Assembly (NCBI RefSeq): GCF_036057275.1 | Contig: NZ_CP107945.1 | Coordinates: 3,534,001-3,598,000, forward strand | DNA from: Streptomyces sp. NBC_00390 | Lineage (GTDB): Bacteria > Actinomycetota > Actinomycetes > Streptomycetales > Streptomycetaceae | Direction of reading: 5' to 3' | Length of the DNA: 64,000 bases | Part shown: positions 1 through 64,000 of the stretch, piece after piece | Position numbering within the stretch: position 1 is the stretch's first letter | Layout: every line of letters starts with the position of its first letter | The notes under the pieces: generated by a model | Database searches by the model: none | The model's input: only the letters and a program-made list of their open reading frames with translations | Told to the model about the DNA's origin: nothing | Position numbers and translations under genes: made by a program

Positions 1-26
1 GCGGTCACGGCGAGTGGGCGACTTGA

Positions 27-581
27 CCAGACAGACGGTGGCAGACTGACGGCACATCAAGGCTCCGGTGGGGCTGGGCGACTTGCAAAGTCACCCGCTC
101 CAACCGGAGCCTCGCGCACCAATCCCGGCACCTGAAGGCTCGGGCGCCGAAGGATTCGCGGCCCGTCCCGATCCCGCCGCACTTCGTGGCTGTGCTGCGG
201 CAGCACCTCGAGCTGCACGGCACGGCTCCGGACGGTCTCCTGTTCCGCACGGCTCGTGGAGGGCTCCTCCAGGAGTCCGGGTACGGCGATGTCTGGGCGA
301 AGGCGCGGGCAGCGGTTCTCACGGAGGTGGAAAGCGCCTCGCTCCTCGCTCGAAGGCCGTATGACCTCCGTCATGCGGGGGTGTCGTTCTGGCTCAGCTC
401 GGGCGTGGACCCCATGGAGTGCGCTCGGCGTGCCGGCCACACGATCGCTGTTCTCTTCCGCGTCTATGCGAAGGTCCTCGCACATACCCAGGAGCGCGCG
501 AACCGCAGGATCGACGAAGCACTCAGGGAGTGGCACACACCCGAGCCCTCCCCCGGGGGACACCTGGGGGACACGGGCTGA
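27..581 (+). pseudogene. decayed tyrosine integrase (C-terminal remnant)
   Basis: The open frame from 27 to 581 encodes the C-terminal half of an actinomycete tyrosine recombinase. Visible are a KARAPKDSRPVPIPP segment, then RRPYDLRHAGVSFW holding the H-x-x-R box (here R..LRHAG), AGHT for the second conserved histidine, and VYAKVL with the likely catalytic tyrosine. The N-terminal domain and the first catalytic arginine are absent: a TGA at 24-26 closes the frame just upstream, and LRWG is followed by sequence that does not continue the fold well. An 11-bp direct repeat (15-25 and 75-85) marks the damaged end. It ends 135 bp from the 3' end of tRNA-Tyr, the usual place for an integrase of an element inserted in a tRNA gene. 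The original 5' end may lie outside the window. Confidence 0.8.
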
Positions 582-664
582 TCAGAGGCGGTACATAGCC
601 GGATCGAGGTGAGACAAACCGCCACTTTCCTCCCATCGGCCTCCTGAGCGTGCCAGCCAACGCA

Positions 665-708
665 GAACCCCCCTCGAAGCTGCGTTTCCGCAGTTCAGAG
701 GGGGGTTC
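665..708. terminator. hairpin between integrase remnant and tRNA-Tyr
   Basis: A perfect 11-bp inverted repeat (665-675 and 698-708) encloses a smaller stem (680-684 with 689-693). It lies just past the 3' end of tRNA-Tyr and after the integrase remnant, so it can end transcription from both sides. Confidence 0.75.
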
Positions 709-716
709 CTCAAGCG

Positions 717-798
717 TGGCGGCGCCAGGATTCGAACCTGGGTAGGCTAAGCCGACGGATTTACAGTCCGCTCCCATTGGCCACTCGGGCACACCGCC
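717..798 (-). tRNA. tRNA-Tyr (anticodon GTA)
   Basis: Read on the minus strand, GGCGGTG at the 5' end pairs with CGCCGCC at the 3' end (one G-U), followed by discriminator A at 717. The anticodon stem-loop contains CTGTAAA, giving anticodon GTA for tyrosine. A long variable arm follows, as expected for tRNA-Tyr, and the T-arm is GGTTCGAATCC. CCA is not encoded. SLP1 integrates into a tRNA-Tyr gene (established knowledge), and an integrase remnant sits at the 3' side here. Confidence 0.97.
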
Positions 799-991
799 AT
801 GGGATGTTGCCGGAAGCGGATCCGCTGTGGGCGGTGCTCCGTGGCAACGACGTAAACGATACCTGATGCCCGGGGGTGCTCCGCCACCGGATTGATCAGC
901 ACTTTGGGCGGGCGGGGATGGCTAGGCTTGGCCGAGCGGTCCGGTCAGACCGGCCGCGCCTTCACGCACCCGATACAAGGAGCCACAGGAC

Positions 992-1480
992 ATGGCCGAC
1001 TCCAGTTTCGACATCGTCTCGAAGGTCGAGCGGCAGGAGGTCGACAACGCCCTCAACCAGGCCGCGAAGGAGATCTCGCAGCGCTACGACTTCAAGAACG
1101 TCGGGGCGTCGATCGCCTGGTCCGGCGAGAAGATCCTGATGCAGGCGAACTCCGAGGACCGCGTCAACGCGATCCTGGACGTCTTCCAGACGAAGCTGGT
1201 CAAGCGCGGGATCTCGCTGAAGTCTCTGGACGCGGGAGAGCCGCAGCTCTCAGGCAAGGAGTACAAGATCTTCGCCTCGATCGAGGAGGGCATCTCGCAG
1301 GAGAACGCCAAGAAGGTGGCGAAGATCATCCGCGACGAGGGCCCCAAGGGCGTCAAGGCGCAGGTCCAGGGCGACGAGCTGCGGGTCAGCTCGAAGAGCC
1401 GGGACGACCTGCAGGCCGTGCAGGCGCTGCTGAAGGGGCAGGACTTCGACTTCGCCCTGCAGTTCGTGAACTACCGCTGA
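992..1480 (+). CDS. YajQ family nucleotide-binding protein
   Basis: The 162-residue product starts [12 protein letters not shown] and is full length for the YajQ/UPF0234 (DUF520) family, a two-domain ferredoxin-like fold that binds nucleotides, in some bacteria cyclic di-GMP. Conserved blocks include the N-terminal [20 protein letters not shown]-type segment, [10 protein letters not shown] and the C-terminal LQFVNYR ending. AAGGAG lies about ten bases before the ATG. It is a stand-alone gene closed by a strong hairpin. The family call is firm; the ligand in this organism is not known from sequence. Confidence 0.93.
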
Positions 1481-1505
1481 TCTCGGCGGGCGCGCCGGGG
1501 CGGCC

Positions 1506-1536
1506 GGGGGCGGAGCGGATCGATCGCTCCGCCCCC
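1506..1536 (+). terminator. terminator hairpin after yajQ
   Basis: Perfect 12-bp GC-rich inverted repeat (1506-1517 and 1525-1536) with a 7-base loop, 25 bp after the yajQ stop codon. No U-tract, as is common in Streptomyces. Confidence 0.75.
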
Positions 1537-1670
1537 GCCCTGTTGGACGTCATGTCGGAAATCCGCCAGCTTACGTCGGCCGGTCGCCGCAGACTCGGAC
1601 ACGTAGGAAGACGGAGAAGACGTACAGGACGTCAGGACACACGGAGCACCCCAAGGAGGGGAACGGAGCC

Positions 1671-2177
1671 ATGACCACTGTGTACGCGGTCGTCGACAGC
1701 CCGCTGGGCGCACTGCTGCTGGTGGGCGAGAATTCCGCCACCGCGAACGGCGGTACCGCGCTCGCCTCGCTCTCCGTGCCCGGGCAGAAGGGCGGGGTCG
1801 CCGTCCAAGGCGGCTGGCGCGACGATCCGGCGGCCTTCACGGAGATCGGCAGGCAGCTGACGGCGTACTTCGAAGGGCGGCTGACCCTGTTCGACATCGA
1901 GTACGTCGACGGCGGAACCCCGTTCCAGCGGCGAGTGTGGCAGGCACTGGAAGAGATTCCGTACGGGCAGACGACGACCTACGGGAAGATCGCCGAACGC
2001 GTCGGCACGCCGGGGGCCGGCGTCCGGGCCGTGGGGACCGCGATCGGCCGCAATCCGCTCCTGGTCGTCCGGCCGTGCCATCGCGTGATCGGTGCGGACG
2101 GTGCGCTGCGCGGATACGCGGGAGGGCTGGAGCGCAAGGAACGGCTCCTGGAGCTCGAGGGCACGCAGGCCTCGTGA
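1671..2177 (+). CDS. ogt: methylated-DNA--protein-cysteine S-methyltransferase
   Basis: The 168-residue product is a suicide methyltransferase that moves the methyl group from O6-methylguanine in DNA onto its own cysteine. The active-site block RPCHRVIGADG (PCHRV, cysteine acceptor) is intact and preceded by the helix-turn-helix region PYGQTTTYGKIAERVG with VGTAIGRNPL. Length fits the Ogt type without an Ada regulatory domain. AAGGAGG lies upstream of the ATG. The stop codon is 7 bases from the start of the alkB-like gene, so the two direct-repair genes form an operon. Confidence 0.95.
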   Translation: MTTVYAVVDSPLGALLLVGENSATANGGTALASLSVPGQKGGVAVQGGWRDDPAAFTEIGRQLTAYFEGRLTLFDIEYVDGGTPFQRRVWQALEEIPYGQTTTYGKIAERVGTPGAGVRAVGTAIGRNPLLVVRPCHRVIGADGALRGYAGGLERKERLLELEGTQAS

Positions 2178-2184
2178 CCCGGTC

Positions 2185-2841
2185 ATGAGCGGGGCTCTGT
2201 TTCCCAGGGAGCGCGTGGTCGTCGTACCGGGCGCCGTGCATGTGCCCGGCTGGCTGCCGGTCGAGCGCCGGCGGGAGCTCGTCAAGGCATGCCGGGCCTG
2301 GGCGCGGGGGCCCGTACCGATCCGCCGCACGGTGCTGCCGGGCGGCGGCGTGATGTCCGTGCAGACGGTGTGCGTCGGCTGGCACTGGCGGCCGTACCGG
2401 TACTCCCGCACGGCGGACGATGTGAACGGCGCGCGGGTGGCCGCATTCCCGGACTGGCTGGTGGAGTTGGGGCGGGAAGCGCTGGTCGCGGCATACGGGG
2501 AGGAGCAGGGCCGTCAGGAGTACACCCCCGACACCGCGCTGATCAACTTCTACGACGGCGCGGCGCGGATGGGGATGCATCAGGACAAGGAGGAGCGGTC
2601 TGCTGCGCCCGTGGTGTCGCTGAGCATCGGCGACAGCTGCGTCTTCCGGTTCGGGAACACCGAGACGCGGGGACGGCCGTACACGGAGGTGGAGCTGGCG
2701 TCCGGGGACCTGTTCGTCTTCGGCGGGCCCGCCCGTTTCGCCTTTCACGGCGTGCCCAAGGTGGTGCCGGGGACGGCCGATCCCGATGCGGGGATGAGCA
2801 GCGGGCGGCTGAACATCACCCTGCGGGAGACCGGACTGTAG
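2185..2841 (+). CDS. alkB: AlkB-type alpha-ketoglutarate-dependent DNA dioxygenase
   Basis: The 218-residue protein matches AlkB, which uses Fe(II), oxygen and 2-oxoglutarate to remove N-alkyl lesions such as 1-methyladenine and 3-methylcytosine from DNA. INFYDGAARMGMHQDKEE supplies the H-x-D iron ligands, a later FHGVPK holds the distal histidine, and the closing RLNITLRETGL carries the arginines that hold 2-oxoglutarate. The ATG at 2185 is chosen because it follows the ogt stop by 7 bases and fits the usual family N-terminus; the longer open frame would overlap ogt. It completes an alkylation-repair pair with ogt. Confidence 0.94.
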   Translation: MSGALFPRERVVVVPGAVHVPGWLPVERRRELVKACRAWARGPVPIRRTVLPGGGVMSVQTVCVGWHWRPYRYSRTADDVNGARVAAFPDWLVELGREALVAAYGEEQGRQEYTPDTALINFYDGAARMGMHQDKEERSAAPVVSLSIGDSCVFRFGNTETRGRPYTEVELASGDLFVFGGPARFAFHGVPKVVPGTADPDAGMSSGRLNITLRETGL

Positions 2842-2861
2842 GTCCCGGCACCGTGCCTGGC

Positions 2862-3131
2862 TCAGCGCGAGCGCGAGTGTCCGAACAGAAGCCGGTACGC
2901 GATCAGCAGCACGAGTGAGCCACCGATGGCCGCGGCCCACGTGGCCCCGTCGTAGAAGTCGTTGGTGATCGGCCGGTCCAGCCAGCGCGCTGATATCCAG
3001 CCGCCGACGGACGCGCCGATCACGCCAATGACCGTGGTTCCGATGAGCCCGCCCGGGTCGCGTCCGGGCAGCAGGATCTTGGCTATGGCTCCGGCCACCA
3101 GCCCGAGAACGATCCAACCGATGAAGGTCAT
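2862..3131 (-). CDS. GlsB/YeaQ/YmgE family small membrane protein
   Basis: An 89-residue protein with three predicted membrane helices, starting MTFIGWIVLGLVAGAIAKILLPG and containing the family pattern GRDPGGLIGTTVIGVIGASVGGW. The family (transglycosylase-associated protein, PF04226) occurs widely in stress-linked contexts, but its biochemical role is not settled. It is transcribed alone, convergent with alkB and divergent from the permease gene. Family call is firm, function unknown. Confidence 0.9.
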   Translation of the reverse strand: MTFIGWIVLGLVAGAIAKILLPGRDPGGLIGTTVIGVIGASVGGWISARWLDRPITNDFYDGATWAAAIGGSLVLLIAYRLLFGHSRSR

Positions 3132-3217
3132 GCCGTGAACCTGCCTTTCGAACAGTGTTGTCCTTCAGGACGACGGGCGGGCCGGACGCGGTTGCGGAGA
3201 TCAGTAGGGTGCATCCC

Positions 3218-4453
3218 ATGACGCGGGAGCTGCGGCGATCACTCGGAGTCTTCGACGCGGTCGTGATCGGTCTGGGTTCGATGGTCGGGGCGGGAATCTT
3301 CGTGGCGCTGGGCCCGGCGGCCCGGTCGGCCGGGTCCGGGCTGCTCCTCGGCCTGGCGACGGCCGCGGCCGTCGCGTACTGCAACGCCATGTCGTCGGCC
3401 CGGCTCGCCGCTCTCTACCCGGCGTCCGGGGGCACGTATGTGTACGGCCGAGAGCGACTGGGCCCGTTCTGGGGCTACTTGGCCGGCTGGGCGTTCATCG
3501 TCGGCAAGACCGCGTCGTGCGCCGCGATGGCCCTGACGGTCGGGGCGTACGCATGGCCGGAACAGGCACACGTGGTCGCGGTCGCAGCGGTGGTCGCGCT
3601 GACTGCCGTGAACTACGGAGGAGTCCAGAAGTCGGCGTGGCTGACGCGGGCGATCGTGGCGGTGGTACTGGCGGTTCTGGCGGCGGTCGTGGTGGTCTCA
3701 CTCGGGTCGGATGCCGCCGACGCGGGACGGCTCGCGCCGGGCGGAGACGTCTCGGTGGGTGGGGTGCTCCAGGCGTCGGGGCTGTTGTTCTTCGCCTTTG
3801 CCGGGTACGCGCGGATCGCCACGCTGGGCGAGGAGGTACGGGACCCGGCCCGTACGATCCCGCGGGCTGTGCCCGTGGCGCTCGGTCTCGCGCTGCTGGT
3901 CTATGCGTGTGTGGCTGTCGCTGTCCTTTCCGTGCTGGGCCCTGTCGAGTTGGGCCGCGCGACGGCACCGCTCGCCGATGCCGCCCGGGCTGCGGGCGCG
4001 TCCTGGCTGGTGCCGGTGGTGCGGGCCGGCGCCGCGGTCGCGGCGCTCGGTTCTTTGCTCGCGCTGATTCTCGGCGTCTCCCGCACGACGCTGGCGATGG
4101 CCCGGGACGGCCATCTGCCGGGTGCACTGGCCGCCGTGCATCCGCGGTTCCAGGTGCCGCACCGCGCCGAACTGGCTGTGGGAGCCGTCGTCGCGGTGGT
4201 GGCGGCGACGGCGGACGTACGCGGGGCGATCGGCTTCTCGTCGTTCGGAGTGCTGTTGTACTACGCCATTGCCAACGTCTCGGCCTGGACGCTGAGTTCC
4301 CGCCGCGTGCGAGTGGTTGCCGGCTGCGGGCTGGTGGGCTGCCTGGTGCTGGCCTTCGCGCTGCCGCCGTCCTCGGTGGTGGCGGGAGCGGGGGTGATCG
4401 CGGGGGGCGCCGCACTGTACGCCCTGCGACGGAGAAGAGCTGCTGTCGGCTGA
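3218..4453 (+). CDS. APC superfamily amino acid permease
   Basis: A 411-residue integral membrane protein with about eleven to twelve helices. The first helix has the APC signature GLGSMVGAGIFVALGPAA, followed by YPASGGTYVYGRERLGPFWGYLAGW, both typical of cationic or general amino acid permeases. The ATG at 3218 gives MTRELRRSLGVFDAV, the usual family start, so the further 21 codons upstream are not used. Substrate cannot be read from sequence. It stands alone and faces yccF-htpX convergently. Confidence 0.88.
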   Translation: MTRELRRSLGVFDAVVIGLGSMVGAGIFVALGPAARSAGSGLLLGLATAAAVAYCNAMSSARLAALYPASGGTYVYGRERLGPFWGYLAGWAFIVGKTASCAAMALTVGAYAWPEQAHVVAVAAVVALTAVNYGGVQKSAWLTRAIVAVVLAVLAAVVVVSLGSDAADAGRLAPGGDVSVGGVLQASGLLFFAFAGYARIATLGEEVRDPARTIPRAVPVALGLALLVYACVAVAVLSVLGPVELGRATAPLADAARAAGASWLVPVVRAGAAVAALGSLLALILGVSRTTLAMARDGHLPGALAAVHPRFQVPHRAELAVGAVVAVVAATADVRGAIGFSSFGVLLYYAIANVSAWTLSSRRVRVVAGCGLVGCLVLAFALPPSSVVAGAGVIAGGAALYALRRRRAAVG

Positions 4454-4521
4454 CGCCGTACCGTGCACGGATTCAACAGGGTCACAGCACGTCGGGCGGC
4501 GGCGCCCTCCATGGTCCGGCG

Positions 4522-4908
4522 TCAGGCGAACGGGCGGTCCGTCGGGACGATTTCCCGGCCCAGGGGCATCAACGAGATCGGAATCATCTTGAAGTTGGCG
4601 ACGCCGAACGGGATACCGATGATCGTGATGCACAGCGCGATCCCCGTGACGATGTGGCCCAGCGCGAGCCACCAGCCGGCGAGGACCAGCCACAGCACGT
4701 TGCCCACGCACGAGGGTGCCCCCGCGTCGCGGCGCTCCACAGTGGTGTAGCCGAAGGGCCACAGGGCATAGACACCGATCCGGAACGCGGCCAGGCCGAA
4801 CGGGATGCCGATGATCGTGATGCACAGGATCAGGCCGGCCAGCATGTAGCCGAGGAAGAGCCAGAAGCCGCTCAGGATGAGCCAGATGACGTTCAGAATT
4901 GTCTTCAC
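4522..4908 (-). CDS. YccF domain protein
   Basis: A 128-residue membrane protein with two copies of the YccF (DUF307) half: each has a hydrophobic helix and the signature [11 protein letters not shown], first followed by [15 protein letters not shown] and then by [15 protein letters not shown]. The internal duplication is family-typical. It starts with GTG whose first bases overlap the htpX stop (GTGA), so the two are translationally coupled. Function unknown; linkage suggests a role in membrane quality control, which is inference. Confidence 0.9.
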
Positions 4909-5768
4909 GGGCGATGACCTGCCATCTGTTCAAGGCGGGCGATACGTTCCGCCATGGGCGGGTGGGTGGAGAACATCTTGGAGAGACCACGACCCGGTCC
5001 GAACGGGTTGGCGATCATCATATGGCTTGCCGTCTCCAGGCGCGGCTCGGGAGGCAGCGGCAACTGCTTGGTGCCCGCGTCCAACTTGCGCAGCGCGCTC
5101 GCGAGTGCGAGCGGGTCGCCGGTGAGCTGGGCGCCCGAAGCATCGGCCTCGTACTCCCGCGAGCGGCTGACGGCGAGCTGGATCAGGGACGCCGCCAGCG
5201 GGCCCAGAATCATGATCAGCAACATGCCGAGCAGGCCCGGTCCGTCGTCGTCGTCCGAACGGCCGATGGGAATCAGCCAGGCGAAGTTCACCAGGAACAT
5301 GATCACCGAGGCGAGGGCTCCTGCGACCGAGGAGATGAGGATGTCGCGGTTGTAGACATGGCTGAGCTCGTGACCGATGACTCCGCGCAGCTCGCGCTCG
5401 TCCAGGATCCGCATGATGCCCTCGGTGCAGCACACCGCCGCGTTGCGCGGATTGCGGCCGGTGGCGAAGGCGTTGGGCGCCTGGGTCGGCGAGATGTACA
5501 GCCGGGGCATGGGCTGGCGGGCGTCGGTGGAGAGCTCGCGGACGATGCGGTAGAGCGCCGGCGCCTCGAACTCGCTGACGGGACGTGCGCGCATGGCCCG
5601 CAGGGCCAGCTTGTCGCTGTTCCAGTAGGCGTACGCGTTCGTACCGAGTGCCACGACAAGCGCGACGATCAGCCCCGTACGGCCGAAGAAGCTGCCGATG
5701 AGGAGGATGAGTGCGGACAGTCCGCCGAGGAGTACGGCGGTCCTCAGCCCGTTGTGCCGGCGGTGCAC
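4905..5768 (-). CDS. htpX: HtpX-type M48 zinc metalloprotease
   Basis: The 287-residue membrane protease starts with two N-terminal helices ([20 protein letters not shown]), then carries the zinc site [10 protein letters not shown] (H-E-x-x-H) and the downstream zinc ligand in [10 protein letters not shown], followed by the C-terminal [13 protein letters not shown] block. HtpX degrades misfolded membrane proteins. The GTG at 5768 is chosen because GGAGGG stands six bases before it on the minus strand; starts further upstream lack this. It is followed directly by yccF. Confidence 0.93.
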
Positions 5769-5924
5769 GGTACGCCCTCCAAATGGTGCGGCAGGGGAAC
5801 CCTTTGCGTGGTGCTCCACTTTCCAGTGGACCCTTCTGTACTGGTCAACGCCAGGCGAAGGACGCTGGTTCCCTTGCCCGCCCGACCCTGGACTGGGCCG
5901 TTCGGGTGAGCGGGCCGCGAGGAC

Positions 5925-7460
5925 TCAGAACAGGCTGTTCGCCGCGAAACGCAGTACCAGCTGGGGATAGCCGGACAGGACGACACCGGCCGCGGCCGTC
6001 AGGGCGATGGCGACGGTGACCGGGGCGGGCGCACGCCGTCGGGCGGGCGGCTGCGGTTCCGCGTCCTGTTCCGCCCCGGCGGGCTGCGGGGCGCGGAAGA
6101 GGATCGCCGTCCACTTCAGGTAGTAGTACAGAGCGATCACGACATTGACGCCCATGATCACGGCGAGCCAGCCGAGTCCCGCTTCCACCGCCGACGAGAA
6201 GACGGTGACCTTCGCGAACAGACCGATGATGCCTGGCGGCAGACCCGCCAGGCTGAGCAGGAAGAAGCCCATGGCCAGGGCGGTCAGCGGGCGGGTGGCG
6301 TACAGGCCGCGGTAGTCGGCGATCCGGTTCAGCGGGTGTGTACGGGCGACGAGCGCCGCCACCGCGAAGGCGCCCAGGTTCACGACGCCGTACATGAGGG
6401 CGTACGCGACCGTCGCGCCGATCTGGTCGTCGCTGGTGTACGCGGCGGCAGCGATCGGCACCAGGAGGTATCCGGCCTGCCCCACGGAGGACCAGGCCAG
6501 CAGCCGGACCGCGCTCCACTCCCGGGTGGCCGACTGGCGCAGCGCCGCGACATTGCCGGCCGTCATGGTGGCGGCGGCAAGCACGGCCATCGCCGGGCCC
6601 CAGATGTCGGCGTAGGCGGGGAACGCGACGACAGTCACCAGGATGAGGCCGGTGAAGCCGACCGCTTTCCCGACGACGGAGAGATAGCCGGCGATCGGCA
6701 GCGGCGCGCCCACATAGGTGTCCGGCACCCAGAAGTGGAAGGGGACTGCTGCCGTCTTGAACGCGAAGCCTACGAGGGTGAGCACCACGCCCGCCTTGAC
6801 GAGCGTGTCGAGCTGACCGGGTACGTCCTGCAGCTCCGCGGCGATCTGTGTGAGGTGCAACGTGCCCGTCGCGGCGTACACGAAGCTGACGCCGAGCAGC
6901 GTCACGGCGGTCGCGGTGACGGAGGAGAGGAAGAACTTCAGGGCGGCTTCGCTGGAGAGCCGGTCGCCGCGCCGCAGGCCCACCAGCGCGAAGGCGGGCA
7001 GGGAGGCGACTTCGAGCGCGACGACGAGGGTGGCGAGGTCGCGGGAGGCGGGCAGCAGGGCCGCCCCGGCGGCGGACGACAACAGCAGGAACCAGAACTC
7101 TCCTGCCGGAAGCTTCCTGCGGGTGTCGGTGAGGGAGAGCAGGGCGGTCAGCAGCGCTCCGCCGAGCACCAGGAACTGGATGACCAGCGTGAAGTGGTCG
7201 GCGGTGTAGCTGCAGGCATCGGGGGCGGTCGTCAGACAGAACGTCTCCCGGTCGCCCTTGCGCAGGGGTACGAGGGAGACGAGTGCGGCGGCGAGACCGG
7301 CGAGCGCGACGGCGCCCAGCAGCGGTTTGCGCTCCTCGGCGACGAAGAGGTCGGCGACCAGGATCACGAGCGCGACCACCGCGGTGATGGTGGGCGGCGC
7401 GATGGCGAGCCAGTCGACGGACTGGACGAGGCTGGCGACGCTGTCGGCTGCCACGGTCAC
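5925..7460 (-). CDS. nuoN: NADH-quinone oxidoreductase subunit N, second cluster (nuoN2)
   Basis: A 511-residue antiporter-like subunit of complex I with about 14 membrane helices. It has FHFWVPDTYVGAPLPIAGYLS with the family lysine/proline segment and GLPPGIIGLFAK near the end. GTG at 7460 is preferred: GGAGG precedes it and it overlaps the nuoM2 stop (GTGA, 7457-7460). It is the last gene of the partial nuo2 cluster. A 156-bp gap separates it from htpX. Confidence 0.92.
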   Translation of the reverse strand: MTVAADSVASLVQSVDWLAIAPPTITAVVALVILVADLFVAEERKPLLGAVALAGLAAALVSLVPLRKGDRETFCLTTAPDACSYTADHFTLVIQFLVLGGALLTALLSLTDTRRKLPAGEFWFLLLSSAAGAALLPASRDLATLVVALEVASLPAFALVGLRRGDRLSSEAALKFFLSSVTATAVTLLGVSFVYAATGTLHLTQIAAELQDVPGQLDTLVKAGVVLTLVGFAFKTAAVPFHFWVPDTYVGAPLPIAGYLSVVGKAVGFTGLILVTVVAFPAYADIWGPAMAVLAAATMTAGNVAALRQSATREWSAVRLLAWSSVGQAGYLLVPIAAAAYTSDDQIGATVAYALMYGVVNLGAFAVAALVARTHPLNRIADYRGLYATRPLTALAMGFFLLSLAGLPPGIIGLFAKVTVFSSAVEAGLGWLAVIMGVNVVIALYYYLKWTAILFRAPQPAGAEQDAEPQPPARRRAPAPVTVAIALTAAAGVVLSGYPQLVLRFAANSLF

Positions 7461-9079
7461 GACTTGCCTCCTGCGAGGAGCTTCTGCACGGCCGGGTTCG
7501 TGAGGCCGAGGAGAACCGCGGGCCACAGTCCGGCGAGAACGGTGAGTGCCACCAGCGGGCTCCAGGCGGCGAATTCGTAGGCCTGGACATCGGCGACCTT
7601 CGGGGCGGCGGCCGTCCCCTTCTCGTCCGCCGCTTCGATTGCGTGCGCCGCCCGGGCCGCGGGCAGTGCGCCCATGCAGACGCGGCGCACGACGACGAGC
7701 AGATACGCGGCGGTGAGCAGGGTGCCGAAGGCGCCGATCGTCATGAAGGTGAGGAACGCCGGGCGGCTCAGACCCTCGGCAGGGTCGAACGCGCCGAACA
7801 GCGCGAGCATCTCACCCCAGAAGCCGGCGAGACCGGGCAGTCCGAGCGAGGCGACGGCGGCGAATGCGAGCAGGGCGCCCAGGCGCGGGGCGCGGCCGTA
7901 CAGGGCGGCTCCGGTGGCCCCGGCGAGGGTGTCCAGATCGGAGCTGCCGTAACGGTCCTTGACCGCTCCGACCAGGAAGAAAAGCAGGCCGGTGATCAGG
8001 CCGTGGGCGATGTTGGCGAACAGCGCGCCGTTGACGCCGGTCGGGGTCATCGTCGCGATGCCGAGCAGGACGAAGCCCATGTGGCCGACCGAGGAGTACG
8101 CGATCAGACGCTTGAGGTCGCCGCCGGCGCCCTGCTTGGCGAGAGCGAGGCAGGCCAGAGATCCGTAGATGATGCCGACGACGGCGAACGCGGCGAGATA
8201 CGGGGCGAAGATCTGCATGCCGTCGGGTGCGATCGGAATGACGATACGGACGAAACCGTACGTACCCATCTTCAGCAGAACGCCGGCGAGGAGCACCGAG
8301 CCGACCGTCGGTGCGGCGGTGTGGGCGTCGGGCAGCCACGTGTGCAGCGGCCACATCGGGGTCTTGACCGCGAGGCCGATCCCGATCGCCAGAACGGCGA
8401 TGACCTGCACGGATGTGGTCAGATCGCGGCCGTTGTCAGTGGCGAGTGCCACCATGTCGAAGGTGCCGGTCTTCAGCCCGATCAGCAGCAGGCCGAGCAG
8501 CATGACGACCGAGCCGAGCAGTGTGTAGAGGATGAACTTCCAGGCGGCGGGCTGCCTCTCCTCGCCGCCCCAGCGGGCGATGAGGAAGTACATCGGGATG
8601 AGCACCACCTCGAAGGCCAGGAAGAACAGCAGCAGATCGAGGACGGCGAAGGTCGCGAGGGTGCCGGACTCCAGGACGAGCAGCAGAGCGACGAATGCCT
8701 TCGGGGACGGGCCGGAGGGCATCTTGAAGTAGCTGTAGAGCGCGCAGAGGAAGGTCAGCAACGCCGTCAGGACCACAAGAGGGAGCGAAATGCCGTCGAC
8801 ACCGAAGTGGATGCGCACATCGAGTGCGGGGATCCAGCTGATGTCGGTCGTGGCCTGCATCTTCGACGGGCTGTCATGGTCGAAGCCGAGGGCCAGCACG
8901 ACCGCGGCGACCAGAATCGCGCCGGTGACCGTCACGCCGTGGCGCAGCACGGCCTGCTCGGGGCTGCTGCCGCGCAGCCCGGGCGGGGCGGGCAGCAGTG
9001 CGGCGGCGGCGCCGATGAGCGGGCCGACGACGATGAACGCGAGAAGGAACTGCATCACGGACTCGCTGATATCGATCAC
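7457..9079 (-). CDS. nuoM: NADH-quinone oxidoreductase subunit M, second cluster (nuoM2)
   Basis: A 540-residue antiporter-like proton-pumping subunit. Key blocks are FEVVLIPMYFLIARWGG (helix with the conserved glutamate) and [19 protein letters not shown] with the conserved lysine, then KRLIAYSSVGHMGFVLLG. These charged residues form the proton path. The start is GTG, three bases after the nuoL2 stop; an internal ATG at MQFLLAF is possible. Length is normal for NuoM. Confidence 0.93.
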   Translation of the reverse strand: MIDISESVMQFLLAFIVVGPLIGAAAALLPAPPGLRGSSPEQAVLRHGVTVTGAILVAAVVLALGFDHDSPSKMQATTDISWIPALDVRIHFGVDGISLPLVVLTALLTFLCALYSYFKMPSGPSPKAFVALLLVLESGTLATFAVLDLLLFFLAFEVVLIPMYFLIARWGGEERQPAAWKFILYTLLGSVVMLLGLLLIGLKTGTFDMVALATDNGRDLTTSVQVIAVLAIGIGLAVKTPMWPLHTWLPDAHTAAPTVGSVLLAGVLLKMGTYGFVRIVIPIAPDGMQIFAPYLAAFAVVGIIYGSLACLALAKQGAGGDLKRLIAYSSVGHMGFVLLGIATMTPTGVNGALFANIAHGLITGLLFFLVGAVKDRYGSSDLDTLAGATGAALYGRAPRLGALLAFAAVASLGLPGLAGFWGEMLALFGAFDPAEGLSRPAFLTFMTIGAFGTLLTAAYLLVVVRRVCMGALPAARAAHAIEAADEKGTAAAPKVADVQAYEFAAWSPLVALTVLAGLWPAVLLGLTNPAVQKLLAGGKS

Positions 9080-9082
9080 GGC

Positions 9083-11077
9083 TCACGACCCCGCGTTGAC
9101 GTTGGACAGGACGACGGCGGCGATGGCCAGCACGACCGTGCCCGCGAGCAGCACGCTCAGGTAGGTCTGCACATTGCCGGTCTGGGCGCGGCGCACGGCG
9201 GCACCCAGCCAGCGGGCCCCGGTGCCCGAGCCGCGTACATACGTGTCGACGACCTCGCGGTCGAGGAAGCGGACGAGCTCGGCGGCCGCGCGCACGGGGC
9301 GCACGAACAGGGCGGAGTAGAGGGCGTCCACATGGAACCCGGCGGCGGCGTGGCGGTGGAGCGGGCCGAGCAGCAGCCGGGCGGGGTCGTACGGGGCCGC
9401 CGCAGGGTGCGGCAGGTGGAGCGCCTCCGCCTCGACCAGCGCCGGCTCGGCGTCGGGGTGGGCCACGACGACGGGGGCGACGGCCGGACCGGTCCGAGCG
9501 CGTGCGGCGAGGGCTGTCATGTGCTGCCAGGTGGCGTAGGTGATCAGCCCGCCGACGAGGGCGACGCCGGTGCCGAGCACGGCGGTGGTGAGTGTGGGGG
9601 CGAGGTCGTTGCCGTCGAACCAGCGGGGCAGGCGGCCGATGGTCAGGCCGAAGGCGAGCGACGGTACGGCGAGCACCCAGAGCACGGTGGTCATGGCAAG
9701 GGGCTGGCGACCGTGGTCGGGGGCCTCGGCGCCACGGCCCCGGAAGGTGAGCAGCCACAGCCGCATCGCATAAGCGGCCGTGAGCAGCGCCGTGAGCAGG
9801 CCGGAGACGAGCACCGCCCAGCCGGCTGCCGCGGGTGCGATGTCGGAGTCGCCGAGAGCGGTGTGTTCGGCGGCCACCAGAACTGCTTCCTTGGAGAAGA
9901 AGCCGGCGAAGGGAGGGATGGCAGCGAGCGCGAGCAGGGCGATCGTCATCGTCCAGTACGCGTCGGGGATGCGCCGGGCGAGGCCGCTCATGCGGGACAT
10001 GGCGGCGAGCGAGTTGGTGCCGGCGGCGTGGATGATCACGCCCGCGGCGAGGAAGAGCAATGCCTTGAAGGCGCCGTGGGACAGGAGGTGGAAGAGGGCC
10101 GCGCCGCGGTCGCCGACGGCGAGAGCACCGGACATGTAGCCGAGCTGGCCGATGGTCGAGTAGGCGAGGACGCGCTTGATGTCGTCCTGGGCGAGGGCGG
10201 CGAGCGCCGAGCCGACCATCGTGATCGCGGCCATCACCGCGAGGACGATCAGGGCCGCCGCGGAGGCGGCGAAGACGGGAAGGAGCCGGGCCACGAAGTA
10301 GATACCGGCCGCGACCATCGTCGCGGCGTGGATCAGCGCGGAGACGGGGGTGGGACCCGCCATCGCGTCGGGCAGCCAGGTGTGCAGCGGGAACTGCGCC
10401 GACTTGCCCGCCACACCTGCGAGGAGCAGGAGCGCGATCAGGGTGGGGTGCTCGATGCTGTCGGCCGCGACCGCGCCGAGGATCCCGCGGATGTTGAACG
10501 TGCCGGCGTCGGCCGCGAGCGCGAACAGGCCGATCAGGAAGGGGACATCACCGAGCTTGGTGACCAGGAACGCCTTGAGGGAGGCGGCGCGCGCCTCGGG
10601 CGTCTCCCAGTAGTGGCCGACAAGGAAGTACGAGCAGATGCCCATGATCTCCCAGCCGACCAGCAGCACCATCAGGTCGCCGGAGTAGACGACGAGCAGC
10701 ATCGCGGAGGTGAACAGGGAGACCAGTGCCGCGTAGGAGGGGTAGCGCGGGTCGTCGCGCAGGTAGGCCGTCGAGTAGATCTGCACGCAGGACGCGACGA
10801 TGCCGACGAGGACTGCGGTGAGGGCGGCGAAGCCGTCGATGTACAGGGCCAGGTCGATCGGGACCGAGCCGGTGGGGGTGAGTTCGGTCGAGGCGTCGAT
10901 GGCGCGGCCGCCCCCCTGGCGTACCGCGACGACGATCGCGAGCGCGGCCGCGGTCAGCGCGGGCAGCACTGCGAGGGGGCGTACGAACCCGGGGGCGGTG
11001 CGGCCGAGCAGCAGTCCGTCGACAGCGCCGAGAAACGGAAGGAGGGGAACGAGGACGGCGAGGGTCGTGGTGGTCAC
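9083..11077 (-). CDS. nuoL: NADH-quinone oxidoreductase subunit L, second cluster (nuoL2)
   Basis: A 664-residue antiporter-like subunit with the long C-terminal arm. [18 protein letters not shown] and [31 protein letters not shown] are diagnostic, and [15 protein letters not shown] follows. A hydrophilic loop near residues 490-545 is rich in Ala, Pro and His and longer than in the primary NuoL. The GTG start overlaps the nuoK2 stop (GTGA, 11074-11077). Confidence 0.93.
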
Positions 11078-11433
11078 GCGGTGGCCTCGGCCTTCTCCTC
11101 GCGGTCTGCGGGTGTGTCGCCGTCCGCCGTCTCCGCGGTGTCACGGAGCCGGTCGACGTCCGAGGTGCCGCGGTTGCGGTAGACCATCAGGACGATCGCC
11201 AGACCGATGCCGATCTCCGCGGCGGCGATGGCGATGGTGAAAAGGGTGAGCGCCTGGCCGGCGTGCACGGTGTCGCGCAGCCAGACGTCGAAGGCGACCA
11301 GGTTGAGGTTGACGGCGTTGAGCATCAGCTCGACGGACATCAGGACGAGGATCGCGTTGCGCCGGGCGAGCACCCCGTACAGCCCGACGCTGAACAGCAG
11401 GACGGCGAGCACAGCGGGATAGGCGAGGTGCAT
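11074..11433 (-). CDS. nuoK: NADH-quinone oxidoreductase subunit K, second cluster (nuoK2)
   Basis: A 119-residue subunit with three helices. [18 protein letters not shown] and [17 protein letters not shown] carry the two conserved membrane glutamates used in proton translocation. About 20 acidic residues are added at the C-terminus compared with the 99-residue NuoK of the complete operon. Start overlaps the nuoJ2 stop (TGATG). Confidence 0.94.
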
Positions 11434-12005
11434 CAGCTCTCCCCCTCTCGTCCCGTACCGGACCCCTCAGGGTCCTTGCGGGACAGGACGATCGCGCCGA
11501 CGAGCGCGGCGAGCAGCAGGACGGAGAGCGCCTCGAACGGCAGGACCCAGTGCCGGAACAGGATCTCGCCGGACACCTTGGTGGAGCCCAGGGGTGCTCC
11601 GTCCAGGTCGATCCAGGTCGTACGGAACGCGTCGACGACGACCCAGACCAGTGCGGCCGCGGCCGTGAGGGCCACCCCCAGGGCGACCCAGCGGTTGCCG
11701 GAATCGGCGTCCGGGGAGCGGCCGATGGGGGCCTTGGTGAGCATCAGCCCGAAGAGAAGGAGGACGACCACGGAGCCGACGTAGATCAGGACCTGCACCC
11801 AGGCGATGAACTCCGCCGTGAGCAGGAGGTACTCGACGGCGATCCCGCCGAGCGCCACGACCAGCCAGAGGGCGGCATGCACCAGCTGTTTGGTCGTGAC
11901 GGTGATGACCGCCGCGCCGAGGGTGGCGATGCCGACGAGCAGGAAGGCGATCTCGACGCCGGTCGGGGAGAGGAAGCCGTGCGACACGGCTGCGGCGAGC
12001 GTCAT
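11433..12005 (-). CDS. nuoJ: NADH-quinone oxidoreductase subunit J, second cluster (nuoJ2)
   Basis: A 190-residue membrane subunit with five helices. [21 protein letters not shown] and [21 protein letters not shown] include the family YVG motif beside the pi-bulge helix that links the quinone site to the proton pumps. It is coupled to nuoI2 (ATGA, 12002-12005) and to nuoK2. Confidence 0.93.
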
Positions 12006-12631
12006 GCCGAGCCCCCCTCGCCCGACGCGGGGCCGCTGCCGCCTGCAGGCGGCGTGGCTCCAGGGGCGGGCGGGGTCGCTTCACCAGCCGGCTCCTCGGC
12101 GGCGAGTTGCTCGGCGGCGAGCTTCTCGGCCGCCTTGCGGGCCGCGGCGATCTCCTTCGGCTCCTCGGCGCCGGGGTCGAGCGCGGGCGGGGCCGGGACC
12201 GTCCACATCCACTCACGGAGCTTGTCGCGCTCGTGGGTGAGTTCGTGGATGTCCGTCTCCGCGTACTCGAACTCCGGGGACCAGAACAGCGCGTCGAAAG
12301 GACAGACCTCGATACAGATACCGCAGTACATGCACAGCGAGAAGTCGATGGCGAAGCGGTCGAGGACGTTGCGGCTGCGCTCCCGGCCACCGGGGGCGGC
12401 AGCGGGCATCGTCTCCTTGTGGGAGTCGATGTAGATGCACCAGTCCGGGCACTCACGGGCGCAGAGCATGCAGACCGTGCAGTTCTCCTCGAACAGGCCG
12501 ATCACGCCGCGGGTGCGGGGCGGAAGTTCGGGCAGGACGTCCGGGTACTGCTGGGTGACGGTCTTCTTCGTCATCGTCCGCAGGGTGACGGCCAGGCCCT
12601 TGGCCAGGCCGGATCCGGGGATCGGAGCCAT
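12002..12631 (-). CDS. nuoI: NADH-quinone oxidoreductase subunit I, second cluster (nuoI2)
   Basis: A 209-residue peripheral subunit with two 4Fe-4S clusters (N6a, N6b): [12 protein letters not shown] and [12 protein letters not shown] are complete. The ATG at 12631 lies just past the nuoH2 stop with a GGTGGTG ribosome site. After about residue 150 comes a low-complexity Ala/Glu then Gly/Pro tail ([16 protein letters not shown], then [14 protein letters not shown]), absent from the complete-operon NuoI. This tail parallels the extension on NuoC2. Confidence 0.93.
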
Positions 12632-12633
12632 GT

Positions 12634-13599
12634 CTATATCACCACCTTGACGACGCCGGTGAGGGCGATCTGGGCGAGGGCGAGCGGGACGAGCGTCGTC
12701 CAGGCCAGCTTCTGCAGCTGGTCCTCGCGCATCCGGGGATAGGTGACGCGCAGCCAGATGACGATGAAGGCGAGTACGGCCGACTTGAGCAGGGTCCACA
12801 CCCAGCCGAGGCCCTCGGCCCCGAACGGGCCGTGCCAGCCGCCCAGGAAGAGCACGGTGGTCAGACCGCACAGGACGACGATGCCCGCGTACTCGGCGAG
12901 CAGGAACAGCGCGAAGCGCAGGCCGGTGTACTCGGTGTACGCGCCGAAGATGATCTCGGAGTCGGCGACCGGCATGTCGAAGGGCGGGCGCTGCAGTTCG
13001 GCGAGGCCGGCCACGAAGAAGACGATGGCGCCCACGATCTGCCAGGGCAGCCACCACCACTCGAAGGCGTTGAGGATGCCGGGGAGCGAGACCGTGCCGG
13101 CCGCCATCGCGACCGAGGCGGCGGTGAGCAGCATGGGCAGCTCGTACGCCAGCAGCTGGGCGGCGGTGCGCAGCCCGCCGAGAAGGGAGAACTTGTTGGC
13201 CGAGGCCCAGCCCGCCATCAGCGAGCCGAGCACCCCGACGCCCATGACCGCGAGCACGAAGAAGATGCCGGCGTCGACCACCTGACCGACCGCGCCCTCG
13301 CTCGGGCCGATCGGGATCGCGACCAGTACGAGGAGGTACGGAAGAAGGGCGACGGCAGGCGCGAGTTGGAAGATGCGGCGGTCGGCGGCGGCCGGAACCA
13401 CGTCCTCCTTCTGCGCGAACTTCACGCCGTCGGCGACGAGCTGGGCCCAGCCGTGGAAGCCGCCCGCGTACATGGGGCCGAGGCGGCCCTGCATATGGGC
13501 CATCACCTTGTGCTCGGTCTGCCCGATGACCAGGGGGAAGACCATGAACACGGCAAAGACGACGAGAAGCCGGAAGGCGACGTCGAGAGCGTCGTTCAC
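12634..13599 (-). CDS. nuoH: NADH-quinone oxidoreductase subunit H, second cluster (nuoH2)
   Basis: A 321-residue membrane subunit that forms the quinone-entry chamber. Diagnostic are [44 protein letters not shown] and [14 protein letters not shown]. It is shorter than the 465-residue NuoH of the complete operon and lacks its C-terminal extension. The GTG start overlaps the nuoC2 stop. Normally nuoD to nuoG lie between nuoC and nuoH; here they are missing and the two genes touch directly. Confidence 0.93.
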
Positions 13600-14942
13600 G
13601 CGGGGTCGCCTCCATCGGGTCGGTTCGGCTCGTCGGTGTCGGATCCCGGGTCGCCGGATCCGTCCGTGGACCCGGCCTGTGGCGGCCGGGGGGCTCCGGG
13701 CTCCGGCGCGGACGCGGCATCCGGCTCGGAGGCTGCGTCCGGCTCGGGCGCGGTCTCCCGTGCAGGGGCGGGCTCGGGGGCCGGGCCCGGCTCGGGTGCC
13801 GGCGCAGGTACGGCTTCCGGCGCGCCGCCCTCGGGGGCGGGCTCCCGCTCCGGACCGGGCGCTGCCTGCGGCTCAGCCGGCTCCGGCGCGGTCTGCCCGT
13901 CGTCGAATGCCGGGCGGGCGTGGTGCCAGGGGGCGTCGGAGCTGCGCGGGCGCGACGGCGAGGGCGGTGCGGCTTCCTGGTCAGCGACCGGCTGTGGCTC
14001 ATCCGTCCGGCGCACGCTCGCCGAGCCCTCGCCGGCGCTGCGGGTACGGCGCGGGCCGGCGGATGCCGACGGTTCCGGCGATGACGGGGCTTCGGGTGCC
14101 GACGGGGCTTCCGGGGTCGTCTGGGACGCCGAGCCCTCGCTCACGCTCCGGGCGCGACGCGGGCGGGGTTCCGCCGTAGCGGCCGTCTGGGCAGCGGCCT
14201 GGGAGGCCGAGCCTTCCGAGACGCTCCGGGCGCGGCGCGGTGGGCGCTCCCCGGCTGCACCGGCACCGGCACCGGCACCGGCACCGGCAGCGGCTGCCCG
14301 CGGGGTGCGGGCGGGGCGGGCGGGAGCCGGCGGGAGCTGGCCCTTGAGCGGTCCCCATTCGTTCGGATCCGGCACGCCGGGAGGCAGCATCTGGCGGCGC
14401 TTGGGCCCACCGTGCTCGGACTCCCCCGGCTCCTTCGCGCCCGGCCAGGCCTTCGCGACCCGTGCGGCGAGCACGAAGTCCTTGCGCAGCGGATGTCCCT
14501 CGAAGCCCTCGGGCAGCAGAAGGGGCACCAGATGCGGGTGGTCGGTGAAGGTGACGCCGAACATCTCGTAGGTCTCGCGCTCGTGCCAGCTCGCGCCCGC
14601 GTAGACAGCGACAGCCGACGGCAGCGAGGCGGCTTCGTGCGCAACCGTGGTGCGCAGCAGCAGCCGGCGGACCGTACGGCCCTCCAGGGCGACGACATGG
14701 GCGCAGATCCGGAACCCGGTGCCCGGCTCGTCGACCGCGCTGAGCCAGTCGAAATAGGTGCAGCCCAGCTTGTCGCGGGCGATCTCCAGGGCCGCGATCC
14801 AGCTGCCGGAGGGGACGTCGACCGTGAGGAGGTCGTAGGCGTGCTCGGCCGTGGCCTCCTCGCCGAAGATCTCGGTGACGGCGTCCGGAAGCCGGTCGTA
14901 CTGAGAGGTCTCGTGCCGAGAGGGCTCATGCTGAGCGGTCAC
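13596..14942 (-). CDS. nuoC: NuoC-type subunit with long disordered tail (nuoC2)
   Basis: Residues 1 to about 190 are a NuoC (30-kDa) domain: [27 protein letters not shown], the signature [20 protein letters not shown] and the closing EGHPLRKDF. About 250 residues follow that are rich in Ala, Pro, Glu and Ser with no recognisable fold. They include three near copies of [12 protein letters not shown] and an Ala-Gly run coded by a hexanucleotide repeat (14257-14286). In NuoCD fusions this is where NuoD would sit, but no NuoD sequence is present. It lies between nuoB2 and nuoH2 with coupled starts. Confidence 0.88.
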
Positions 14943-15544
14943 TGTCCGCCCTCCCCTGCGCCGGGCGCGGGCGGCGGGGTGACCAGGCCGCTCTGGAGCG
15001 CGGCCGCGGACGGACGGGCGCCGCCATGTCCGTAACGCTCACCCAGCGACTCGCGCGCGATCTTCTCCTGCAGCTTGAGAATGCCCTGGAGCAGCGCCTC
15101 GGGCCGGGGTGGGCAACCGGGGACGTAGACATCGACCGGGATGATCTGGTCGACGCCCTTGGTCACGGAGTACGAGTCCCAGTACGGGCCGCCGCAGTTG
15201 GAACAGGCGCCGAAGGAGATCACGTACTTCGGCTCGGGCATCTGTTCGTACAGGCGCTTCACCGCCGGCGCCATCTTGTCCGTCACGGTGCCCGAGACGA
15301 TCATCAGGTCCGCCTGACGCGGGCCGGGCGCGAAGGGGATCACACCGAGCCGGATGAAGTCGTGGCGGGCCATCGACGCCGCGATGAACTCGATGGCGCA
15401 GCAGGCGAGTCCGAAGTTGAAGACCCACAGGCTGTAGCGGCGGCCCCAGTTGAGGACCACCTTCATGGGCTCAGGTGCGAGCCTGGCCAGCGCGCCGAGC
15501 CTCTTCGGCTCGGGCAGCAGCTGGGGCTCGGGGGTCACGTCCAT
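14939..15544 (-). CDS. nuoB: NADH-quinone oxidoreductase subunit B, second cluster (nuoB2)
   Basis: A 201-residue subunit that binds the terminal 4Fe-4S cluster N2. All four cysteine ligands are visible: the tandem pair in [10 protein letters not shown], one in FGACSNCGG and one in [12 protein letters not shown] at 15544 overlaps the nuoA2 end by 10 bases. The C-terminus extends about 25 residues beyond the core. Confidence 0.94.
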
Positions 15545-15933
15545 GTCAGGACGCCCTTCTTCCATGCGTAGAGCAGGCCCACGGCCAGGAAGCCGAGGAA
15601 GAGGAACATCTCCACGAGCGTCGTCGCCCCGTACCCGGGCGCGGCAAAGATCGTCGCCCACGGGAAGAGGAAGATCGAGTCGACCGCGAAGATCACGTAG
15701 AGGAAGGAGTAGATGTAGTAGCGGACCTGGGTGTGCGCCCAGCCCTCGCCCACGGGGTCCACTCCGCACTCGTATGTCAGGAGCTTCTCCGGCGTCGGCA
15801 CCACGGGGCGCAGCAGCCGGCCGGCTCCGAAGGCCACGGCGACGAAGAGCACGCCGATGACCGCGAGCAGTCCGACGACCGAGTAACTCTGGAAGTAGTC
15901 CGCCGCGAGCACGACCACGGTCGTTTCCGGCAC
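15535..15933 (-). CDS. nuoA: NADH-quinone oxidoreductase subunit A, second cluster (nuoA2)
   Basis: A 132-residue, three-helix subunit. [15 protein letters not shown] with the conserved cysteine loop and [23 protein letters not shown] are typical. GTG at 15933 is preferred because GAGGGG lies just upstream; the frame continues about 20 codons further without support. It heads the nuo2 operon and shares a 238-bp divergent region with the first sensor kinase gene. Confidence 0.92.
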
Positions 15934-16097
15934 GTCCGCCCCTCGCTCCCTGACCTCGTTCGCCCTGTCGTCTGTTCGACGATCTGTACGCACGGGAGTC
16001 TAGGCCCTGCTAAAGAGGGTGTAAGAGCCGTGTCACACATCGGACGGCCATCGAGCGGGCGCCGACCCCTCCTCGACCGGTCGCCGACCGCGCAACG

Positions 16098-16115
16098 GGT
16101 GGGGTTATCCCTACC
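16098..16115. promoter_or_regulatory. imperfect palindrome upstream of first sensor kinase
   Basis: An 18-bp imperfect palindrome. Read on the minus strand it begins GGTAGGGATAACCCC. The same motif with one change (GGTAGGGAAAACCCC) lies at 17622-17636 before the second kinase. It is 57 bp before the kinase start and also upstream of divergent nuoA2. A binding site for the linked response regulator is a reasonable inference. Confidence 0.5.
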
Positions 16116-16171
16116 ACTTACCACCAATGGACCCCATGGCGTGCGGACGTCCGGCCCGGCAGGCTGACCCC

Positions 16172-17359
16172 ATGACCGCGAGCGACACCGCCCCCGACAG
16201 CCACGACGTACCCGACCGGCCGCCGCCCGCGCGCCTCGCCTTCGACCGGTCGACCTGGAAAGAGATCGCGCATCTGCTGGCCAACCTGCCGGCGTCGCTG
16301 GTCGGCTTCGTCTACGTGACCGTCGTGATCTTCGCGGGCGCCGGGCTGTCGGTCACCGTGGTCGGTCTGCCCGTGCTCGCCGGCGGACTGGTCGGTGCCC
16401 GGGCGATCGGCCGGGCGGAGCGGGCGCGGGCCCGTGCCCTGCTGGGGGTACGGGTGGACGAGCCCAGCCCGCTGCACGGCCGCGGCGGCGCCGACGGCCT
16501 GCTCCACCGGCTGTGGTCGCAGCTCAAGGACCCGGTGGCCTGGCGCACGGTGCTGTACTCGTTCATCCGCCTGCCGTGGGGCGTTCTCACCTTCACCGTC
16601 ACATTCGTGGGCCTGTTCGTCCTGTGGCCGGTGCTCCCCTTCATCGCGCGCGGCCTGGCCAACGCCGACCGGGCCATGGTGCGCGGCCTGCTGTGCCCGT
16701 CCGACGACCTGGAGCGGCGGATCGCCGAACTGGAGTCGGACCGGGGCGTGGTCGTCGACACGGCCGCCGCGGACCTGCGCCGTATCGAACGCGATCTGCA
16801 CGACGGGGCCCAGGCCCGCCTGGTCGCCCTCGCGATGGGTCTGGGCCTGGCCAAGGAGAAGCTGCTCGAGGACCCGGACGCCGCGGCGGCGATGGTCGAC
16901 GAGGCGCACGGCGAAGTGAAGCTCGCGCTCCAGGAGCTGCGTGACCTCGCCCGCGGCATCCACCCCGCCGTCCTCACCGACCGGGGCCTCGACGCCGCAC
17001 TCTCCGCCGTCGCCTCCCGCTGTACGGCGCCGGTGACGGTGACCGTCGATCTTCGGACGCGTCCGGCGGCGGCGATCGAGGGCATCGCGTACTTCACCGT
17101 GTCCGAGCTGCTGCAGAACGTCAGCAAGCACGCCCGGGCGACCAGGGCCTCCGTGGACGTATGGCGCTCCGACAACCGGCTGATGCTCCAGGTCGTGGAC
17201 GACGGCCGCGGCGGCGCCGGGTTGGACGGCGGCACCGGCATGTCCGGGCTCGCGGACCGGCTGGACGCGGTGGACGGACTCTTCGCGCTGCACTCACCGG
17301 TGGGCGGCCCGACGACGGTCACGGCGGAGCTGCCGTGGCGGGAGCGCGCCACCGGCTGA
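16172..17359 (+). CDS. PspC-like/HisKA_3 sensor histidine kinase 1
   Basis: A 395-residue membrane sensor kinase. The N-terminal half is a 'putative sensor' membrane domain with two hairpins of helices (LPASLVGFVYVTVVIFAGAG; FTVTFVGLFVLWPVLPF). The kinase part has the HisKA_3 box IERDLHDGAQARLVALAMGLG with the phospho-accepting histidine, ELLQNVSKHARAT as the N-box and VVDDGRGGAG, then TGMSGLADRLDA, for ATP binding. ATG at 16172 (MTASDT) is preferred over an ATG 45 bases earlier. Two blocks of its kinase region are identical at the DNA level to the next kinase gene. Confidence 0.9.
   Translation: MTASDTAPDSHDVPDRPPPARLAFDRSTWKEIAHLLANLPASLVGFVYVTVVIFAGAGLSVTVVGLPVLAGGLVGARAIGRAERARARALLGVRVDEPSPLHGRGGADGLLHRLWSQLKDPVAWRTVLYSFIRLPWGVLTFTVTFVGLFVLWPVLPFIARGLANADRAMVRGLLCPSDDLERRIAELESDRGVVVDTAAADLRRIERDLHDGAQARLVALAMGLGLAKEKLLEDPDAAAAMVDEAHGEVKLALQELRDLARGIHPAVLTDRGLDAALSAVASRCTAPVTVTVDLRTRPAAAIEGIAYFTVSELLQNVSKHARATRASVDVWRSDNRLMLQVVDDGRGGAGLDGGTGMSGLADRLDAVDGLFALHSPVGGPTTVTAELPWRERATG
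16943..17205 (+). repeat. 263-bp block identical to 18674-18936
   Basis: By direct comparison, every base from 16943 to 17205 is the same as 18674-18936, in the ATPase region of the paralogous kinase. A second identical block of 104 bp (16730-16833 and 18461-18564) covers the phospho-histidine box. Outside these blocks the genes differ strongly. Confidence 0.95.
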
Positions 17360-17731
17360 CCGGCTCGGCGGTCGGTCGCCGGCCTTGCCCGCCGCCCACC
17401 GCCGCCCGCTCACCGCCGCCCGCCTGCAGTCCCCGCCCGCAGTCCGGCGCCACGCGCCGCCCGCCGACCGCACCGGCACGCGACACGCCGTTCGGTTGCG
17501 CGCGCGCCCGCCGTCCCGCGCCGCGCGTCTCCGGGAGCCGGACCCGCACGCTTCCCGTGCCCCGGCGCCCCCCTTCGCGGGGAGACAACCCGCTGGGCAG
17601 GGCGAGCACCACCCCCCGCCGGGTAGGGAAAACCCCCGCCCAAGACGGATACCGACCTCATGGTGCGCGGCGGGCCGGCCACGGGAGTCTTGGGACATGA
17701 CAGCCCGCATACACCGGAACGGACGACGTCA
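17360..17731. other. 372-bp non-coding gap between the two kinases
   Basis: The stretch is strongly C-rich on the plus strand in its first half. It has no plausible gene with a ribosome site. It holds the GGTAGGGAAAACCCC motif at 17622-17636 and presumably the promoter of the second kinase. Confidence 0.6.
17622..17636 (+). promoter_or_regulatory. motif shared with first kinase promoter
   Basis: GGTAGGGAAAACCCC, 96 bp before the second kinase start, matches the motif at 16101-16115 (opposite strand) in 14 of 15 positions. It is a candidate operator for the linked NarL-type regulator. Confidence 0.5.
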
Positions 17732-19078
17732 ATGGCCATGAACCACGGGTACGGACACGGAAGCGGATACGCACCGGAGCCCCGGACCCGCCGCCTCCCG
17801 CCCCTCCTGCGCGCACCCGTCGAGGGCCGCACCTGGCGCGAGTTCGGCTATCTGATGCTCAGCCTCCCCATCAGCGTCGCCGCCTTCAGTTTCGCCGTCA
17901 CCGTGACCTCACTCGGCGCCGGACTGCTCATCACCTTCCTCGGCATCCCGGTCCTCGCCGCCGGCCTGGCCGCCCTGCGCGGCTACGGCGCCCTGGAGCG
18001 TGCCCGCGCCCGCGCCCTGCTCGGCCTGGAGGTGGCCGACCCGGCGCCGGTGAGTGCCCGTGGCCGGGGCGGCAGGCCGAGCATGATGGGCTGGATCGGC
18101 GGCGTTCTGAGGAGCGGGGTGTCCTGGCGGCATCTGGTCTACTCCGTCGTCCACTTCCCCTGGGCCGTGTTCGCCTTCTGCGTGTCCTTGACGCTGTGGG
18201 TATCGGCCTGGGGATGTCTGCTCTACCCGCTGTGGCAGTGGGTCCTCCCGGTGTACGCCGGCCAGGACGGCATCCAGCTGTACGGCGACCGCACCCACGC
18301 CTTCTACCTCGACTCCCCCTTCGAGATCGCCGCGACCAGCGTCATCGGGCTGATATTCACCCTGATCACGCCGTGGATCATGCGCGGGATGACGAGCGTG
18401 GACCGTCTGCTGGTGGCCGGCCTGCTGGGGCCGTCACGGCTCGCCACCCGCGTCGTGGAGCTGGAGTCGGACCGGGGCGTGGTCGTCGACACGGCCGCCG
18501 CGGACCTGCGCCGTATCGAACGCGATCTGCACGACGGGGCCCAGGCCCGCCTGGTCGCCCTCGCCATGGATCTGGGTCTGGCCAAGGACAAAATGACACA
18601 GGATCCGCAGGCGGCTGCCCGGATGGTGGACGAGGCGCACGGCGAGGTGAAGGTGGCGCTCCAGGAGCTGCGCGACCTCGCCCGCGGCATCCACCCCGCC
18701 GTCCTCACCGACCGGGGCCTCGACGCCGCACTCTCCGCCGTCGCCTCCCGCTGTACGGCGCCGGTGACGGTGACCGTCGATCTTCGGACGCGTCCGGCGG
18801 CGGCGATCGAGGGCATCGCGTACTTCACCGTGTCCGAGCTGCTGCAGAACGTCAGCAAGCACGCCCGGGCGACCAGGGCCTCCGTGGACGTATGGCGCTC
18901 CGACAACCGGCTGATGCTCCAGGTCGTGGACGACGGACGCGGCGGCGCGGACGTCACGGCGGGCAGCGGCCTGGCCGGGCTCACCGGACGCCTGGACGCG
19001 GTGGACGGCGTCCTGGCCGTGGACTCCCCGGCCGGCGGCCCGACAACGGTGACCGCCGAGCTCCCCTGGCGCGGCTGA
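17732..19078 (+). CDS. PspC-like/HisKA_3 sensor histidine kinase 2
   Basis: A 448-residue paralogue of the preceding kinase with the same sensor domain (LMLSLPISVAAFSFAVTVTS; ALERARARALLGLEVADP) but a larger extracytoplasmic loop (about residues 165-205), so the sensed signal may differ. The kinase core has IERDLHDGAQARLVALAMDLG and ELLQNVSKHARAT. Start MAMNHG at 17732 is likely, with MNHG at 17738 an alternative. It lies 204 bp before the single response regulator. Confidence 0.9.
   Translation: MAMNHGYGHGSGYAPEPRTRRLPPLLRAPVEGRTWREFGYLMLSLPISVAAFSFAVTVTSLGAGLLITFLGIPVLAAGLAALRGYGALERARARALLGLEVADPAPVSARGRGGRPSMMGWIGGVLRSGVSWRHLVYSVVHFPWAVFAFCVSLTLWVSAWGCLLYPLWQWVLPVYAGQDGIQLYGDRTHAFYLDSPFEIAATSVIGLIFTLITPWIMRGMTSVDRLLVAGLLGPSRLATRVVELESDRGVVVDTAAADLRRIERDLHDGAQARLVALAMDLGLAKDKMTQDPQAAARMVDEAHGEVKVALQELRDLARGIHPAVLTDRGLDAALSAVASRCTAPVTVTVDLRTRPAAAIEGIAYFTVSELLQNVSKHARATRASVDVWRSDNRLMLQVVDDGRGGADVTAGSGLAGLTGRLDAVDGVLAVDSPAGGPTTVTAELPWRG
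18674..18936 (+). repeat. 263-bp block identical to 16943-17205
   Basis: Second copy of the identical kinase-core block. Perfect identity also at synonymous sites points to recent gene conversion between the two kinase genes rather than protein-level selection. Confidence 0.95.
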
Positions 19079-19282
19079 TCCCCCGCGCCCCCGGGCACAG
19101 CCGCCCCGGCCCCCGGACACCGCGGATCAACCTCCGGCCCTGATCCCGCGTCCCCCGTAAAGACACCGTCCGCCCCGCGCATGGCCCGGACCTCGGCCCG
19201 GGCGCCGGCCCGAGCTGGAATGCTGGGCGCACGGGCCCACCGGGCACGCGGGGGACACATATCGACAGGGGGCGCGAGCGCA

Positions 19283-19954
19283 GTGGAGGACAGGGTGCGG
19301 GTGGTCATCGCCGAGGACTCGGTACTGCTTCGGGAGGGACTGACCCGGCTGCTGACCGACCGCGGCCACGACGTCGTGGCCGGCGTGGGGGACGCGGAGG
19401 CGCTGATCAGGACGATCGGCGAGCTGGCCGCACAGGACGCACTGCCGGACGTCGTCGTCGCCGACGTCCGCATGCCGCCCACCCATACGGACGAAGGTGT
19501 GCGGGCCGCCGTACAGCTGCGCCGCGAGCACCCCGGGATCGGCGTGCTGGTCCTGTCCCAGTACGTCGAGGAGCGGTACGCCACCGAACTGCTCGCCGAC
19601 AGCAGCCGCGGCGTGGGCTATCTGCTCAAGGACCGGGTGGCCGAGGTCCGCGAATTCGTGGACGCTGTGGTGCGGGTGGCCCGCGGCGGTACCGCGCTGG
19701 ACCCCGAGGTCGTCGCCCAGCTGCTGGGCCGCAGCCGTAAGCAGGACGTGCTGGCGGGTCTCACACCGCGGGAGCGCGAGGTGCTCGGCCTGATGGCGGA
19801 AGGCCGGACGAACTCGGCCGTCGCCAAGCAGCTCGTGGTCAGCGACGGCGCCGTCGAGAAGCATGTCAGCAACATCTTCCTGAAGCTGGGATTGTCCCCG
19901 AGTGAGGGGGATCATCGGCGTGTACTGGCGGTCCTGACCTACCTGAACTCGTAA
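19283..19954 (+). CDS. NarL/LuxR-family response regulator
   Basis: A 223-residue regulator. The receiver has VIAEDSVLLREGL (acidic pocket), the phospho-accepting aspartate in VVVADVRMPP and the lysine in YLLKDR. The C-terminal LuxR helix-turn-helix is LTPREREVLGLMAEGRTNSAVA followed by VSDGAVEKHVSNIFLKLGL. GTG at 19283 is chosen because a G-rich ribosome site (AGGGGGG) precedes it and the receiver begins a few residues later. It is the only regulator beside two kinases, so both may signal to it. Confidence 0.93.
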   Translation: MEDRVRVVIAEDSVLLREGLTRLLTDRGHDVVAGVGDAEALIRTIGELAAQDALPDVVVADVRMPPTHTDEGVRAAVQLRREHPGIGVLVLSQYVEERYATELLADSSRGVGYLLKDRVAEVREFVDAVVRVARGGTALDPEVVAQLLGRSRKQDVLAGLTPREREVLGLMAEGRTNSAVAKQLVVSDGAVEKHVSNIFLKLGLSPSEGDHRRVLAVLTYLNS

Positions 19955-19958
19955 TCGA

Positions 19959-19973
19959 CTGACAATGTGTCAG
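19959..19973. promoter_or_regulatory. short inverted repeat after response regulator
   Basis: CTGACA-ATG-TGTCAG, a perfect 6-bp palindrome with a 3-base centre, five bases after the regulator stop and 245 bp before korA. It could be a weak terminator or an operator; neither can be decided from sequence. Confidence 0.35.
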
Positions 19974-20217
19974 CTGTCGAGCGAAGCGGCAGCGTCAGAA
20001 CCGAAGAATGAGTGGAGAGCGTCTTCATCAAGGGAACCCCGGGGGGCGAGCACGACATGGCAAACCAGGGCGCCGGAACTTCTCGGAAGGATGTCCGGCA
20101 TATGAGCGGTCCGAGCAAGGCCACCCTTACAGCGACACTCGCGGACGTAGGGTGGCACTGGGGACGGCCGGTGGGCCGGCCGGGCCCGAGCAGCCGCCTC
20201 AAGGGAGGTCAAGTTCA

Positions 20218-22155
20218 GTGACGAGCCAGGTCAGCACCTCTGCCGAGCAGGCCGATGAGGCCAATGAGGCACTCGTCGGCGGGCAGCGCAAGCCCGCGGG
20301 CGAGAAGGAAGTCCGCCGACTCGACCGGGTGATCATCCGCTTCGCGGGTGACTCCGGTGACGGTATGCAGCTCACAGGTGACAGGTTCACCTCCGAGACG
20401 GCGGCGTTCGGAAACGACCTGTCGACGCTGCCGAACTTCCCGGCCGAGATCCGGGCCCCCGCCGGAACGCTGCCGGGGGTGTCCAGCTTCCAGCTGCACT
20501 TCGCCGACCACGACATCCTCACTCCGGGTGACGCACCGAACGTGCTGGTGGCGATGAACCCGGCTGCGCTGAAGGCGAACATCGCCGATGTGCCGCGCGG
20601 CGGCGAGATCATCGTCAACACCGACGAATTCGCCAAGCGGGCGATGGCGAAGGTGGGCTACGAGACCTCGCCCCTGGAGGACGGCTCGCTGGACGGGTAC
20701 CACATCCACCCGGTGCCGCTGACGACACTGACGGTCGAGGCGCTCAAGGACTTCGGGCTCTCCCGCAAGGAGGCCGAGCGTTCGAAGAACATGTTCGCGC
20801 TCGGACTGCTGAGCTGGATGTACCACCGCCCCACCGAGGGCACCGAGAAGTTCCTGCGTACCAAGTTCGCGAAGAAGCCGAGCATCGCCGAGGCGAACAT
20901 CGCGGCGTTCCGCGCGGGGTGGAACTTCGGCGAGACGACCGAGGACTTCGCGGTCTCGTACGAGGTCGCCCCGGCCAGTCAGGCCTTCCCCGCGGGCACG
21001 TACCGCAACATCTCCGGGAATCTGGCGCTGTCGTACGGCCTGATCGCCGCGAGCAAGCAGGCCGACCTGCCGCTCTACCTGGGCTCGTACCCCATCACCC
21101 CCGCCTCCGACATCCTGCACGAGCTGTCCAAGCACAAGAACTTCGGTGTGCGGACCTTCCAGGCCGAGGACGAGATCGCCGGTATCGGCGCGGCGCTGGG
21201 CGCGGCCTTCGGCGGCTCGCTCGCCGTCACCACCACCTCCGGCCCCGGTGTGGCGCTCAAGTCCGAGACGATCGGCCTCGCGGTGTCCCTGGAGCTTCCG
21301 CTGCTGGTCGTGGACATCCAGCGCGGCGGCCCGTCGACCGGCCTGCCGACCAAGACCGAGCAGGCGGATCTGCTGCAGGCCATGTACGGGCGCAACGGCG
21401 AGGCCCCGGTGCCGGTCGTGGCGCCGCGTACCCCGGCCGACTGCTTCGACGCGGCACTGGACGCGGCCCGGATCGCACTGGCCTACCGCACCCCGGTCTT
21501 CCTGCTCTCCGACGGCTACCTCGCCAACGGCTCCGAGCCGTGGCGGATCCCGGACATCGACGAACTACCTGATCTGCGGGTGCAGTTCGCGACCGGCCCC
21601 AACCACACACTGGCCGACGGCACCGAGGTGTTCTGGCCGTACAAGCGCGATCCCCAGACCCGTGCCCGCCCCTGGGCGGTGCCCGGCACACCGGGGCTGG
21701 AGCACCGTATCGGCGGCATCGAGAAGCAGGACGGCTCGGGGAACATCTCCTACGACCCGGCCAACCACGACCTGATGGTCCGTACCCGGCAGGCCAAGAT
21801 CGACGGCATCCAGGTCCCGGACCTGGAGGTCGACGATCCGGCGGGCGCCACGACCCTGGTCCTCGGATGGGGTTCGACGTACGGGCCGATCACGGCCGCC
21901 GTGCGCCGGCTGCGCCAGGCCGGCATCCCCATCGCCCAGGCCCATCTACGCCACCTCAACCCGTTCCCGAGGAATCTCGGAGACGTTCTGGGGCGTTACG
22001 AGAAGGTAGTAGTGCCCGAGATGAACCTCGGCCAGCTCGCCACCCTGATCCGGGCGAGGTATCTGGTCGACGCTCACTCGTACAACCAGGTCAACGGCAT
22101 GCCGTTCAAGGCCGAGCAGCTCGCCTCGGCCCTCAAGGAGGCCATCAATGACTGA
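20218..22155 (+). CDS. korA: 2-oxoacid:acceptor (ferredoxin) oxidoreductase, alpha subunit
   Basis: A 645-residue subunit with an N-terminal gamma domain (RVIIRFAGDSGDGMQLTGDRF, PNVLVAMNPAAL) fused to the alpha domain (GSYPITPASDILHELSK, EDEIAGIGAALGAAFGG, TTTSGPGVALKSETIG). It is the KorA type that oxidises 2-oxoglutarate or a related 2-oxoacid with CoA and reduces ferredoxin. GTG at 20218 is preceded by AAGGGAGG. The C-terminus overlaps korB by 8 bases. The enzyme gives an alternative to the 2-oxoglutarate dehydrogenase step and yields low-potential electrons. Confidence 0.94.
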   Translation: MTSQVSTSAEQADEANEALVGGQRKPAGEKEVRRLDRVIIRFAGDSGDGMQLTGDRFTSETAAFGNDLSTLPNFPAEIRAPAGTLPGVSSFQLHFADHDILTPGDAPNVLVAMNPAALKANIADVPRGGEIIVNTDEFAKRAMAKVGYETSPLEDGSLDGYHIHPVPLTTLTVEALKDFGLSRKEAERSKNMFALGLLSWMYHRPTEGTEKFLRTKFAKKPSIAEANIAAFRAGWNFGETTEDFAVSYEVAPASQAFPAGTYRNISGNLALSYGLIAASKQADLPLYLGSYPITPASDILHELSKHKNFGVRTFQAEDEIAGIGAALGAAFGGSLAVTTTSGPGVALKSETIGLAVSLELPLLVVDIQRGGPSTGLPTKTEQADLLQAMYGRNGEAPVPVVAPRTPADCFDAALDAARIALAYRTPVFLLSDGYLANGSEPWRIPDIDELPDLRVQFATGPNHTLADGTEVFWPYKRDPQTRARPWAVPGTPGLEHRIGGIEKQDGSGNISYDPANHDLMVRTRQAKIDGIQVPDLEVDDPAGATTLVLGWGSTYGPITAAVRRLRQAGIPIAQAHLRHLNPFPRNLGDVLGRYEKVVVPEMNLGQLATLIRARYLVDAHSYNQVNGMPFKAEQLASALKEAIND

Positions 22156-23197
22156 GGCGCTCTCGCTGGTGCCCAAGGCCGAGGCCAAGCAGTCCATGAA
22201 GGACTTCAAGTCCGACCAGGAAGTGCGCTGGTGCCCCGGCTGCGGTGACTACGCGATCCTCGCCGCCGTGCAGGGGTTCATGCCCGAGCTCGGCCTGGCG
22301 AAGGAGAACATCGTCTTCGTCTCAGGCATCGGCTGCTCCTCCCGCTTCCCGTACTACATGAACACGTACGGGATGCACTCCATCCACGGCCGCGCCCCCG
22401 CCATCGCGACCGGCCTCGCCTCCTCGCGCCGCGACCTGTCCGTCTGGGTCGTCACCGGCGACGGCGACGCGCTCTCCATCGGCGGCAACCACCTCATCCA
22501 CGCCCTGCGCCGCAATGTGAACCTGAAGATCCTGCTGTTCAACAACCGGATCTACGGCCTCACCAAGGGCCAGTACAGCCCCACGTCCGAGCTCGGCAAG
22601 ATCACCAAGTCGACGCCCATGGGTTCGCTCGACGCTCCCTTCAACCCGGTCTCGCTCGCTCTCGGCGCCGAGGCGTCGTTCGTGGCCCGGACCGTCGACT
22701 CCGACCGCAAGCACCTCACCGAGGTGCTGCGCCAGGCAGCCGACCACCAGGGCACCGCGCTGGTGGAGATCTACCAGAACTGCAACATCTTCAACGACGG
22801 CGCCTTCGAGATCCTCAAGGACAAGGAGCAGGCCGAGAACGCCGTGGTCCGCCTGGAGCATGGACAGCCGATCCGTTTCGGCTCCGAGGGCGGCAAGGGC
22901 GTCCTGCGCGACGAACGGACCGGCGACCTCAAGGTGGTGCAGGTGACGCCCGAGAACGAGTCGCGGATCCTGGTCCACGACGCCCACAGCGCCTCCCCGA
23001 CGACGGCGTTCGCACTCTCCCGCCTGGCCGACCCTGACACCCTGCACCAGACGCCCATCGGCGTCTTCCGCAGCGTCGAGCGGCCGGTCTACGACACCCT
23101 GATGGCCGACCAGCTCGACCTGGCCATCGAGCAGAACGGCAAGGGCGACCTGGCCGCGCTTCTCGCGGGCAACGACACCTGGACCGTCGTCGGCTGA
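22148..23197 (+). CDS. korB: 2-oxoacid:ferredoxin oxidoreductase, beta subunit
   Basis: A 349-residue thiamine-diphosphate and Fe-S subunit. WCPGCGDYAILAAVQ and GIGCSSRFPYY hold cluster cysteines, and GDGDALSIGGNHLIHALRRN with NNRIYGLTKGQYSPTS is the thiamine-diphosphate site. AAGGAGG inside the korA end serves as its ribosome site. A strong hairpin follows 17 bp after the stop. Confidence 0.95.
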   Translation: MTEALSLVPKAEAKQSMKDFKSDQEVRWCPGCGDYAILAAVQGFMPELGLAKENIVFVSGIGCSSRFPYYMNTYGMHSIHGRAPAIATGLASSRRDLSVWVVTGDGDALSIGGNHLIHALRRNVNLKILLFNNRIYGLTKGQYSPTSELGKITKSTPMGSLDAPFNPVSLALGAEASFVARTVDSDRKHLTEVLRQAADHQGTALVEIYQNCNIFNDGAFEILKDKEQAENAVVRLEHGQPIRFGSEGGKGVLRDERTGDLKVVQVTPENESRILVHDAHSASPTTAFALSRLADPDTLHQTPIGVFRSVERPVYDTLMADQLDLAIEQNGKGDLAALLAGNDTWTVVG

Positions 23198-23214
23198 CGC
23201 CGCGTGATTCCGCC

Positions 23215-23249
23215 CGAAGGTCAGGAACGGTCGGCGTTCCTGGCCTTCG
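23215..23249 (+). terminator. terminator hairpin after korB
   Basis: 15-bp arms (23215-23229 and 23235-23249) with one G-U pair and a 5-base loop, followed by a pyrimidine run. It closes the korAB operon. Confidence 0.85.
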
Positions 23250-23304
23250 TCTCGTCTCAGGCGGTGCGCGCGGCCTGAACCGCGCCCACGCGCTATCCCT
23301 CGTT

Positions 23305-23432
23305 GCGCTGTTCCCTCCATGCGCTGTTCCCTCCATGCACTGTTCCCTCCATGCACTGTTCCCTCCATGCACTGTTCCCTCCATGCACTGTTCCCTCCAT
23401 GCACTGTTCCCTCCATGCGCTGTTCCGTCCGG
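23305..23432. repeat. 16-bp tandem repeat, seven intact copies plus one degenerate
   Basis: The unit GC(G/A)CTGTTCCCTCCAT repeats without interruption at 23305, 23321, 23337, 23353, 23369, 23385 and 23401; the eighth copy at 23417 is degenerate. Copies differ only at the third base (G in the first two and the last, A in the middle five). It lies between korB and rarD in non-coding DNA. Sixteen is not a multiple of three, so all frames read through it, but there is no convincing start. Confidence 0.95.
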
Positions 23433-23646
23433 CCGCCGGCCCCCACACCTGCTCGGCGGCCTCCTTGCCGAGCCCGGCCACGGGCCGGACCGTCGCGCTC
23501 ACCCGCGTACCGGCCGCCGCGCCCGCGACGGCGTCACTCGCACGCCCCGACAAGATCCGTCATGACCGTATGGCGATACGGGCATGACATCGGCCCTGTG
23601 TGCGGCGTACCTTCTTCGAGGTGACGCGCGCACGGTAGGAGGGTCA

Positions 23647-24675
23647 GTGAAGCCGCAGAACGAGCAGCGAACAGGGCTGTTGTACGGGATCGGCGCCTAC
23701 GGCATGTGGGGTCTGGTCCCGCTCTTCTGGCCCCTGCTGAAGCCTTCCGGCGCGGTGGAGATCCTCGCCCACCGGATGGTGTGGTCACTGGTGGTCGTCG
23801 GCATCACGCTGCTGGCCCTCAAGCGGTGGGGCTGGATCCGCGACCTGCTGCGCCGGCCGCGCAAGCTCGGGCTCATCGCCGTCGCCGCGGCCGTGATCAC
23901 CGTCAACTGGGGCGTCTACATCTGGGCCGTCAATGCGGGCCAGGTCGTCGAGGCGTCACTCGGCTACTTCATCAACCCGCTGGTCACCATCGCCATGGGC
24001 GTCCTGCTGCTGGGGGAACGCCTGCGCCCGGTGCAGTGGGCGGCGGTCGGCATCGGCTGCGCGGCCGTGCTGGTGCTGGCGATCGGCTACGGCCGGCTGC
24101 CGTGGATCTCGCTCACGCTCGCCTTCTCCTTCGCCACGTACGGTCTGGTCAAGAAGAAGGTCAACATCGGCGGACTCGAGTCACTGGCCGCCGAGACCGC
24201 GATCCAGTTCCTACCGGCACTCGCCTTCCTGGTCTGGCTGACCGCGGACGGCTCGGCCACCTTCGGCCTCCACGGCACGGGCCATGCCGCGCTGCTCGTC
24301 GCGACGGGTGTGGTGACGGCCGTGCCGCTGGTCTGCTTCGGTGCGGCGGCGATCCGGGTGCCGCTGTCCACGCTGGGGCTGCTGCAGTATCTGGCGCCGG
24401 TCTTCCAGTTCCTGCTGGGCGTCGTGTACTTCCGTGAGGCGATGCCGCCGGAGCGGTGGGCCGGGTTCGCGCTGGTGTGGCTGGCGCTGACCTGTCTGAC
24501 CTGGGACGCGCTGCGCACGGCGCGGCGTACGAAGGCGAAGGCCCTGCGGCTGGCCGCGCAGGCGGAGGCGGCCGGGGCGAGTGCGGACGGGCCCGGTGCG
24601 GTCGCCGGCGCGGCAGTTGCTTCCACGACCGGTGCGGTGACGCGCCCGGAGCCGCAGGCCGAGACCACGGGCTGA
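23647..24675 (+). CDS. rarD: RarD-type EamA-family transporter
   Basis: A 342-residue membrane protein with ten helices in two EamA halves. RTGLLYGIGAYGMWGLVPLF and HRMVWSLVVVGITLL match the RarD branch of the drug/metabolite transporter superfamily; YLAPVFQFLLGVVYFRE is the second-half signature. The substrate is unknown (chloramphenicol sensitivity was reported for relatives). GTG at 23647 has AGGAGGG three bases before it. The last 40 residues are an Ala-rich soluble tail. Confidence 0.92.
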   Translation: MKPQNEQRTGLLYGIGAYGMWGLVPLFWPLLKPSGAVEILAHRMVWSLVVVGITLLALKRWGWIRDLLRRPRKLGLIAVAAAVITVNWGVYIWAVNAGQVVEASLGYFINPLVTIAMGVLLLGERLRPVQWAAVGIGCAAVLVLAIGYGRLPWISLTLAFSFATYGLVKKKVNIGGLESLAAETAIQFLPALAFLVWLTADGSATFGLHGTGHAALLVATGVVTAVPLVCFGAAAIRVPLSTLGLLQYLAPVFQFLLGVVYFREAMPPERWAGFALVWLALTCLTWDALRTARRTKAKALRLAAQAEAAGASADGPGAVAGAAVASTTGAVTRPEPQAETTG

Positions 24676-24878
24676 GGGCCGCTCGGCCTCCCGGTGGGGC
24701 CGGTTGCGCCGGCTCGGGCACCGGGTTCCTTCCGGCGCTCCCCTCGGGCCCCATTCACCACCCCAACGGCTCAGTGCCCCCCGCGCACGCAGGCCGGGCC
24801 CCGATACCGGTGCTACGACCGGAGGAGCAGGCCCCGGTCACCCGGACCGAGGCCGCCGTGGAGTGGAGCGCCGGCGCC

Positions 24879-25736
24879 ATGTCGCAACCCCTCGCACTGT
24901 CGATCGACTTCGGCCAGGGGATCACCGAGGCGTGGTCCGCGGTGGCCCGGTTCATTCCGAAGTTCATCGCGTTCCTGCTCATCCTGCTCATCGGCTGGTT
25001 CGTGGCCAAGATGATCTCCAAGGTCGCGGACCGGCTGCTGCGCCGCGTCGGCTTCGAGAAGCTCTCCGAACGCAGTGGTGTCGCCCGGACACTCGAAGGA
25101 TCCCGGTACGACGCGACCGGGATCATCGTCAGGATCGTCCGTTACGCGATCCTGCTCATGGCTCTGCAGCTCGGCTTCGGGGTCTTCGGGCCCAACCCGG
25201 TCAGCGACATGATCGACGCGATCGTCGCCTGGCTGCCCAAGGCGATCGTCGCCTGCGTCATCGTCGTCGTGGCCATGGCCATCGCCCGGGCCGTGCGCGA
25301 CATCGTCACCGGAGCGCTGGGCAACGCCTCGTACGCCAGGACCCTGGGGACCGCGGCCTGGGCCTTCGTCGTGGGCCTCGGGGTGATCGCGGCGCTCGGT
25401 CAGGCCGAGATCGCGACCTCCGTCACCGGCCCGGTACTCATCGCGGTGCTCGCCACGATCGCGGGCGTGGTGATCGTGGGGGTGGGCGGCGGGCTGATCC
25501 AGCCGATGCGGCACCGCTGGGAGCGGTGGCTGGCGATCGCCGAGTCGGAGGCGGGCCGTGGCCGGGTCACCGGGCCACCCTACGAACGAGGCCGCGCCGG
25601 ACCGGCGGCGCGGCAGCCGCCGTACGATCGCGAACGCCCGCCTCGGGCGGCGGACCGGGAGCCCGGCACCGGGGGCGAGGAGGGACGGGGCGACGAAGAG
25701 CCCCCGGTTCTGGGGGACGGCCGCGATCCCATGTGA
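24879..25736 (+). CDS. mechanosensitive channel-like (CmpX/MscS-related) membrane protein
   Basis: A 285-residue protein with about five membrane helices: IPKFIAFLLILLIGWFVAKMI, IVRIVRYAILLMALQLGFGVFG, LPKAIVACVIVVVAMAIARAV and two more. The TM-helix repeat pattern (W-F-x-A-K...ADRLLRRVGFEKL) fits conserved TM-helix proteins related to small mechanosensitive channels, but the soluble MscS beta domain is lacking. After about residue 215 comes a charged, disordered tail. ATG at 24879 is chosen; a GTG 21 bases earlier is possible. Confidence 0.75.
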   Translation: MSQPLALSIDFGQGITEAWSAVARFIPKFIAFLLILLIGWFVAKMISKVADRLLRRVGFEKLSERSGVARTLEGSRYDATGIIVRIVRYAILLMALQLGFGVFGPNPVSDMIDAIVAWLPKAIVACVIVVVAMAIARAVRDIVTGALGNASYARTLGTAAWAFVVGLGVIAALGQAEIATSVTGPVLIAVLATIAGVVIVGVGGGLIQPMRHRWERWLAIAESEAGRGRVTGPPYERGRAGPAARQPPYDRERPPRAADREPGTGGEEGRGDEEPPVLGDGRDPM

Positions 25737-25838
25737 GCGCGGGCCGGAGGCCGGGGACCGGCGCCGATCGGGCCGCCCTCGCGGACGGGCCGGCGGACGG
25801 GGCCGACCGGCACCCGGGAATGACGTCCGCCGCCCGCT

Positions 25839-26885
25839 TCAGACGACCCCGAGCGCTTCCTTGACCTCGGCCGCCACCGCCTGCCAGTGGGCCCTGCGGC
25901 GCTCGCGCTCGTCCGCGTTCGCGAGATGCTCCTGGTGGAAGCGGAGCACGGCCCGCTCCCCGGACGCGGAGCGCCCGGCGGAGACCGCGACCTGGACGAC
26001 GGTCGTGCCGTACGTCAGCCGGATCCGGTCACCGGGGCGGTAGCTGCGGATCTCGCCCGAGACACCGTCGGCCGTCCTGTAGGACTCCCCCGTCGCCGTC
26101 GGCAGCTCGACACCCTCGCCGAGCCAGAGCGCGACGCCCTCGGGACTCGCGATGAAGTCCCATACGGCGGACGGCGGCAGCGGGAGGGTACGGGACACAC
26201 CGATCTCCCAGCCGGCGTCCTGGGTCAGCCCGACAGGCTTGCTGTTCATGGGGCTTCTCCGTTCCCCGAATTCGGTGCCGGTTCCGGTGTCGCTGTCGCT
26301 GTCGGCCCGGCGTGCGCGGTGGGTCCGCACCTTGCTGCGGTTGCCGCACCGTTCCATCGCGCACCAGCGGCGGCGGCCGGGGCGCGACGTATCGACGAAC
26401 AGCAGAAAGCAGTCGTGCGCGCCGCATTCGCGGATGCGGCGCGCATACGGGCCGGTGAAGAGGTCGACCGCGTCGCGCGCGACGGTCGACAGCAACTGCT
26501 CCACGGTCGCGCCGGGGGCCCACTGCCAGGAACCGTCCGCGGCGACACGTGCCACGAGCGGGGCCTTCGCCGCCGCCTCGTTGACGGCTGCCAGATCGGC
26601 CGGGTCGAGGTCGCGGGCGTGGGCCCGGTCCGCGGTCATCCGGAACAGCGCGTTGCGCACCTCGCGTACGGCCGCCAGGTCCGCCTCCGCGACGGTCAGG
26701 TCCAGCCCGCCCGGCAGCCGGCTGGCCGCCACCCAGTCGTACAGGCCGGCCGGCTCCCCCAGCACTTCGTACCGTGCGAACGCCCCGGGCCCCCCGGTCG
26801 TCAGCAGCTCCAGGCACAGGGCTCCGGGGTCGAAGTGGTGCGGGCGGCCCTCCGGCGTGTGCAGGACCATTCCGGGCGTGTCCAA
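25839..26885 (-). CDS. CGNR zinc-finger protein fused to SRPBCC (AHSA1-like) domain
   Basis: A 348-residue protein. Residues 1 to about 150 are an ABATE-type domain, followed by a CGNR zinc finger with ECGAHDC and WCAMERCGNRSKVRTHR (two C-x4-C pairs), a family thought to bind DNA. A short linker with repeated Asp-Ser-Asp-Thr leads into a SRPBCC/AHSA1 domain (VSRTLPLPPSAVWDFIASPEG). The two are in one frame without a stop, although an internal ATG (about 26249) has GGAGAAG before it and could make the second domain alone. TTG at 26885 is supported by AGGAGG at the right spacing. Confidence 0.82.
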   Translation of the reverse strand: MDTPGMVLHTPEGRPHHFDPGALCLELLTTGGPGAFARYEVLGEPAGLYDWVAASRLPGGLDLTVAEADLAAVREVRNALFRMTADRAHARDLDPADLAAVNEAAAKAPLVARVAADGSWQWAPGATVEQLLSTVARDAVDLFTGPYARRIRECGAHDCFLLFVDTSRPGRRRWCAMERCGNRSKVRTHRARRADSDSDTGTGTEFGERRSPMNSKPVGLTQDAGWEIGVSRTLPLPPSAVWDFIASPEGVALWLGEGVELPTATGESYRTADGVSGEIRSYRPGDRIRLTYGTTVVQVAVSAGRSASGERAVLRFHQEHLANADERERRRAHWQAVAAEVKEALGVV

Positions 26886-26901
26886 TGCGACCTCCTACTG
26901 T

Positions 26902-26918
26902 AACCACTATAAATGGTT
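26902..26918. promoter_or_regulatory. palindrome in the 36-bp divergent promoter
   Basis: AACCA...TGGTT, perfect 5-bp outer arms spanning 17 bp, fills most of the space between the divergent CGNR and VOC genes. It could be the operator for the CGNR protein itself (inference). Confidence 0.45.
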
Positions 26919-26921
26919 TCC

Positions 26922-28920
<1,999 letters not shown>

Positions 28921-28970
28921 AGGCACACCGTCCAGGTCTCCCGGACGGGCGAGGACTGCCACCCCCCATC

Positions 28971-29009
28971 GACTGCATGCGTGTGCATATACTGCACACG
29001 CATGCAGTC
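28971..29009. promoter_or_regulatory. perfect 17-bp inverted repeat before FMN reductase gene
   Basis: Arms 28971-28987 and 28993-29009 are perfect reverse complements (each contains GCATGCGTGTGCA or its complement) separated by TATAC. TATACT at the centre resembles a -10 box. The element ends 25 bp before the start codon, so a bound repressor would block transcription. Confidence 0.75.
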
Positions 29010-29034
29010 ACGTACGACGAGGGGGGAGATCTCC

Positions 29035-29601
29035 ATGAACCGCAGGTTCCTGTTCCTGCTCGGCAGCAGCCGTGCCGACGGCAACACCGAGGCGCTGGCC
29101 AGGCTGGCCGCCGAGCAGCTGCCCGCCGGTGCCGACCAGCGCTGGCTGGACCTGACCGCCCATCCGCTGCCCGACTTCGTGGACCGGCGCCATGACGACG
29201 ACAGCGGCTACCCCGCGCCCACCGGGCATGCAGCGACCCTGCTGGACGCCACCCTGGACGCGACCGACCTGGTCATCGCCTCGCCGCTGTACTGGTACTC
29301 CGTCTCCACCTCCACCAAGCGGTATCTCGACCACTGGTCGGGCTGGATGCGGGTCCCCGGCGTGGACTTCAAGCCGCGTATGGCCGGACGCACCCTGTGG
29401 GGCGTCAGCACGCTGGCCGACGCCGACCGGTCGGTGGCCGATCCGCTGGTCGGTACGCTGCGCAACACCGCCGCGTACCTGAAGATGCAGTGGGGCGGAG
29501 TGCTGCTCGGCAACGGCACCCGCCCTGGGGACATCCACCACGACGAGCAGGCCCTGACCGAGGCCAAGGAGTTCTTCCGGTCGGTGACCGTCACGCGGTG
29601 A
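29035..29601 (+). CDS. NAD(P)H-dependent FMN reductase/flavodoxin-fold oxidoreductase
   Basis: A 188-residue flavodoxin-like protein. FLFLLGSSRADGNTEALARLAA is the FMN phosphate-binding loop and ASPLYWYSVSTSTKRYLDHW the second flavin segment. Such proteins reduce quinones, azo compounds or flavin with NAD(P)H. The ATG at 29035 has GGGGGAG upstream. The last 11 bases overlap the end of the ABC permease gene on the other strand. The strong palindrome upstream suggests tight ligand-responsive repression. Confidence 0.9.
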   Translation: MNRRFLFLLGSSRADGNTEALARLAAEQLPAGADQRWLDLTAHPLPDFVDRRHDDDSGYPAPTGHAATLLDATLDATDLVIASPLYWYSVSTSTKRYLDHWSGWMRVPGVDFKPRMAGRTLWGVSTLADADRSVADPLVGTLRNTAAYLKMQWGGVLLGNGTRPGDIHHDEQALTEAKEFFRSVTVTR

Positions 29602-30457
29602 TGTCCTTGGCGGTGAAGCGCGCCCACGCCGCCGACCCGAACACCGCCGCGTACAGCCCCTGGAGACCGAGGTTCCTCAGCACCTCTTCCCCGTACAGCG
29701 GCTCCCGCATCAGGTCCGCGAAGGACAGCCAGTAGTGCGGGAAGAGGTACGGCTGGATCGCGTGCAGCTGCGGGATCGTGTTGAGGATCTGCACGGTGAT
29801 CAGCAGCCCCACCGTCGTGGCCATCGCCGCGATACCGCTGCCGGTGAGGGTGGAGACGAACAGACCGAGCGCCGCGAAGCCGATCAGCGAGGCGGCCACG
29901 ACGACCGCGATCGCGACGGCACGGGCCAGGCCCTCGCCGAAAGAGATCGTGGTGCCGGAGATCGTGGTGACCTCGCCGAGCGGGAAGAGCAGCGCCCCGA
30001 CGGTGAGCGCGGACCCCGCCACCACCAGGGTCGCCACCAGGCAGAAGGCGCAGACGGCGGTGTACTTGGCGAGCAGCAGCCGAGTACGTCCGGCCGGGGC
30101 GACCAGCAGATAGCGCAGGGTGCCGGCGTTCGCCTCGCCCGCGATCGCGTCGCCCGCGACGACGCCGACCGCCATGGGCAGAAAGAGCGGCAGGGTCGCG
30201 GCGAGGGCGGCGAAGACCAGGAACAGGCCGTTGTTGGTGATCTGGCTGATGAACGCCGGACCGCCGCCACCGCCACCGCCGGCCGACCCGCCGTCGCCTG
30301 TCTCGATCTTCACGGCGATACCGATCAGCACGGGTACGGCGGCCAGCACACCCAGCAGCGCGAGCGTGCGCCACCGGCGGAAGGTCAGGGACAGCTCGGA
30401 ACGCAGCAGCCCGAGCGTCCACAACGGGCTGACGGCGGCCGCTTCAGCCTGCGACAT
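29591..30457 (-). CDS. ABC transporter permease (ABC-2 type)
   Basis: A 288-residue membrane protein with six helices. ANAGTLRYLLVAPAGRTRLLLAKY is the typical ABC-2 coupling-helix segment. A Gly-rich loop (GSAGGGGGGGP) lies after the first helix. The gene follows its ATPase with a 14-base overlap. ABC-2 exporters of this type serve drug or lipid export, but no substrate is evident. Confidence 0.9.
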   Translation of the reverse strand: MSQAEAAAVSPLWTLGLLRSELSLTFRRWRTLALLGVLAAVPVLIGIAVKIETGDGGSAGGGGGGGPAFISQITNNGLFLVFAALAATLPLFLPMAVGVVAGDAIAGEANAGTLRYLLVAPAGRTRLLLAKYTAVCAFCLVATLVVAGSALTVGALLFPLGEVTTISGTTISFGEGLARAVAIAVVVAASLIGFAALGLFVSTLTGSGIAAMATTVGLLITVQILNTIPQLHAIQPYLFPHYWLSFADLMREPLYGEEVLRNLGLQGLYAAVFGSAAWARFTAKDITA

Positions 30458-31382
30458 CGAATCCCTCTCCGGTCAGCGCGACGAACGCGTCCTCGAGCGA
30501 GGCGCGCTCGAGGCCGAACCCCCGCACCCGTACACCGTCCCGCACCAGCGCGGCATTGATCGCGGCCGTTTCCGTGTCCTGGTCGGGCAGCTCGCCGGTC
30601 ACGTTCTCCCCGTCCACGCGCACCTCGGTCACGCCCTGCTCCTTGAGCACTCTCGCGGCGTCCGCGGGGTCGGGCGTGAGGACCGCCAGCCGGCCCCGCG
30701 CCCCTGCCGCGAGTTCGGCCACCGGGCCCTGGGTGATCAGCCGCCCCTGGGCCATCACCGCGGCGTGCGTGCACACCTGCTCGATCTCGTCGAGCAGATG
30801 CGAGGAGAGGAACACGGTGGTGCCGTCGGCGGCGAGCTCCCGCACGAGGGAACGGATCTCCCGCATGCCCTGCGGATCGAGTCCGTTGGTCGGCTCGTCC
30901 AGGACCAGCAGCTTCCTGGGCTGCAGCAGCGCGGCGGCGAGCCCCAGGCGCTGTTTCATCCCCAGCGAGTACGCCTTCGCCTTCTTGCCGGCCGCGGCGG
31001 ACAGACCCACCCGGTCCAGCGCGGCCGCCACCCGCGTCCGGCGGGTGCGGGGATCGGCGGTCGGGTCGGCACAGTCGTAGCGCACCAGGTTGTCCCGGCC
31101 GCTCAGGAACCCGTACAGCGCCGGACCTTCGATCAGGGCGCCCACCTGTGGAAGTACTTTCCGCACCGAGCGCGGCACCGGGCTGCCCAGGACCTCGGCG
31201 CGGCCCGCGGTCGGTTCGATGAGGCCCATCAGCATCCGGATGGTGGTGGTCTTGCCGGAGCCGTTGGGGCCGAGGAAGCCGAAGACGCTGCCGCCGGGCA
31301 CGCGCAGATCGAGGCGGTCGACGGCCAACTGCCCGCCCCCGTACCGCTTGGTCAGCCCGTGCGTCTCGATGACGGCCGTCAT
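30444..31382 (-). CDS. ABC transporter ATP-binding protein (exporter)
   Basis: A 312-residue ATPase. GPNGSGKTTTIRML is the Walker A site, YSLGMKQRLGLAAALL the ABC signature, LLVLDEPTNGLDP the Walker B site and SSHLLDE the H-loop. After residue 215 there is the C-terminal domain common in ABC-2 (CcmA/NatA-type) exporters. It forms a two-gene operon with the permease. Confidence 0.93.
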   Translation of the reverse strand: MTAVIETHGLTKRYGGGQLAVDRLDLRVPGGSVFGFLGPNGSGKTTTIRMLMGLIEPTAGRAEVLGSPVPRSVRKVLPQVGALIEGPALYGFLSGRDNLVRYDCADPTADPRTRRTRVAAALDRVGLSAAAGKKAKAYSLGMKQRLGLAAALLQPRKLLVLDEPTNGLDPQGMREIRSLVRELAADGTTVFLSSHLLDEIEQVCTHAAVMAQGRLITQGPVAELAAGARGRLAVLTPDPADAARVLKEQGVTEVRVDGENVTGELPDQDTETAAINAALVRDGVRVRGFGLERASLEDAFVALTGEGFDVAG

Positions 31383-31408
31383 TGCGCTCCCTTGCCCGGT
31401 CAGCCTTC

Positions 31409-31441
31409 CGCCCCGCCGTACCCCGAGCGTACGGCGGGGCG
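31409..31441 (-). terminator. hairpin after LolA-like gene
   Basis: Perfect 13-bp GC-rich arms (31409-31421 and 31429-31441) with a 7-base loop, 19 bp beyond the LolA-like stop and before the ABC ATPase start. It separates the two transcription units. Confidence 0.8.
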
Positions 31442-31460
31442 AAAGCCCTTGACTCTGCTG

Positions 31461-32717
31461 CTACTTGTCTTCGTTCGCGGCCTTCACGAGCGCGTCCTTG
31501 GTGACGGCACCGACGTACATCGTGCCGTCCTCGGTCATCAGGGCGTTGACGAGGCGGGTCGAGAAGACCGTGCCCGAGCCGAACTTACCGGTGACCTTGT
31601 CGCCCAGCGAGTCCAGGAACTGCTGTGCCTCCGGCGGCACATCGCCGTCCTTCGCGCCGCCCTTCCGGTCGCCCTCGAAGTCCTCGGCTCCCGGCGCCTC
31701 GATCTTGGCGATCGAGGTCCAGCCCTCGCCGATGACGTTCGGCCCGGCAAGGTTCTCAAGGCCCTTGAACGCGTCGGGGGTTGCCTGCCCCTTGTCACCC
31801 TCGATCTCCTCGAGCTCCTCCGCCTCGGTCACCTTCGCCCCCTTGGGCGGGGTGAAGTCGAAGGTGGACGCGGCCGGCCGGGAGAAGTCGACCTTGGTGA
31901 AGCCGGCGTCGATCACGGCCTTGCCGCCGCTGCTCGGCGAGAGCGTGAACTTCAGCGGGGTGCCGGTCTCGGCGTCGACCGCGACGGTGACCGCGCCGAC
32001 CGTCGAGCCTTGCTGCTTGGGCTTGATGACCAGCTTGTAGGCGTCGCGGCCGGCCACCTGCGCCGTACCGCCGACGGTCACGGAGGTGGTGTCGCCCGCG
32101 GCCTTCAGCGCCTCGTCGGCGAACTCCTTGGGCGTGGTGGGCAGGTCCCCCGCCGGGGCCTCCTTCTTGCCGTGCCGCTCGCCCCGGCCGTCGTCCTCGG
32201 CGTGGAAGACCTCGTTCGTGGCGCTGTCGTAGCCCCACACGTCGTCCCCGTTGTGGATCAGGCTGTACTCGGCCGAGTCCTCCAGGATGGAGAGCTTCTG
32301 CCGGTCCGGTCCGTCGGCCGCGATCCGCAGCGTGTGGGTGCCGGACGCGAGCTGCGTCAGCTTGGCCTCGGGGGACGCGGCCGACCCGTCCCCCTCGCCC
32401 TTGCCGCCCTCGGGGGCGAACGAGCCGGCGTCCAGGCCCGCGAGGCCGGCCAGGGAGGGCAGACCGAGGTCCGTGGTGATCTTCACCGTGCCGGAGAGCT
32501 GCTGGGTGTCCGACGCGGCGATCTTCTCGATGAGTTCCTGCGCGGTGATGTCCGGCAGATCGGGGTCACCGGAGGCAGCGAGCGCCGGGACCAGCCCGAT
32601 GGTCGCCGCCGCCACTCCGGCCACCGCGACCGGGACGAAGTAGCGGGCGGCCCTGCGGCGTCCCGCTCCGAGGTCCTTGGCCTCTTCGGTGGTCTGTGCG
32701 CTGTCGTTCGGTGCCAT
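31461..32717 (-). CDS. LolA/RseB-like secreted or membrane-anchored protein (DUF2092-type)
   Basis: A 418-residue protein with one N-terminal membrane segment (ARYFVPVAVAGVAAATIGLVPALA) after a short cytoplasmic stretch. The extracytoplasmic part has a LolA-like half-barrel pattern: ITAQELIEKIAASDTQQLSGTVKIT, DSAEYSLIHNGDDVWGYD and AGRDAYKLVIKPKQ, resembling the RseB/MucB group. There is no lipobox. The C-terminal 100 residues (GEGWTSIAKIEAPG onward) are conserved in Streptomyces relatives. A role in sensing or carrying lipids at the membrane is inference. Confidence 0.82.
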   Translation of the reverse strand: MAPNDSAQTTEEAKDLGAGRRRAARYFVPVAVAGVAAATIGLVPALAASGDPDLPDITAQELIEKIAASDTQQLSGTVKITTDLGLPSLAGLAGLDAGSFAPEGGKGEGDGSAASPEAKLTQLASGTHTLRIAADGPDRQKLSILEDSAEYSLIHNGDDVWGYDSATNEVFHAEDDGRGERHGKKEAPAGDLPTTPKEFADEALKAAGDTTSVTVGGTAQVAGRDAYKLVIKPKQQGSTVGAVTVAVDAETGTPLKFTLSPSSGGKAVIDAGFTKVDFSRPAASTFDFTPPKGAKVTEAEELEEIEGDKGQATPDAFKGLENLAGPNVIGEGWTSIAKIEAPGAEDFEGDRKGGAKDGDVPPEAQQFLDSLGDKVTGKFGSGTVFSTRLVNALMTEDGTMYVGAVTKDALVKAANEDK

Positions 32718-32737
32718 GGTGTGCCCTGCCTCCGTGG

Positions 32738-32768
32738 TTGGTCAGGCGTCGTGTATTCATCTGACCAA
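32738..32768. promoter_or_regulatory. inverted repeat upstream of LolA-like gene
   Basis: TTGGTCAG-N15-CTGACCAA, perfect 8-bp arms, 20-51 bp before the LolA-like start codon. Position and symmetry fit an operator. Confidence 0.5.
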
Positions 32769-32832
32769 ATCGGGAGGGCGGAAGCGTCAGACCGCGGGCG
32801 CAACTTGGCGTACTGCTCCGGTATGACGAAAA

Positions 32833-32873
32833 GGCGCGGCGCCTCCCCCGACCAGTAGGGGATGCGCCGCGCC
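32833..32873 (-). terminator. terminator after CHRD gene
   Basis: Arms 32833-32848 and 32858-32873 pair at 15 of 16 positions. On the minus strand the stem is followed by TTTT, a short U-tract, 24 bp after the CHRD gene stop. Confidence 0.85.
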
Positions 32874-32896
32874 CATGACGCGCCGGACGGCGGCTG

Positions 32897-33910
32897 CTAC
32901 TTCTGGACGAAGACGTAGTCGGCGCCGTACGGGACGCCGGCGATCGTGCCCTTGGCACAGCTGCCGGCCGGGGCGACGCCGCCCACCGTGTTCAGCCGGA
33001 GGATCTCCTGGGTGTGGGCGAACAGCCCCCGCTTCTTGCCGGACTGGGTGGCCTTCAGGTCCAGCTCGGGGATGTTCGTGGCGCCGTTCGGCGTCTTGCT
33101 GATCACGGCACCGGTGACGGCGCTGTGGTCAGGGGCGATCCACTGCGGCGTACCGGAGTTGGGTGCGACGAAGGAGTGGGCGATGTTCCCGCCGAGCACG
33201 GCGCGGACATCGCGCTGCTGGAAGGAGTACGTGCCGTCCGCGCCCTTCTTGCACTCGTAGATCTGCTTGCCCTTGACGACGGATGCCTGGAAGCCGAGAG
33301 CCTTGTCGAACCGGATGGAGCTCGTGACCTTGTGGAACTGGCCGCGGACGGCGCCGCCCGGGAACTCGGCGGTGTGCAGATTGGCGTAGAAGCCGTTCGG
33401 GTCGCCCGTGAACGCGGCGAGCACGGCCCTGTCCTTGACCCTGACGGTGCCGCGCACGGCGCCCGACCAGCCCTTGGCCTTGGTGCTGCCCTTGGCGAGC
33501 AGCTCGGTGAAGTCGATCTTGATGCCTCCGTTCGTGCCCTTCGCACCCTGGTGGATGTGGAGAGCGGTCGGCTTGCCGGTGCCGCGGAACTTCACCGCGA
33601 CCGACACCTTGTCCCCCTGCACCTTCACGAACTCGAGCGCCGCGCCGTCGCGGTCACCGACGGCGGGGCCCTGCTGCACCGGAACCTCGTTGGCGCCGTT
33701 CAGGCTCGCCACGAAGAACGCCGCGTCCTTGCCGGACGCACCCGCGCCGGCGCCGCTCTGGACGGTCACGCCAGAGCCGCGGTCCCCGTGGGCGGCCTGC
33801 CGGGCGGAGTCCTTGCCGTCGGCCGCGAAGGCCGGCAGCACGGCGAGGGCCACGCCGGCGGCGGCGGCGACAGCGGTTGTACCGACAAGGATGGTCTTGG
33901 TGCGCTTCAT
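32897..33910 (-). CDS. secreted CHRD domain protein with DUF3455-like C-terminal domain
   Basis: A 337-residue secreted protein. Residues 1-30 are a signal peptide (KTILVGTTAVAAAAGVALAV). Residues 65-195 are a CHRD domain (FFVASLNGANEVPVQQG, PTALHIHQGAKGTNGGIKID, GFYANLHTAEFPGGAVRGQF). From about 210 a second domain begins (VVKGKQIYECKKGADGTYSF) and ends in GVPYGADYVFVQK, resembling DUF3455. CHRD was named from chordin; its bacterial role is unknown. GGGGAG precedes the ATG. A Crp-like palindrome lies 93-108 bp upstream. Confidence 0.88.
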   Translation of the reverse strand: MKRTKTILVGTTAVAAAAGVALAVLPAFAADGKDSARQAAHGDRGSGVTVQSGAGAGASGKDAAFFVASLNGANEVPVQQGPAVGDRDGAALEFVKVQGDKVSVAVKFRGTGKPTALHIHQGAKGTNGGIKIDFTELLAKGSTKAKGWSGAVRGTVRVKDRAVLAAFTGDPNGFYANLHTAEFPGGAVRGQFHKVTSSIRFDKALGFQASVVKGKQIYECKKGADGTYSFQQRDVRAVLGGNIAHSFVAPNSGTPQWIAPDHSAVTGAVISKTPNGATNIPELDLKATQSGKKRGLFAHTQEILRLNTVGGVAPAGSCAKGTIAGVPYGADYVFVQK

Positions 33911-33932
33911 CAGTAAATCTCCCCGTACCGAT

Positions 33933-33953
33933 GCTGACGCCCTCTGCGTCAGC
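33933..33953. promoter_or_regulatory. inverted repeat in CHRD leader
   Basis: Perfect 8-bp arms (GCTGACGC and GCGTCAGC) with a 5-base centre, 23-43 bp before the CHRD start. Could fold in the mRNA leader or bind a regulator. Confidence 0.4.
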
Positions 33954-34002
33954 TTCTGGGCATGAGTACGGAGCGGATCTCAGATTGGACTCAATCCAAC
34001 TT

Positions 34003-34018
34003 TGTGACCTGCGTCACA
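34003..34018. promoter_or_regulatory. Crp-like site upstream of CHRD gene
   Basis: TGTGACCTGCGTCACA is symmetric at TGTGA-N6-TCACA and fits the Streptomyces Crp pattern GTG-N6-GNCAC. The same 14-mer core occurs before the NlpC/P60-type gene at 63475. Confidence 0.65.
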
Positions 34019-34094
34019 GATTCAGAAAGGGAATGCGAAGCTCCGCCGCAAGGTGTACAGCAGGTGAACCAGTGATGGAGTTACCGCGAGTACG

Positions 34095-35105
34095 TCAGCC
34101 CGCGCGGTGGACGACCGCGTCGCAGAGCTCCTCCAGCGCGGCCTTCGCGGCGCAGTCGGGCAGCGGTGCGAGCAGCGCCCGCGCCTCCTCCGCGTACCGC
34201 ACGGTGTCCCGCCTCGCCTGCTCGAGCGCCGGGTGCACCCGCAGCCTGGCCAGCGCCTCGGCGTGCCGGGCATCGTCCGTCAGATCCCCGTCGAGCAGTT
34301 CGACGAGCTCCAGGTCCTCGGGCAGCCCGTGCTCCTCGGCCTGCGCGCGCACCAGCAGCACCGGCAGCGTCGGAATGCCCTCGCGCAGATCCGTGCCCGG
34401 CGTCTTGCCGGACTCGTGCGAGTCGGACGCGATGTCGAGCACGTCGTCGGCGAGCTGGAAGGCGACACCGAGCCGTTCGCCGTACTGGGTGAGCACCCCC
34501 ACGACCCGCTCGTCGGCACCCGACATCATCGCGCCGAAACGGCACGAAACAGCGACCAGGGAGCCGGTCTTGCCGGCCATGACGTCGAGGTAGTGCTCCA
34601 CCGGAGCACGGCCGTCACGCGGCCCCGCGGTCTCCAGGATCTGTCCGGTGACCAGGCGCTCGAACGCCACCGCCTGGATGCGTACGGCCTCCGGGCCCAG
34701 GTCGGCCAGGATGTGCGAGGCCCGGGCGAACAGGAAGTCGCCGGTCAGGACCGCGACCGAGTTGCCCCAGCGGGCGTTGGCGCTGGGCACACCGCGGCGC
34801 ACATCCGCCTCGTCCATGACGTCGTCGTGGTACAGCGTGGCGAGGTGGGTGAGCTCGACGACGACCGCCGAGGGCACCACGCCCGGCGCGTACGGGTCCC
34901 CGAACCGGGCGGCCAGCATCACCAGCAGCGGACGGAACCGCTTGCCCCCGGCCTTCACCAGGTGCTGCGCGGCATCCGTGATGAACGGCACCTCGCTCTT
35001 GGTGGCATCGAGCAGTCCCGCCTCGACAGCAGACAACCCGGTCTGGACATCGGCCTCAAGAGCCTGGTCCCGCACGCTCAGCCCGAACGGCCCGACGACG
35101 GTCAC
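34095..35105 (-). CDS. long-chain polyprenyl diphosphate synthase
   Basis: A 336-residue trans-prenyltransferase. It has GGKRFRPLLVMLAARF (isopentenyl binding), the first aspartate-rich motif LYHDDVMDEADVRRG and the second, FQLADDVLDIASD. The residue pattern before the first motif (small residues in LTHLATL) fits long-chain synthases that make the menaquinone side chain. It lies near the nuo genes, consistent with quinone supply. Chain length cannot be fixed from sequence. Confidence 0.92.
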   Translation of the reverse strand: MTVVGPFGLSVRDQALEADVQTGLSAVEAGLLDATKSEVPFITDAAQHLVKAGGKRFRPLLVMLAARFGDPYAPGVVPSAVVVELTHLATLYHDDVMDEADVRRGVPSANARWGNSVAVLTGDFLFARASHILADLGPEAVRIQAVAFERLVTGQILETAGPRDGRAPVEHYLDVMAGKTGSLVAVSCRFGAMMSGADERVVGVLTQYGERLGVAFQLADDVLDIASDSHESGKTPGTDLREGIPTLPVLLVRAQAEEHGLPEDLELVELLDGDLTDDARHAEALARLRVHPALEQARRDTVRYAEEARALLAPLPDCAAKAALEELCDAVVHRAG

Positions 35106-35312
35106 GAGGGGTACTCCTGTCTGCTGACGATCACACGGATTGTCGATGTGTCGCTGTCATCACTCAAGTCAGCGTATCCGGTCGCCTTTCGATCACCATG
35201 AGCGCCTTCCCGCCTCCCCCGGTATGTTCGTGATCTGGCTATATGGCCAGGACTGGCTCATCTGTCCTGACCCGTGGTCCGGACACCGGTCAGCACTGCC
35301 GCCGAGGTCGCC

Positions 35313-37331
35313 ATGCGCATCCGCACCGAGTTCCCCTACGAGACGGTCCACACGGATCTCCGCATCCCCCTTCCGGACGGCATCGAGCTGTACGCCCGCT
35401 TGTGGCGCCCCGTCACCGACGAGCCGGTGCCCGCTCTGCTCGAATACGCCCCGGACCGGCTGTCCGACACCAGCGCCGCCCGCGACGCCCAGCGCCACCC
35501 CTGGTACGCGGGCCACGGCTACGCCTCCATCAGGGTCGATGTGCGCGGACACGGAAACAGCGAGGGCCTGCCCGGCGACGCGCGCGACGCGACGGAGATC
35601 GTCGACGGGGCCGAGGTGGTCGGGTGGCTGGCCCGGCAGCCCTGGTGCAACGGCCGGGTCGGCATGTTCGGGATCGGCCGCGGCGGCCGCAGCGCACTGC
35701 GCATCGCCGCGCTGACGCCGAAGGCGCTGCGGGCCGTCGTCACGGTCTGCGCGACGGACGACCCGTACGACAACGACGGGATCTTCCTGGGCGGCGCGGT
35801 GACCGCCGCCGGACTGCACGCCGGGAACGCCGCTCTGCTCGCCGACGCGGCCCGCCCGCCGGACCCGCGGTTCGCCGGGGACGCATGGCGCACGCAGTGG
35901 CTCCAGCGGCTGGAGGCCCTCTCCCCTCCTGTACACACCTGGCTGAGCCATCAGCTCCGCGACCAGCACTGGCAGCACGCCTCGGGGGGCGGGGACCACG
36001 GGGCCGTCGAGGCGGCGGTACTGGCGGTGGGCGGCTGGCACGATCCGTACCGCGACACCGTGCTGCGGCTCGTCGGGCAACTGCCGCCGGAGCGCGTACG
36101 CGGGCTGATCGGCCCCTGGCCGCACGAGTACCCGGACAGCGGCCTGCCGCCGGGGCCGGCGATCGGGTTCCTGCAGGAGACGCTGCGCTGGTGGGACCGC
36201 TGGCTGAAGGGTGATTCCGACGGCTCCGCCGCCGCGGGGGGCACCGGTGGGCCGGCCGAGCCGCTGCTGCGCTCGTGGATCGGGGGAGCGCATCCGCCCG
36301 CGACCGCCTACACCGAGCCGCCGACGGGCCGCTGGGTGAGCGACGACGCCTGGCCGTCACCCCGCACCGCCGTCGTTCCCTACGCGCTCGGCGGCCCGCC
36401 CGTCGTCGTCGACTCGCCGCAGCACACCGGCATGGACGCGGGCCGGTTCCGCCCGCTCGGGCAGGACGCCGATCTGCCGCCGGACCAGCGCTCCGAGGAC
36501 GCCCGGTCGGCGTGTTTCGAGTTCCCGGTCGGCGACGAGGCGATCGAGGTGCTGGGCCGCCCGCGGGTCACGCTGCGGCTGCGCCTGGACGTGCCGTACG
36601 GCCAGGCCGTCGCCCGGATCTGCGACATCGCCCCCGACGGAGCCGCCACCCTCGTCAGCCGTGGCGTCCTCGATCTCGCCGCCCGCCACGGCCGGGACCG
36701 GGCCGTGAAATGGCCGCCGGGATCGACCGAGGAGGTGAGCTTCGAACTGGGCGCCATGGGTCACGGGTTCCCGCCCGGACACCGCATCCGGCTTGCCGTC
36801 TCCTCGGCGTACTGGCCCTGGATCTGGCCACGCGCCGGTGCGGCGGGCTTCACCCTCGACCCGGACGGCTCCCGCCTCGAACTGCCCGTACGCGAGCCGA
36901 CCGCGGACACGATCACCTTCGACGAACCCGAGCACGCCGAACCTCTCGGGGTGAGCGTCCCGGCCACCCTCGACGCGCAGCCGCCCCCGCTGCTGGTGAC
37001 CCGGGACGTCGCCGAAGGCGAATGGCGCATGGAGTGCGATCCGTGCCCGCGCGGCACGCAGGTGTTCCCGGACGGTCTGGAGCTCACCGAACAGGCCCTG
37101 GAGACCTACACGATCCACGAGGACGACCCGCTGTCCGCCCGTGCCAGGACCCGGTGGACGGTCCGGCTGCACCGGCCCGAGCTGTCGTGGGACGTACGGA
37201 TCGAGATCCGCTCCGAGATGAGCTGCGACGCCGTCTCCTTCCGTACCAGCGACGAGGTGGTGTGCCGGCACGGCACGGAGATCGTCTTCCACCGCACCTG
37301 GGAGAAGCGCATCCCCCGCCTCGGGGGATGA
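35313..37331 (+). CDS. CocE/NonD family hydrolase lacking the nucleophile serine
   Basis: A 672-residue protein with the X-Pro dipeptidyl-peptidase/CocE alpha/beta fold (IPLPDGIELYARLWRPV; VDVRGHGNSEG) and a C-terminal jelly-roll domain (HGFPPGHRIRLAVSSAYWPW). The elbow normally reads G-K-S-W-G-G; here it is GMFGIGRGGRS, with glycine where the serine should be. The acid/histidine region (GGWHDPYRDT; GPWPHEYPDSG) is retained. It may be inactive or use a different chemistry. ATG at 35313 (MRIRTEFPYE) fits family starts and has GAGG before it. Confidence 0.85.
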   Translation: MRIRTEFPYETVHTDLRIPLPDGIELYARLWRPVTDEPVPALLEYAPDRLSDTSAARDAQRHPWYAGHGYASIRVDVRGHGNSEGLPGDARDATEIVDGAEVVGWLARQPWCNGRVGMFGIGRGGRSALRIAALTPKALRAVVTVCATDDPYDNDGIFLGGAVTAAGLHAGNAALLADAARPPDPRFAGDAWRTQWLQRLEALSPPVHTWLSHQLRDQHWQHASGGGDHGAVEAAVLAVGGWHDPYRDTVLRLVGQLPPERVRGLIGPWPHEYPDSGLPPGPAIGFLQETLRWWDRWLKGDSDGSAAAGGTGGPAEPLLRSWIGGAHPPATAYTEPPTGRWVSDDAWPSPRTAVVPYALGGPPVVVDSPQHTGMDAGRFRPLGQDADLPPDQRSEDARSACFEFPVGDEAIEVLGRPRVTLRLRLDVPYGQAVARICDIAPDGAATLVSRGVLDLAARHGRDRAVKWPPGSTEEVSFELGAMGHGFPPGHRIRLAVSSAYWPWIWPRAGAAGFTLDPDGSRLELPVREPTADTITFDEPEHAEPLGVSVPATLDAQPPPLLVTRDVAEGEWRMECDPCPRGTQVFPDGLELTEQALETYTIHEDDPLSARARTRWTVRLHRPELSWDVRIEIRSEMSCDAVSFRTSDEVVCRHGTEIVFHRTWEKRIPRLGG

Positions 37332-37425
37332 CCACGCCGTCGGGCAGCGGGCAGGCACGGTGCCGCGGCGGGGCGGCGTCCCCGTAACGTGTCACCCACA
37401 CCCGTGGAAAGCGAGGCAAGCACCG

Positions 37426-38652
37426 ATGCCCGAGCAGAGCCCGCTCGATCTGGCCGAGGGCGATCCCTTCGGCCCGCACAACCTGCCGTACGGCGTCTTC
37501 ACCACGGCCGACGAGCCGGAGCGCCGCAGGCTCGGCGTCCGCATCGGCAGTCATGTACTGGACGCCGGGGCGGCCGCCCACGCTCTCGGCTCCCCCTACG
37601 CCGCGCTGCTGGCGCAGCCGTCCCTCAACCCGCTGCTGGCGGCGGGCCGCACCGCCTGGCGCGATGTGCGGCGCGCGCTGACCGCCTGGGTCAGCGTCCC
37701 CGCGCACCGGCCCGACATCGAGCCGCTGCTGCACCCGCTGGACGCGGTGACCCTGCACCTCCCGTACGAGGTCGCCGACTACGTCGACTTCTACGCGAGC
37801 GAGCACCACGCGACCAATGTCGGCCGGATCTTCCGCCCGGACGGCGACGCGCTCACCCCCAACTGGAAGCATCTGCCGATCGGTTACCACGGCAGGTCCG
37901 GCACGATCGTCGTCTCCGGCACGGACGTGGCGCGCCCCGCCGGGCAGCGCAAGACCCCGGCCGACGCCGCTCCCCTCTTCGGCCCGTCCGTGAAGCTCGA
38001 CATCGAGGCGGAGGTCGGCTTCGTCGTCGGAACCCCCTCCGAGCGGGGCCGGCCGGTCGCTCTCGGGGACTTCCGCGACCACGTCTTCGGGCTGTTCCTG
38101 CTCAACGACTGGTCGGCGCGCGACATCCAGGCCTGGGAGTACGTGCCGCTCGGCCCCTTCCTCGGCAAGTCCTTCGCCACGTCCGTCTCCGCGTGGGTGA
38201 CCCCGCTGGAGGCCCTGGACGCCGCCCGCACCGCCCCGCCCGCACGCGACGTCGATCTGCTGCCGTATCTCGACGACTCGGCCGACGAGGAGCCGGGCGG
38301 CTTCGACGTGCGCATCACGGTGTCGATCAACGGCCAGGTGGTCGCCGAGCCGCCGTTCGCCACCATGTACTGGACGGCTGCCCAGCAGCTCGCCCATATG
38401 ACGGTCAACGGCGCCTCGCTGCGCACCGGCGACGTGTTCGGCTCCGGCACCGTGAGCGGCCCGGAGGTCCACCAGCGCGGCTCGCTGCTCGAACTCACCT
38501 GGAACGGCCGCGACGCCCTCGAACTCCCCGACGGCAAGCGCACGTTCCTCGAGGACGGCGACGTGGTGACCATGACCGCCTGGGCACCCGGCCCGGACGG
38601 TGTCCGCGTCGGCCTCGGCGAGGTGACCGGCCGGATCGCCCCCTCGGCATGA
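37426..38652 (+). CDS. fahA: fumarylacetoacetase
   Basis: A 408-residue enzyme of the last step of tyrosine/phenylalanine breakdown, splitting fumarylacetoacetate into fumarate and acetoacetate. DYVDFYASEHHATNVGRIFRP holds the metal aspartate and catalytic histidine, KLDIEAEVGFVVG the metal glutamates, and LLNDWSARDIQAWEYVPLG the next metal aspartate, with FLGKSF after it. GAGG lies before the ATG. The stop overlaps the start of a small lipoprotein gene (ATGA). Confidence 0.95.
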   Translation: MPEQSPLDLAEGDPFGPHNLPYGVFTTADEPERRRLGVRIGSHVLDAGAAAHALGSPYAALLAQPSLNPLLAAGRTAWRDVRRALTAWVSVPAHRPDIEPLLHPLDAVTLHLPYEVADYVDFYASEHHATNVGRIFRPDGDALTPNWKHLPIGYHGRSGTIVVSGTDVARPAGQRKTPADAAPLFGPSVKLDIEAEVGFVVGTPSERGRPVALGDFRDHVFGLFLLNDWSARDIQAWEYVPLGPFLGKSFATSVSAWVTPLEALDAARTAPPARDVDLLPYLDDSADEEPGGFDVRITVSINGQVVAEPPFATMYWTAAQQLAHMTVNGASLRTGDVFGSGTVSGPEVHQRGSLLELTWNGRDALELPDGKRTFLEDGDVVTMTAWAPGPDGVRVGLGEVTGRIAPSA

Positions 38653-38990
38653 CCCGCGGCGTCCGGGATCTCGTCGCCGCCGCGTCACTCGTGCTGCTCC
38701 TCGCCGGCTGCTCGGCCGCACCGAGCCCGGCGGAGCAGTACGAGGACGGCTATCGCTACGGCCGCGACGAGATCCCGGACGGCCACGTGGGCACCCCGTC
38801 CTCCCAGGACGACCTGGCCGGAGCGGACGCGGAGTGCGGCGAGCACGCGGAGACCGACGGGGTGGAGCCCTTCCCGCCCACGGCGGACTGGATGAACGGC
38901 TGCCAGGACGGCGCGCGCGGCCTGCCGCCGTCGCCGTACCCCGGCGCGGACACGAGCCGTGGCACGAGCGGGGCCCCGGGCCGCAACTGA
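38649..38990 (+). CDS. small lipoprotein
   Basis: A 113-residue protein starting MTRGVRDLVAAASLVLLLAGCS, a signal peptide with lipobox LLAGC. The mature part is acidic (EQYEDGYRYGRDEI, a further YG/DG pattern) with two further cysteines (ECGEH, NGCQDG) that could form a disulfide. It is translationally coupled to fahA through ATGA. No family recognised; function unknown. Confidence 0.8.
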   Translation: MTRGVRDLVAAASLVLLLAGCSAAPSPAEQYEDGYRYGRDEIPDGHVGTPSSQDDLAGADAECGEHAETDGVEPFPPTADWMNGCQDGARGLPPSPYPGADTSRGTSGAPGRN

Positions 38991-39097
38991 GTGGCAGATC
39001 TTCGCCGCCGATCGACAAACACGCAGGTCAGGCCCTCACTGTCGGGGCCTCAGGTGGCGCAATACTGCGGCAACACCATTGTGCGGAAAGCATCGGT

Positions 39098-39880
39098 ATG
39101 GTCCACCGCATGCCAGCCGAACGCCTCCGCGAGCACACCGTGCCCCTCGCCGCCGCCCGCCGGCGACGGCTGCGCGCGGACCAGGCGCGGCAGCTCGCCG
39201 ACCTGCTGCGCCACCAGGTGCGCACGGGCGGGTTCCCCGGCGGCGTCCTGCCGCTGGAGGGCGCGATCGGCGAGGAGTACCGGGTCTCGCGCAACACCGT
39301 CAGGCAGGCGCTCGACCTGCTGCGCACGGAAGGACTGATCGAACGGCAGCCGGGGGTCGGCACGGTCGTGGTGTCCGAGAAGTATCCGCACGGCCTCAAC
39401 CGGCTGCAGGGCCTCGCCGAGACCCTGCACGAACACGGCGACGTCACCAACGAAGTCCGTACCGTCGGCCCCGTCACCGCGCCCGCACCCGTGGCCCGGC
39501 GTCTGCGACTCCCGGTCCACGCCGACGTGCTCTGCATCGAACGGCTGCGCCTGCTGGGCGGACTGCCGCTCTCCCTCGACCTCACCTACGTCCCCATGGA
39601 CATCGGCGCCGACCTGATCGGCTGCGACCTGGAGAACACCGATGTCTTCCGGCTCCTCGAAACCCTGACCGGACAGCCGCTCGGCACCGCGGAGATCACA
39701 CTGGAGGCCGTCAACGCCGACGCGCACTCCGCCGCCGTGCTCCAGGCGCCGCGCGGCGCTGCCGTGCTGATGCTGGAACGGCTCACTCATCTCGCCGACG
39801 GCCGGCCGGTCGACCTTGAGTTCATCCGCTTCCGCGGCGACCGCATCACGATGAGCGGCCTGCTGCACCGGTCCTGCTGA
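39098..39880 (+). CDS. GntR/HutC-family transcriptional regulator
   Basis: A 260-residue regulator. The N-terminal winged helix-turn-helix is VSRNTVRQALDLLRTEGLIERQPGVGTVV, and residues 100-255 are a UTRA ligand-binding domain (ERLRLLGGLPLSLDLTYVP; VLMLERLTHLADGRPVDLEF). ATG at 39098 has GGAAAG before it; ATG at 39110 is an alternative. It heads the AprAB-like/ABC operon and is probably its ligand-responsive repressor. Confidence 0.9.
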   Translation: MVHRMPAERLREHTVPLAAARRRRLRADQARQLADLLRHQVRTGGFPGGVLPLEGAIGEEYRVSRNTVRQALDLLRTEGLIERQPGVGTVVVSEKYPHGLNRLQGLAETLHEHGDVTNEVRTVGPVTAPAPVARRLRLPVHADVLCIERLRLLGGLPLSLDLTYVPMDIGADLIGCDLENTDVFRLLETLTGQPLGTAEITLEAVNADAHSAAVLQAPRGAAVLMLERLTHLADGRPVDLEFIRFRGDRITMSGLLHRSC

Positions 39881-39932
39881 CCCCTCCCGACGACCCCGAC
39901 CTCCCTGCGTACCCCCCTTACTGGAGACAGCC

Positions 39933-40160
39933 ATGCCTTTGGCGCCCCAGCGGGCCGACGTGCCCGTGACCATCGACGAGTCGAAGTGCATCGACGGCTG
40001 CACGCTGTGCGTCGACATGTGCCCGCTCGACTCCCTGGCCATCAACCAGGACAACGGCAAGGCCTACATGCACGTCGACGAGTGCTGGTACTGCGGCCCG
40101 TGCGCCGCCCGCTGTCCCACCGGCGCGGTCACGGTCAACATGCCCTATCTGCTCCGCTGA
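39933..40160 (+). CDS. AprB-like two-cluster ferredoxin
   Basis: A 75-residue ferredoxin with two 4Fe-4S motifs: CIDGCTLCVDMCP and CWYCGPCAARCP. The second motif preceded by HVDE and followed by TGAVTV resembles the beta subunit of adenylylsulfate reductase (AprB), without its C-terminal tail. GGAG precedes the ATG. It probably passes electrons to or from the AprA-like flavoprotein encoded four genes downstream. The partner claim rests on family resemblance and operon context. Confidence 0.88.
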   Translation: MPLAPQRADVPVTIDESKCIDGCTLCVDMCPLDSLAINQDNGKAYMHVDECWYCGPCAARCPTGAVTVNMPYLLR

Positions 40161-40174
40161 GAGGCCCCGCTCCC

Positions 40175-41524
40175 ATGTCACGCAAGACCATTGCCCTGCT
40201 CGTCACCGCCGCGGCGCTGCTCCCCGTGACCGGCTGCGGCGGCGACGCGGACGCCGACGGCTCCCGCACGGTCACGGTGACCGTCGGCTACCAGTCCAAG
40301 ACCATCAACACCGTCACGGCGGGCACGCTGCTGCGCTCCCTCGGCTACTTCGAGGAGGAGCTCAAGAAGCGCGGCGCCAAGGACGGCACCACGTACAAGG
40401 TCGAGTGGCAGGACTACGCCACGGGCGCGCCGATCACCGCGCAGATGACCGCCGGAAAGATCGACATCGGCTCGATGGGCGACTTCCCGCTGCTGCTCAA
40501 CGCCGCCCGCGGCAAGCAGCTGAACCGGCCGACGCGGCTGGTCGCCGTGACCGGCTACAACCTGCGCGGCGGCCTCAACACCATTGTCACGCCCCCCGAT
40601 TCGAAGCTGGCCGAGCTGAAGGACCTGCGCGGCAAGAAGGTCTCGACAAGCGTCGGCTCGGCGGCCGACGGCACGCTCGTACGAGCCCTGCAACGGGCCG
40701 GCATCGATCCGCAGAAGGACATCCGCAAGCTCAACCAGCAGCCCGCGGTGGGGGCGTCGGCGCTCCAGTCCGGCAGCGCCGACGCGCTCTCGCAGTTCGT
40801 GGCCTGGCCGGGTCTGCTCGCCTTCCAGGGCCGGGCCAAGGCCCTGTACGACGGGGCCGCGCTGAACCTGCCGACGTTCCACGGAGTCACCGTGCGCGAG
40901 GACTTCGCCGAGAAGCGCCCGGCGGTGCTGGAGGACTTCCTGCGCGCACAGATCAGGGCCACGGACTATCTGCACGAGAAGCCGGTGGCGGCCGCCGAGT
41001 CGGTGGCGAAGGCGACCGGCCTGCCGGCCGAGGTGGTCTACCTCTACAACGGCGCGAACGGCATCTCCACCTTCGACCCGTCGGTCAAGCAGAAGCTGGT
41101 GTCGGCGCTGAAGCAGGACGTGCCGGTGCTGAAGTCGGCGAAGCTGGTGGGCGCGGTGGACGTGGACGGCTTCGTCGACGACCAGTACATCAAGCGGGCG
41201 TACGGCTCCGGCTACGACAAGGCCCTTGCCACCAGGCCGGCCGCGGCCCGCGCCGAGATCTGGCTCAAGGACGGGACCACCACGTCCTTCGACTCCCCCG
41301 CCGCGCTGCTCGGCCGCATCGCCGCCGGACCCGACAAGGTGCGTGCCGCGTACGTCCCGGACACCACGACGGGCACGCTGTGGTTCGCGGACAAGGCGGT
41401 GTGGGTCCTCGACGGTAAGAAGCTGCTGCCCTTCGTGACCCCGGCCGCGGCGGCCGAGTACCTCTCAGGGCACACGGGCGCGCGGACCGTCCCGTACACC
41501 GAAGCGCTCGAGCGGGCGTCATGA
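40175..41524 (+). CDS. ABC substrate-binding lipoprotein (sulfonate/nitrate type) with NosL-like C-terminal region
   Basis: A 449-residue lipoprotein with lipobox LLPVTGCGG. Residues 30 to about 355 are a SsuA/TauA-like binding fold (VTVGYQSKTINTVTAGTLLRSLGYF, MTAGKIDIGSMGDFPLLLNAA, LRGKKVSTSVGSAADGTL). The last 90 residues (TTTSFDSPAALLGRI, VRAAYVPDTTTGTLWFADKAVWVLDG, FVTPAAAAEYL) resemble the NosL fold but lack its metal-binding residues. GAGAGG precedes the ATG. The stop overlaps the permease start. Confidence 0.85.
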   Translation: MSRKTIALLVTAAALLPVTGCGGDADADGSRTVTVTVGYQSKTINTVTAGTLLRSLGYFEEELKKRGAKDGTTYKVEWQDYATGAPITAQMTAGKIDIGSMGDFPLLLNAARGKQLNRPTRLVAVTGYNLRGGLNTIVTPPDSKLAELKDLRGKKVSTSVGSAADGTLVRALQRAGIDPQKDIRKLNQQPAVGASALQSGSADALSQFVAWPGLLAFQGRAKALYDGAALNLPTFHGVTVREDFAEKRPAVLEDFLRAQIRATDYLHEKPVAAAESVAKATGLPAEVVYLYNGANGISTFDPSVKQKLVSALKQDVPVLKSAKLVGAVDVDGFVDDQYIKRAYGSGYDKALATRPAAARAEIWLKDGTTTSFDSPAALLGRIAAGPDKVRAAYVPDTTTGTLWFADKAVWVLDGKKLLPFVTPAAAAEYLSGHTGARTVPYTEALERAS

Positions 41525-42378
41525 CCGCCCGGCACGCGCTGCGGGTCCTGTCCCTGGCGGGCGCGCTCGGGCTGTGGCAGCTGCTGACCGCGCTGGACGT
41601 CAATCTGTGGCTGCGCTTCGAGCAGTTCCCGACGGTCACGGACATCGCCCGCACCTTCGGTCAGCGCGCCGGCAGCGACACGTACTGGCAGGACCTCACC
41701 GACAGCCTCACCCGTATCGTCACCGGCTTCACGCTGGCGTCGGTCGCGGGTGTGGCCGTCGGCACGGCGATCGCCCGGTCGCGGCTCGCGGCGGACCTGG
41801 TGGGCCCGGTGCTCGAAGTGCTGCGGCCCATCCCCGCGATCGCGCTGGTGCCGGTGGCGATCCTGCTCTTCCCGAGCAACGAGCAGGGCATCGTCTTCAT
41901 CACCTTCACCGCGGCGTTCTTCCCGGTCATGGTCTCCACGCGGCACGCGGTGCGCGCGCTGACCCCGGTCTGGGAGGAAGCGGTCCGCACCCTCGGCGGC
42001 GGCCGGTGGCGCGTCCTCGGTTCGGTGGTGCTGCCGGGGGCACTGCCGGGCATCTTCGGCGGGCTGTCGGTGGGCATCGGCGTCTCGTGGATCTGCGTGA
42101 TCTCGGCGGAGATGATCTCCGGCGAGTACGGGGTGGGTTACCGGACCTGGCAGGACTACACGGTCGTGGACTACCCCGGCGTGTTCGTCGGGATGGCGAC
42201 GATCGGCCTGCTGGGGTGGCTGACGTCGACGGCGGTGGAGCTGCTGGGCCGTCGGCTGACGCGATGGCTGCCGCGTACGGAGTCGGCCCCGGCGACACGA
42301 CCGGTCCGGTCGGGGGCGCGGGTTGCGCCACGTCGCGAGGCGTCGGCGGCGCGCAAGCGGGTGCGGGCAGGTGCGTAG
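41521..42378 (+). CDS. ABC transporter permease (sulfonate/nitrate/taurine type)
   Basis: A 285-residue protein with six membrane helices and the binding-protein-dependent permease motif EEAVRTLGGGRWRVLGSVVLPGALPGIFGGL (EAA loop). ATGA overlap with the lipoprotein gene gives coupling. The C-terminus after the last helix is basic. It belongs to the importer with the adjacent lipoprotein and ATPase. Confidence 0.92.
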   Translation: MTARHALRVLSLAGALGLWQLLTALDVNLWLRFEQFPTVTDIARTFGQRAGSDTYWQDLTDSLTRIVTGFTLASVAGVAVGTAIARSRLAADLVGPVLEVLRPIPAIALVPVAILLFPSNEQGIVFITFTAAFFPVMVSTRHAVRALTPVWEEAVRTLGGGRWRVLGSVVLPGALPGIFGGLSVGIGVSWICVISAEMISGEYGVGYRTWQDYTVVDYPGVFVGMATIGLLGWLTSTAVELLGRRLTRWLPRTESAPATRPVRSGARVAPRREASAARKRVRAGA

Positions 42379-42450
42379 CGCCTGCGGCGGGCGTGTTCCC
42401 TACCCGCTCTCCCCCTACAGCCTGGCGGCCGTGGGAGGTACCCATCCCGA

Positions 42451-42546
42451 ACTGGGGCTCCGCCCCAGACCTCGCGCCTCAAACGCCGGCGGGGCTGCAT
42501 TTTGTCGGCGCATCCGGCAAAAGCAGCCCGTCCGGCGATTGAGGAC
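42451..42546. repeat. Streptomyces intergenic palindromic repeat (REP-like)
   Basis: A short stem TGGGGCTCCGCCCCA (42453-42467) is followed by a long imperfect palindrome, arms near 42477-42503 and 42518-42544 containing CCTCAAACGCCGGCGGGGCT and the complement of CAATCGCCGGACGGGCTG. From memory, sequences of this type recur between genes in many Streptomyces genomes. It sits inside the operon between permease and ATPase genes. Confidence 0.75.
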
Positions 42547-42568
42547 ACTCCCCCAAGGAGGCGTAACC

Positions 42569-43339
42569 ATGACCACACCCCCCGAAACCACACTCGCCCC
42601 CACCCCCGCCCCACCCCGCGGCACCCGGCTCACCCTGCGCGGAGCACGGCTCGGGCGGCCCGGCGCCCACGTTCTCGACGGGGTCGATCTCGATGTCGTA
42701 CCGGGTGAGATCCTCACCGTCGTCGGACCGTCCGGATGCGGCAAGTCCACCCTGCTCCGCACCCTCGCCGGGCTGCTCCCGCCCCTCGGGGGCGAGGTCG
42801 CGCAGGACGGTGAGCCCATCACCGCCCCCCGTGCCGACCGCGCGCTCGTCTTCCAGGACGATGCTCTTCTGCCGTGGCGCACCGTGCGCGCCAACGTCGA
42901 ACTGCCCCTCGCCATCAGGGGCGTCGCACGCCCCACGCGGCGGGCCGTCGCCGAGAAGTGGCTGGAGCGGGTCGGCCTCGCCGGGCACGGGACGAAGTTC
43001 CCGCACAAGATCTCCGGCGGCCAGCGCCAGCGCGTCCAGCTCGCCCGCGCCCTCGCGGGTGAGCCGCGGGCCGTGCTGATGGACGAGCCGTTCGGGGCGC
43101 TGGACGCCCAGACCCGGGCCGGCATGCAGCAGTTGCTGGTCGATGTGTTGCGCGGTACCGGCGCCACCGTCGTCTTTGTCACGCACGACGTGGACGAGGC
43201 GCTCTTCCTCGCCGATCGCATCGCGCTCCTCGGCACCGGCCGTGTCCTCGACGTACCCCGCCCGCGCGACCGCGAGGCCCATGGCGACCCCGCCACGGTC
43301 GCCGTGCGCCGCACCGTCCTCGAATCCCTCGGTACCTGA
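42569..43339 (+). CDS. ABC transporter ATP-binding protein (sulfonate/nitrate type)
   Basis: A 256-residue ATPase: GPSGCGKSTLLRTLAGL is Walker A, FQDDALLPWRTV the Q-loop typical of nitrate/sulfonate/taurine importers, ISGGQRQRVQLARAL the signature, VLMDEPFGALDA Walker B and THDVDEAL the H-loop. AAGGAGG precedes the ATG at 42569, so it has its own strong start after the repeat-bearing gap. Confidence 0.94.
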   Translation: MTTPPETTLAPTPAPPRGTRLTLRGARLGRPGAHVLDGVDLDVVPGEILTVVGPSGCGKSTLLRTLAGLLPPLGGEVAQDGEPITAPRADRALVFQDDALLPWRTVRANVELPLAIRGVARPTRRAVAEKWLERVGLAGHGTKFPHKISGGQRQRVQLARALAGEPRAVLMDEPFGALDAQTRAGMQQLLVDVLRGTGATVVFVTHDVDEALFLADRIALLGTGRVLDVPRPRDREAHGDPATVAVRRTVLESLGT

Positions 43340-43353
43340 GAGGCAGCAAACCC

Positions 43354-46059
43354 ATGGACATCCCCTCCCTCGCGGACGCGGACGAGCTCTCCTGCGACGT
43401 CCTCGTCATCGGTGGCGGTACGGCCGGGACCATGGCCGCCTTGACCGCAGCCGAACACGGCGCGAACGTCCTCCTGCTGGAGAAGGCGCACGTACGGCAC
43501 TCCGGCGCGCTCGCCATGGGCATGGACGGCGTCAACAACGCCGTCATCCCGGGCCGGGCCGAACCGGACGACTACGTCGCCGAGATCACCCGCGCCAACG
43601 ACGGCATCGTCGACCAGTCCACGGTCCGCCAGACCGCGACCCGCGGCTTCGCGATGGTGCGGCGCCTGGAGTCGTACGGAGTGAAGTTCGAGAAGGACGA
43701 GCACGGCGAGTACGCGGTCCGCCAGGTGCACCGCTCGGGCTCGTACGTGCTGCCCATGCCCGAGGGCAAGGACGTCAAGAAGGTCCTCTACCGGCAGCTG
43801 CGCCGCCGTGAGATGCGCGAGCGCATCCGGATCGAGAACCGGGTGATGCCGGTGCGTGTGCTCACGGCGGACGGCAGGGCGGTGGGCGCGGCCGGGTTCA
43901 ACACCCGCACCGGGCAGTTCGTGACCGTCCGGGCGGGTGCCGTGATCCTCGCGACGGGCGCTGCCGGACGGCTCGGCCTGCCCGCGTCCGGCTATCTCTA
44001 CGGCACCTACGAGAACCCCACCAACGCCGGCGACGGCTACGCCATGGCGTACCACGCGGGTGCCGAGCTCACCGGTATCGAGTGCTTCCAGATCAACCCG
44101 CTGATCAAGGACTACAACGGCCCGGCGTGCGCCTATGTCGCCAACCCCTTCGGCGCGTACCAGGTCAACCGGCACGGTGAACGCTTCGTCGACTCGGACT
44201 ACTGGTCCGGCCAGATGATGGCCGAGTTCGCCGAGGAGCTGGCTTCGGAGCGCGGCCCGGTCTATCTGAAGCTGAGCCATCTGCCGGAGGAGTCGGTCGC
44301 TTCGCTGGAGGGGATTCTGCACACCACGGAACGGCCCACGCGCGGCACGTTCCATGCGGGCCGCGGGCACGACTACCGCACCCATGACATCGAGATGCAC
44401 ATCTCGGAGATCGGCCTGTGCGGGGGCCATTCGGCGTCGGGCGTCCGGGTCGACGACCATGCCCGCACCACCGTGCCCCGCCTGTACGCCGCGGGGGACC
44501 TGGCCTGCGTACCGCACAACTACATGATCGGGGCCTTCGTCTTCGGCGATCTCGCGGGCGAGGACGCGGCCCGGTACCGCCCGTACGAGGGCGAGTTGCC
44601 GCCCGGCCAGCTGCGCGAGGCCCACGAGCTGGTCTACCGGCCGCTGCGCCACCCGGACGGACCGCCGCAGCCCCAGGTCGAGTACAAGCTCCGCCGCTTC
44701 GTGAACGACTATGTGGCACCCCCCAAGTCGGGATCCCGGCTGTCCCTCGCAGTGGAGCACTTCGAGCGGATGCGCACCGAGATCGCGGAGATGGGTGCCA
44801 CAACCGCGCACGAGCTGATGCGCTGCGCGGAGGTGAGCTTCATCCGGGACTGCGCCGAGATGGCGGCGCGTTCGTCGCTGGCGCGGACGGAGTCGCGCTG
44901 GGGCCTGTACCACGAGCGCACGGACCATCCGCAGCGTGACGACGAGGGCTGGCTGCACCACCTCGATCTGCACAAGTCCCCCTCCGGCGCGATGGAGTTC
45001 ACCGCCCGCCCGGTGGCCCCCTACCTCGTCCCGGTCGACGAGTTCACGCCGGTGGGCGGCCCGTCCCGGCATCTCGGCGAGGTCCGGCTCGAGCAGGTCG
45101 CGACGGCAGGCCCGCGTGAGGTCGCGCCGACCGGATCCCGTATCGCCGCGCCCGTACGTGCCGAGGCGCAGGCCGCGACCGCCTCCCCGCGCATCCTGGA
45201 GCTGGTGTCCCTCGCCGACGAGCAGCCTGAACTCGCCGTGCTCGCCCCCTATTTGGCGGACCCTGACCCGGCGGTCCGCCGGGCGGCGGTCGCCACGCTC
45301 ACGGAGACCACCCCGGACGGCACCGGACCCGCACTGGCCGCCGCGCTGGCGGACCCGGACATGGGGGTGCGGGCAGCGGCAGGGGAATCGCTGCGCGAGC
45401 TGGTGGAGACGCTGCCGCCGGAGCCGGCACTGCGGGAGCCGCTCGTCGCAGCCCTGTCGTCCGGTGACCCGGCGGTCCGTACGGCCGCACTGGATGTCCT
45501 GCGCGCCCTGAAGCTGGCCGGTCCCGCCGCATACTCGCCCGTCCTCGGCGACCCGGACATCGGCGTGCGGATCGCGGCGGTCCGTGCCCTGGTCTCGGTC
45601 GACGCCGTCGAGGCGCTGGAGGCGGCCGTGGCCGACCCCGCCCGCGAGGTCCGCGTCGCGACGGCGAAGGGCCTGGCGGCGGTGACCGACCCGCGCGTGC
45701 TCGCACCGCTCACGCTCTTGGTCCGCGACGACGACGTCCTTGTGCGCGCGGCCGCCTTCGAGGCTCTCGGCACCACGGGGTGCCCCCCGGAGCTCGCGGA
45801 GGCGGCAGTGACAGCACTGGGGGACGCGGCCTGGCAGGTCCGTGCCGGGGCGGCCACCGCCCTCGGCGCGACCGCCGGCCTGGCGGTTCCCGCCCTGGCC
45901 AAGGCGCTCGGCGACGCCAACGCCGATGTGCGCAAGGCTGCGGTGCTGGCCCTGCTCCGGCACACCTCCTCCGAGGACGCCCGGGCCGCCCTGGCCTCGG
46001 CGGTCCACGACCCGGACGCGGATGTCCGGGCGTACGCGGGCCGGGTCAACACCAGGTGA
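43354..46059 (+). CDS. AprA-like flavoprotein with C-terminal HEAT repeats
   Basis: A 901-residue protein. Residues 1-590 are a fumarate reductase/adenylylsulfate reductase-type FAD protein: CDVLVIGGGTAGTMAALTAAEHG is the FAD dinucleotide site, HSGALAMGMDGVNNAVIPG and PHNYMIGAFVFGDLAGEDAA resemble AprA more than succinate dehydrogenase. Residues 634-901 are about nine HEAT/PBS-lyase repeats, each with a D-x-x-V-R-x-A-A core (DPAVRRAAV, DMGVRAAAG, DIGVRIAAV, NADVRKAAV). GAGAGG precedes the ATG. The reaction is unknown; an AprAB-like redox step on an imported sulfur compound is inference. Confidence 0.88.
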   Translation: MDIPSLADADELSCDVLVIGGGTAGTMAALTAAEHGANVLLLEKAHVRHSGALAMGMDGVNNAVIPGRAEPDDYVAEITRANDGIVDQSTVRQTATRGFAMVRRLESYGVKFEKDEHGEYAVRQVHRSGSYVLPMPEGKDVKKVLYRQLRRREMRERIRIENRVMPVRVLTADGRAVGAAGFNTRTGQFVTVRAGAVILATGAAGRLGLPASGYLYGTYENPTNAGDGYAMAYHAGAELTGIECFQINPLIKDYNGPACAYVANPFGAYQVNRHGERFVDSDYWSGQMMAEFAEELASERGPVYLKLSHLPEESVASLEGILHTTERPTRGTFHAGRGHDYRTHDIEMHISEIGLCGGHSASGVRVDDHARTTVPRLYAAGDLACVPHNYMIGAFVFGDLAGEDAARYRPYEGELPPGQLREAHELVYRPLRHPDGPPQPQVEYKLRRFVNDYVAPPKSGSRLSLAVEHFERMRTEIAEMGATTAHELMRCAEVSFIRDCAEMAARSSLARTESRWGLYHERTDHPQRDDEGWLHHLDLHKSPSGAMEFTARPVAPYLVPVDEFTPVGGPSRHLGEVRLEQVATAGPREVAPTGSRIAAPVRAEAQAATASPRILELVSLADEQPELAVLAPYLADPDPAVRRAAVATLTETTPDGTGPALAAALADPDMGVRAAAGESLRELVETLPPEPALREPLVAALSSGDPAVRTAALDVLRALKLAGPAAYSPVLGDPDIGVRIAAVRALVSVDAVEALEAAVADPAREVRVATAKGLAAVTDPRVLAPLTLLVRDDDVLVRAAAFEALGTTGCPPELAEAAVTALGDAAWQVRAGAATALGATAGLAVPALAKALGDANADVRKAAVLALLRHTSSEDARAALASAVHDPDADVRAYAGRVNTR

Positions 46060-46144
46060 TGCGTACACACGTACGTGGGGTGTTGATCCCTTTGCGCCCG
46101 ATACGCTGGACGGGCCCGCGAGACTCCGTCGCATGGGAGCACTG

Positions 46145-46768
46145 ATGAGCGTCGACCCCGAGACCCAGGAGCAGGATCAGGGACCGCGCTGGCCTGTCCC
46201 GCCCTTGGGCGGCTGGACCGCTGACGACCTGGACAGGCTTCCGGACCTGCCTCCGCACACGGAGCTGATCGACGGGAGCCTCGTCTTCGTGAGTCCGCAG
46301 ACCCTTTTCCACGAGCGCACCGTGGACTTCTTCAAGTGGCAGCTGCAGTCCGTGGCGCCCGAGGACTTCGAGGTCGTGCGCGAGTTCACCATCGACGTGG
46401 ACCGGCAGAACCGCCCCGAGCCGGATGTGATCGTCGTGCCCGAGCACGTGATCCAGGACCCGGAGCAGACACGGTTCCCGGCGCAGGCGGTACTGCTGGC
46501 GATCGAGGTCGTCTCACCCGAGTCGCTGACCCGGGACCGGGAGACCAAGCCCGTGAAGTACGCCCGGGCCAAGATTCCGCACTACTGGCGGGTGGAGAAC
46601 CGCGAGGGCAAGGCCGTCGTGTACGTCTTCGAACTGGAGCCGAACACCGGCACGTACACGCCCACCGGCATCTTCCACGACCGTCTGAAGGCGGACGCTC
46701 CCTTCCCGGTCGACCTCGACCTCACCGCGATCACGGCGAAGCGCAGTCGCAAGGCCCCCGAGCAGTAA
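46145..46768 (+). CDS. Uma2-family (DUF820) restriction endonuclease-fold protein
   Basis: A 207-residue protein with the PD-(D/E)XK-like fold of the Uma2 family: ELIDGSLVFVSPQTLFHE, then RPEPDVIVVPE (Asp), LLAIEVVSPESLTRDRETKPVKYARAKIPHYWRVE with the E-V and K residues. The family is very abundant in Streptomyces and cyanobacteria; its role is not established. ATG at 46145 has GGGAG before it. It lies alone, ending at a hairpin shared with nuoN. Confidence 0.9.
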   Translation: MSVDPETQEQDQGPRWPVPPLGGWTADDLDRLPDLPPHTELIDGSLVFVSPQTLFHERTVDFFKWQLQSVAPEDFEVVREFTIDVDRQNRPEPDVIVVPEHVIQDPEQTRFPAQAVLLAIEVVSPESLTRDRETKPVKYARAKIPHYWRVENREGKAVVYVFELEPNTGTYTPTGIFHDRLKADAPFPVDLDLTAITAKRSRKAPEQ

Positions 46769-46778
46769 CGCCCGGGCA

Positions 46779-46825
46779 CACCGAAGGTCCGGCCCCTCCC
46801 CCGAGGAGGCGCCGGACCTTCGGTG
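46779..46825. terminator. shared terminator between Uma2 gene and nuoN
   Basis: 15-bp perfect arms (46779-46793 and 46811-46825). It lies between the convergent ends of the Uma2 gene and the nuo operon and can serve both. Confidence 0.88.
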
Positions 46826-46838
46826 CGGACATGCACCG

Positions 46839-48491
46839 CTATCGCACGAACACTCCCGCCTGGCTCGCCAGGTCCAGGAAGTACTGCGGCGCCACACCCA
46901 GCACCAGCGTCACCGCGACGCCGACGCCGATCGTCGTCATCGTCAGCGGCGACGGGACTGCGACCGTGGGGCCCTCCGGCTTGGGCTCGCTGAAGAACAT
47001 CAGCACGATGACCCGGATGTAGAAGAACGCGGCGATCGCGGACGAGATCACACCGACCACGACCAGCGCGCCCGCGCCGCCCTCCGCCGCCGCCGTGAAG
47101 ACCGCGAACTTTCCGGTGAAACCGGAGGTCAGCGGAATGCCGGCGAAGGCGAGCAGGAACACCGCGAACACAGCGGCCACCAGCGGTGACCGACGCCCGA
47201 GCCCGGCCCACTTGGACAGGTGCGTCGCCTCGCCGCCCGCGTCGCGGACCAGGGTGACGACGGCGAAGGCGCCGATCGTCACGAACGAGTAGGCGAGCAG
47301 ATAGAACAGGACGGACGAGATGCCCTCGGGCGTGGTCGCGATGACGCCGGCGAGGATGAAGCCGGCGTGCGCGATCGAGGAGTAGGCGAGCAGCCGCTTG
47401 ATGTCGGTCTGGGTGATGGCGACGATCGAACCGCCCAGCATCGTGACGATGGCGACGGCCCACATGACCGGGCGCCAGTCCCAGCTCAGGCCCGGCAGCA
47501 CCACATACAGCAGCCGCAGCAGCGCACCGAACGCGGCGACCTTGGTGGCCGCGGCCATGAAGCCGGTGACCGGGGTCGGCGCCCCCTGGTAGACGTCCGG
47601 CGTCCACATGTGGAACGGCACCGCACCGACCTTGAACAGCAGACCCGTGAGGATCATCGCGCCGCCGATCAACAGCAGCACGTCGTTGCCCATGGTGTCG
47701 GCGAGCGCCGGGTCGATGGTGCGGACGCTGCCGTCGACGACATCGGCGATCTGCGCGTACGACACCGAACCCGCGTAGCCGTACATCAGCGCGATGCCGA
47801 AGAGCAGGAACGCGGAGGAGAAGGCGCCCAGCAGGAAGTACTTCACCGCGGCCTCCTGCGACATCAGCCGCTTGCGGCGGGCCAGCGCGCACAGGAGGTA
47901 GAGCGGGAGCGAGAAGACCTCCAGCGCGATGAAGAGCGTCAGCAGATCGTTGGCCGCCGGGAGGACCAGCATGCCGGTGATCGCGAACAGTGCCAGCGGG
48001 AACACCTCGGTGGTGGTGAACCCGGCCTTGACCGCGGCCTTTTCACCGTCGCTGCCGGGTACCGACGCGGCCTGCGCGGCGAACGAGTCGACGTGCTTGC
48101 CGTGGGCCACCGGATCGAGCCGGCGCTCGGCGAAGGTGAAGACCGCGACCAGCGAGGCCAGCAGGATCGTGCCCTGCAGGAACAGGGCCGGCCCGTCGAC
48201 CGCGATCGCGCCCATCGCCGCGATGCCGGCCTTGGTCGTGGCGTATCCGCCGGCCGCGAGAGCCACGACAGCGGCGAACGCGGCGGCGAGGGAGACGACG
48301 GTCAGGAACACCTGGGTCCAGTACCGCGCCTTGCGCGGGACAAAGGCTTCCACGAGCACGCCCAGGATGGCGGCACCGACCACGATCAGCGCGGGTGCCA
48401 ATTGGGCGTACTCGATGTGGGGCGCGGGGATCTTGCCGATCGGCTCGACCGCCGCCGTCGTCCACAGGCTGTGGACAGCTGTAGCGCTCAC
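46839..48491 (-). CDS. nuoN: NADH-quinone oxidoreductase subunit N
   Basis: A 550-residue antiporter-like subunit with 14 helices and an Ala-rich extra segment near residues 130-155. FIALEVFSLPLYLLCALAR, KVGAVPFHMWTPDVYQGAPTPVTGF and KRLLAYSSIAHAGFIL are NuoN hallmarks. The GTG start overlaps the nuoM stop. It is the last gene of the complete 14-gene nuo operon. Confidence 0.96.
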   Translation of the reverse strand: MSATAVHSLWTTAAVEPIGKIPAPHIEYAQLAPALIVVGAAILGVLVEAFVPRKARYWTQVFLTVVSLAAAFAAVVALAAGGYATTKAGIAAMGAIAVDGPALFLQGTILLASLVAVFTFAERRLDPVAHGKHVDSFAAQAASVPGSDGEKAAVKAGFTTTEVFPLALFAITGMLVLPAANDLLTLFIALEVFSLPLYLLCALARRKRLMSQEAAVKYFLLGAFSSAFLLFGIALMYGYAGSVSYAQIADVVDGSVRTIDPALADTMGNDVLLLIGGAMILTGLLFKVGAVPFHMWTPDVYQGAPTPVTGFMAAATKVAAFGALLRLLYVVLPGLSWDWRPVMWAVAIVTMLGGSIVAITQTDIKRLLAYSSIAHAGFILAGVIATTPEGISSVLFYLLAYSFVTIGAFAVVTLVRDAGGEATHLSKWAGLGRRSPLVAAVFAVFLLAFAGIPLTSGFTGKFAVFTAAAEGGAGALVVVGVISSAIAAFFYIRVIVLMFFSEPKPEGPTVAVPSPLTMTTIGVGVAVTLVLGVAPQYFLDLASQAGVFVR

Positions 48492-50059
48492 TTGGCCGCC
48501 TCCACCTCGGGCTGGGGGTCCTTCTTCTGGACGTCGGACATCGTGTACTCCACCGCCGGGTTGACGATCTCCGTCAGCGGCTTCGGGAACACACCAAGGA
48601 AGAGCAGCAGCGCGATCAGCGGAGCGACCACCACCAGTTCACGGGGCCTGAGGTCCGGCATCTTGCTCACCTCGGGCTTCACCGGGCCCGTCATCGTCCG
48701 CTGGTACAGGACGAGGGTGTAGAGCGCGGCGAGCACAATGCCGGAGGTGGCGATGATGCCGGCGACCGGATAACGCGCGAACGTGCCGACCAGGACCAGG
48801 AATTCACTGACGAAGGGCGCGAGGCCCGGCAGCGAGAGAGTGGCCAGACCGCCGATCAGGAACGTGCCCGCGAGCACCGGGGCGACCTTCTGCACACCGC
48901 CGTAGTCGGCGATGAGCCGGGAGCCGCGCCGCGAGATCAGGAAGCCGGCCACCAGCATCAGCGCGGCGGTCGAGATCCCGTGGTTGACCATGTACAGCGT
49001 CGCCCCGGACTGGCCCTGGCTGGTCATCGCGAAGATGCCGAGCACGATGAAGCCGAAGTGCGAGATCGAGGCATACGCGACCAGGCGCTTGATGTCGCGC
49101 TGGCCGACCGCGAGCAGTGCGCCGTAGACGATGCTGATCAGCGCCAGCACCACGATGACCGGCGTGGCCCACGTCGACGCCTCCGGGAAGAGCTGGAGAC
49201 AGAAGCGCAGCATCGCGAACGTGCCGACCTTGTCGACGACGGCCGTGATCAGCACGGCGACCGGCGCGGTCGCCTCGCCCATGGCGTTGGGCAGCCAGGT
49301 GTGCAGTGGCCACAGCGGCGCCTTGATCGCGAAGGCGAAGAAGAAGCCGAGGAAGAGCAGCCGCTCGGTGGTGGTCGCCATCTCCAGCGAGCCGGACGCC
49401 CGGGCCTCGGCGATCTCGGTGAGCGAGAAGCTCCCCGCGACGACATAGAGCCCGATGACGGCGGCCAGCATGATCAGCCCGCCGACCAGGTTGTACAGCA
49501 GGAACTTCACGGCGGCGTAGGACCGCTGGGCCGCCGCGTTCTCGTCGGTGCCCGCGTGCGCCCGGTCGCCGAAGCCGCCGATGAGGAAGTACATCGGGAT
49601 GAGCATGGCTTCGAACAGAATGTAGAAGAGGAAGACGTCGGTGGCCTCGAAGGAGAGGATCACCATCGCCTCGACCATCAGGATCAGGGCGAAGAAGCCC
49701 TGGGTCGGCCGCCAGCGCGACGACTTCGTCTCCAGAGGGTCGGCGTCGTGCCAGCCGGCCAGGATGATGAACGGGATGAGCAGCGCGGTCAGCGCGATCA
49801 GCGCCACCCCGATGCCATCCACACCCAGCTCGTAGCGGACCCCGAAGTCCTTGATCCAGGCATGCGATTCGGTGAGCTGATAGCGCTCGCCGCCGGGCTC
49901 GAACCGTACGAACACGATGGCGGCGAGCACCAGGGTGGCGAGCGAGACCAGCAGCGCCAGCCACTTGGCGGCCGCCCGCCGCGCGGCGGGCACGGCCGCC
50001 GTGGCGATCGCACCGACCGCGGGCAGCAGCGCTGTGGCCGTCAGAATCGGGAACGACAT
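48488..50059 (-). CDS. nuoM: NADH-quinone oxidoreductase subunit M
   Basis: A 523-residue proton-pumping subunit: FYILFEAMLIPMYFLIGGFG carries the helix glutamate, KAPLWPLHTWLPNAMGEA the lysine and KRLVAYASISHFGFI the second lysine. It follows the nuoL stop by one base and ends overlapping nuoN. Confidence 0.97.
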   Translation of the reverse strand: MSFPILTATALLPAVGAIATAAVPAARRAAAKWLALLVSLATLVLAAIVFVRFEPGGERYQLTESHAWIKDFGVRYELGVDGIGVALIALTALLIPFIILAGWHDADPLETKSSRWRPTQGFFALILMVEAMVILSFEATDVFLFYILFEAMLIPMYFLIGGFGDRAHAGTDENAAAQRSYAAVKFLLYNLVGGLIMLAAVIGLYVVAGSFSLTEIAEARASGSLEMATTTERLLFLGFFFAFAIKAPLWPLHTWLPNAMGEATAPVAVLITAVVDKVGTFAMLRFCLQLFPEASTWATPVIVVLALISIVYGALLAVGQRDIKRLVAYASISHFGFIVLGIFAMTSQGQSGATLYMVNHGISTAALMLVAGFLISRRGSRLIADYGGVQKVAPVLAGTFLIGGLATLSLPGLAPFVSEFLVLVGTFARYPVAGIIATSGIVLAALYTLVLYQRTMTGPVKPEVSKMPDLRPRELVVVAPLIALLLFLGVFPKPLTEIVNPAVEYTMSDVQKKDPQPEVEAAK

Positions 50060-50060
50060 A

Positions 50061-51956
50061 TCAGACCGCCCTCATCAGCAGGGTCGCGGCGATCAGGATC
50101 GCCGTACCGCCGAACATCGAGACCGCGTAACTGCGGGCGTAGCCGTTCTGCAGCTTGCGCAGCCGGCCCGAGAGCCCGCCGACCGTGGCGGCCGTGCCGT
50201 TGACGACTCCGTCGACCAGGGTGTGGTCGACATAGACAAGGGAGCGGGTGAGGTGCTCGCCGCCGCGGACCAGGACCACATGGTTGAAGTCGTCCTGGTA
50301 CAGGTCGCGGCGGGCGGCCCGGGTGGGCCACGAGCCGCGCGGGGCGATGACCGGCACCGGCCGGCGTCCGTACTGCGCGTAGGCGAGAGCGACGCCGACG
50401 ACCATCACCGCGACGGTCGCGGTGGTGATCGCACCCGCGCCGATCGGCGGGTGCCCGTGATCGAAGCTCGTCACCGGCTCCAGCCACTTCACGAACGACT
50501 CGTGGAAGGAGAACAGCCCGCCCGCGAAGACCGATCCGAAGGCCAGCACGATCATCGGCACCGTCATCGTCCTCGGTGACTCGTGCGGATGCGGCATGTC
50601 GCCCTTTTCGTCGGCCTGCCAGCGCTGCTCACCGAAGAAGGTCATCAGCATCACGCGCGTCATGTAGTACGCGGTGATCGCGGCACCGAGCAGGGTGACC
50701 GCGCCGAGGATCCAGCCCTCGGTGCCCCCCTTGGCGAACGCCGCCTCGATGATCTTGTCCTTGGAGAAGAAGCCGGACAGACCCGGGAAGCCGATGATCG
50801 CCAGATAGCCGAGCCCGAAGGTGACGAAGGTGATCGGCATGTACTTCCTCAGGCCGCCGTACTTCCTCATGTCGACCTCGTCGTTCATGCCGTGCATGAC
50901 CGAACCGGCGCCGAGGAAGAGACCGGCCTTGAAGAAGCCGTGCGTCACCAGGTGCATGATCGCGAAGGCGTATCCGATGGGGCCGAGGCCCGCGGCCAGG
51001 ATCATGTAGCCGATCTGCGACATCGTCGAACCGGCGAGCGCCTTCTTGATGTCGTCCTTCGCGCAACCGACGATCGCACCGAAGAGGAGCGTGACCGCGC
51101 CGACGACGGTGACGACGAGCTGTGCGTCGGGTGACGCGTTGAAGATCGCGCCGGAGCGGACGATCAGATAGACACCGGCGGTCACCATGGTCGCGGCGTG
51201 GATGAGGGCCGAGACCGGGGTCGGGCCCTCCATCGCGTCGCCGAGCCAGGACTGCAGCGGCACCTGGGCGGACTTGCCGCAGGCGGCCAGCAGCAGCATC
51301 AGGGCGATGGCCGTCAGCGTGCCCTCGCCGGTCTCCCCCACGGCCCCGAGGACCGGCCCGAAGGCGAAGGTCCCGAACGTGGTGAACATCAGCATGATGG
51401 CGATCGACAGCCCCATGTCGCCGACGCGGTTGACCAGGAAGGCCTTCTTCGCCGCGGTGGCCGCGCTGGGCTTGTGCTGCCAGAAGCCGATGAGCAGGTA
51501 CGAGGCGAGGCCCACGCCTTCCCAGCCGACGTACAGCAGCAGGTAGTTGTCGGCGAGGACCAGCAGCAGCATCGCCGCGAGGAACAGGTTCAGATAACCG
51601 AAGAAGCGGCGGCGGCGCTCGTCGTGCTCCATGTACCCGACCGAGTACAGATGGATGAGCGAGCCGACACCGGTGATCAGCAGGGCGAAGGTCATCGACA
51701 GCTGGTCGAGCTGGAAGGCGACGTCCGCCTGGAAGCCCTCGACCGGGATCCAGCTGTACAGCTGCTGGGTCAGGGTCCGGTCGTCGCCGGGCCTGCCGAG
51801 CATGTCGGCGAAGAGCACGACGGCGATGACGAACGACACGGCGGCGAACAGGGTGCCGAGCCAGTGGCCGGCGCGGTCGAGCCGGCGTCCGCCGCACAGC
51901 AGGACCACCGCTCCGAGCAGAGGCGCCGCGACGAGCAGCGCAATGAGGTTCTCCAC
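50061..51956 (-). CDS. nuoL: NADH-quinone oxidoreductase subunit L
   Basis: A 631-residue subunit with the lateral helix: [49 protein letters not shown] and [15 protein letters not shown] are diagnostic. GTG start, 15 bp after nuoK. It lacks the long Ala/Pro loop seen in NuoL2. Confidence 0.97.
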
Positions 51957-51971
51957 GATTCTCCCGACCCC

Positions 51972-52271
51972 TTACAGCTTCATCAGGCTGGCGTCGTCGA
52001 CCGAGGCCGAATGGCGGGACCGGAACAGCAGCACGATGATCGCGAGCCCGACCACGACCTCCGCGGCGGCGACCACCATCGTGAAGAACGCGATGATCTG
52101 GCCGTCGAGATTGCCGTGCATCCGGGAGAAGGCGACGAACGCGAGGTTGCACGCGTTGAGCATCAGCTCGACACACATGAACACCACGATCGCGTTCCGC
52201 CGGATCAGAACTCCCGCCGCGCCGATGGTGAACAGCAGGGCGGCGAGATAGAGGTAGTTGACCGGATTCAC
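51972..52271 (-). CDS. nuoK: NADH-quinone oxidoreductase subunit K
   Basis: A 99-residue three-helix subunit. [18 protein letters not shown] and [17 protein letters not shown] hold the two conserved glutamates. GTG start overlaps the nuoJ stop (GTGA). Confidence 0.97.
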
Positions 52272-53092
52272 CGCTTGGCCTCCTCTTCGTCCCGGTCCCG
52301 TCCGAGCCGCTCCTCGGAGCGCTGTTCCAGCGCCTTGAGGTCGTTGAGCGCATCGGTCGACACATCACGGATCTGGCCGCGCTCGCGCAGCGTCTTGCTC
52401 ACGGTGAGCTGGGACGGGGTGCCGTCCGGCAGCAGACCGGCGATGTCCACCGCGTTGTGCCGGGCGTAGACGCCGGGGGCGGGCAGCGGCGGCAGGTGCT
52501 TGCCTTCCCGTACGCGCTGCTCGGACAGCTCGCGCTGGGTCTTGGCCCGCTCGGTGCGCTCCCGGTGGGTGAGCACCATGGCGCCGACGGCCGCGGTGAT
52601 CAGCAGCGCGCCGGTGATCTCGAAGGCGAAGACGTACTTGGTGAAGATGAGCCGGGCCAGGCCCTCGACATTGCCCCCGCTCGCGCTGTTGGCGACGCCC
52701 AGGCCGTTGAAGGTCTTCAGGGAGGCGTTGGCGATACCGGCGATGAGCAGCACACCGAAGCCCAGCCCGCAGAGCGCGGCCAGCCAGCGCTGGCCCTTCA
52801 GCGTCTCCTTGAGCGAGTCGGCGGCGGTGACGCCGACCAGCATGACGACGAAGAGGAACAGCATCATGATCGCGCCGGTGTAGACGATGATCTGGACGAC
52901 CCCGAGGAAGTACGCCCCGTTGGCGAGGTAGAACACCGCCAGAATGATCATGGTCCCGGCCAGGCACAGCGCACTGTGCACGGCCCGCTTCATGAGGATC
53001 GTGCCCAGCGCTCCCAGGACGGCGACCACCCCCAGCACCCAGAACTGGACGGCCTCGCCCGTCGAAGTGGCCGATGCGGCAAGGGCGTTCAT
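52268..53092 (-). CDS. nuoJ: NADH-quinone oxidoreductase subunit J
   Basis: A 274-residue subunit. The five-helix core ([42 protein letters not shown]) is followed by a charged tail of about 90 residues ([20 protein letters not shown]) typical of actinobacterial NuoJ. ATG overlaps the nuoI stop. Confidence 0.95.
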
Positions 53093-53676
53093 GCGTCCAC
53101 CTCCTCGCCCTTCTCACCCTTGGAGACGGCGACCTGCTGGACCGTGCCGGGCGCGGCTTCGGTGACCAGCCCCCGGTAGTAGTCCTGCTCGTCCGTGCCG
53201 GGGTAGATCGCGTGCGGCGAGTCGACCATGCCCTCGTCCAGACCGGCGAGCAGCTGCTCCTTGGTGTAGATGAGGTTCTCGCGGCTGCTGTCGGCGAGCT
53301 CGAAGTCGTTCGTCATCGTCAGCGCGCGCGTCGGGCAGGCCTCGATGCACAGTCCGCACAGAATGCAGCGGGCGTAGTTGATCTGGTAGACGCGGCCGTA
53401 CCGCTCGCCCGGGGAGTAGCGCTCCTCGTCGGTGTTGTCCGCGCCCTCCACATAGATCGCGTCCGCCGGACAGGCCCAGGCGCACAGCTCGCAGCCGATG
53501 CACTTCTCCAGTCCGTCGGGATGACGGTTCAGCTGGTGCCGGCCGTGGAAGCGCGGCGCCGTCACCTTCTGCTGCTCCGGGTACTGCTCGGTCAGCCGCT
53601 TCTTGAACATGGCCTTGAAGGTCACGCCGAAGCCGGCAACCGGATTCTGGAACGTGCTCTCGGATTCCTCAGACAC
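53089..53676 (-). CDS. nuoI: NADH-quinone oxidoreductase subunit I
   Basis: A 195-residue subunit with two 4Fe-4S motifs, [12 protein letters not shown] and [15 protein letters not shown] at 53676 (VSEESES) is preferred because AGGAGG stands at the right distance; earlier in-frame starts lie inside nuoH. It overlaps the end of nuoH by 8 bases. Confidence 0.95.
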
Positions 53677-55066
53677 CGTCAGCCTCCTTTCCATCACGAG
53701 GACCATCACTGTCAGTATTGGGTCCGCCACTGACAATCAGCTCGCGCTCACCGCGCGGACGCCTGCGCGGCACCGGCGGCAACTCCTGCCCGGGCAACGG
53801 CGGTACGGGGAAGCCGCCCGCCATCGGGTCGAACGCGGCGGGCTCCGGCTTCGCGGCCTCGGCGGCCTTCTCCTTCTTGCCTCGGAACATGTCCGCGACG
53901 AAGGAGAGCAACAGGACCGCGATCACGGCGCCTCCGACGTACAGCACGATCTGCTGGAAGTCGTAGTTCTCGTTGCGCAGCGCCCGCACGGTCGCCACCA
54001 GCATCAGCCAGACCACCGAGACCGGGATCAGGACCTTCCAGCCGAGCTTCATCAGCTGGTCGTAACGGACCCGGGGCAGGGTGCCGCGCAGCCAGATGAA
54101 GAAGAAGAGCAGCAGCTGGACCTTGATGACGAACCAGAGCATCGGCCACCAGCCGTGGTTCGCGCCCTCCCAGAAGGTGGAGATCGGGTACGGGGCCCGC
54201 CAGCCGCCCAGGAACAGGGTGACCGAGACGGCGGAGACGGTGACCATGTTGACGTACTCGGCCAGCATGAACATCGCGAACTTGATGGAGCTGTACTCGG
54301 TGTTGAAGCCGCCGACCAGGTCGCCCTCGGACTCCGGCATGTCGAACGGAGCCCGGTTGGTCTCGCCGACCATGGTGACGACGTAGATGATGAAGGAGAC
54401 CGGCAGCAGCACGATGTACCAGCGGTCCGCCTGCGCCTCCACGATCGCCGACGTCGACATCGACCCGGAGTAGAGGAAGACCGAGGCGAACGCCGCGCCC
54501 ATCGCGATCTCGTAGGAGATCATCTGCGCACAGCTGCGCAATCCGCCGAGCAGCGGATACGTCGAGCCCGACGACCAGCCCGCCAGCACGATGCCGTAGA
54601 TGCCGACCGAGGCGACCGCCAGGATGTAGAGCATCGCGATCGGCAGGTCGGTGAGCTGCATCGTGGTGCGCTGCCCGAAGATCGAGACCTCGTCGCCGGC
54701 CGGTCCGAACGGGATCACGGCGATCGCCATGAACGCCGGGATGGCGGCGATGATCGGGGCGAGGACATAGACGACCTTGTCCGCCCGCTTGACGATCACG
54801 TCTTCCTTGAGCATCAGCTTGATGCCGTCGGCCAGCGACTGGAGCATGCCCCAGGGGCCGTGCCGGTTGGGACCGATGCGCAGCTGCATCCAGGCCACCA
54901 CCTTGCGCTCCCACACGATGGAGAACAGCACGGTGACCATCAGGAAGGCGAAGCAGAACACGGCCTTGACGGCGACCAGCCACCACGGGTCGCGCCCGAA
55001 CATCGACAGGTCCTCGAGTGCGAGAACACTGCTCTGGACTTCGGCGACATGAGCCGGCGCGATCAT
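53669..55066 (-). CDS. nuoH: NADH-quinone oxidoreductase subunit H
   Basis: A 465-residue membrane subunit of the quinone chamber: [54 protein letters not shown] and [15 protein letters not shown]. The last 75 residues are a Pro-rich, charged tail, which NuoH2 lacks. CGGAGG precedes the ATG at 55066. It is separated from nuoG by 124 bp, one of the two larger gaps in the operon. Confidence 0.95.
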
Positions 55067-55116
55067 GCGCACACCTCCGATACGGGGGCGGCCGGTGCAG
55101 CGCCCGGCAGAACGGC

Positions 55117-55133
55117 GCGGGCCGGGAGCCCGC
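55117..55133. other. hairpin in the nuoG-nuoH gap
   Basis: GCGGGC-CGGGA-GCCCGC in the 124-bp non-coding stretch between nuoG and nuoH. It may be an RNA processing or attenuation site; weak. Confidence 0.35.
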
Positions 55134-55190
55134 TCGGCGAGGTGGTTCCAGGCCTGGGCACGGGCCCCGGTCGACGGGAGACTCGGACGG

Positions 55191-57704
55191 TCACGACGCC
55201 ACCTCCGGTGCCGCCTCGACGGCCTCCGGCTCCGCGGCCGGACCGATACGGACCAGTTGGCCCGGCATCGCCCCGGTGTCGGCGGCCACGCCGCCACCGG
55301 TGGAGTTCAGCGGCAGCCACACCACCTGATCGGGCATCTCGCTCACCTGGAGCGGCAGCCGGACCACGCCGGCCGGACCCGAAACCTCCAGCACATCGCC
55401 GTCCTTGACGCCCGTGGCGGCCGCGGTGCTCGCGGACAGCCGGGCCACGGCGGCGTGCCGGGTGCCGGCCAGCGCCTCGTCGCCCTGCTGCAGCAGGCCC
55501 TGGTCGAGCAGCATCCGGTGACCGGCGAGCACCGCCTCCCCCTCGCCCGGGCGGGGCAGCGGTCGGGCGGACTCCATCGGATCGGTGGCCCGCGGGCCGT
55601 CCCACCGGCCGAGCCGGTCCATCTCCGTTCGCACGGCCTTGAGGTCCGGCAGCCCGAAGGCGACATCGAGCGCGTCGGCGAGCATGTGCAGCACCCGCGC
55701 GTCCGCCGGCGCGAGGCGCCGTGTCATCTGCTCGGGCTTGAGCGCCGCCTCGAACAGCCGCGCCCTGCCTTCCCAGTTGAGGAAGGTGCCCGGCTTCTCG
55801 GCGACGGCCGCCACCGGGAAGACGACGTCCGCCCGCTCGGTGACCTCGCTCGGCCGCAGCTCCAGCGAGACCAGGAAGCCCACCGCGTCGAGCGCCTCGC
55901 GGGCGCGCGCCGGGTCGGGCAGATCGGCGATCTCGACGCCGGCGACCAGCAGCGCCGCCAGCTCGCCGGTGGCCGCGGCCTCGACGATCTGGCCGGTGTC
56001 GCGGCCGTAGCGGTGAGGGAGTTCGCGTACCCGCCAGGCCTCGGCCGTCTCCTCGCGGGCCCGCGGGTCGGTGGCCGGCCGGCCGCCGGGCAGCAGCGAC
56101 GGCAGCGCGCCCGCCTCGACGGCCCCGCGCTCACCGGCCCGCCGCGGGATCCACACCAGCCGGGCGCCGGTGGCGCTCGCGATCCGTACGGCGGCGGTGA
56201 GTCCGCCGGGAACGGCCGCGAGCCGCTCACCGACCACGATCACCGCGCCGTCGCCGCGCAGCGCCTCGGCCGCCCTGGCGCCGTCCTCGTCGAGTCCGAC
56301 ACCGGAGGCAAGCGCGTCCAGCCACTCGGTCTCGGTGCCGGGGGCTGCGGGCAGCAGCGTGCCACCGGCCTTGAGCAGACCGCGCGTCGCGTGCGTGGCG
56401 AGGGAGAAGGTGCGCTGGCCGTGCTTGCGGTGCGCCTTGCGCAGCCGCAGGAACACGCCGGGAGCCTCCTCCTCGGACTCGAACCCGGCGAGCAGCACCG
56501 CCGGGGCCTTCTCCAGGACGCTGTACGTGACCCCGCTGCGGTCCAGGTCGAGGCCGCGGCCGGCGACCCTGGCGGCCAGGAAGTCTGCCTCCTCGCTGCT
56601 GTGCACACGCGCGCGGAAGTCGATGTCGTTGGTGTCGAGGGCGACCCGCGCGAACTTGGCGTAGGCGTAGGAGTCCTCGACGGTCAGCCGGCCGCCGGTG
56701 AGCACTCCGGCCCGGCCGCGGGCGGCACCGAGCCCGCGGGCCGCCGCCTCGAGCGCCTCGGGCCAGCTCGCCGGCTCCAGCTCACCGGTCCCGTTGTTGC
56801 GCACGAGCGGAGTGGTCAGCCGGTCCGGCTTCTGCGCGTAGCGGAAGCCGAAACGGCCCTTGTCGCACAGCCACTCCTCGTTGACCTCCGGGTCCTCGGC
56901 CGCGAGGCGCCGCATGACCTTTCCGCGCCGGTGGTCGGTACGGGTCGCACAGCCGCCGGCGCAGTGCTCGCACACGCTCGGCGAGGAGACCAGGTCGAAG
57001 GGGCGGGAGCGGAACCGGTACGCGGCCGAAGTCAGCGCGCCGACCGGGCAGATCTGGATGGTGTTCCCGGAGAAGTACGACTGGAACGGGTCGCCCTCGC
57101 CGGTGCCGACCTGCTGCAGCGCGCCCCGCTCGATCAGTTCGATCATCGGGTCGCCCGCCACCTGGTTGGAGAACCGGGTGCAGCGCGCGCACAGCACACA
57201 CCGCTCCCGGTCCAGCAGCACCTGGGTGGAGATGTTGACCGGCTTCTCGTACGTCCGCTTCTTTCCCTCGAAGCGGGACTCGGCCTGGCCGTGCGAGACG
57301 GCCTGGTTCTGCAGCGGGCACTCGCCGCCCTTGTCGCACACCGGGCAGTCCAGCGGATGGTTGATCAGCAGCAGCTCCATCACGCCCTTCTGCGCCTTCT
57401 CGGCGGCGGGCGAGGTGAGCTGCGACCTGACGACCATGCCGTCGGTGCAGGTGATGGTGCAGGACGCCATCGGCTTGCGCTGGCCCTCCACCTCGACGAT
57501 GCACTGGCGGCAGGCGCCGGCCGGGTCGAGGAGGGGGTGGTCGCAGAACCGTGGGATCTCGATGCCGAGCTGCTCGGCGGCCCGGATGACCAGCGTCCCC
57601 TTGGGGACGGAGATCTCGATGCCGTCGATCGTGAGGGAGACCAGGTCCTCGGGCGGAACCGCGGCCTCGCCGCCCCCGGAGGGAGCGCTCGTGGTGACTG
57701 TCAT
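55191..57704 (-). CDS. nuoG: NADH-quinone oxidoreductase subunit G
   Basis: An 837-residue Fe-S subunit. [17 protein letters not shown] binds the 2Fe-2S cluster N1b, [17 protein letters not shown] and [11 protein letters not shown] with ICPVGAL bind the 4Fe-4S clusters, and CEHCAGGC...CDKGRF supplies the extra N7 cluster found in part of the family. The rest is a molybdopterin-type domain without cofactor motifs. GGAGG precedes the ATG at 57704; start overlaps the nuoF stop. Confidence 0.96.
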
Positions 57705-59086
57705 GCGTTCACCTCCGTGGTGGTGGCGGGCCGGTCGGCCCACACCGTGGACTTCGCGGGGTCGAAGGGGCATCCCCGCCCCGTGATGTGCCGCTCGTAC
57801 TCCTCACGGAAGTACTTGAGCGAGGAGAAGATCGGCGAGGCCGCGCCGTCGCCGAGTGCGCAGAAGGACTTGCCGTTGATGTTGTCGGCGATGTCGTTCA
57901 GCTTGTCGAGGTCGGACATGACGCCCTTGCCCGCCTCGATGTCGCGCAGCAACTGCACGAGCCAGTACGTGCCTTCGCGGCAGGGGGTGCACTTGCCGCA
58001 GGACTCGTGGGCGTAGAACTCGGTCCACCGGGTGACGGCCCGCACCACGCAGGTCGTCTCGTCGAAGCACTGCAGCGCCTTGGTGCCGAGCATCGAACCG
58101 GCCGCGCCCACGCCCTCGTAGTCCAGCGGGACATCGAGGTGCTCGTCGGTGAACATCGGGGTCGACGAGCCGCCCGGCGTCCAGAACTTCAGCCGGTGGC
58201 CGGGGCGCATCCCGCCGCTCATGTCGAGCAGCTGGCGCAGGGTGATGCCGAGCGGGGCCTCGTACTGGCCGGGGCCCGCGACATGACCGCTGAGCGAGTA
58301 GAGCGTGAAGCCCGGGGACTTCTCGCTGCCCATCGACTTGAACCAGTCCTTGCCCTTGTTGAGGATCGCGGGAACGGACGCGATGGACTCGACGTTGTTC
58401 ACCACAGTGGGGCACGCGTACAGACCGGCGACCGCGGGGAAGGGGGGTCGCAGCCGGGGCTGGCCGCGGCGGCCTTCCAGGGAGTCCAGCAGCGCCGTCT
58501 CCTCACCGCAGATGTACGCGCCCGCACCCGCGTGCACGGTGAGCTCGAGGTCGAGTCCGCTGCCCAGGATGTTCTTCCCGAGGTAGCCCGCCTCGTATGC
58601 CTCGCGCACGGCCTCGTGCAGCCGCCGCAGTACGGGGACGACCTCACCGCGCAGATAGATGAAGGCGTGGCTGGAGCGGATCGCGTAGCAGGCGATCACG
58701 ATTCCCTCGATGAGGGAGTGCGGATTGGCGAACAGGAGGGGGATGTCCTTGCAGGTCCCCGGCTCCGACTCGTCGGCGTTGACGACGAGGTAGTGCGGCT
58801 TGCCGTCGCCCTGCGGAATGAACTGCCACTTCATTCCGGTGGGGAAGCCGGCGCCGCCGCGGCCGCGGAGCCCCGAGTCCTTGACGTAGGCGATCAGGTC
58901 GTCGGGCGTCATCCCGAGCGCCTTGCGCAGGCCCTTGTAGCCTTCGTGCCGCTCGTACGTCTGAAGGGTCCAGCTCTCCGGGGCGTCCCAGAAGGCGGAG
59001 AGGACCGGCGCGAGGAGCTTCTCCGGGCTGCTCTCTCCCCCGGCCTCGGGCTGGGAGGTGCCACCGTACTCGGTCGACAAGGTCAT
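57701..59086 (-). CDS. nuoF: NADH-quinone oxidoreductase subunit F
   Basis: A 461-residue flavoprotein that oxidises [20 protein letters not shown] and [12 protein letters not shown] form the FMN/NADH site, [16 protein letters not shown] the next block, and [11 protein letters not shown] with FCALGDGA bind cluster N3. The ATG at 59086 overlaps the nuoE stop (TGATG). Confidence 0.97.
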
Positions 59087-59928
59087 CACTCCCCCTCCTC
59101 TGCTGCGGGTCCGGCCGGGTGCTCCGGGTCGGACGCGGATGTCTGCTGCGGCGCGTCGTGGGAGCTGAGGTGCTCGGCCGGCGACGGATCGTGCGGCGGC
59201 GTCTCGTGGCGGACCTCGCTGCGCTGGGCGACGACCCGGGCGGCCGACAGCTCGCCCTTGGCCAGGCGCAGTCCGATCAGCGACGCGGGTCCCGCTCCGC
59301 CGGTCGACTCGACGGCGCCGGGGCGCTCGTCGGGGAAGCCGGCCAGGATGCGGGCGGTCTCCTTGTACGTGCACAGGGGCGCGCCGCGGGTGGGGGTGAC
59401 CTGCTCACCGGTCCGCAGGTCGTCCACGAGCCGCTTGGCGGAATCGGGCGTCTGGTTGTCGAAGAACTCCCAGTTGACCATCACCACCGGCGCGAAGTCG
59501 CAGGCCGCGTTGCACTCGATGTGCTCGAGCGTGATCTTGCCGTCCTCGGTCGTCCCGTTGTTGCCGACGCCGAGGTGCTCCTTGAGCTCGTCGAAGATGG
59601 CGTCGCCGCCCATCACCGCGCACAGCGTGTTGGTGCAGACCCCCACCTGGTACTCGCCCGACGGCTTGCGCCGGTACATCGTGTAGAAGGTGACGACCGC
59701 GGTGACCTCGGCGGTGGTCAGGTCCAGCATCTCGGCGCAGAAGCGGATGCCCGTGCGCGAGACGTAGCCCTCCTCGGACTGCACGAGGTGCAGCAGCGGC
59801 AGCAGCGCGGACCGGCTGTCGGGGTAGCGGCCGATCACTTCCTTCGCGTCCGCCTCGAGCCTGGCGCGTACCTCTGCCGGGAAGTCGGGGGCAGGAAGCT
59901 GCGGCATGCCCAGCGATACGTCCGTCAT
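59086..59928 (-). CDS. nuoE: NADH-quinone oxidoreductase subunit E
   Basis: A 280-residue thioredoxin-like subunit with the 2Fe-2S cluster N1a: CTNTLC and [14 protein letters not shown]. After about residue 190 there is a disordered His/Pro/Ser-rich tail ([20 protein letters not shown]), a feature of Streptomyces NuoE. ATGA overlap with nuoD. Confidence 0.95.
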
Positions 59929-61247
59929 CGGTCGACGCCTCCCATCACGGGGTCGATGGACGCGACCGCGACGATCACGTCGGCGACCTGGCCGCCTTCG
60001 CACATGGCCGCCATGGCCTGCAGATTGGTGAACGACGGGTCCCGGAAGTGGACCCGGTAGGGGCGGGTGCCGCCGTCGGAGACGACATGGACACCCAGCT
60101 CGCCCTTGGGCGACTCGACCGCCGTGTACGTCTGCCCGGCCGGGACCCGGAAGCCCTCGGTCACCAGCTTGAAGTGGTGGATCAGGGCCTCCATGGAGGT
60201 GCCCATGATCTTCTTGATGTGGTCGAGGGAGTTGCCGAGGCCGTCGGGACCGAGCGCGAGCTGGGCAGGCCAGGCGATCTTCTTGTCGGCGACCATCACC
60301 GGGCCCGGCGCGAGCCGGTCCAGGCACTGCTCGACGATCCGCAGCGACTGCCGCATCTCCTCCAGGCGGACCAGGAAGCGGCCGTACGCGTCACAGGTGT
60401 CGGCGGTAGGGACGTCGAAGTCGTATGTCTCGTAGCCGCAGTACGGGTCGGTCTTGCGCAGATCGTGGGCGAGGCCCGCGGAACGCAGGATCGGTCCGGT
60501 CGCGCCGAGCGCCATGCAGCCGGTCAGGTCCAGGTACCCGATGTCCTGCATGCGGGCCTTGAAGATCGGGTTGCCGGTGGCGAGCTTGTCGTACTCCGGC
60601 ATGTTCTTCTTCATCGTCTTCACGAACTCGCGGAGCTGGTCGACAGCGCCCGGCGGCAGGTCCTGGGCGAGTCCGCCCGGCCTGATGAACGCGTGGTTCA
60701 TCCGCAGACCGGTGATCAGCTCGTAGATGTCCAGGATCATTTCGCGGTCCCGGAATCCGTAGATCATGATCGTGGTGGCGCCCAGCTCCATACCGCCGGT
60801 GGCGATGCACACCAGGTGCGAGGAGAGCCGGTTGAGCTCCATCAGCAGGACCCGGATGATCGTCGCCCGGTCCGGGATCTGGTCCTCGATGCCGAGCAGC
60901 TTCTCCACGCCCAGGCAGTACGCCGCCTCGTTGAAGAACGGTGTCAGGTAGTCCATGCGCGTGACGAACGTGGTGCCCTGGGTCCAGGTCCGGTACTCGA
61001 GGTTCTTCTCGATGCCGGTGTGCAGATAGCCGATGCCGCAGCGGGCCTCGGTGACCGTCTCACCGTCGATCTCCAGGATCAGGCGGAGCACTCCGTGGGT
61101 GGAGGGGTGCTGCGGACCCATGTTGACGACGATCCGCTCGTCGTCGGCCTTGGCCGCGGACTGGACGATCTCGTCCCAGTCGCCACCGGTGACCGTATAT
61201 ACGGTCCCCTCGGTGGTCTCGCGGGGCGATGCCGGTGATGTGCTCAC
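59925..61247 (-). CDS. nuoD: NADH-quinone oxidoreductase subunit D
   Basis: A 440-residue subunit that lines the quinone site with Nuo[23 protein letters not shown] holds the quinone-loop histidine, and [16 protein letters not shown] (here [10 protein letters not shown]) and the closing DPVMGGVDR are typical. GTG at 61247 has GGAGG before it. There is no nuoD in the second cluster, so this is the only NuoD gene in the window. Confidence 0.97.
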
Positions 61248-61972
61248 GAGTACGACCTCCGCTGGTCCGGAGCCGGGATCTGGGCGCCCTTGTACTCGAC
61301 GGCGATGCCGCCGAGGGGGTAGTCCTTGCGCTGCGGGAAGCCCTGCCAGTCGTCCGGCATCATGATCCGGGTGAGGGCGGGGTGGCCGTCGAAGACGAGT
61401 CCGAAGAAGTCGTACGTCTCGCGCTCGTGCCAGTCGTTGGTCGGATAGACGGACACCAGGGACGGGATGTGCGGGTCGCTGTCCGGGGCCGAGACCTCGA
61501 GCCGGATCAGCCGGCCGTGCGTGAGCGAGCGCAGATGGTAGACGGCGTGCAGCTCGCGGCCCTTGTCCTGCAGGTAGTGGACGCCGCTGACGCCGGTGCA
61601 GAGCTCGAAGCGGAGCGCCGGGTCGTCGCGCAGGGTCCGCGCGACCTGGAGCAGGTGCTCGCGCTCGATGTGGAAGGTGAGCTCGCCGCGGTCGACGACG
61701 GTCTTCTCGATCGCGTTCTCGGGAACGAGGCCCTGCTCTTCCAGGGCACCCTCGAGTTCGTCGGCGACCTCGTCGAACCAACCGCCGTAGGGGCGGCTCG
61801 CGGGGCCCGGCAGGCGTACGGAGCGCACGAGCCCGCCGTAGCCGGACGTATCCCCTCCGTTGCCGGCACCGAACATGCCGCGCTGGACGCGGATCTCCTC
61901 GCCGTGCTCGCCACGCTGCCCCGGGAGGTTCTGCTCGGAGAGCTCCTTCTCCGGATTCGGCTGATCCGTCAT
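61244..61972 (-). CDS. nuoC: NADH-quinone oxidoreductase subunit C
   Basis: A 242-residue subunit. The core has [15 protein letters not shown] and the signature [20 protein letters not shown], ending with [10 protein letters not shown]. About 50 Gly-rich residues precede the core. It has none of the long tail of NuoC2. The start lies 118 bp after nuoB, with a hairpin in the gap. Confidence 0.96.
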
Positions 61973-62002
61973 CGCTGAATCCCCCTGTTCTCCCCCAGGG
62001 CC

Positions 62003-62019
62003 GGCGCCTGGGAGGCGCC
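62003..62019. other. hairpin in the nuoB-nuoC gap
   Basis: GGCGCC-TGGGA-GGCGCC lies in the 118-bp gap between nuoB and nuoC, flanked by further C/G runs. It could modulate expression within the operon; function unproven. Confidence 0.4.
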
Positions 62020-62090
62020 CCCTCCGCCCGCGCGGCTCAGAGGTGCGGCTTTCGTCATCGTCTGCGGCCCGGCGGCCGCGCGTGCGCCGC

Positions 62091-62645
62091 TCACCGGAGC
62101 AGCCCCTTCATCTCGATCGTCGGGAGCGCCTTGAGCGCCGCTTCCTCCGCCTCTCGGGCCGCTTCCTCCGCGTTCACACCGAGCTTGGAGTTCTGGATCT
62201 TCTGGTGGAGCTTGAGAATCGCGTCCATCAGCATCTCCGGGCGCGGCGGGCAGCCCGGCAAATAGATGTCGACGGGCACAATGTGATCGACACCCTGCAC
62301 AATCGCGTAATTGTTGAACATTCCACCCGAAGATGCGCAAACGCCCATGGAGATCACCCACTTGGGATTGGGCATCTGGTCGTAGACCTGGCGCAGGACG
62401 GGCGCCATCTTCTGGCTCACCCGGCCGGCCACGATCATCAGGTCGGCCTGGCGCGGCGAGCCGCGGAAGACCTCCATACCGAAGCGGGCCAGGTCGTACC
62501 GTCCGGCGCCGGTCGTCATCATCTCGATGGCGCAGCAGGCGAGGCCGAAGGTGGCCGGGAAGACGGATGACTTGCGCACCCAGCCCGAGGCCTGTTCGAC
62601 GGTGGTCAGCAGGAAGCCGCTCGGCAGCTTCTCTTCGATTCCCAT
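62091..62645 (-). CDS. nuoB: NADH-quinone oxidoreductase subunit B
   Basis: A 184-residue subunit with the N2 cluster ligands in [21 protein letters not shown] and LPGCPPRPE. An Ala/Glu-rich tail ([17 protein letters not shown]) follows the core. It starts 17 bp after nuoA. Confidence 0.97.
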
Positions 62646-62662
62646 TGGTGCCCCTCAGCCCC

Positions 62663-63022
62663 TCAGTCCCATTCCAGGCCGCCGCGCCGCCATACATACG
62701 CGTAGGCGACGAAGACGGTGAGCACGAAGAGCAGCATCTCCACGAGCCCGAAGATCCCCAGGGCGTCGAAGGTGACGGCCCAGGGATAGAGGAAGACGAT
62801 CTCGATGTCGAAGACGATGAAGAGCATCGCCGTCAGGTAGTACTTGATGGGGAAGCGGCCACCTCCGGCCGGCGTAGGGGTGGGCTCGATGCCGCACTCG
62901 TACGCTTCAAGTTTCGCCCTGTTGTACCGCTTTGGGCCGATAAGCGTGGCCATGACCACGGAGAAGATCGCAAACCCTGCCCCGAGGGCGCCGAGCACAA
63001 GGATGGGCGCGTAAGCATTCAC
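62663..63022 (-). CDS. nuoA: NADH-quinone oxidoreductase subunit A
   Basis: A 119-residue three-helix subunit: KLEAYECGIEPTP with the conserved cysteine loop and PIKYYLTAMLFIVFDIEIVFLYPWA. GTG at 63022 is chosen: AAGGAG stands 8 bases before it, and longer frames upstream show no family sequence. It is the first gene of the 14-gene operon, with two Crp-like sites upstream. Confidence 0.95.
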   Translation of the reverse strand: MNAYAPILVLGALGAGFAIFSVVMATLIGPKRYNRAKLEAYECGIEPTPTPAGGGRFPIKYYLTAMLFIVFDIEIVFLYPWAVTFDALGIFGLVEMLLFVLTVFVAYAYVWRRGGLEWD

Positions 63023-63102
63023 CCTCCCCGCTCCTTCCAGTCGTCCTTGACCGTTGGACCGCACCGGGCATGCGCCTCGCCGCCCCGCGAAGATCGCTCC
63101 TA

Positions 63103-63118
63103 TGTGAGGCAGTTCACA
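63103..63118. promoter_or_regulatory. Crp-like site near nuoA
   Basis: TGTGAGGCAGTTCACA is a perfect TGTGA-N6-TCACA palindrome, 81-96 bp before the nuoA start. Candidate site for the Streptomyces Crp homologue. Confidence 0.65.
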
Positions 63119-63152
63119 AGCCCGACTGCTCCGCATCCTATGCCTGCCGGTC

Positions 63153-63168
63153 TGTGATCTGCGACACG
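63153..63168. promoter_or_regulatory. second Crp-like site near nuoA
   Basis: TGTGATCTGCGACACG fits GTG-N6-GNCAC. It lies 35 bp further from nuoA than the first site, giving a two-site arrangement. Confidence 0.5.
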
Positions 63169-63473
63169 GGGTCAGGCATCTCGTTTGTGATCTCCACCAC
63201 CCCACGAACGATCATGAAGTCGGATGAGCGGTGATCTACATACGCGAAGCGCCCGGGCGGTCACCAGATGTGACATCTGGAGGCGTTACCGCTGGTCGGA
63301 GGGGTTGCGCACTATCAAGGGGCGGCACGCTCGGGCAAATTGGCGATGGACCGCATCGGGTGATAGTGGACGCTCGTTCACTCGACAGTGGGACGCCTTG
63401 GACAGGGGTGGACAGAGGGATGGCGCGTGCACACGTTCACGAAGTCCTCGCACCCCCCGCACGTTGACCATTC

Positions 63474-63489
63474 TGTGACCTGCGTCACC
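63474..63489. promoter_or_regulatory. Crp-like site upstream of NlpC/P60-type gene
   Basis: TGTGACCTGCGTCACC has the same 14-base core as the site before the CHRD gene at 34004-34017 and fits GTG-N6-GNCAC. About 240 bp before the start codon. Confidence 0.6.
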
Positions 63490-63491
63490 CG

Positions 63492-63508
63492 TTATCGGAT
63501 CGCGATAA
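63492..63508. promoter_or_regulatory. palindrome TTATCG-N5-CGATAA
   Basis: Perfect 6-bp arms around GATCG, directly next to the Crp-like site. Possibly a second regulator's operator; no known match is claimed. Confidence 0.45.
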
Positions 63509-63727
63509 AAGCGGGCTTGGCCAACGGTGCGAAGCGGTGGTAAGTGCGGGGCAATCCGGACCTTTTATTTAAAGCACATGATCACGGCCCTGATCGCGTG
63601 TGCCGGTTTTGTCCGTTACGGCGTCAATAAGGGCCGCTGGAAGGCGGATTCAGAGGTTCCGCCCGTAACTGTGGCGCAACACACGTTTCTTGAAGGGAAC
63701 CGCCAACCCCTGATAGCGGTTGTCCTC

Positions 63728-64000
63728 ATGTCCCGTACCGCTCACATACCCAGCCACCGGAAACCCCGCCGGAGCGCCTCGACGATGGCGATCCGCGCCG
63801 GAGTTGCCGGTGGCTTCCTCGGCACCATCGCGGTGGCCGGTGCTGCCGGGCCGGCGAACGCCGACCCGGTGACCGAGACCATCGAGATCCCCGTTCTCAC
63901 CTCCGAGATCTCCGCCGCGGTGGAGAAGTCCGCGGAGGCCACGCAGCAGGTCGCGCTCGACCTCCAGCTGCAGGCCCACGAGGACGCCGCCGCGGCCAAG
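63728..64000 (+). CDS. secreted NlpC/P60-type cell-wall protein (N-terminal part, runs off window)
   Basis: The first 91 residues of a secreted protein are present; the frame is open at the window end. MSRTAHIPSHRKPRRSAS is followed by the signal core AGVAGGFLGTIAVAGAAGPANA, then a Thr/Glu-rich and coiled-coil-like stretch (ISAAVEKSAEATQQVALDLQ). This N-terminus matches, from memory, Streptomyces NlpC/P60 endopeptidases; the catalytic domain is outside the window, so the family is an inference. No clear ribosome site precedes the ATG. An inverted repeat (63698-63703 with 63716-63721) lies just before it. Confidence 0.7.
   Translation, partial: MSRTAHIPSHRKPRRSASTMAIRAGVAGGFLGTIAVAGAAGPANADPVTETIEIPVLTSEISAAVEKSAEATQQVALDLQLQAHEDAAAAK

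Follow-up and report, generated by a model that had tools for sequence, protein, structure and literature searches.

The dissimilatory APS (adenylylsulfate) reductase AprAB and the APSR-like PAPS reductase of Methanothermococcus thermolithotrophicus (8a8o) are each made of a FAD subunit and a two-cluster ferredoxin subunit. Bacterial use of organic sulfur involves other machineries, among them the SsuABC and TauABC sulfonate importers, which belong to an importer superfamily best known for the uptake of sulfonates, nitrate and thiamine precursors. In Pseudomonas, the atsRBC importer, an SsuA-type system for sulfate esters, is encoded next to a desulfating enzyme which, depending on the strain, is the hydrolytic arylsulfatase AtsA or the oxygenolytic dioxygenase AtsK. 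Known sulfatases, including AtsK, yield sulfate, and sulfate needs activation by ATP ahead of its reduction. Sulfate esters and sulfonates are the main organic forms of sulfur in soil, and the arylsulfonate desulfurization cluster AsfRABC of Pseudomonas putida S-313 encodes, according to the part of the source consulted, a LysR regulator, a reductase, a ferredoxin and an ABC binding protein for organic sulfur, with no HEAT protein mentioned in that part (PMC4267179).

An operon with parts resembling all of these systems is found in Streptomyces sp. NBC_00390, within the stretch of 64,000 nucleotides analysed here (the window). All six genes that an earlier note had placed at positions 39098-46059 on the + strand were confirmed, in the order given there (Table 1). 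They encode a regulator, of GntR type instead of the LysR type of AsfRABC, a ferredoxin (Fd), the binding protein (SBP), permease and ATPase of an importer whose three proteins share the superfamily of SsuABC and TauABC, and a flavoprotein (Fp). As with atsRBC, an SsuA-type importer thus stands beside a putative desulfating enzyme, but the enzyme is here a flavin/Fe-S pair.

Table 1. Features of the operon and of its upstream region (positions in the window).
Feature	Position	Strand	Evidence or remark
Conserved imperfect inverted repeat GGTGGCGCAATACTGCGGCAACACC	39053..39077	+	upstream of regulator; possible GntR operator
GntR-family regulator, HutC/UTRA type, 260 aa	39098..39880	+	PF00392, PF07702 above cut-off
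AprB-like 2x[4Fe-4S] ferredoxin (Fd), 75 aa	39933..40160	+	Fer4_7 E 3.5e-10
Substrate-binding lipoprotein (SBP), long NMT1/SsuA type, 449 aa	40175..41524	+	PF09084 E 8.8e-14
ABC permease, 285 aa	41521..42378	+	PF00528 E 3.1e-19
ABC ATPase, ~258 aa, start codon uncertain	~42563..43339	+	PF00005 E 6.3e-31
AprA-like FAD part of flavoprotein (Fp), residues 1-569	43354..45060	+	PF00890, PF02910
Linker and HEAT-repeat part of Fp, residues 570-901	45061..46059	+	PF13646 E 2.9e-30

This gene order is found at 75 of 80 related loci (79 from Streptomyces and one from Streptantibioticus). Three of the five deviating loci have no visible GntR gene, one of them (L032) despite room for it, another carries only the ATPase and Fp genes on a 4.3-kb contig, and the last only GntR, ATPase and Fp. 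Together with an Fp score of 1615.7 bits (residues 1-898) against NF010374/PRK13800, for which the cut-off is 1196, this conservation places the operon far beyond chance. The parts also occur together in Proteobacteria and Cyanobacteria, so that the neighbourhood is conserved in other genomes and the reading of the earlier note withstands this check. That the redox pair is split around the importer is true of this operon, but is the gene order of one lineage and one arrangement among several: among the 14 annotated loci viewed from outside Actinobacteria, 13 have the Fp and Fd genes side by side, the exception being Nostoc. The annotated loci, 15 in all, were hand-picked from 48 plasmid records for taxon spread. 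Of the 80 related loci, alignment A4 skipped 6 and retained the 15 of the other 74 that passed a start and length filter; alignment A5 used 39 of the 80.

Fd contains two 4Fe-4S motifs, whose eight cluster cysteines are invariant in 16 aligned sequences. It is shorter than its counterparts (75 residues, versus 150-166 in solved AprB chains and 104 in 8a8o_C) and scores 34.3 bits against the aprB family TIGR02060, below the cut-off of 135.65. In each of the 48 plasmid records whose AprA-like part is near-complete, an Fd gene is found no more than 3.5 kb from Fp and, conversely, Fp is present in every one of the 48 plasmid records in which 80% or more of Fd is matched. The former count excludes three records in which Fp was matched in part (27-32% of the query), for which no Fd match was listed, and the latter a weak match, at 76% coverage, in a hydrogenase gene from Bacteroidota. 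The AprAB-like pair with a dedicated importer that the earlier note had described stands as a pairing, but a further part of the system had been overlooked. About 300 C-terminal residues of Fp are HEAT repeats, and Fp is a fusion of this part with the AprA-like part; in the Proteobacteria and Cyanobacteria viewed, HEAT is a separate gene. The HEAT part is 24-34% identical to stand-alone HEAT proteins encoded near Fp and Fd, and shares one open frame with Fp at 19 of 21 other actinobacterial loci (L187 being outside the check).

Fp scores above the NF010374 cut-off, and as a whole also exceeds that of NF006131 (PRK08275; 853 bits, cut-off 587). Both families are named "fumarate reductase/succinate dehydrogenase flavoprotein subunit", yet 16 Fp sequences cluster with AprA and PAPS reductase in a phylogenetic tree (support 96/94), outside SdhA (L002), a succinate dehydrogenase-type protein (L004) and L-aspartate oxidase (L003), which suggests that these names mislead. 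For this tree, from which L144 (a 40-residue fragment in the alignment) and L145, a CH34 row, were omitted, the software flagged the meeting of long branches and an unusual composition in four rows. A succinate dehydrogenase identity, a point on which the earlier note had made its reading depend, is rejected on this position and on the score against TIGR01812 (145.2 bits, cut-off 567.3). Scores are also below the cut-offs of the AprA family TIGR02061 (127.8 versus 641.75 bits) and of PRK06854 (274 versus 557), and identity to AprA and PAPS reductase is 28-31%. The closest solved chain to the AprA-like part is 8a8o_A (E 4.8e-83 in a profile search). AprAB and 8a8o form a neighbouring clade with the same two-subunit design, but Fp differs from them in having an importer as its usual partner, and a HEAT partner. 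AlphaFold2 models gave no usable catalytic part, whether built for the whole of Fp from 16 sequences (mean pLDDT 53.1, with the HEAT part alone well predicted) or for the AprA-like part from 40 (mean pLDDT 47.5).

Eight positions, which we take to form the APS site with their respective roles (A. fulgidus numbering), were compared. Five of them carry other residues that are invariant across the family: Tyr95, Gln145, Trp234, Arg265 and Gly274 are replaced by Glu, Val, Tyr, Leu and Cys, respectively, in all 16 aligned Fp members. Asn74 is kept, and Leu278 is replaced by Ala, Thr or Gly, while the Glu141 position adjoins an insertion of five residues and is placed differently by three alignments. 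In addition, an invariant GHS at 358-360 is opposite GHG of 8a8o, His398 being beyond the printed AprA alignment. Of these positions, only Gln145 is named in the section seen of PMC10322725. With five of eight positions changed, Fp appears AprA-like without being an APS reductase, and Leu in place of Arg265 implies that a sulfuryl group would have to be held differently.

The importer offers the best indication of the substrate. SBP scores below the SsuA family cut-off (TIGR01728; 138.2 versus 163.5 bits) and below the taurine cut-off, and differs from SsuA and TauA by a longer C-terminal part, which in 10 of 18 members bears a weak resemblance to NosL. It is encoded within 8 kb of Fp at 39 of 48 plasmid Fp loci, with no SBP in that range at the remaining nine. 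Of 41 plasmid records with SBP (at least 80% coverage), two are without Fp, and both have a sulfatase near the importer. In Actinobacteria, where the earlier note had proposed to look for co-occurrence of the genes, 31 SBP loci were found in 29 of 246 genomes: 27 carry Fp, three a sulfatase and one neither. Twenty-three of these loci were examined directly, while the other eight rest on Fp coordinates (three of these, including the window, were seen in full). The three sulfatase-type loci also encode GntR, the maturase FGE and a SulP transporter, and the sulfatase version occurs separately on a Paraburkholderia plasmid. A tree of 20 Fp-type and five sulfatase-type SBPs, a subset of those seen, can be explained only by two or more changes of partner, with one in Actinobacteria and another in Proteobacteria. 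All five sulfatases have the CTPTR motif and, judged by eye, no signal peptide, so that their ester would have to be imported. Since relatives of the importer sit with sulfatases, a sulfate ester, rather than a sulfonate, is the best lead for the substrate; the sulfonate-type importer described in the earlier note is thus probably one for a sulfur oxyanion compound, in line with the sulfur-containing or other anionic compound suggested there. The ligand may nonetheless vary, as two genomes (G050 and G419) have both the Fp and the sulfatase versions, whose ligands need not be identical, and as at the one locus with neither the importer genes form a tight operon with those for a glycosyltransferase, a galactokinase-like kinase and a melibiase/GH31-like protein.

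As to the direction of the reaction, FdxA is encoded beside the system in two organisms, with ferredoxin-NADP reductase in one case and a GltD-like oxidoreductase in the other. The earlier note had left oxidation and reduction side by side; these NAD(P)H-to-ferredoxin genes make reduction the probable one. TauE/SafE genes are near Fp at 4 of the 15 annotated loci, and a scan of 19 actinobacterial Fp loci detected none. Two relatives on the AprA side have a sulfite-reductase-like gene nearby, one of them also ATP sulfurylase. The window's genome has NIR_SIR genes, a family that does not separate sulfite from nitrite reductase.

Our leading, still tentative, explanation is that a sulfate ester, once imported, undergoes reductive cleavage to sulfite with electrons from ferredoxin, which would make the operon a candidate sulfur-acquisition system. 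SBP, permease and ATPase would import an organic compound bearing a sulfate ester (R-O-SO3-) or a similar sulfuryl group. In the cytoplasm, low-potential electrons would pass from the AprB-like ferredoxin to the FAD of the AprA-like protein, and the reduced flavin would attack the sulfur, a step that has also been proposed for APS and PAPS reductases. R-OH would leave and the freed sulfite would then be used by sulfite reductase, with HEAT as a possible scaffold or partner-binding part, and GntR would sense the compound or product and switch the operon, perhaps via the upstream inverted repeat. With a little more caution still, we propose that a ferredoxin-dependent flavin/Fe-S "organosulfate reductase", turning an importer-delivered sulfate ester directly into sulfite, may be a new mechanistic class of sulfatase. 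If so, bacteria would have a second, reductive way to gain sulfur from imported sulfate esters, a route cheaper for bypassing the ATP activation of sulfate, and a family that bears the name of fumarate reductase across at least three phyla would be explained. The importer lineage has switched between this enzyme and a classical formylglycine sulfatase at least twice. Among open-licence papers, searched by title and start of abstract, none was found on this operon or on a reductive sulfatase, which is weak evidence of absence; a literature search found no described function for PRK13800/PRK08275 beyond database names, and the terms ferredoxin, GntR and fumarate reductase are all absent from PMC13352529.

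A less likely but serious alternative is that the compound imported is a sulfonate (C-SO3-), which Fp-Fd would cleave reductively to sulfite, or for which it would feed a separate oxygenase, as proposed for AsfAB. This would agree with the SsuA/TauA-like SBP and with the luciferase-type (LLM) monooxygenase genes near some loci, which suit sulfonates, and TauE/SafE is also compatible with sulfite released from them. Orthology to AsfAB was considered first because the parts list matches that of AsfRABC (PMC4267179, in the part seen). However, the putative AsfA from C. metallidurans shows no more than 25.3% identity to Fp and is placed outside the Fp and AprA group; neither result supports orthology, although the branch is very long and the gene was identified indirectly. 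It is the gene at 928213-929862 of NC_007974, an unannotated record, and was taken as Rmet_4334 from the adjoining ferredoxin gene and a gene numbering that fits from one of two squalene-hopene cyclase genes. Moreover, no oxygenase is constant among the 15 annotated loci viewed, and the two swaps for a sulfatase point to an ester. Even with a sulfonate as substrate, a relative of APS reductase would serve organosulfur use in mostly air-living organisms.

It is improbable that Fp-Fd works oxidatively or on a non-sulfur part of the compound, as a dehydrogenase or ene-reductase, with the sulfur released by other enzymes. The wider superfamily of fumarate reductase, succinate dehydrogenase and aspartate oxidase would accommodate such a role, as would the Leu at the Arg265 position and the importer relative beside sugar enzymes, but the nearest characterised relatives of Fp act on sulfuryl groups, the dedicated two-cluster ferredoxin and the NAD(P)H-to-ferredoxin genes point to reduction, and the importer has a sulfatase as its alternative partner. 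Finally, a true APS or PAPS reductase, for which the top PDB match of Fp would speak, is rejected as highly improbable on the basis of the family cut-offs and the replaced active-site residues, and the annotation of the 15 loci viewed, though incomplete, lists no ATP sulfurylase. The view of the earlier note that classical APS reduction is unlikely is thereby supported, its remark on missing sulfate-activation genes applying to the immediate flanks of the operon, the region checked.

As to the putative operator, exact palindromes upstream of GntR are never common to more than 2 of 77 regions, and a looser dyad pattern occurs at 4 of 34 other loci, all within the genus of the window (6 such loci, versus 0 of 28 in other genera). 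An element related to the repeat of Table 1 (up to 6 substitutions) is present upstream of GntR in 73 of the 77 regions, window included. The core of the repeat occurs once in the window, against 0.01 occurrences expected; with up to 3 mismatches allowed, the whole genome contains it a single time, against none for a reversed-pattern control.

The six-gene group proposed in the earlier note was borne out (Table), and its neighbourhood is kept, with an identical gene order in 75 of 80 loci (79 from Streptomyces and one from Streptantibioticus). Median identity per protein across these 80 loci is lowest for the substrate-binding lipoprotein (SBP, 74%) and highest for the AprB-like ferredoxin (Fd, 95%). 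Among the flanking frames scanned in the 8.69-Mb host genome, an S15-type peptidase upstream and, on the opposite strand, proton-antiporter/NADH-dehydrogenase-type proteins downstream look unrelated to the operon. The FAD flavoprotein (Fp) exceeds its family cut-off in only 8 of 296 genomes evenly drawn from the phylum, the window's own included, and the system is thus accessory. An inverted repeat upstream of the GntR gene occurs once in the window's genome, a related element precedes GntR in 73 of 77 regions, and this repeat is a possible operator of the operon.

Coordinates of the operon, of the flavoprotein parts and of the related loci
Feature	Location	Strand	Content
Operon in the window	39098-46059	+	In order: GntR/UTRA regulator, Fd (75 aa, two-cluster), SBP, permease, ATPase, Fp (901 aa)
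Inverted repeat	39053-39077		Upstream of GntR; possible operator
Fp, AprA-like part	residues 1-560		FAD_binding_2 and Succ_DH_flav_C matches
Fp, HEAT part	residues 600-900		HEAT repeats
Cluster with APSR-type flavoprotein	L142:5461-13028
Cluster with APSR-type flavoprotein	L143:6432-9671
Frame-broken Fp gene	L141:7818-8982
Importer with sugar enzymes	L196:233-8689
Importer with SCO1-like gene	L223:1-7794

Fp is a member of NF010374/PRK13800, whose family name refers to fumarate reductase. By sequence, its closest solved structure is the M. thermolithotrophicus APSR-like PAPS reductase, alpha subunit (8a8o_A, 282.7 bits in a profile search), followed by A. fulgidus AprA. A 25-row maximum-likelihood tree gathers the 16 Fp rows, of actinobacterial, proteobacterial and cyanobacterial origin, in a single clade (support 97/97), which unites with four AprA/PAPS-reductase rows (96/94). 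Clustering with ordinary succinate dehydrogenases, the outcome that the earlier note regarded as fatal to its proposal, was not found: a succinate dehydrogenase (L002) and a succinate dehydrogenase-type protein (L004) fall outside the Fp and AprA group, as does the aspartate oxidase (L003), all three being proteins of the window's genome. Also outside are a C. metallidurans CH34 protein (L146) that reaches none of the cut-offs for the listed families, and the candidate AsfA, whose exact position is unsure because several outer branches are long, as the tree tool warned.

Two AprA-side rows (L142 and L143), from the same phylum as the window, exceed the PRK06854 adenylylsulfate-reductase cut-off. 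Both lie in a compact cluster of a sulfite-reductase-like gene, an APSR-type flavoprotein and a ferredoxin, joined in L142 by ATP sulfurylase and a NitT/TauT-type importer, which looks like assimilatory sulfate reduction via an APSR/PAPSR-type enzyme.

The APS-site positions examined follow A. fulgidus AprA numbering. Alignment with AprA places Asn74 as retained in all 16 Fp members and, in the same 16, Tyr95 replaced by Glu, Gln145 by Val, Trp234 by Tyr, Arg265 by Leu and Gly274 by Cys; the Leu278 position holds Ala, Thr or Gly, and the placement of Glu141 is unsafe, as a five-residue insertion adjoins it. Gln145 is given as an APS-site residue in PMC10322725. APS or PAPS looks unlikely as the Fp substrate on account of these five replacements, although Asn74 is kept. 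The FAD parts of the other 15 members are 56-79% identical to that of the window's Fp (alignment A1), with long invariant stretches, so that the family looks, from its sequences, like one enzyme with a single well-kept substrate.

Outside Streptomyces, 48 plasmid records carry a near-complete AprA-like part; Fd lies within 3.5 kb of Fp in all of them, and the SBP (at least 80% coverage) within 8 kb in 39. Fp and HEAT share a single open frame in 19 of 21 other actinobacterial loci checked, and HEAT is a gene of its own in 14 of 15 annotated plasmid loci selected for viewing from the 48. This co-occurrence on plasmids, together with the frame data, indicates that HEAT, importer and ferredoxin belong together. 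The AprAB-like pair bracketing the importer, as described in the earlier note, is indeed present in the window, but it is only one of several gene orders. In two actinobacterial loci (L185 and L194), Fp and HEAT are separate adjacent frames in a different gene order, and these may represent the state before fusion.

DUF971/GBBH-type or Mrp-type genes, a kind linked to Fe-S assembly, are found nearby in 10 of the 15 annotated plasmid loci, and a TauE/SafE gene in four. The system adjoins genes for FdxA and a ferredoxin-NADP reductase in Methylobacterium radiotolerans, and for FdxA and a GltD-like oxidoreductase in Acidithiobacillus caldus; these neighbours suggest that electrons run from NAD(P)H via ferredoxin to Fp. 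On A. caldus plasmids (L151, NC_010600), the SBP gene overlaps or abuts an ISL3-type transposase gene, and pLAtc3 of the same species has SBP and GntR, with no Fp gene listed within the viewed stretch. Apparent decay of the system is seen in the actinobacterial genome G288, where the Fp gene exists only as frame-broken pieces (L141) and no other operon gene was detected within the surrounding 18 kb.

The importer also occurs with another enzyme. The long SBP, at a coverage of at least 80%, is found in 41 plasmid records, in 39 of which Fp lies no more than 8 kb away. The remaining pair, pCP113 of Gordonia amicalis and a plasmid of Paraburkholderia, each combine a PF00884 sulfatase with related GntR, SBP, permease and ATPase proteins, which share 35-57% identity with the window counterparts. 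In the class, the long SBP was found in 29 of 246 genomes (31 loci), its partner being Fp in 27 loci, a sulfatase in three and sugar enzymes in one. Each of these three sulfatase loci also has a formylglycine-generating enzyme, GntR and SulP; searches of 19 Fp-type loci with two sulfatase queries detected no sulfatase. All five sulfatases of importer loci contain CTPTR, and their N-termini, judged by eye, are without an evident signal peptide. In the SBP tree, four actinobacterial sulfatase-type proteins have a single Fp-type protein as their neighbour (97/95), and the Paraburkholderia protein groups with Variovorax Fp-type SBP (91/83) within a 99/95 clade; the tree forces two partner changes (5%-95% bootstrap range, 2). 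Both importer types are present, at different loci, in genomes G050 and G419.

The element shared by both locus types would be the imported compound, from which the sulfatase would free sulfate in sulfatase-type loci, with a SulP gene adjacent, and Fp-Fd would free the product in Fp-type loci, four of which are accompanied by a sulfite-exporter-family gene. The simplest reading of this gene content is that the compound would be a sulfate ester, cut hydrolytically by the sulfatase or reductively by Fp-Fd. For APS/PAPS reductases, PMC10322725 proposes that flavin N5 attacks the sulfur of the sulfuryl group and that sulfite is formed; this chemistry fits the sulfate-ester reading and calls for no novel kind of reaction step. 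Two NIR_SIR genes are present in the window's genome, and one or both may encode a sulfite reductase.

The extra C-terminal part of the SBPs is NosL-like in 10 of 18 members (alignment A6; best E 1.3e-6), the window's own SBP not being among these ten. At L196, genes of the same importer family form a tight operon together with those for a melibiase/GH31-like protein, a galactokinase-like kinase, a glycosyltransferase and an MFS protein; neither sulfatase nor Fp is present. L223, from an incomplete genome, combines a broken long SBP, permease and ATPase with SCO1-like and luciferase-like genes and a divergent TauE/SafE gene. The importer family may thus have further partners, as illustrated by the sugar-enzyme locus L196 and the SCO1/luciferase-like/TauE locus L223.
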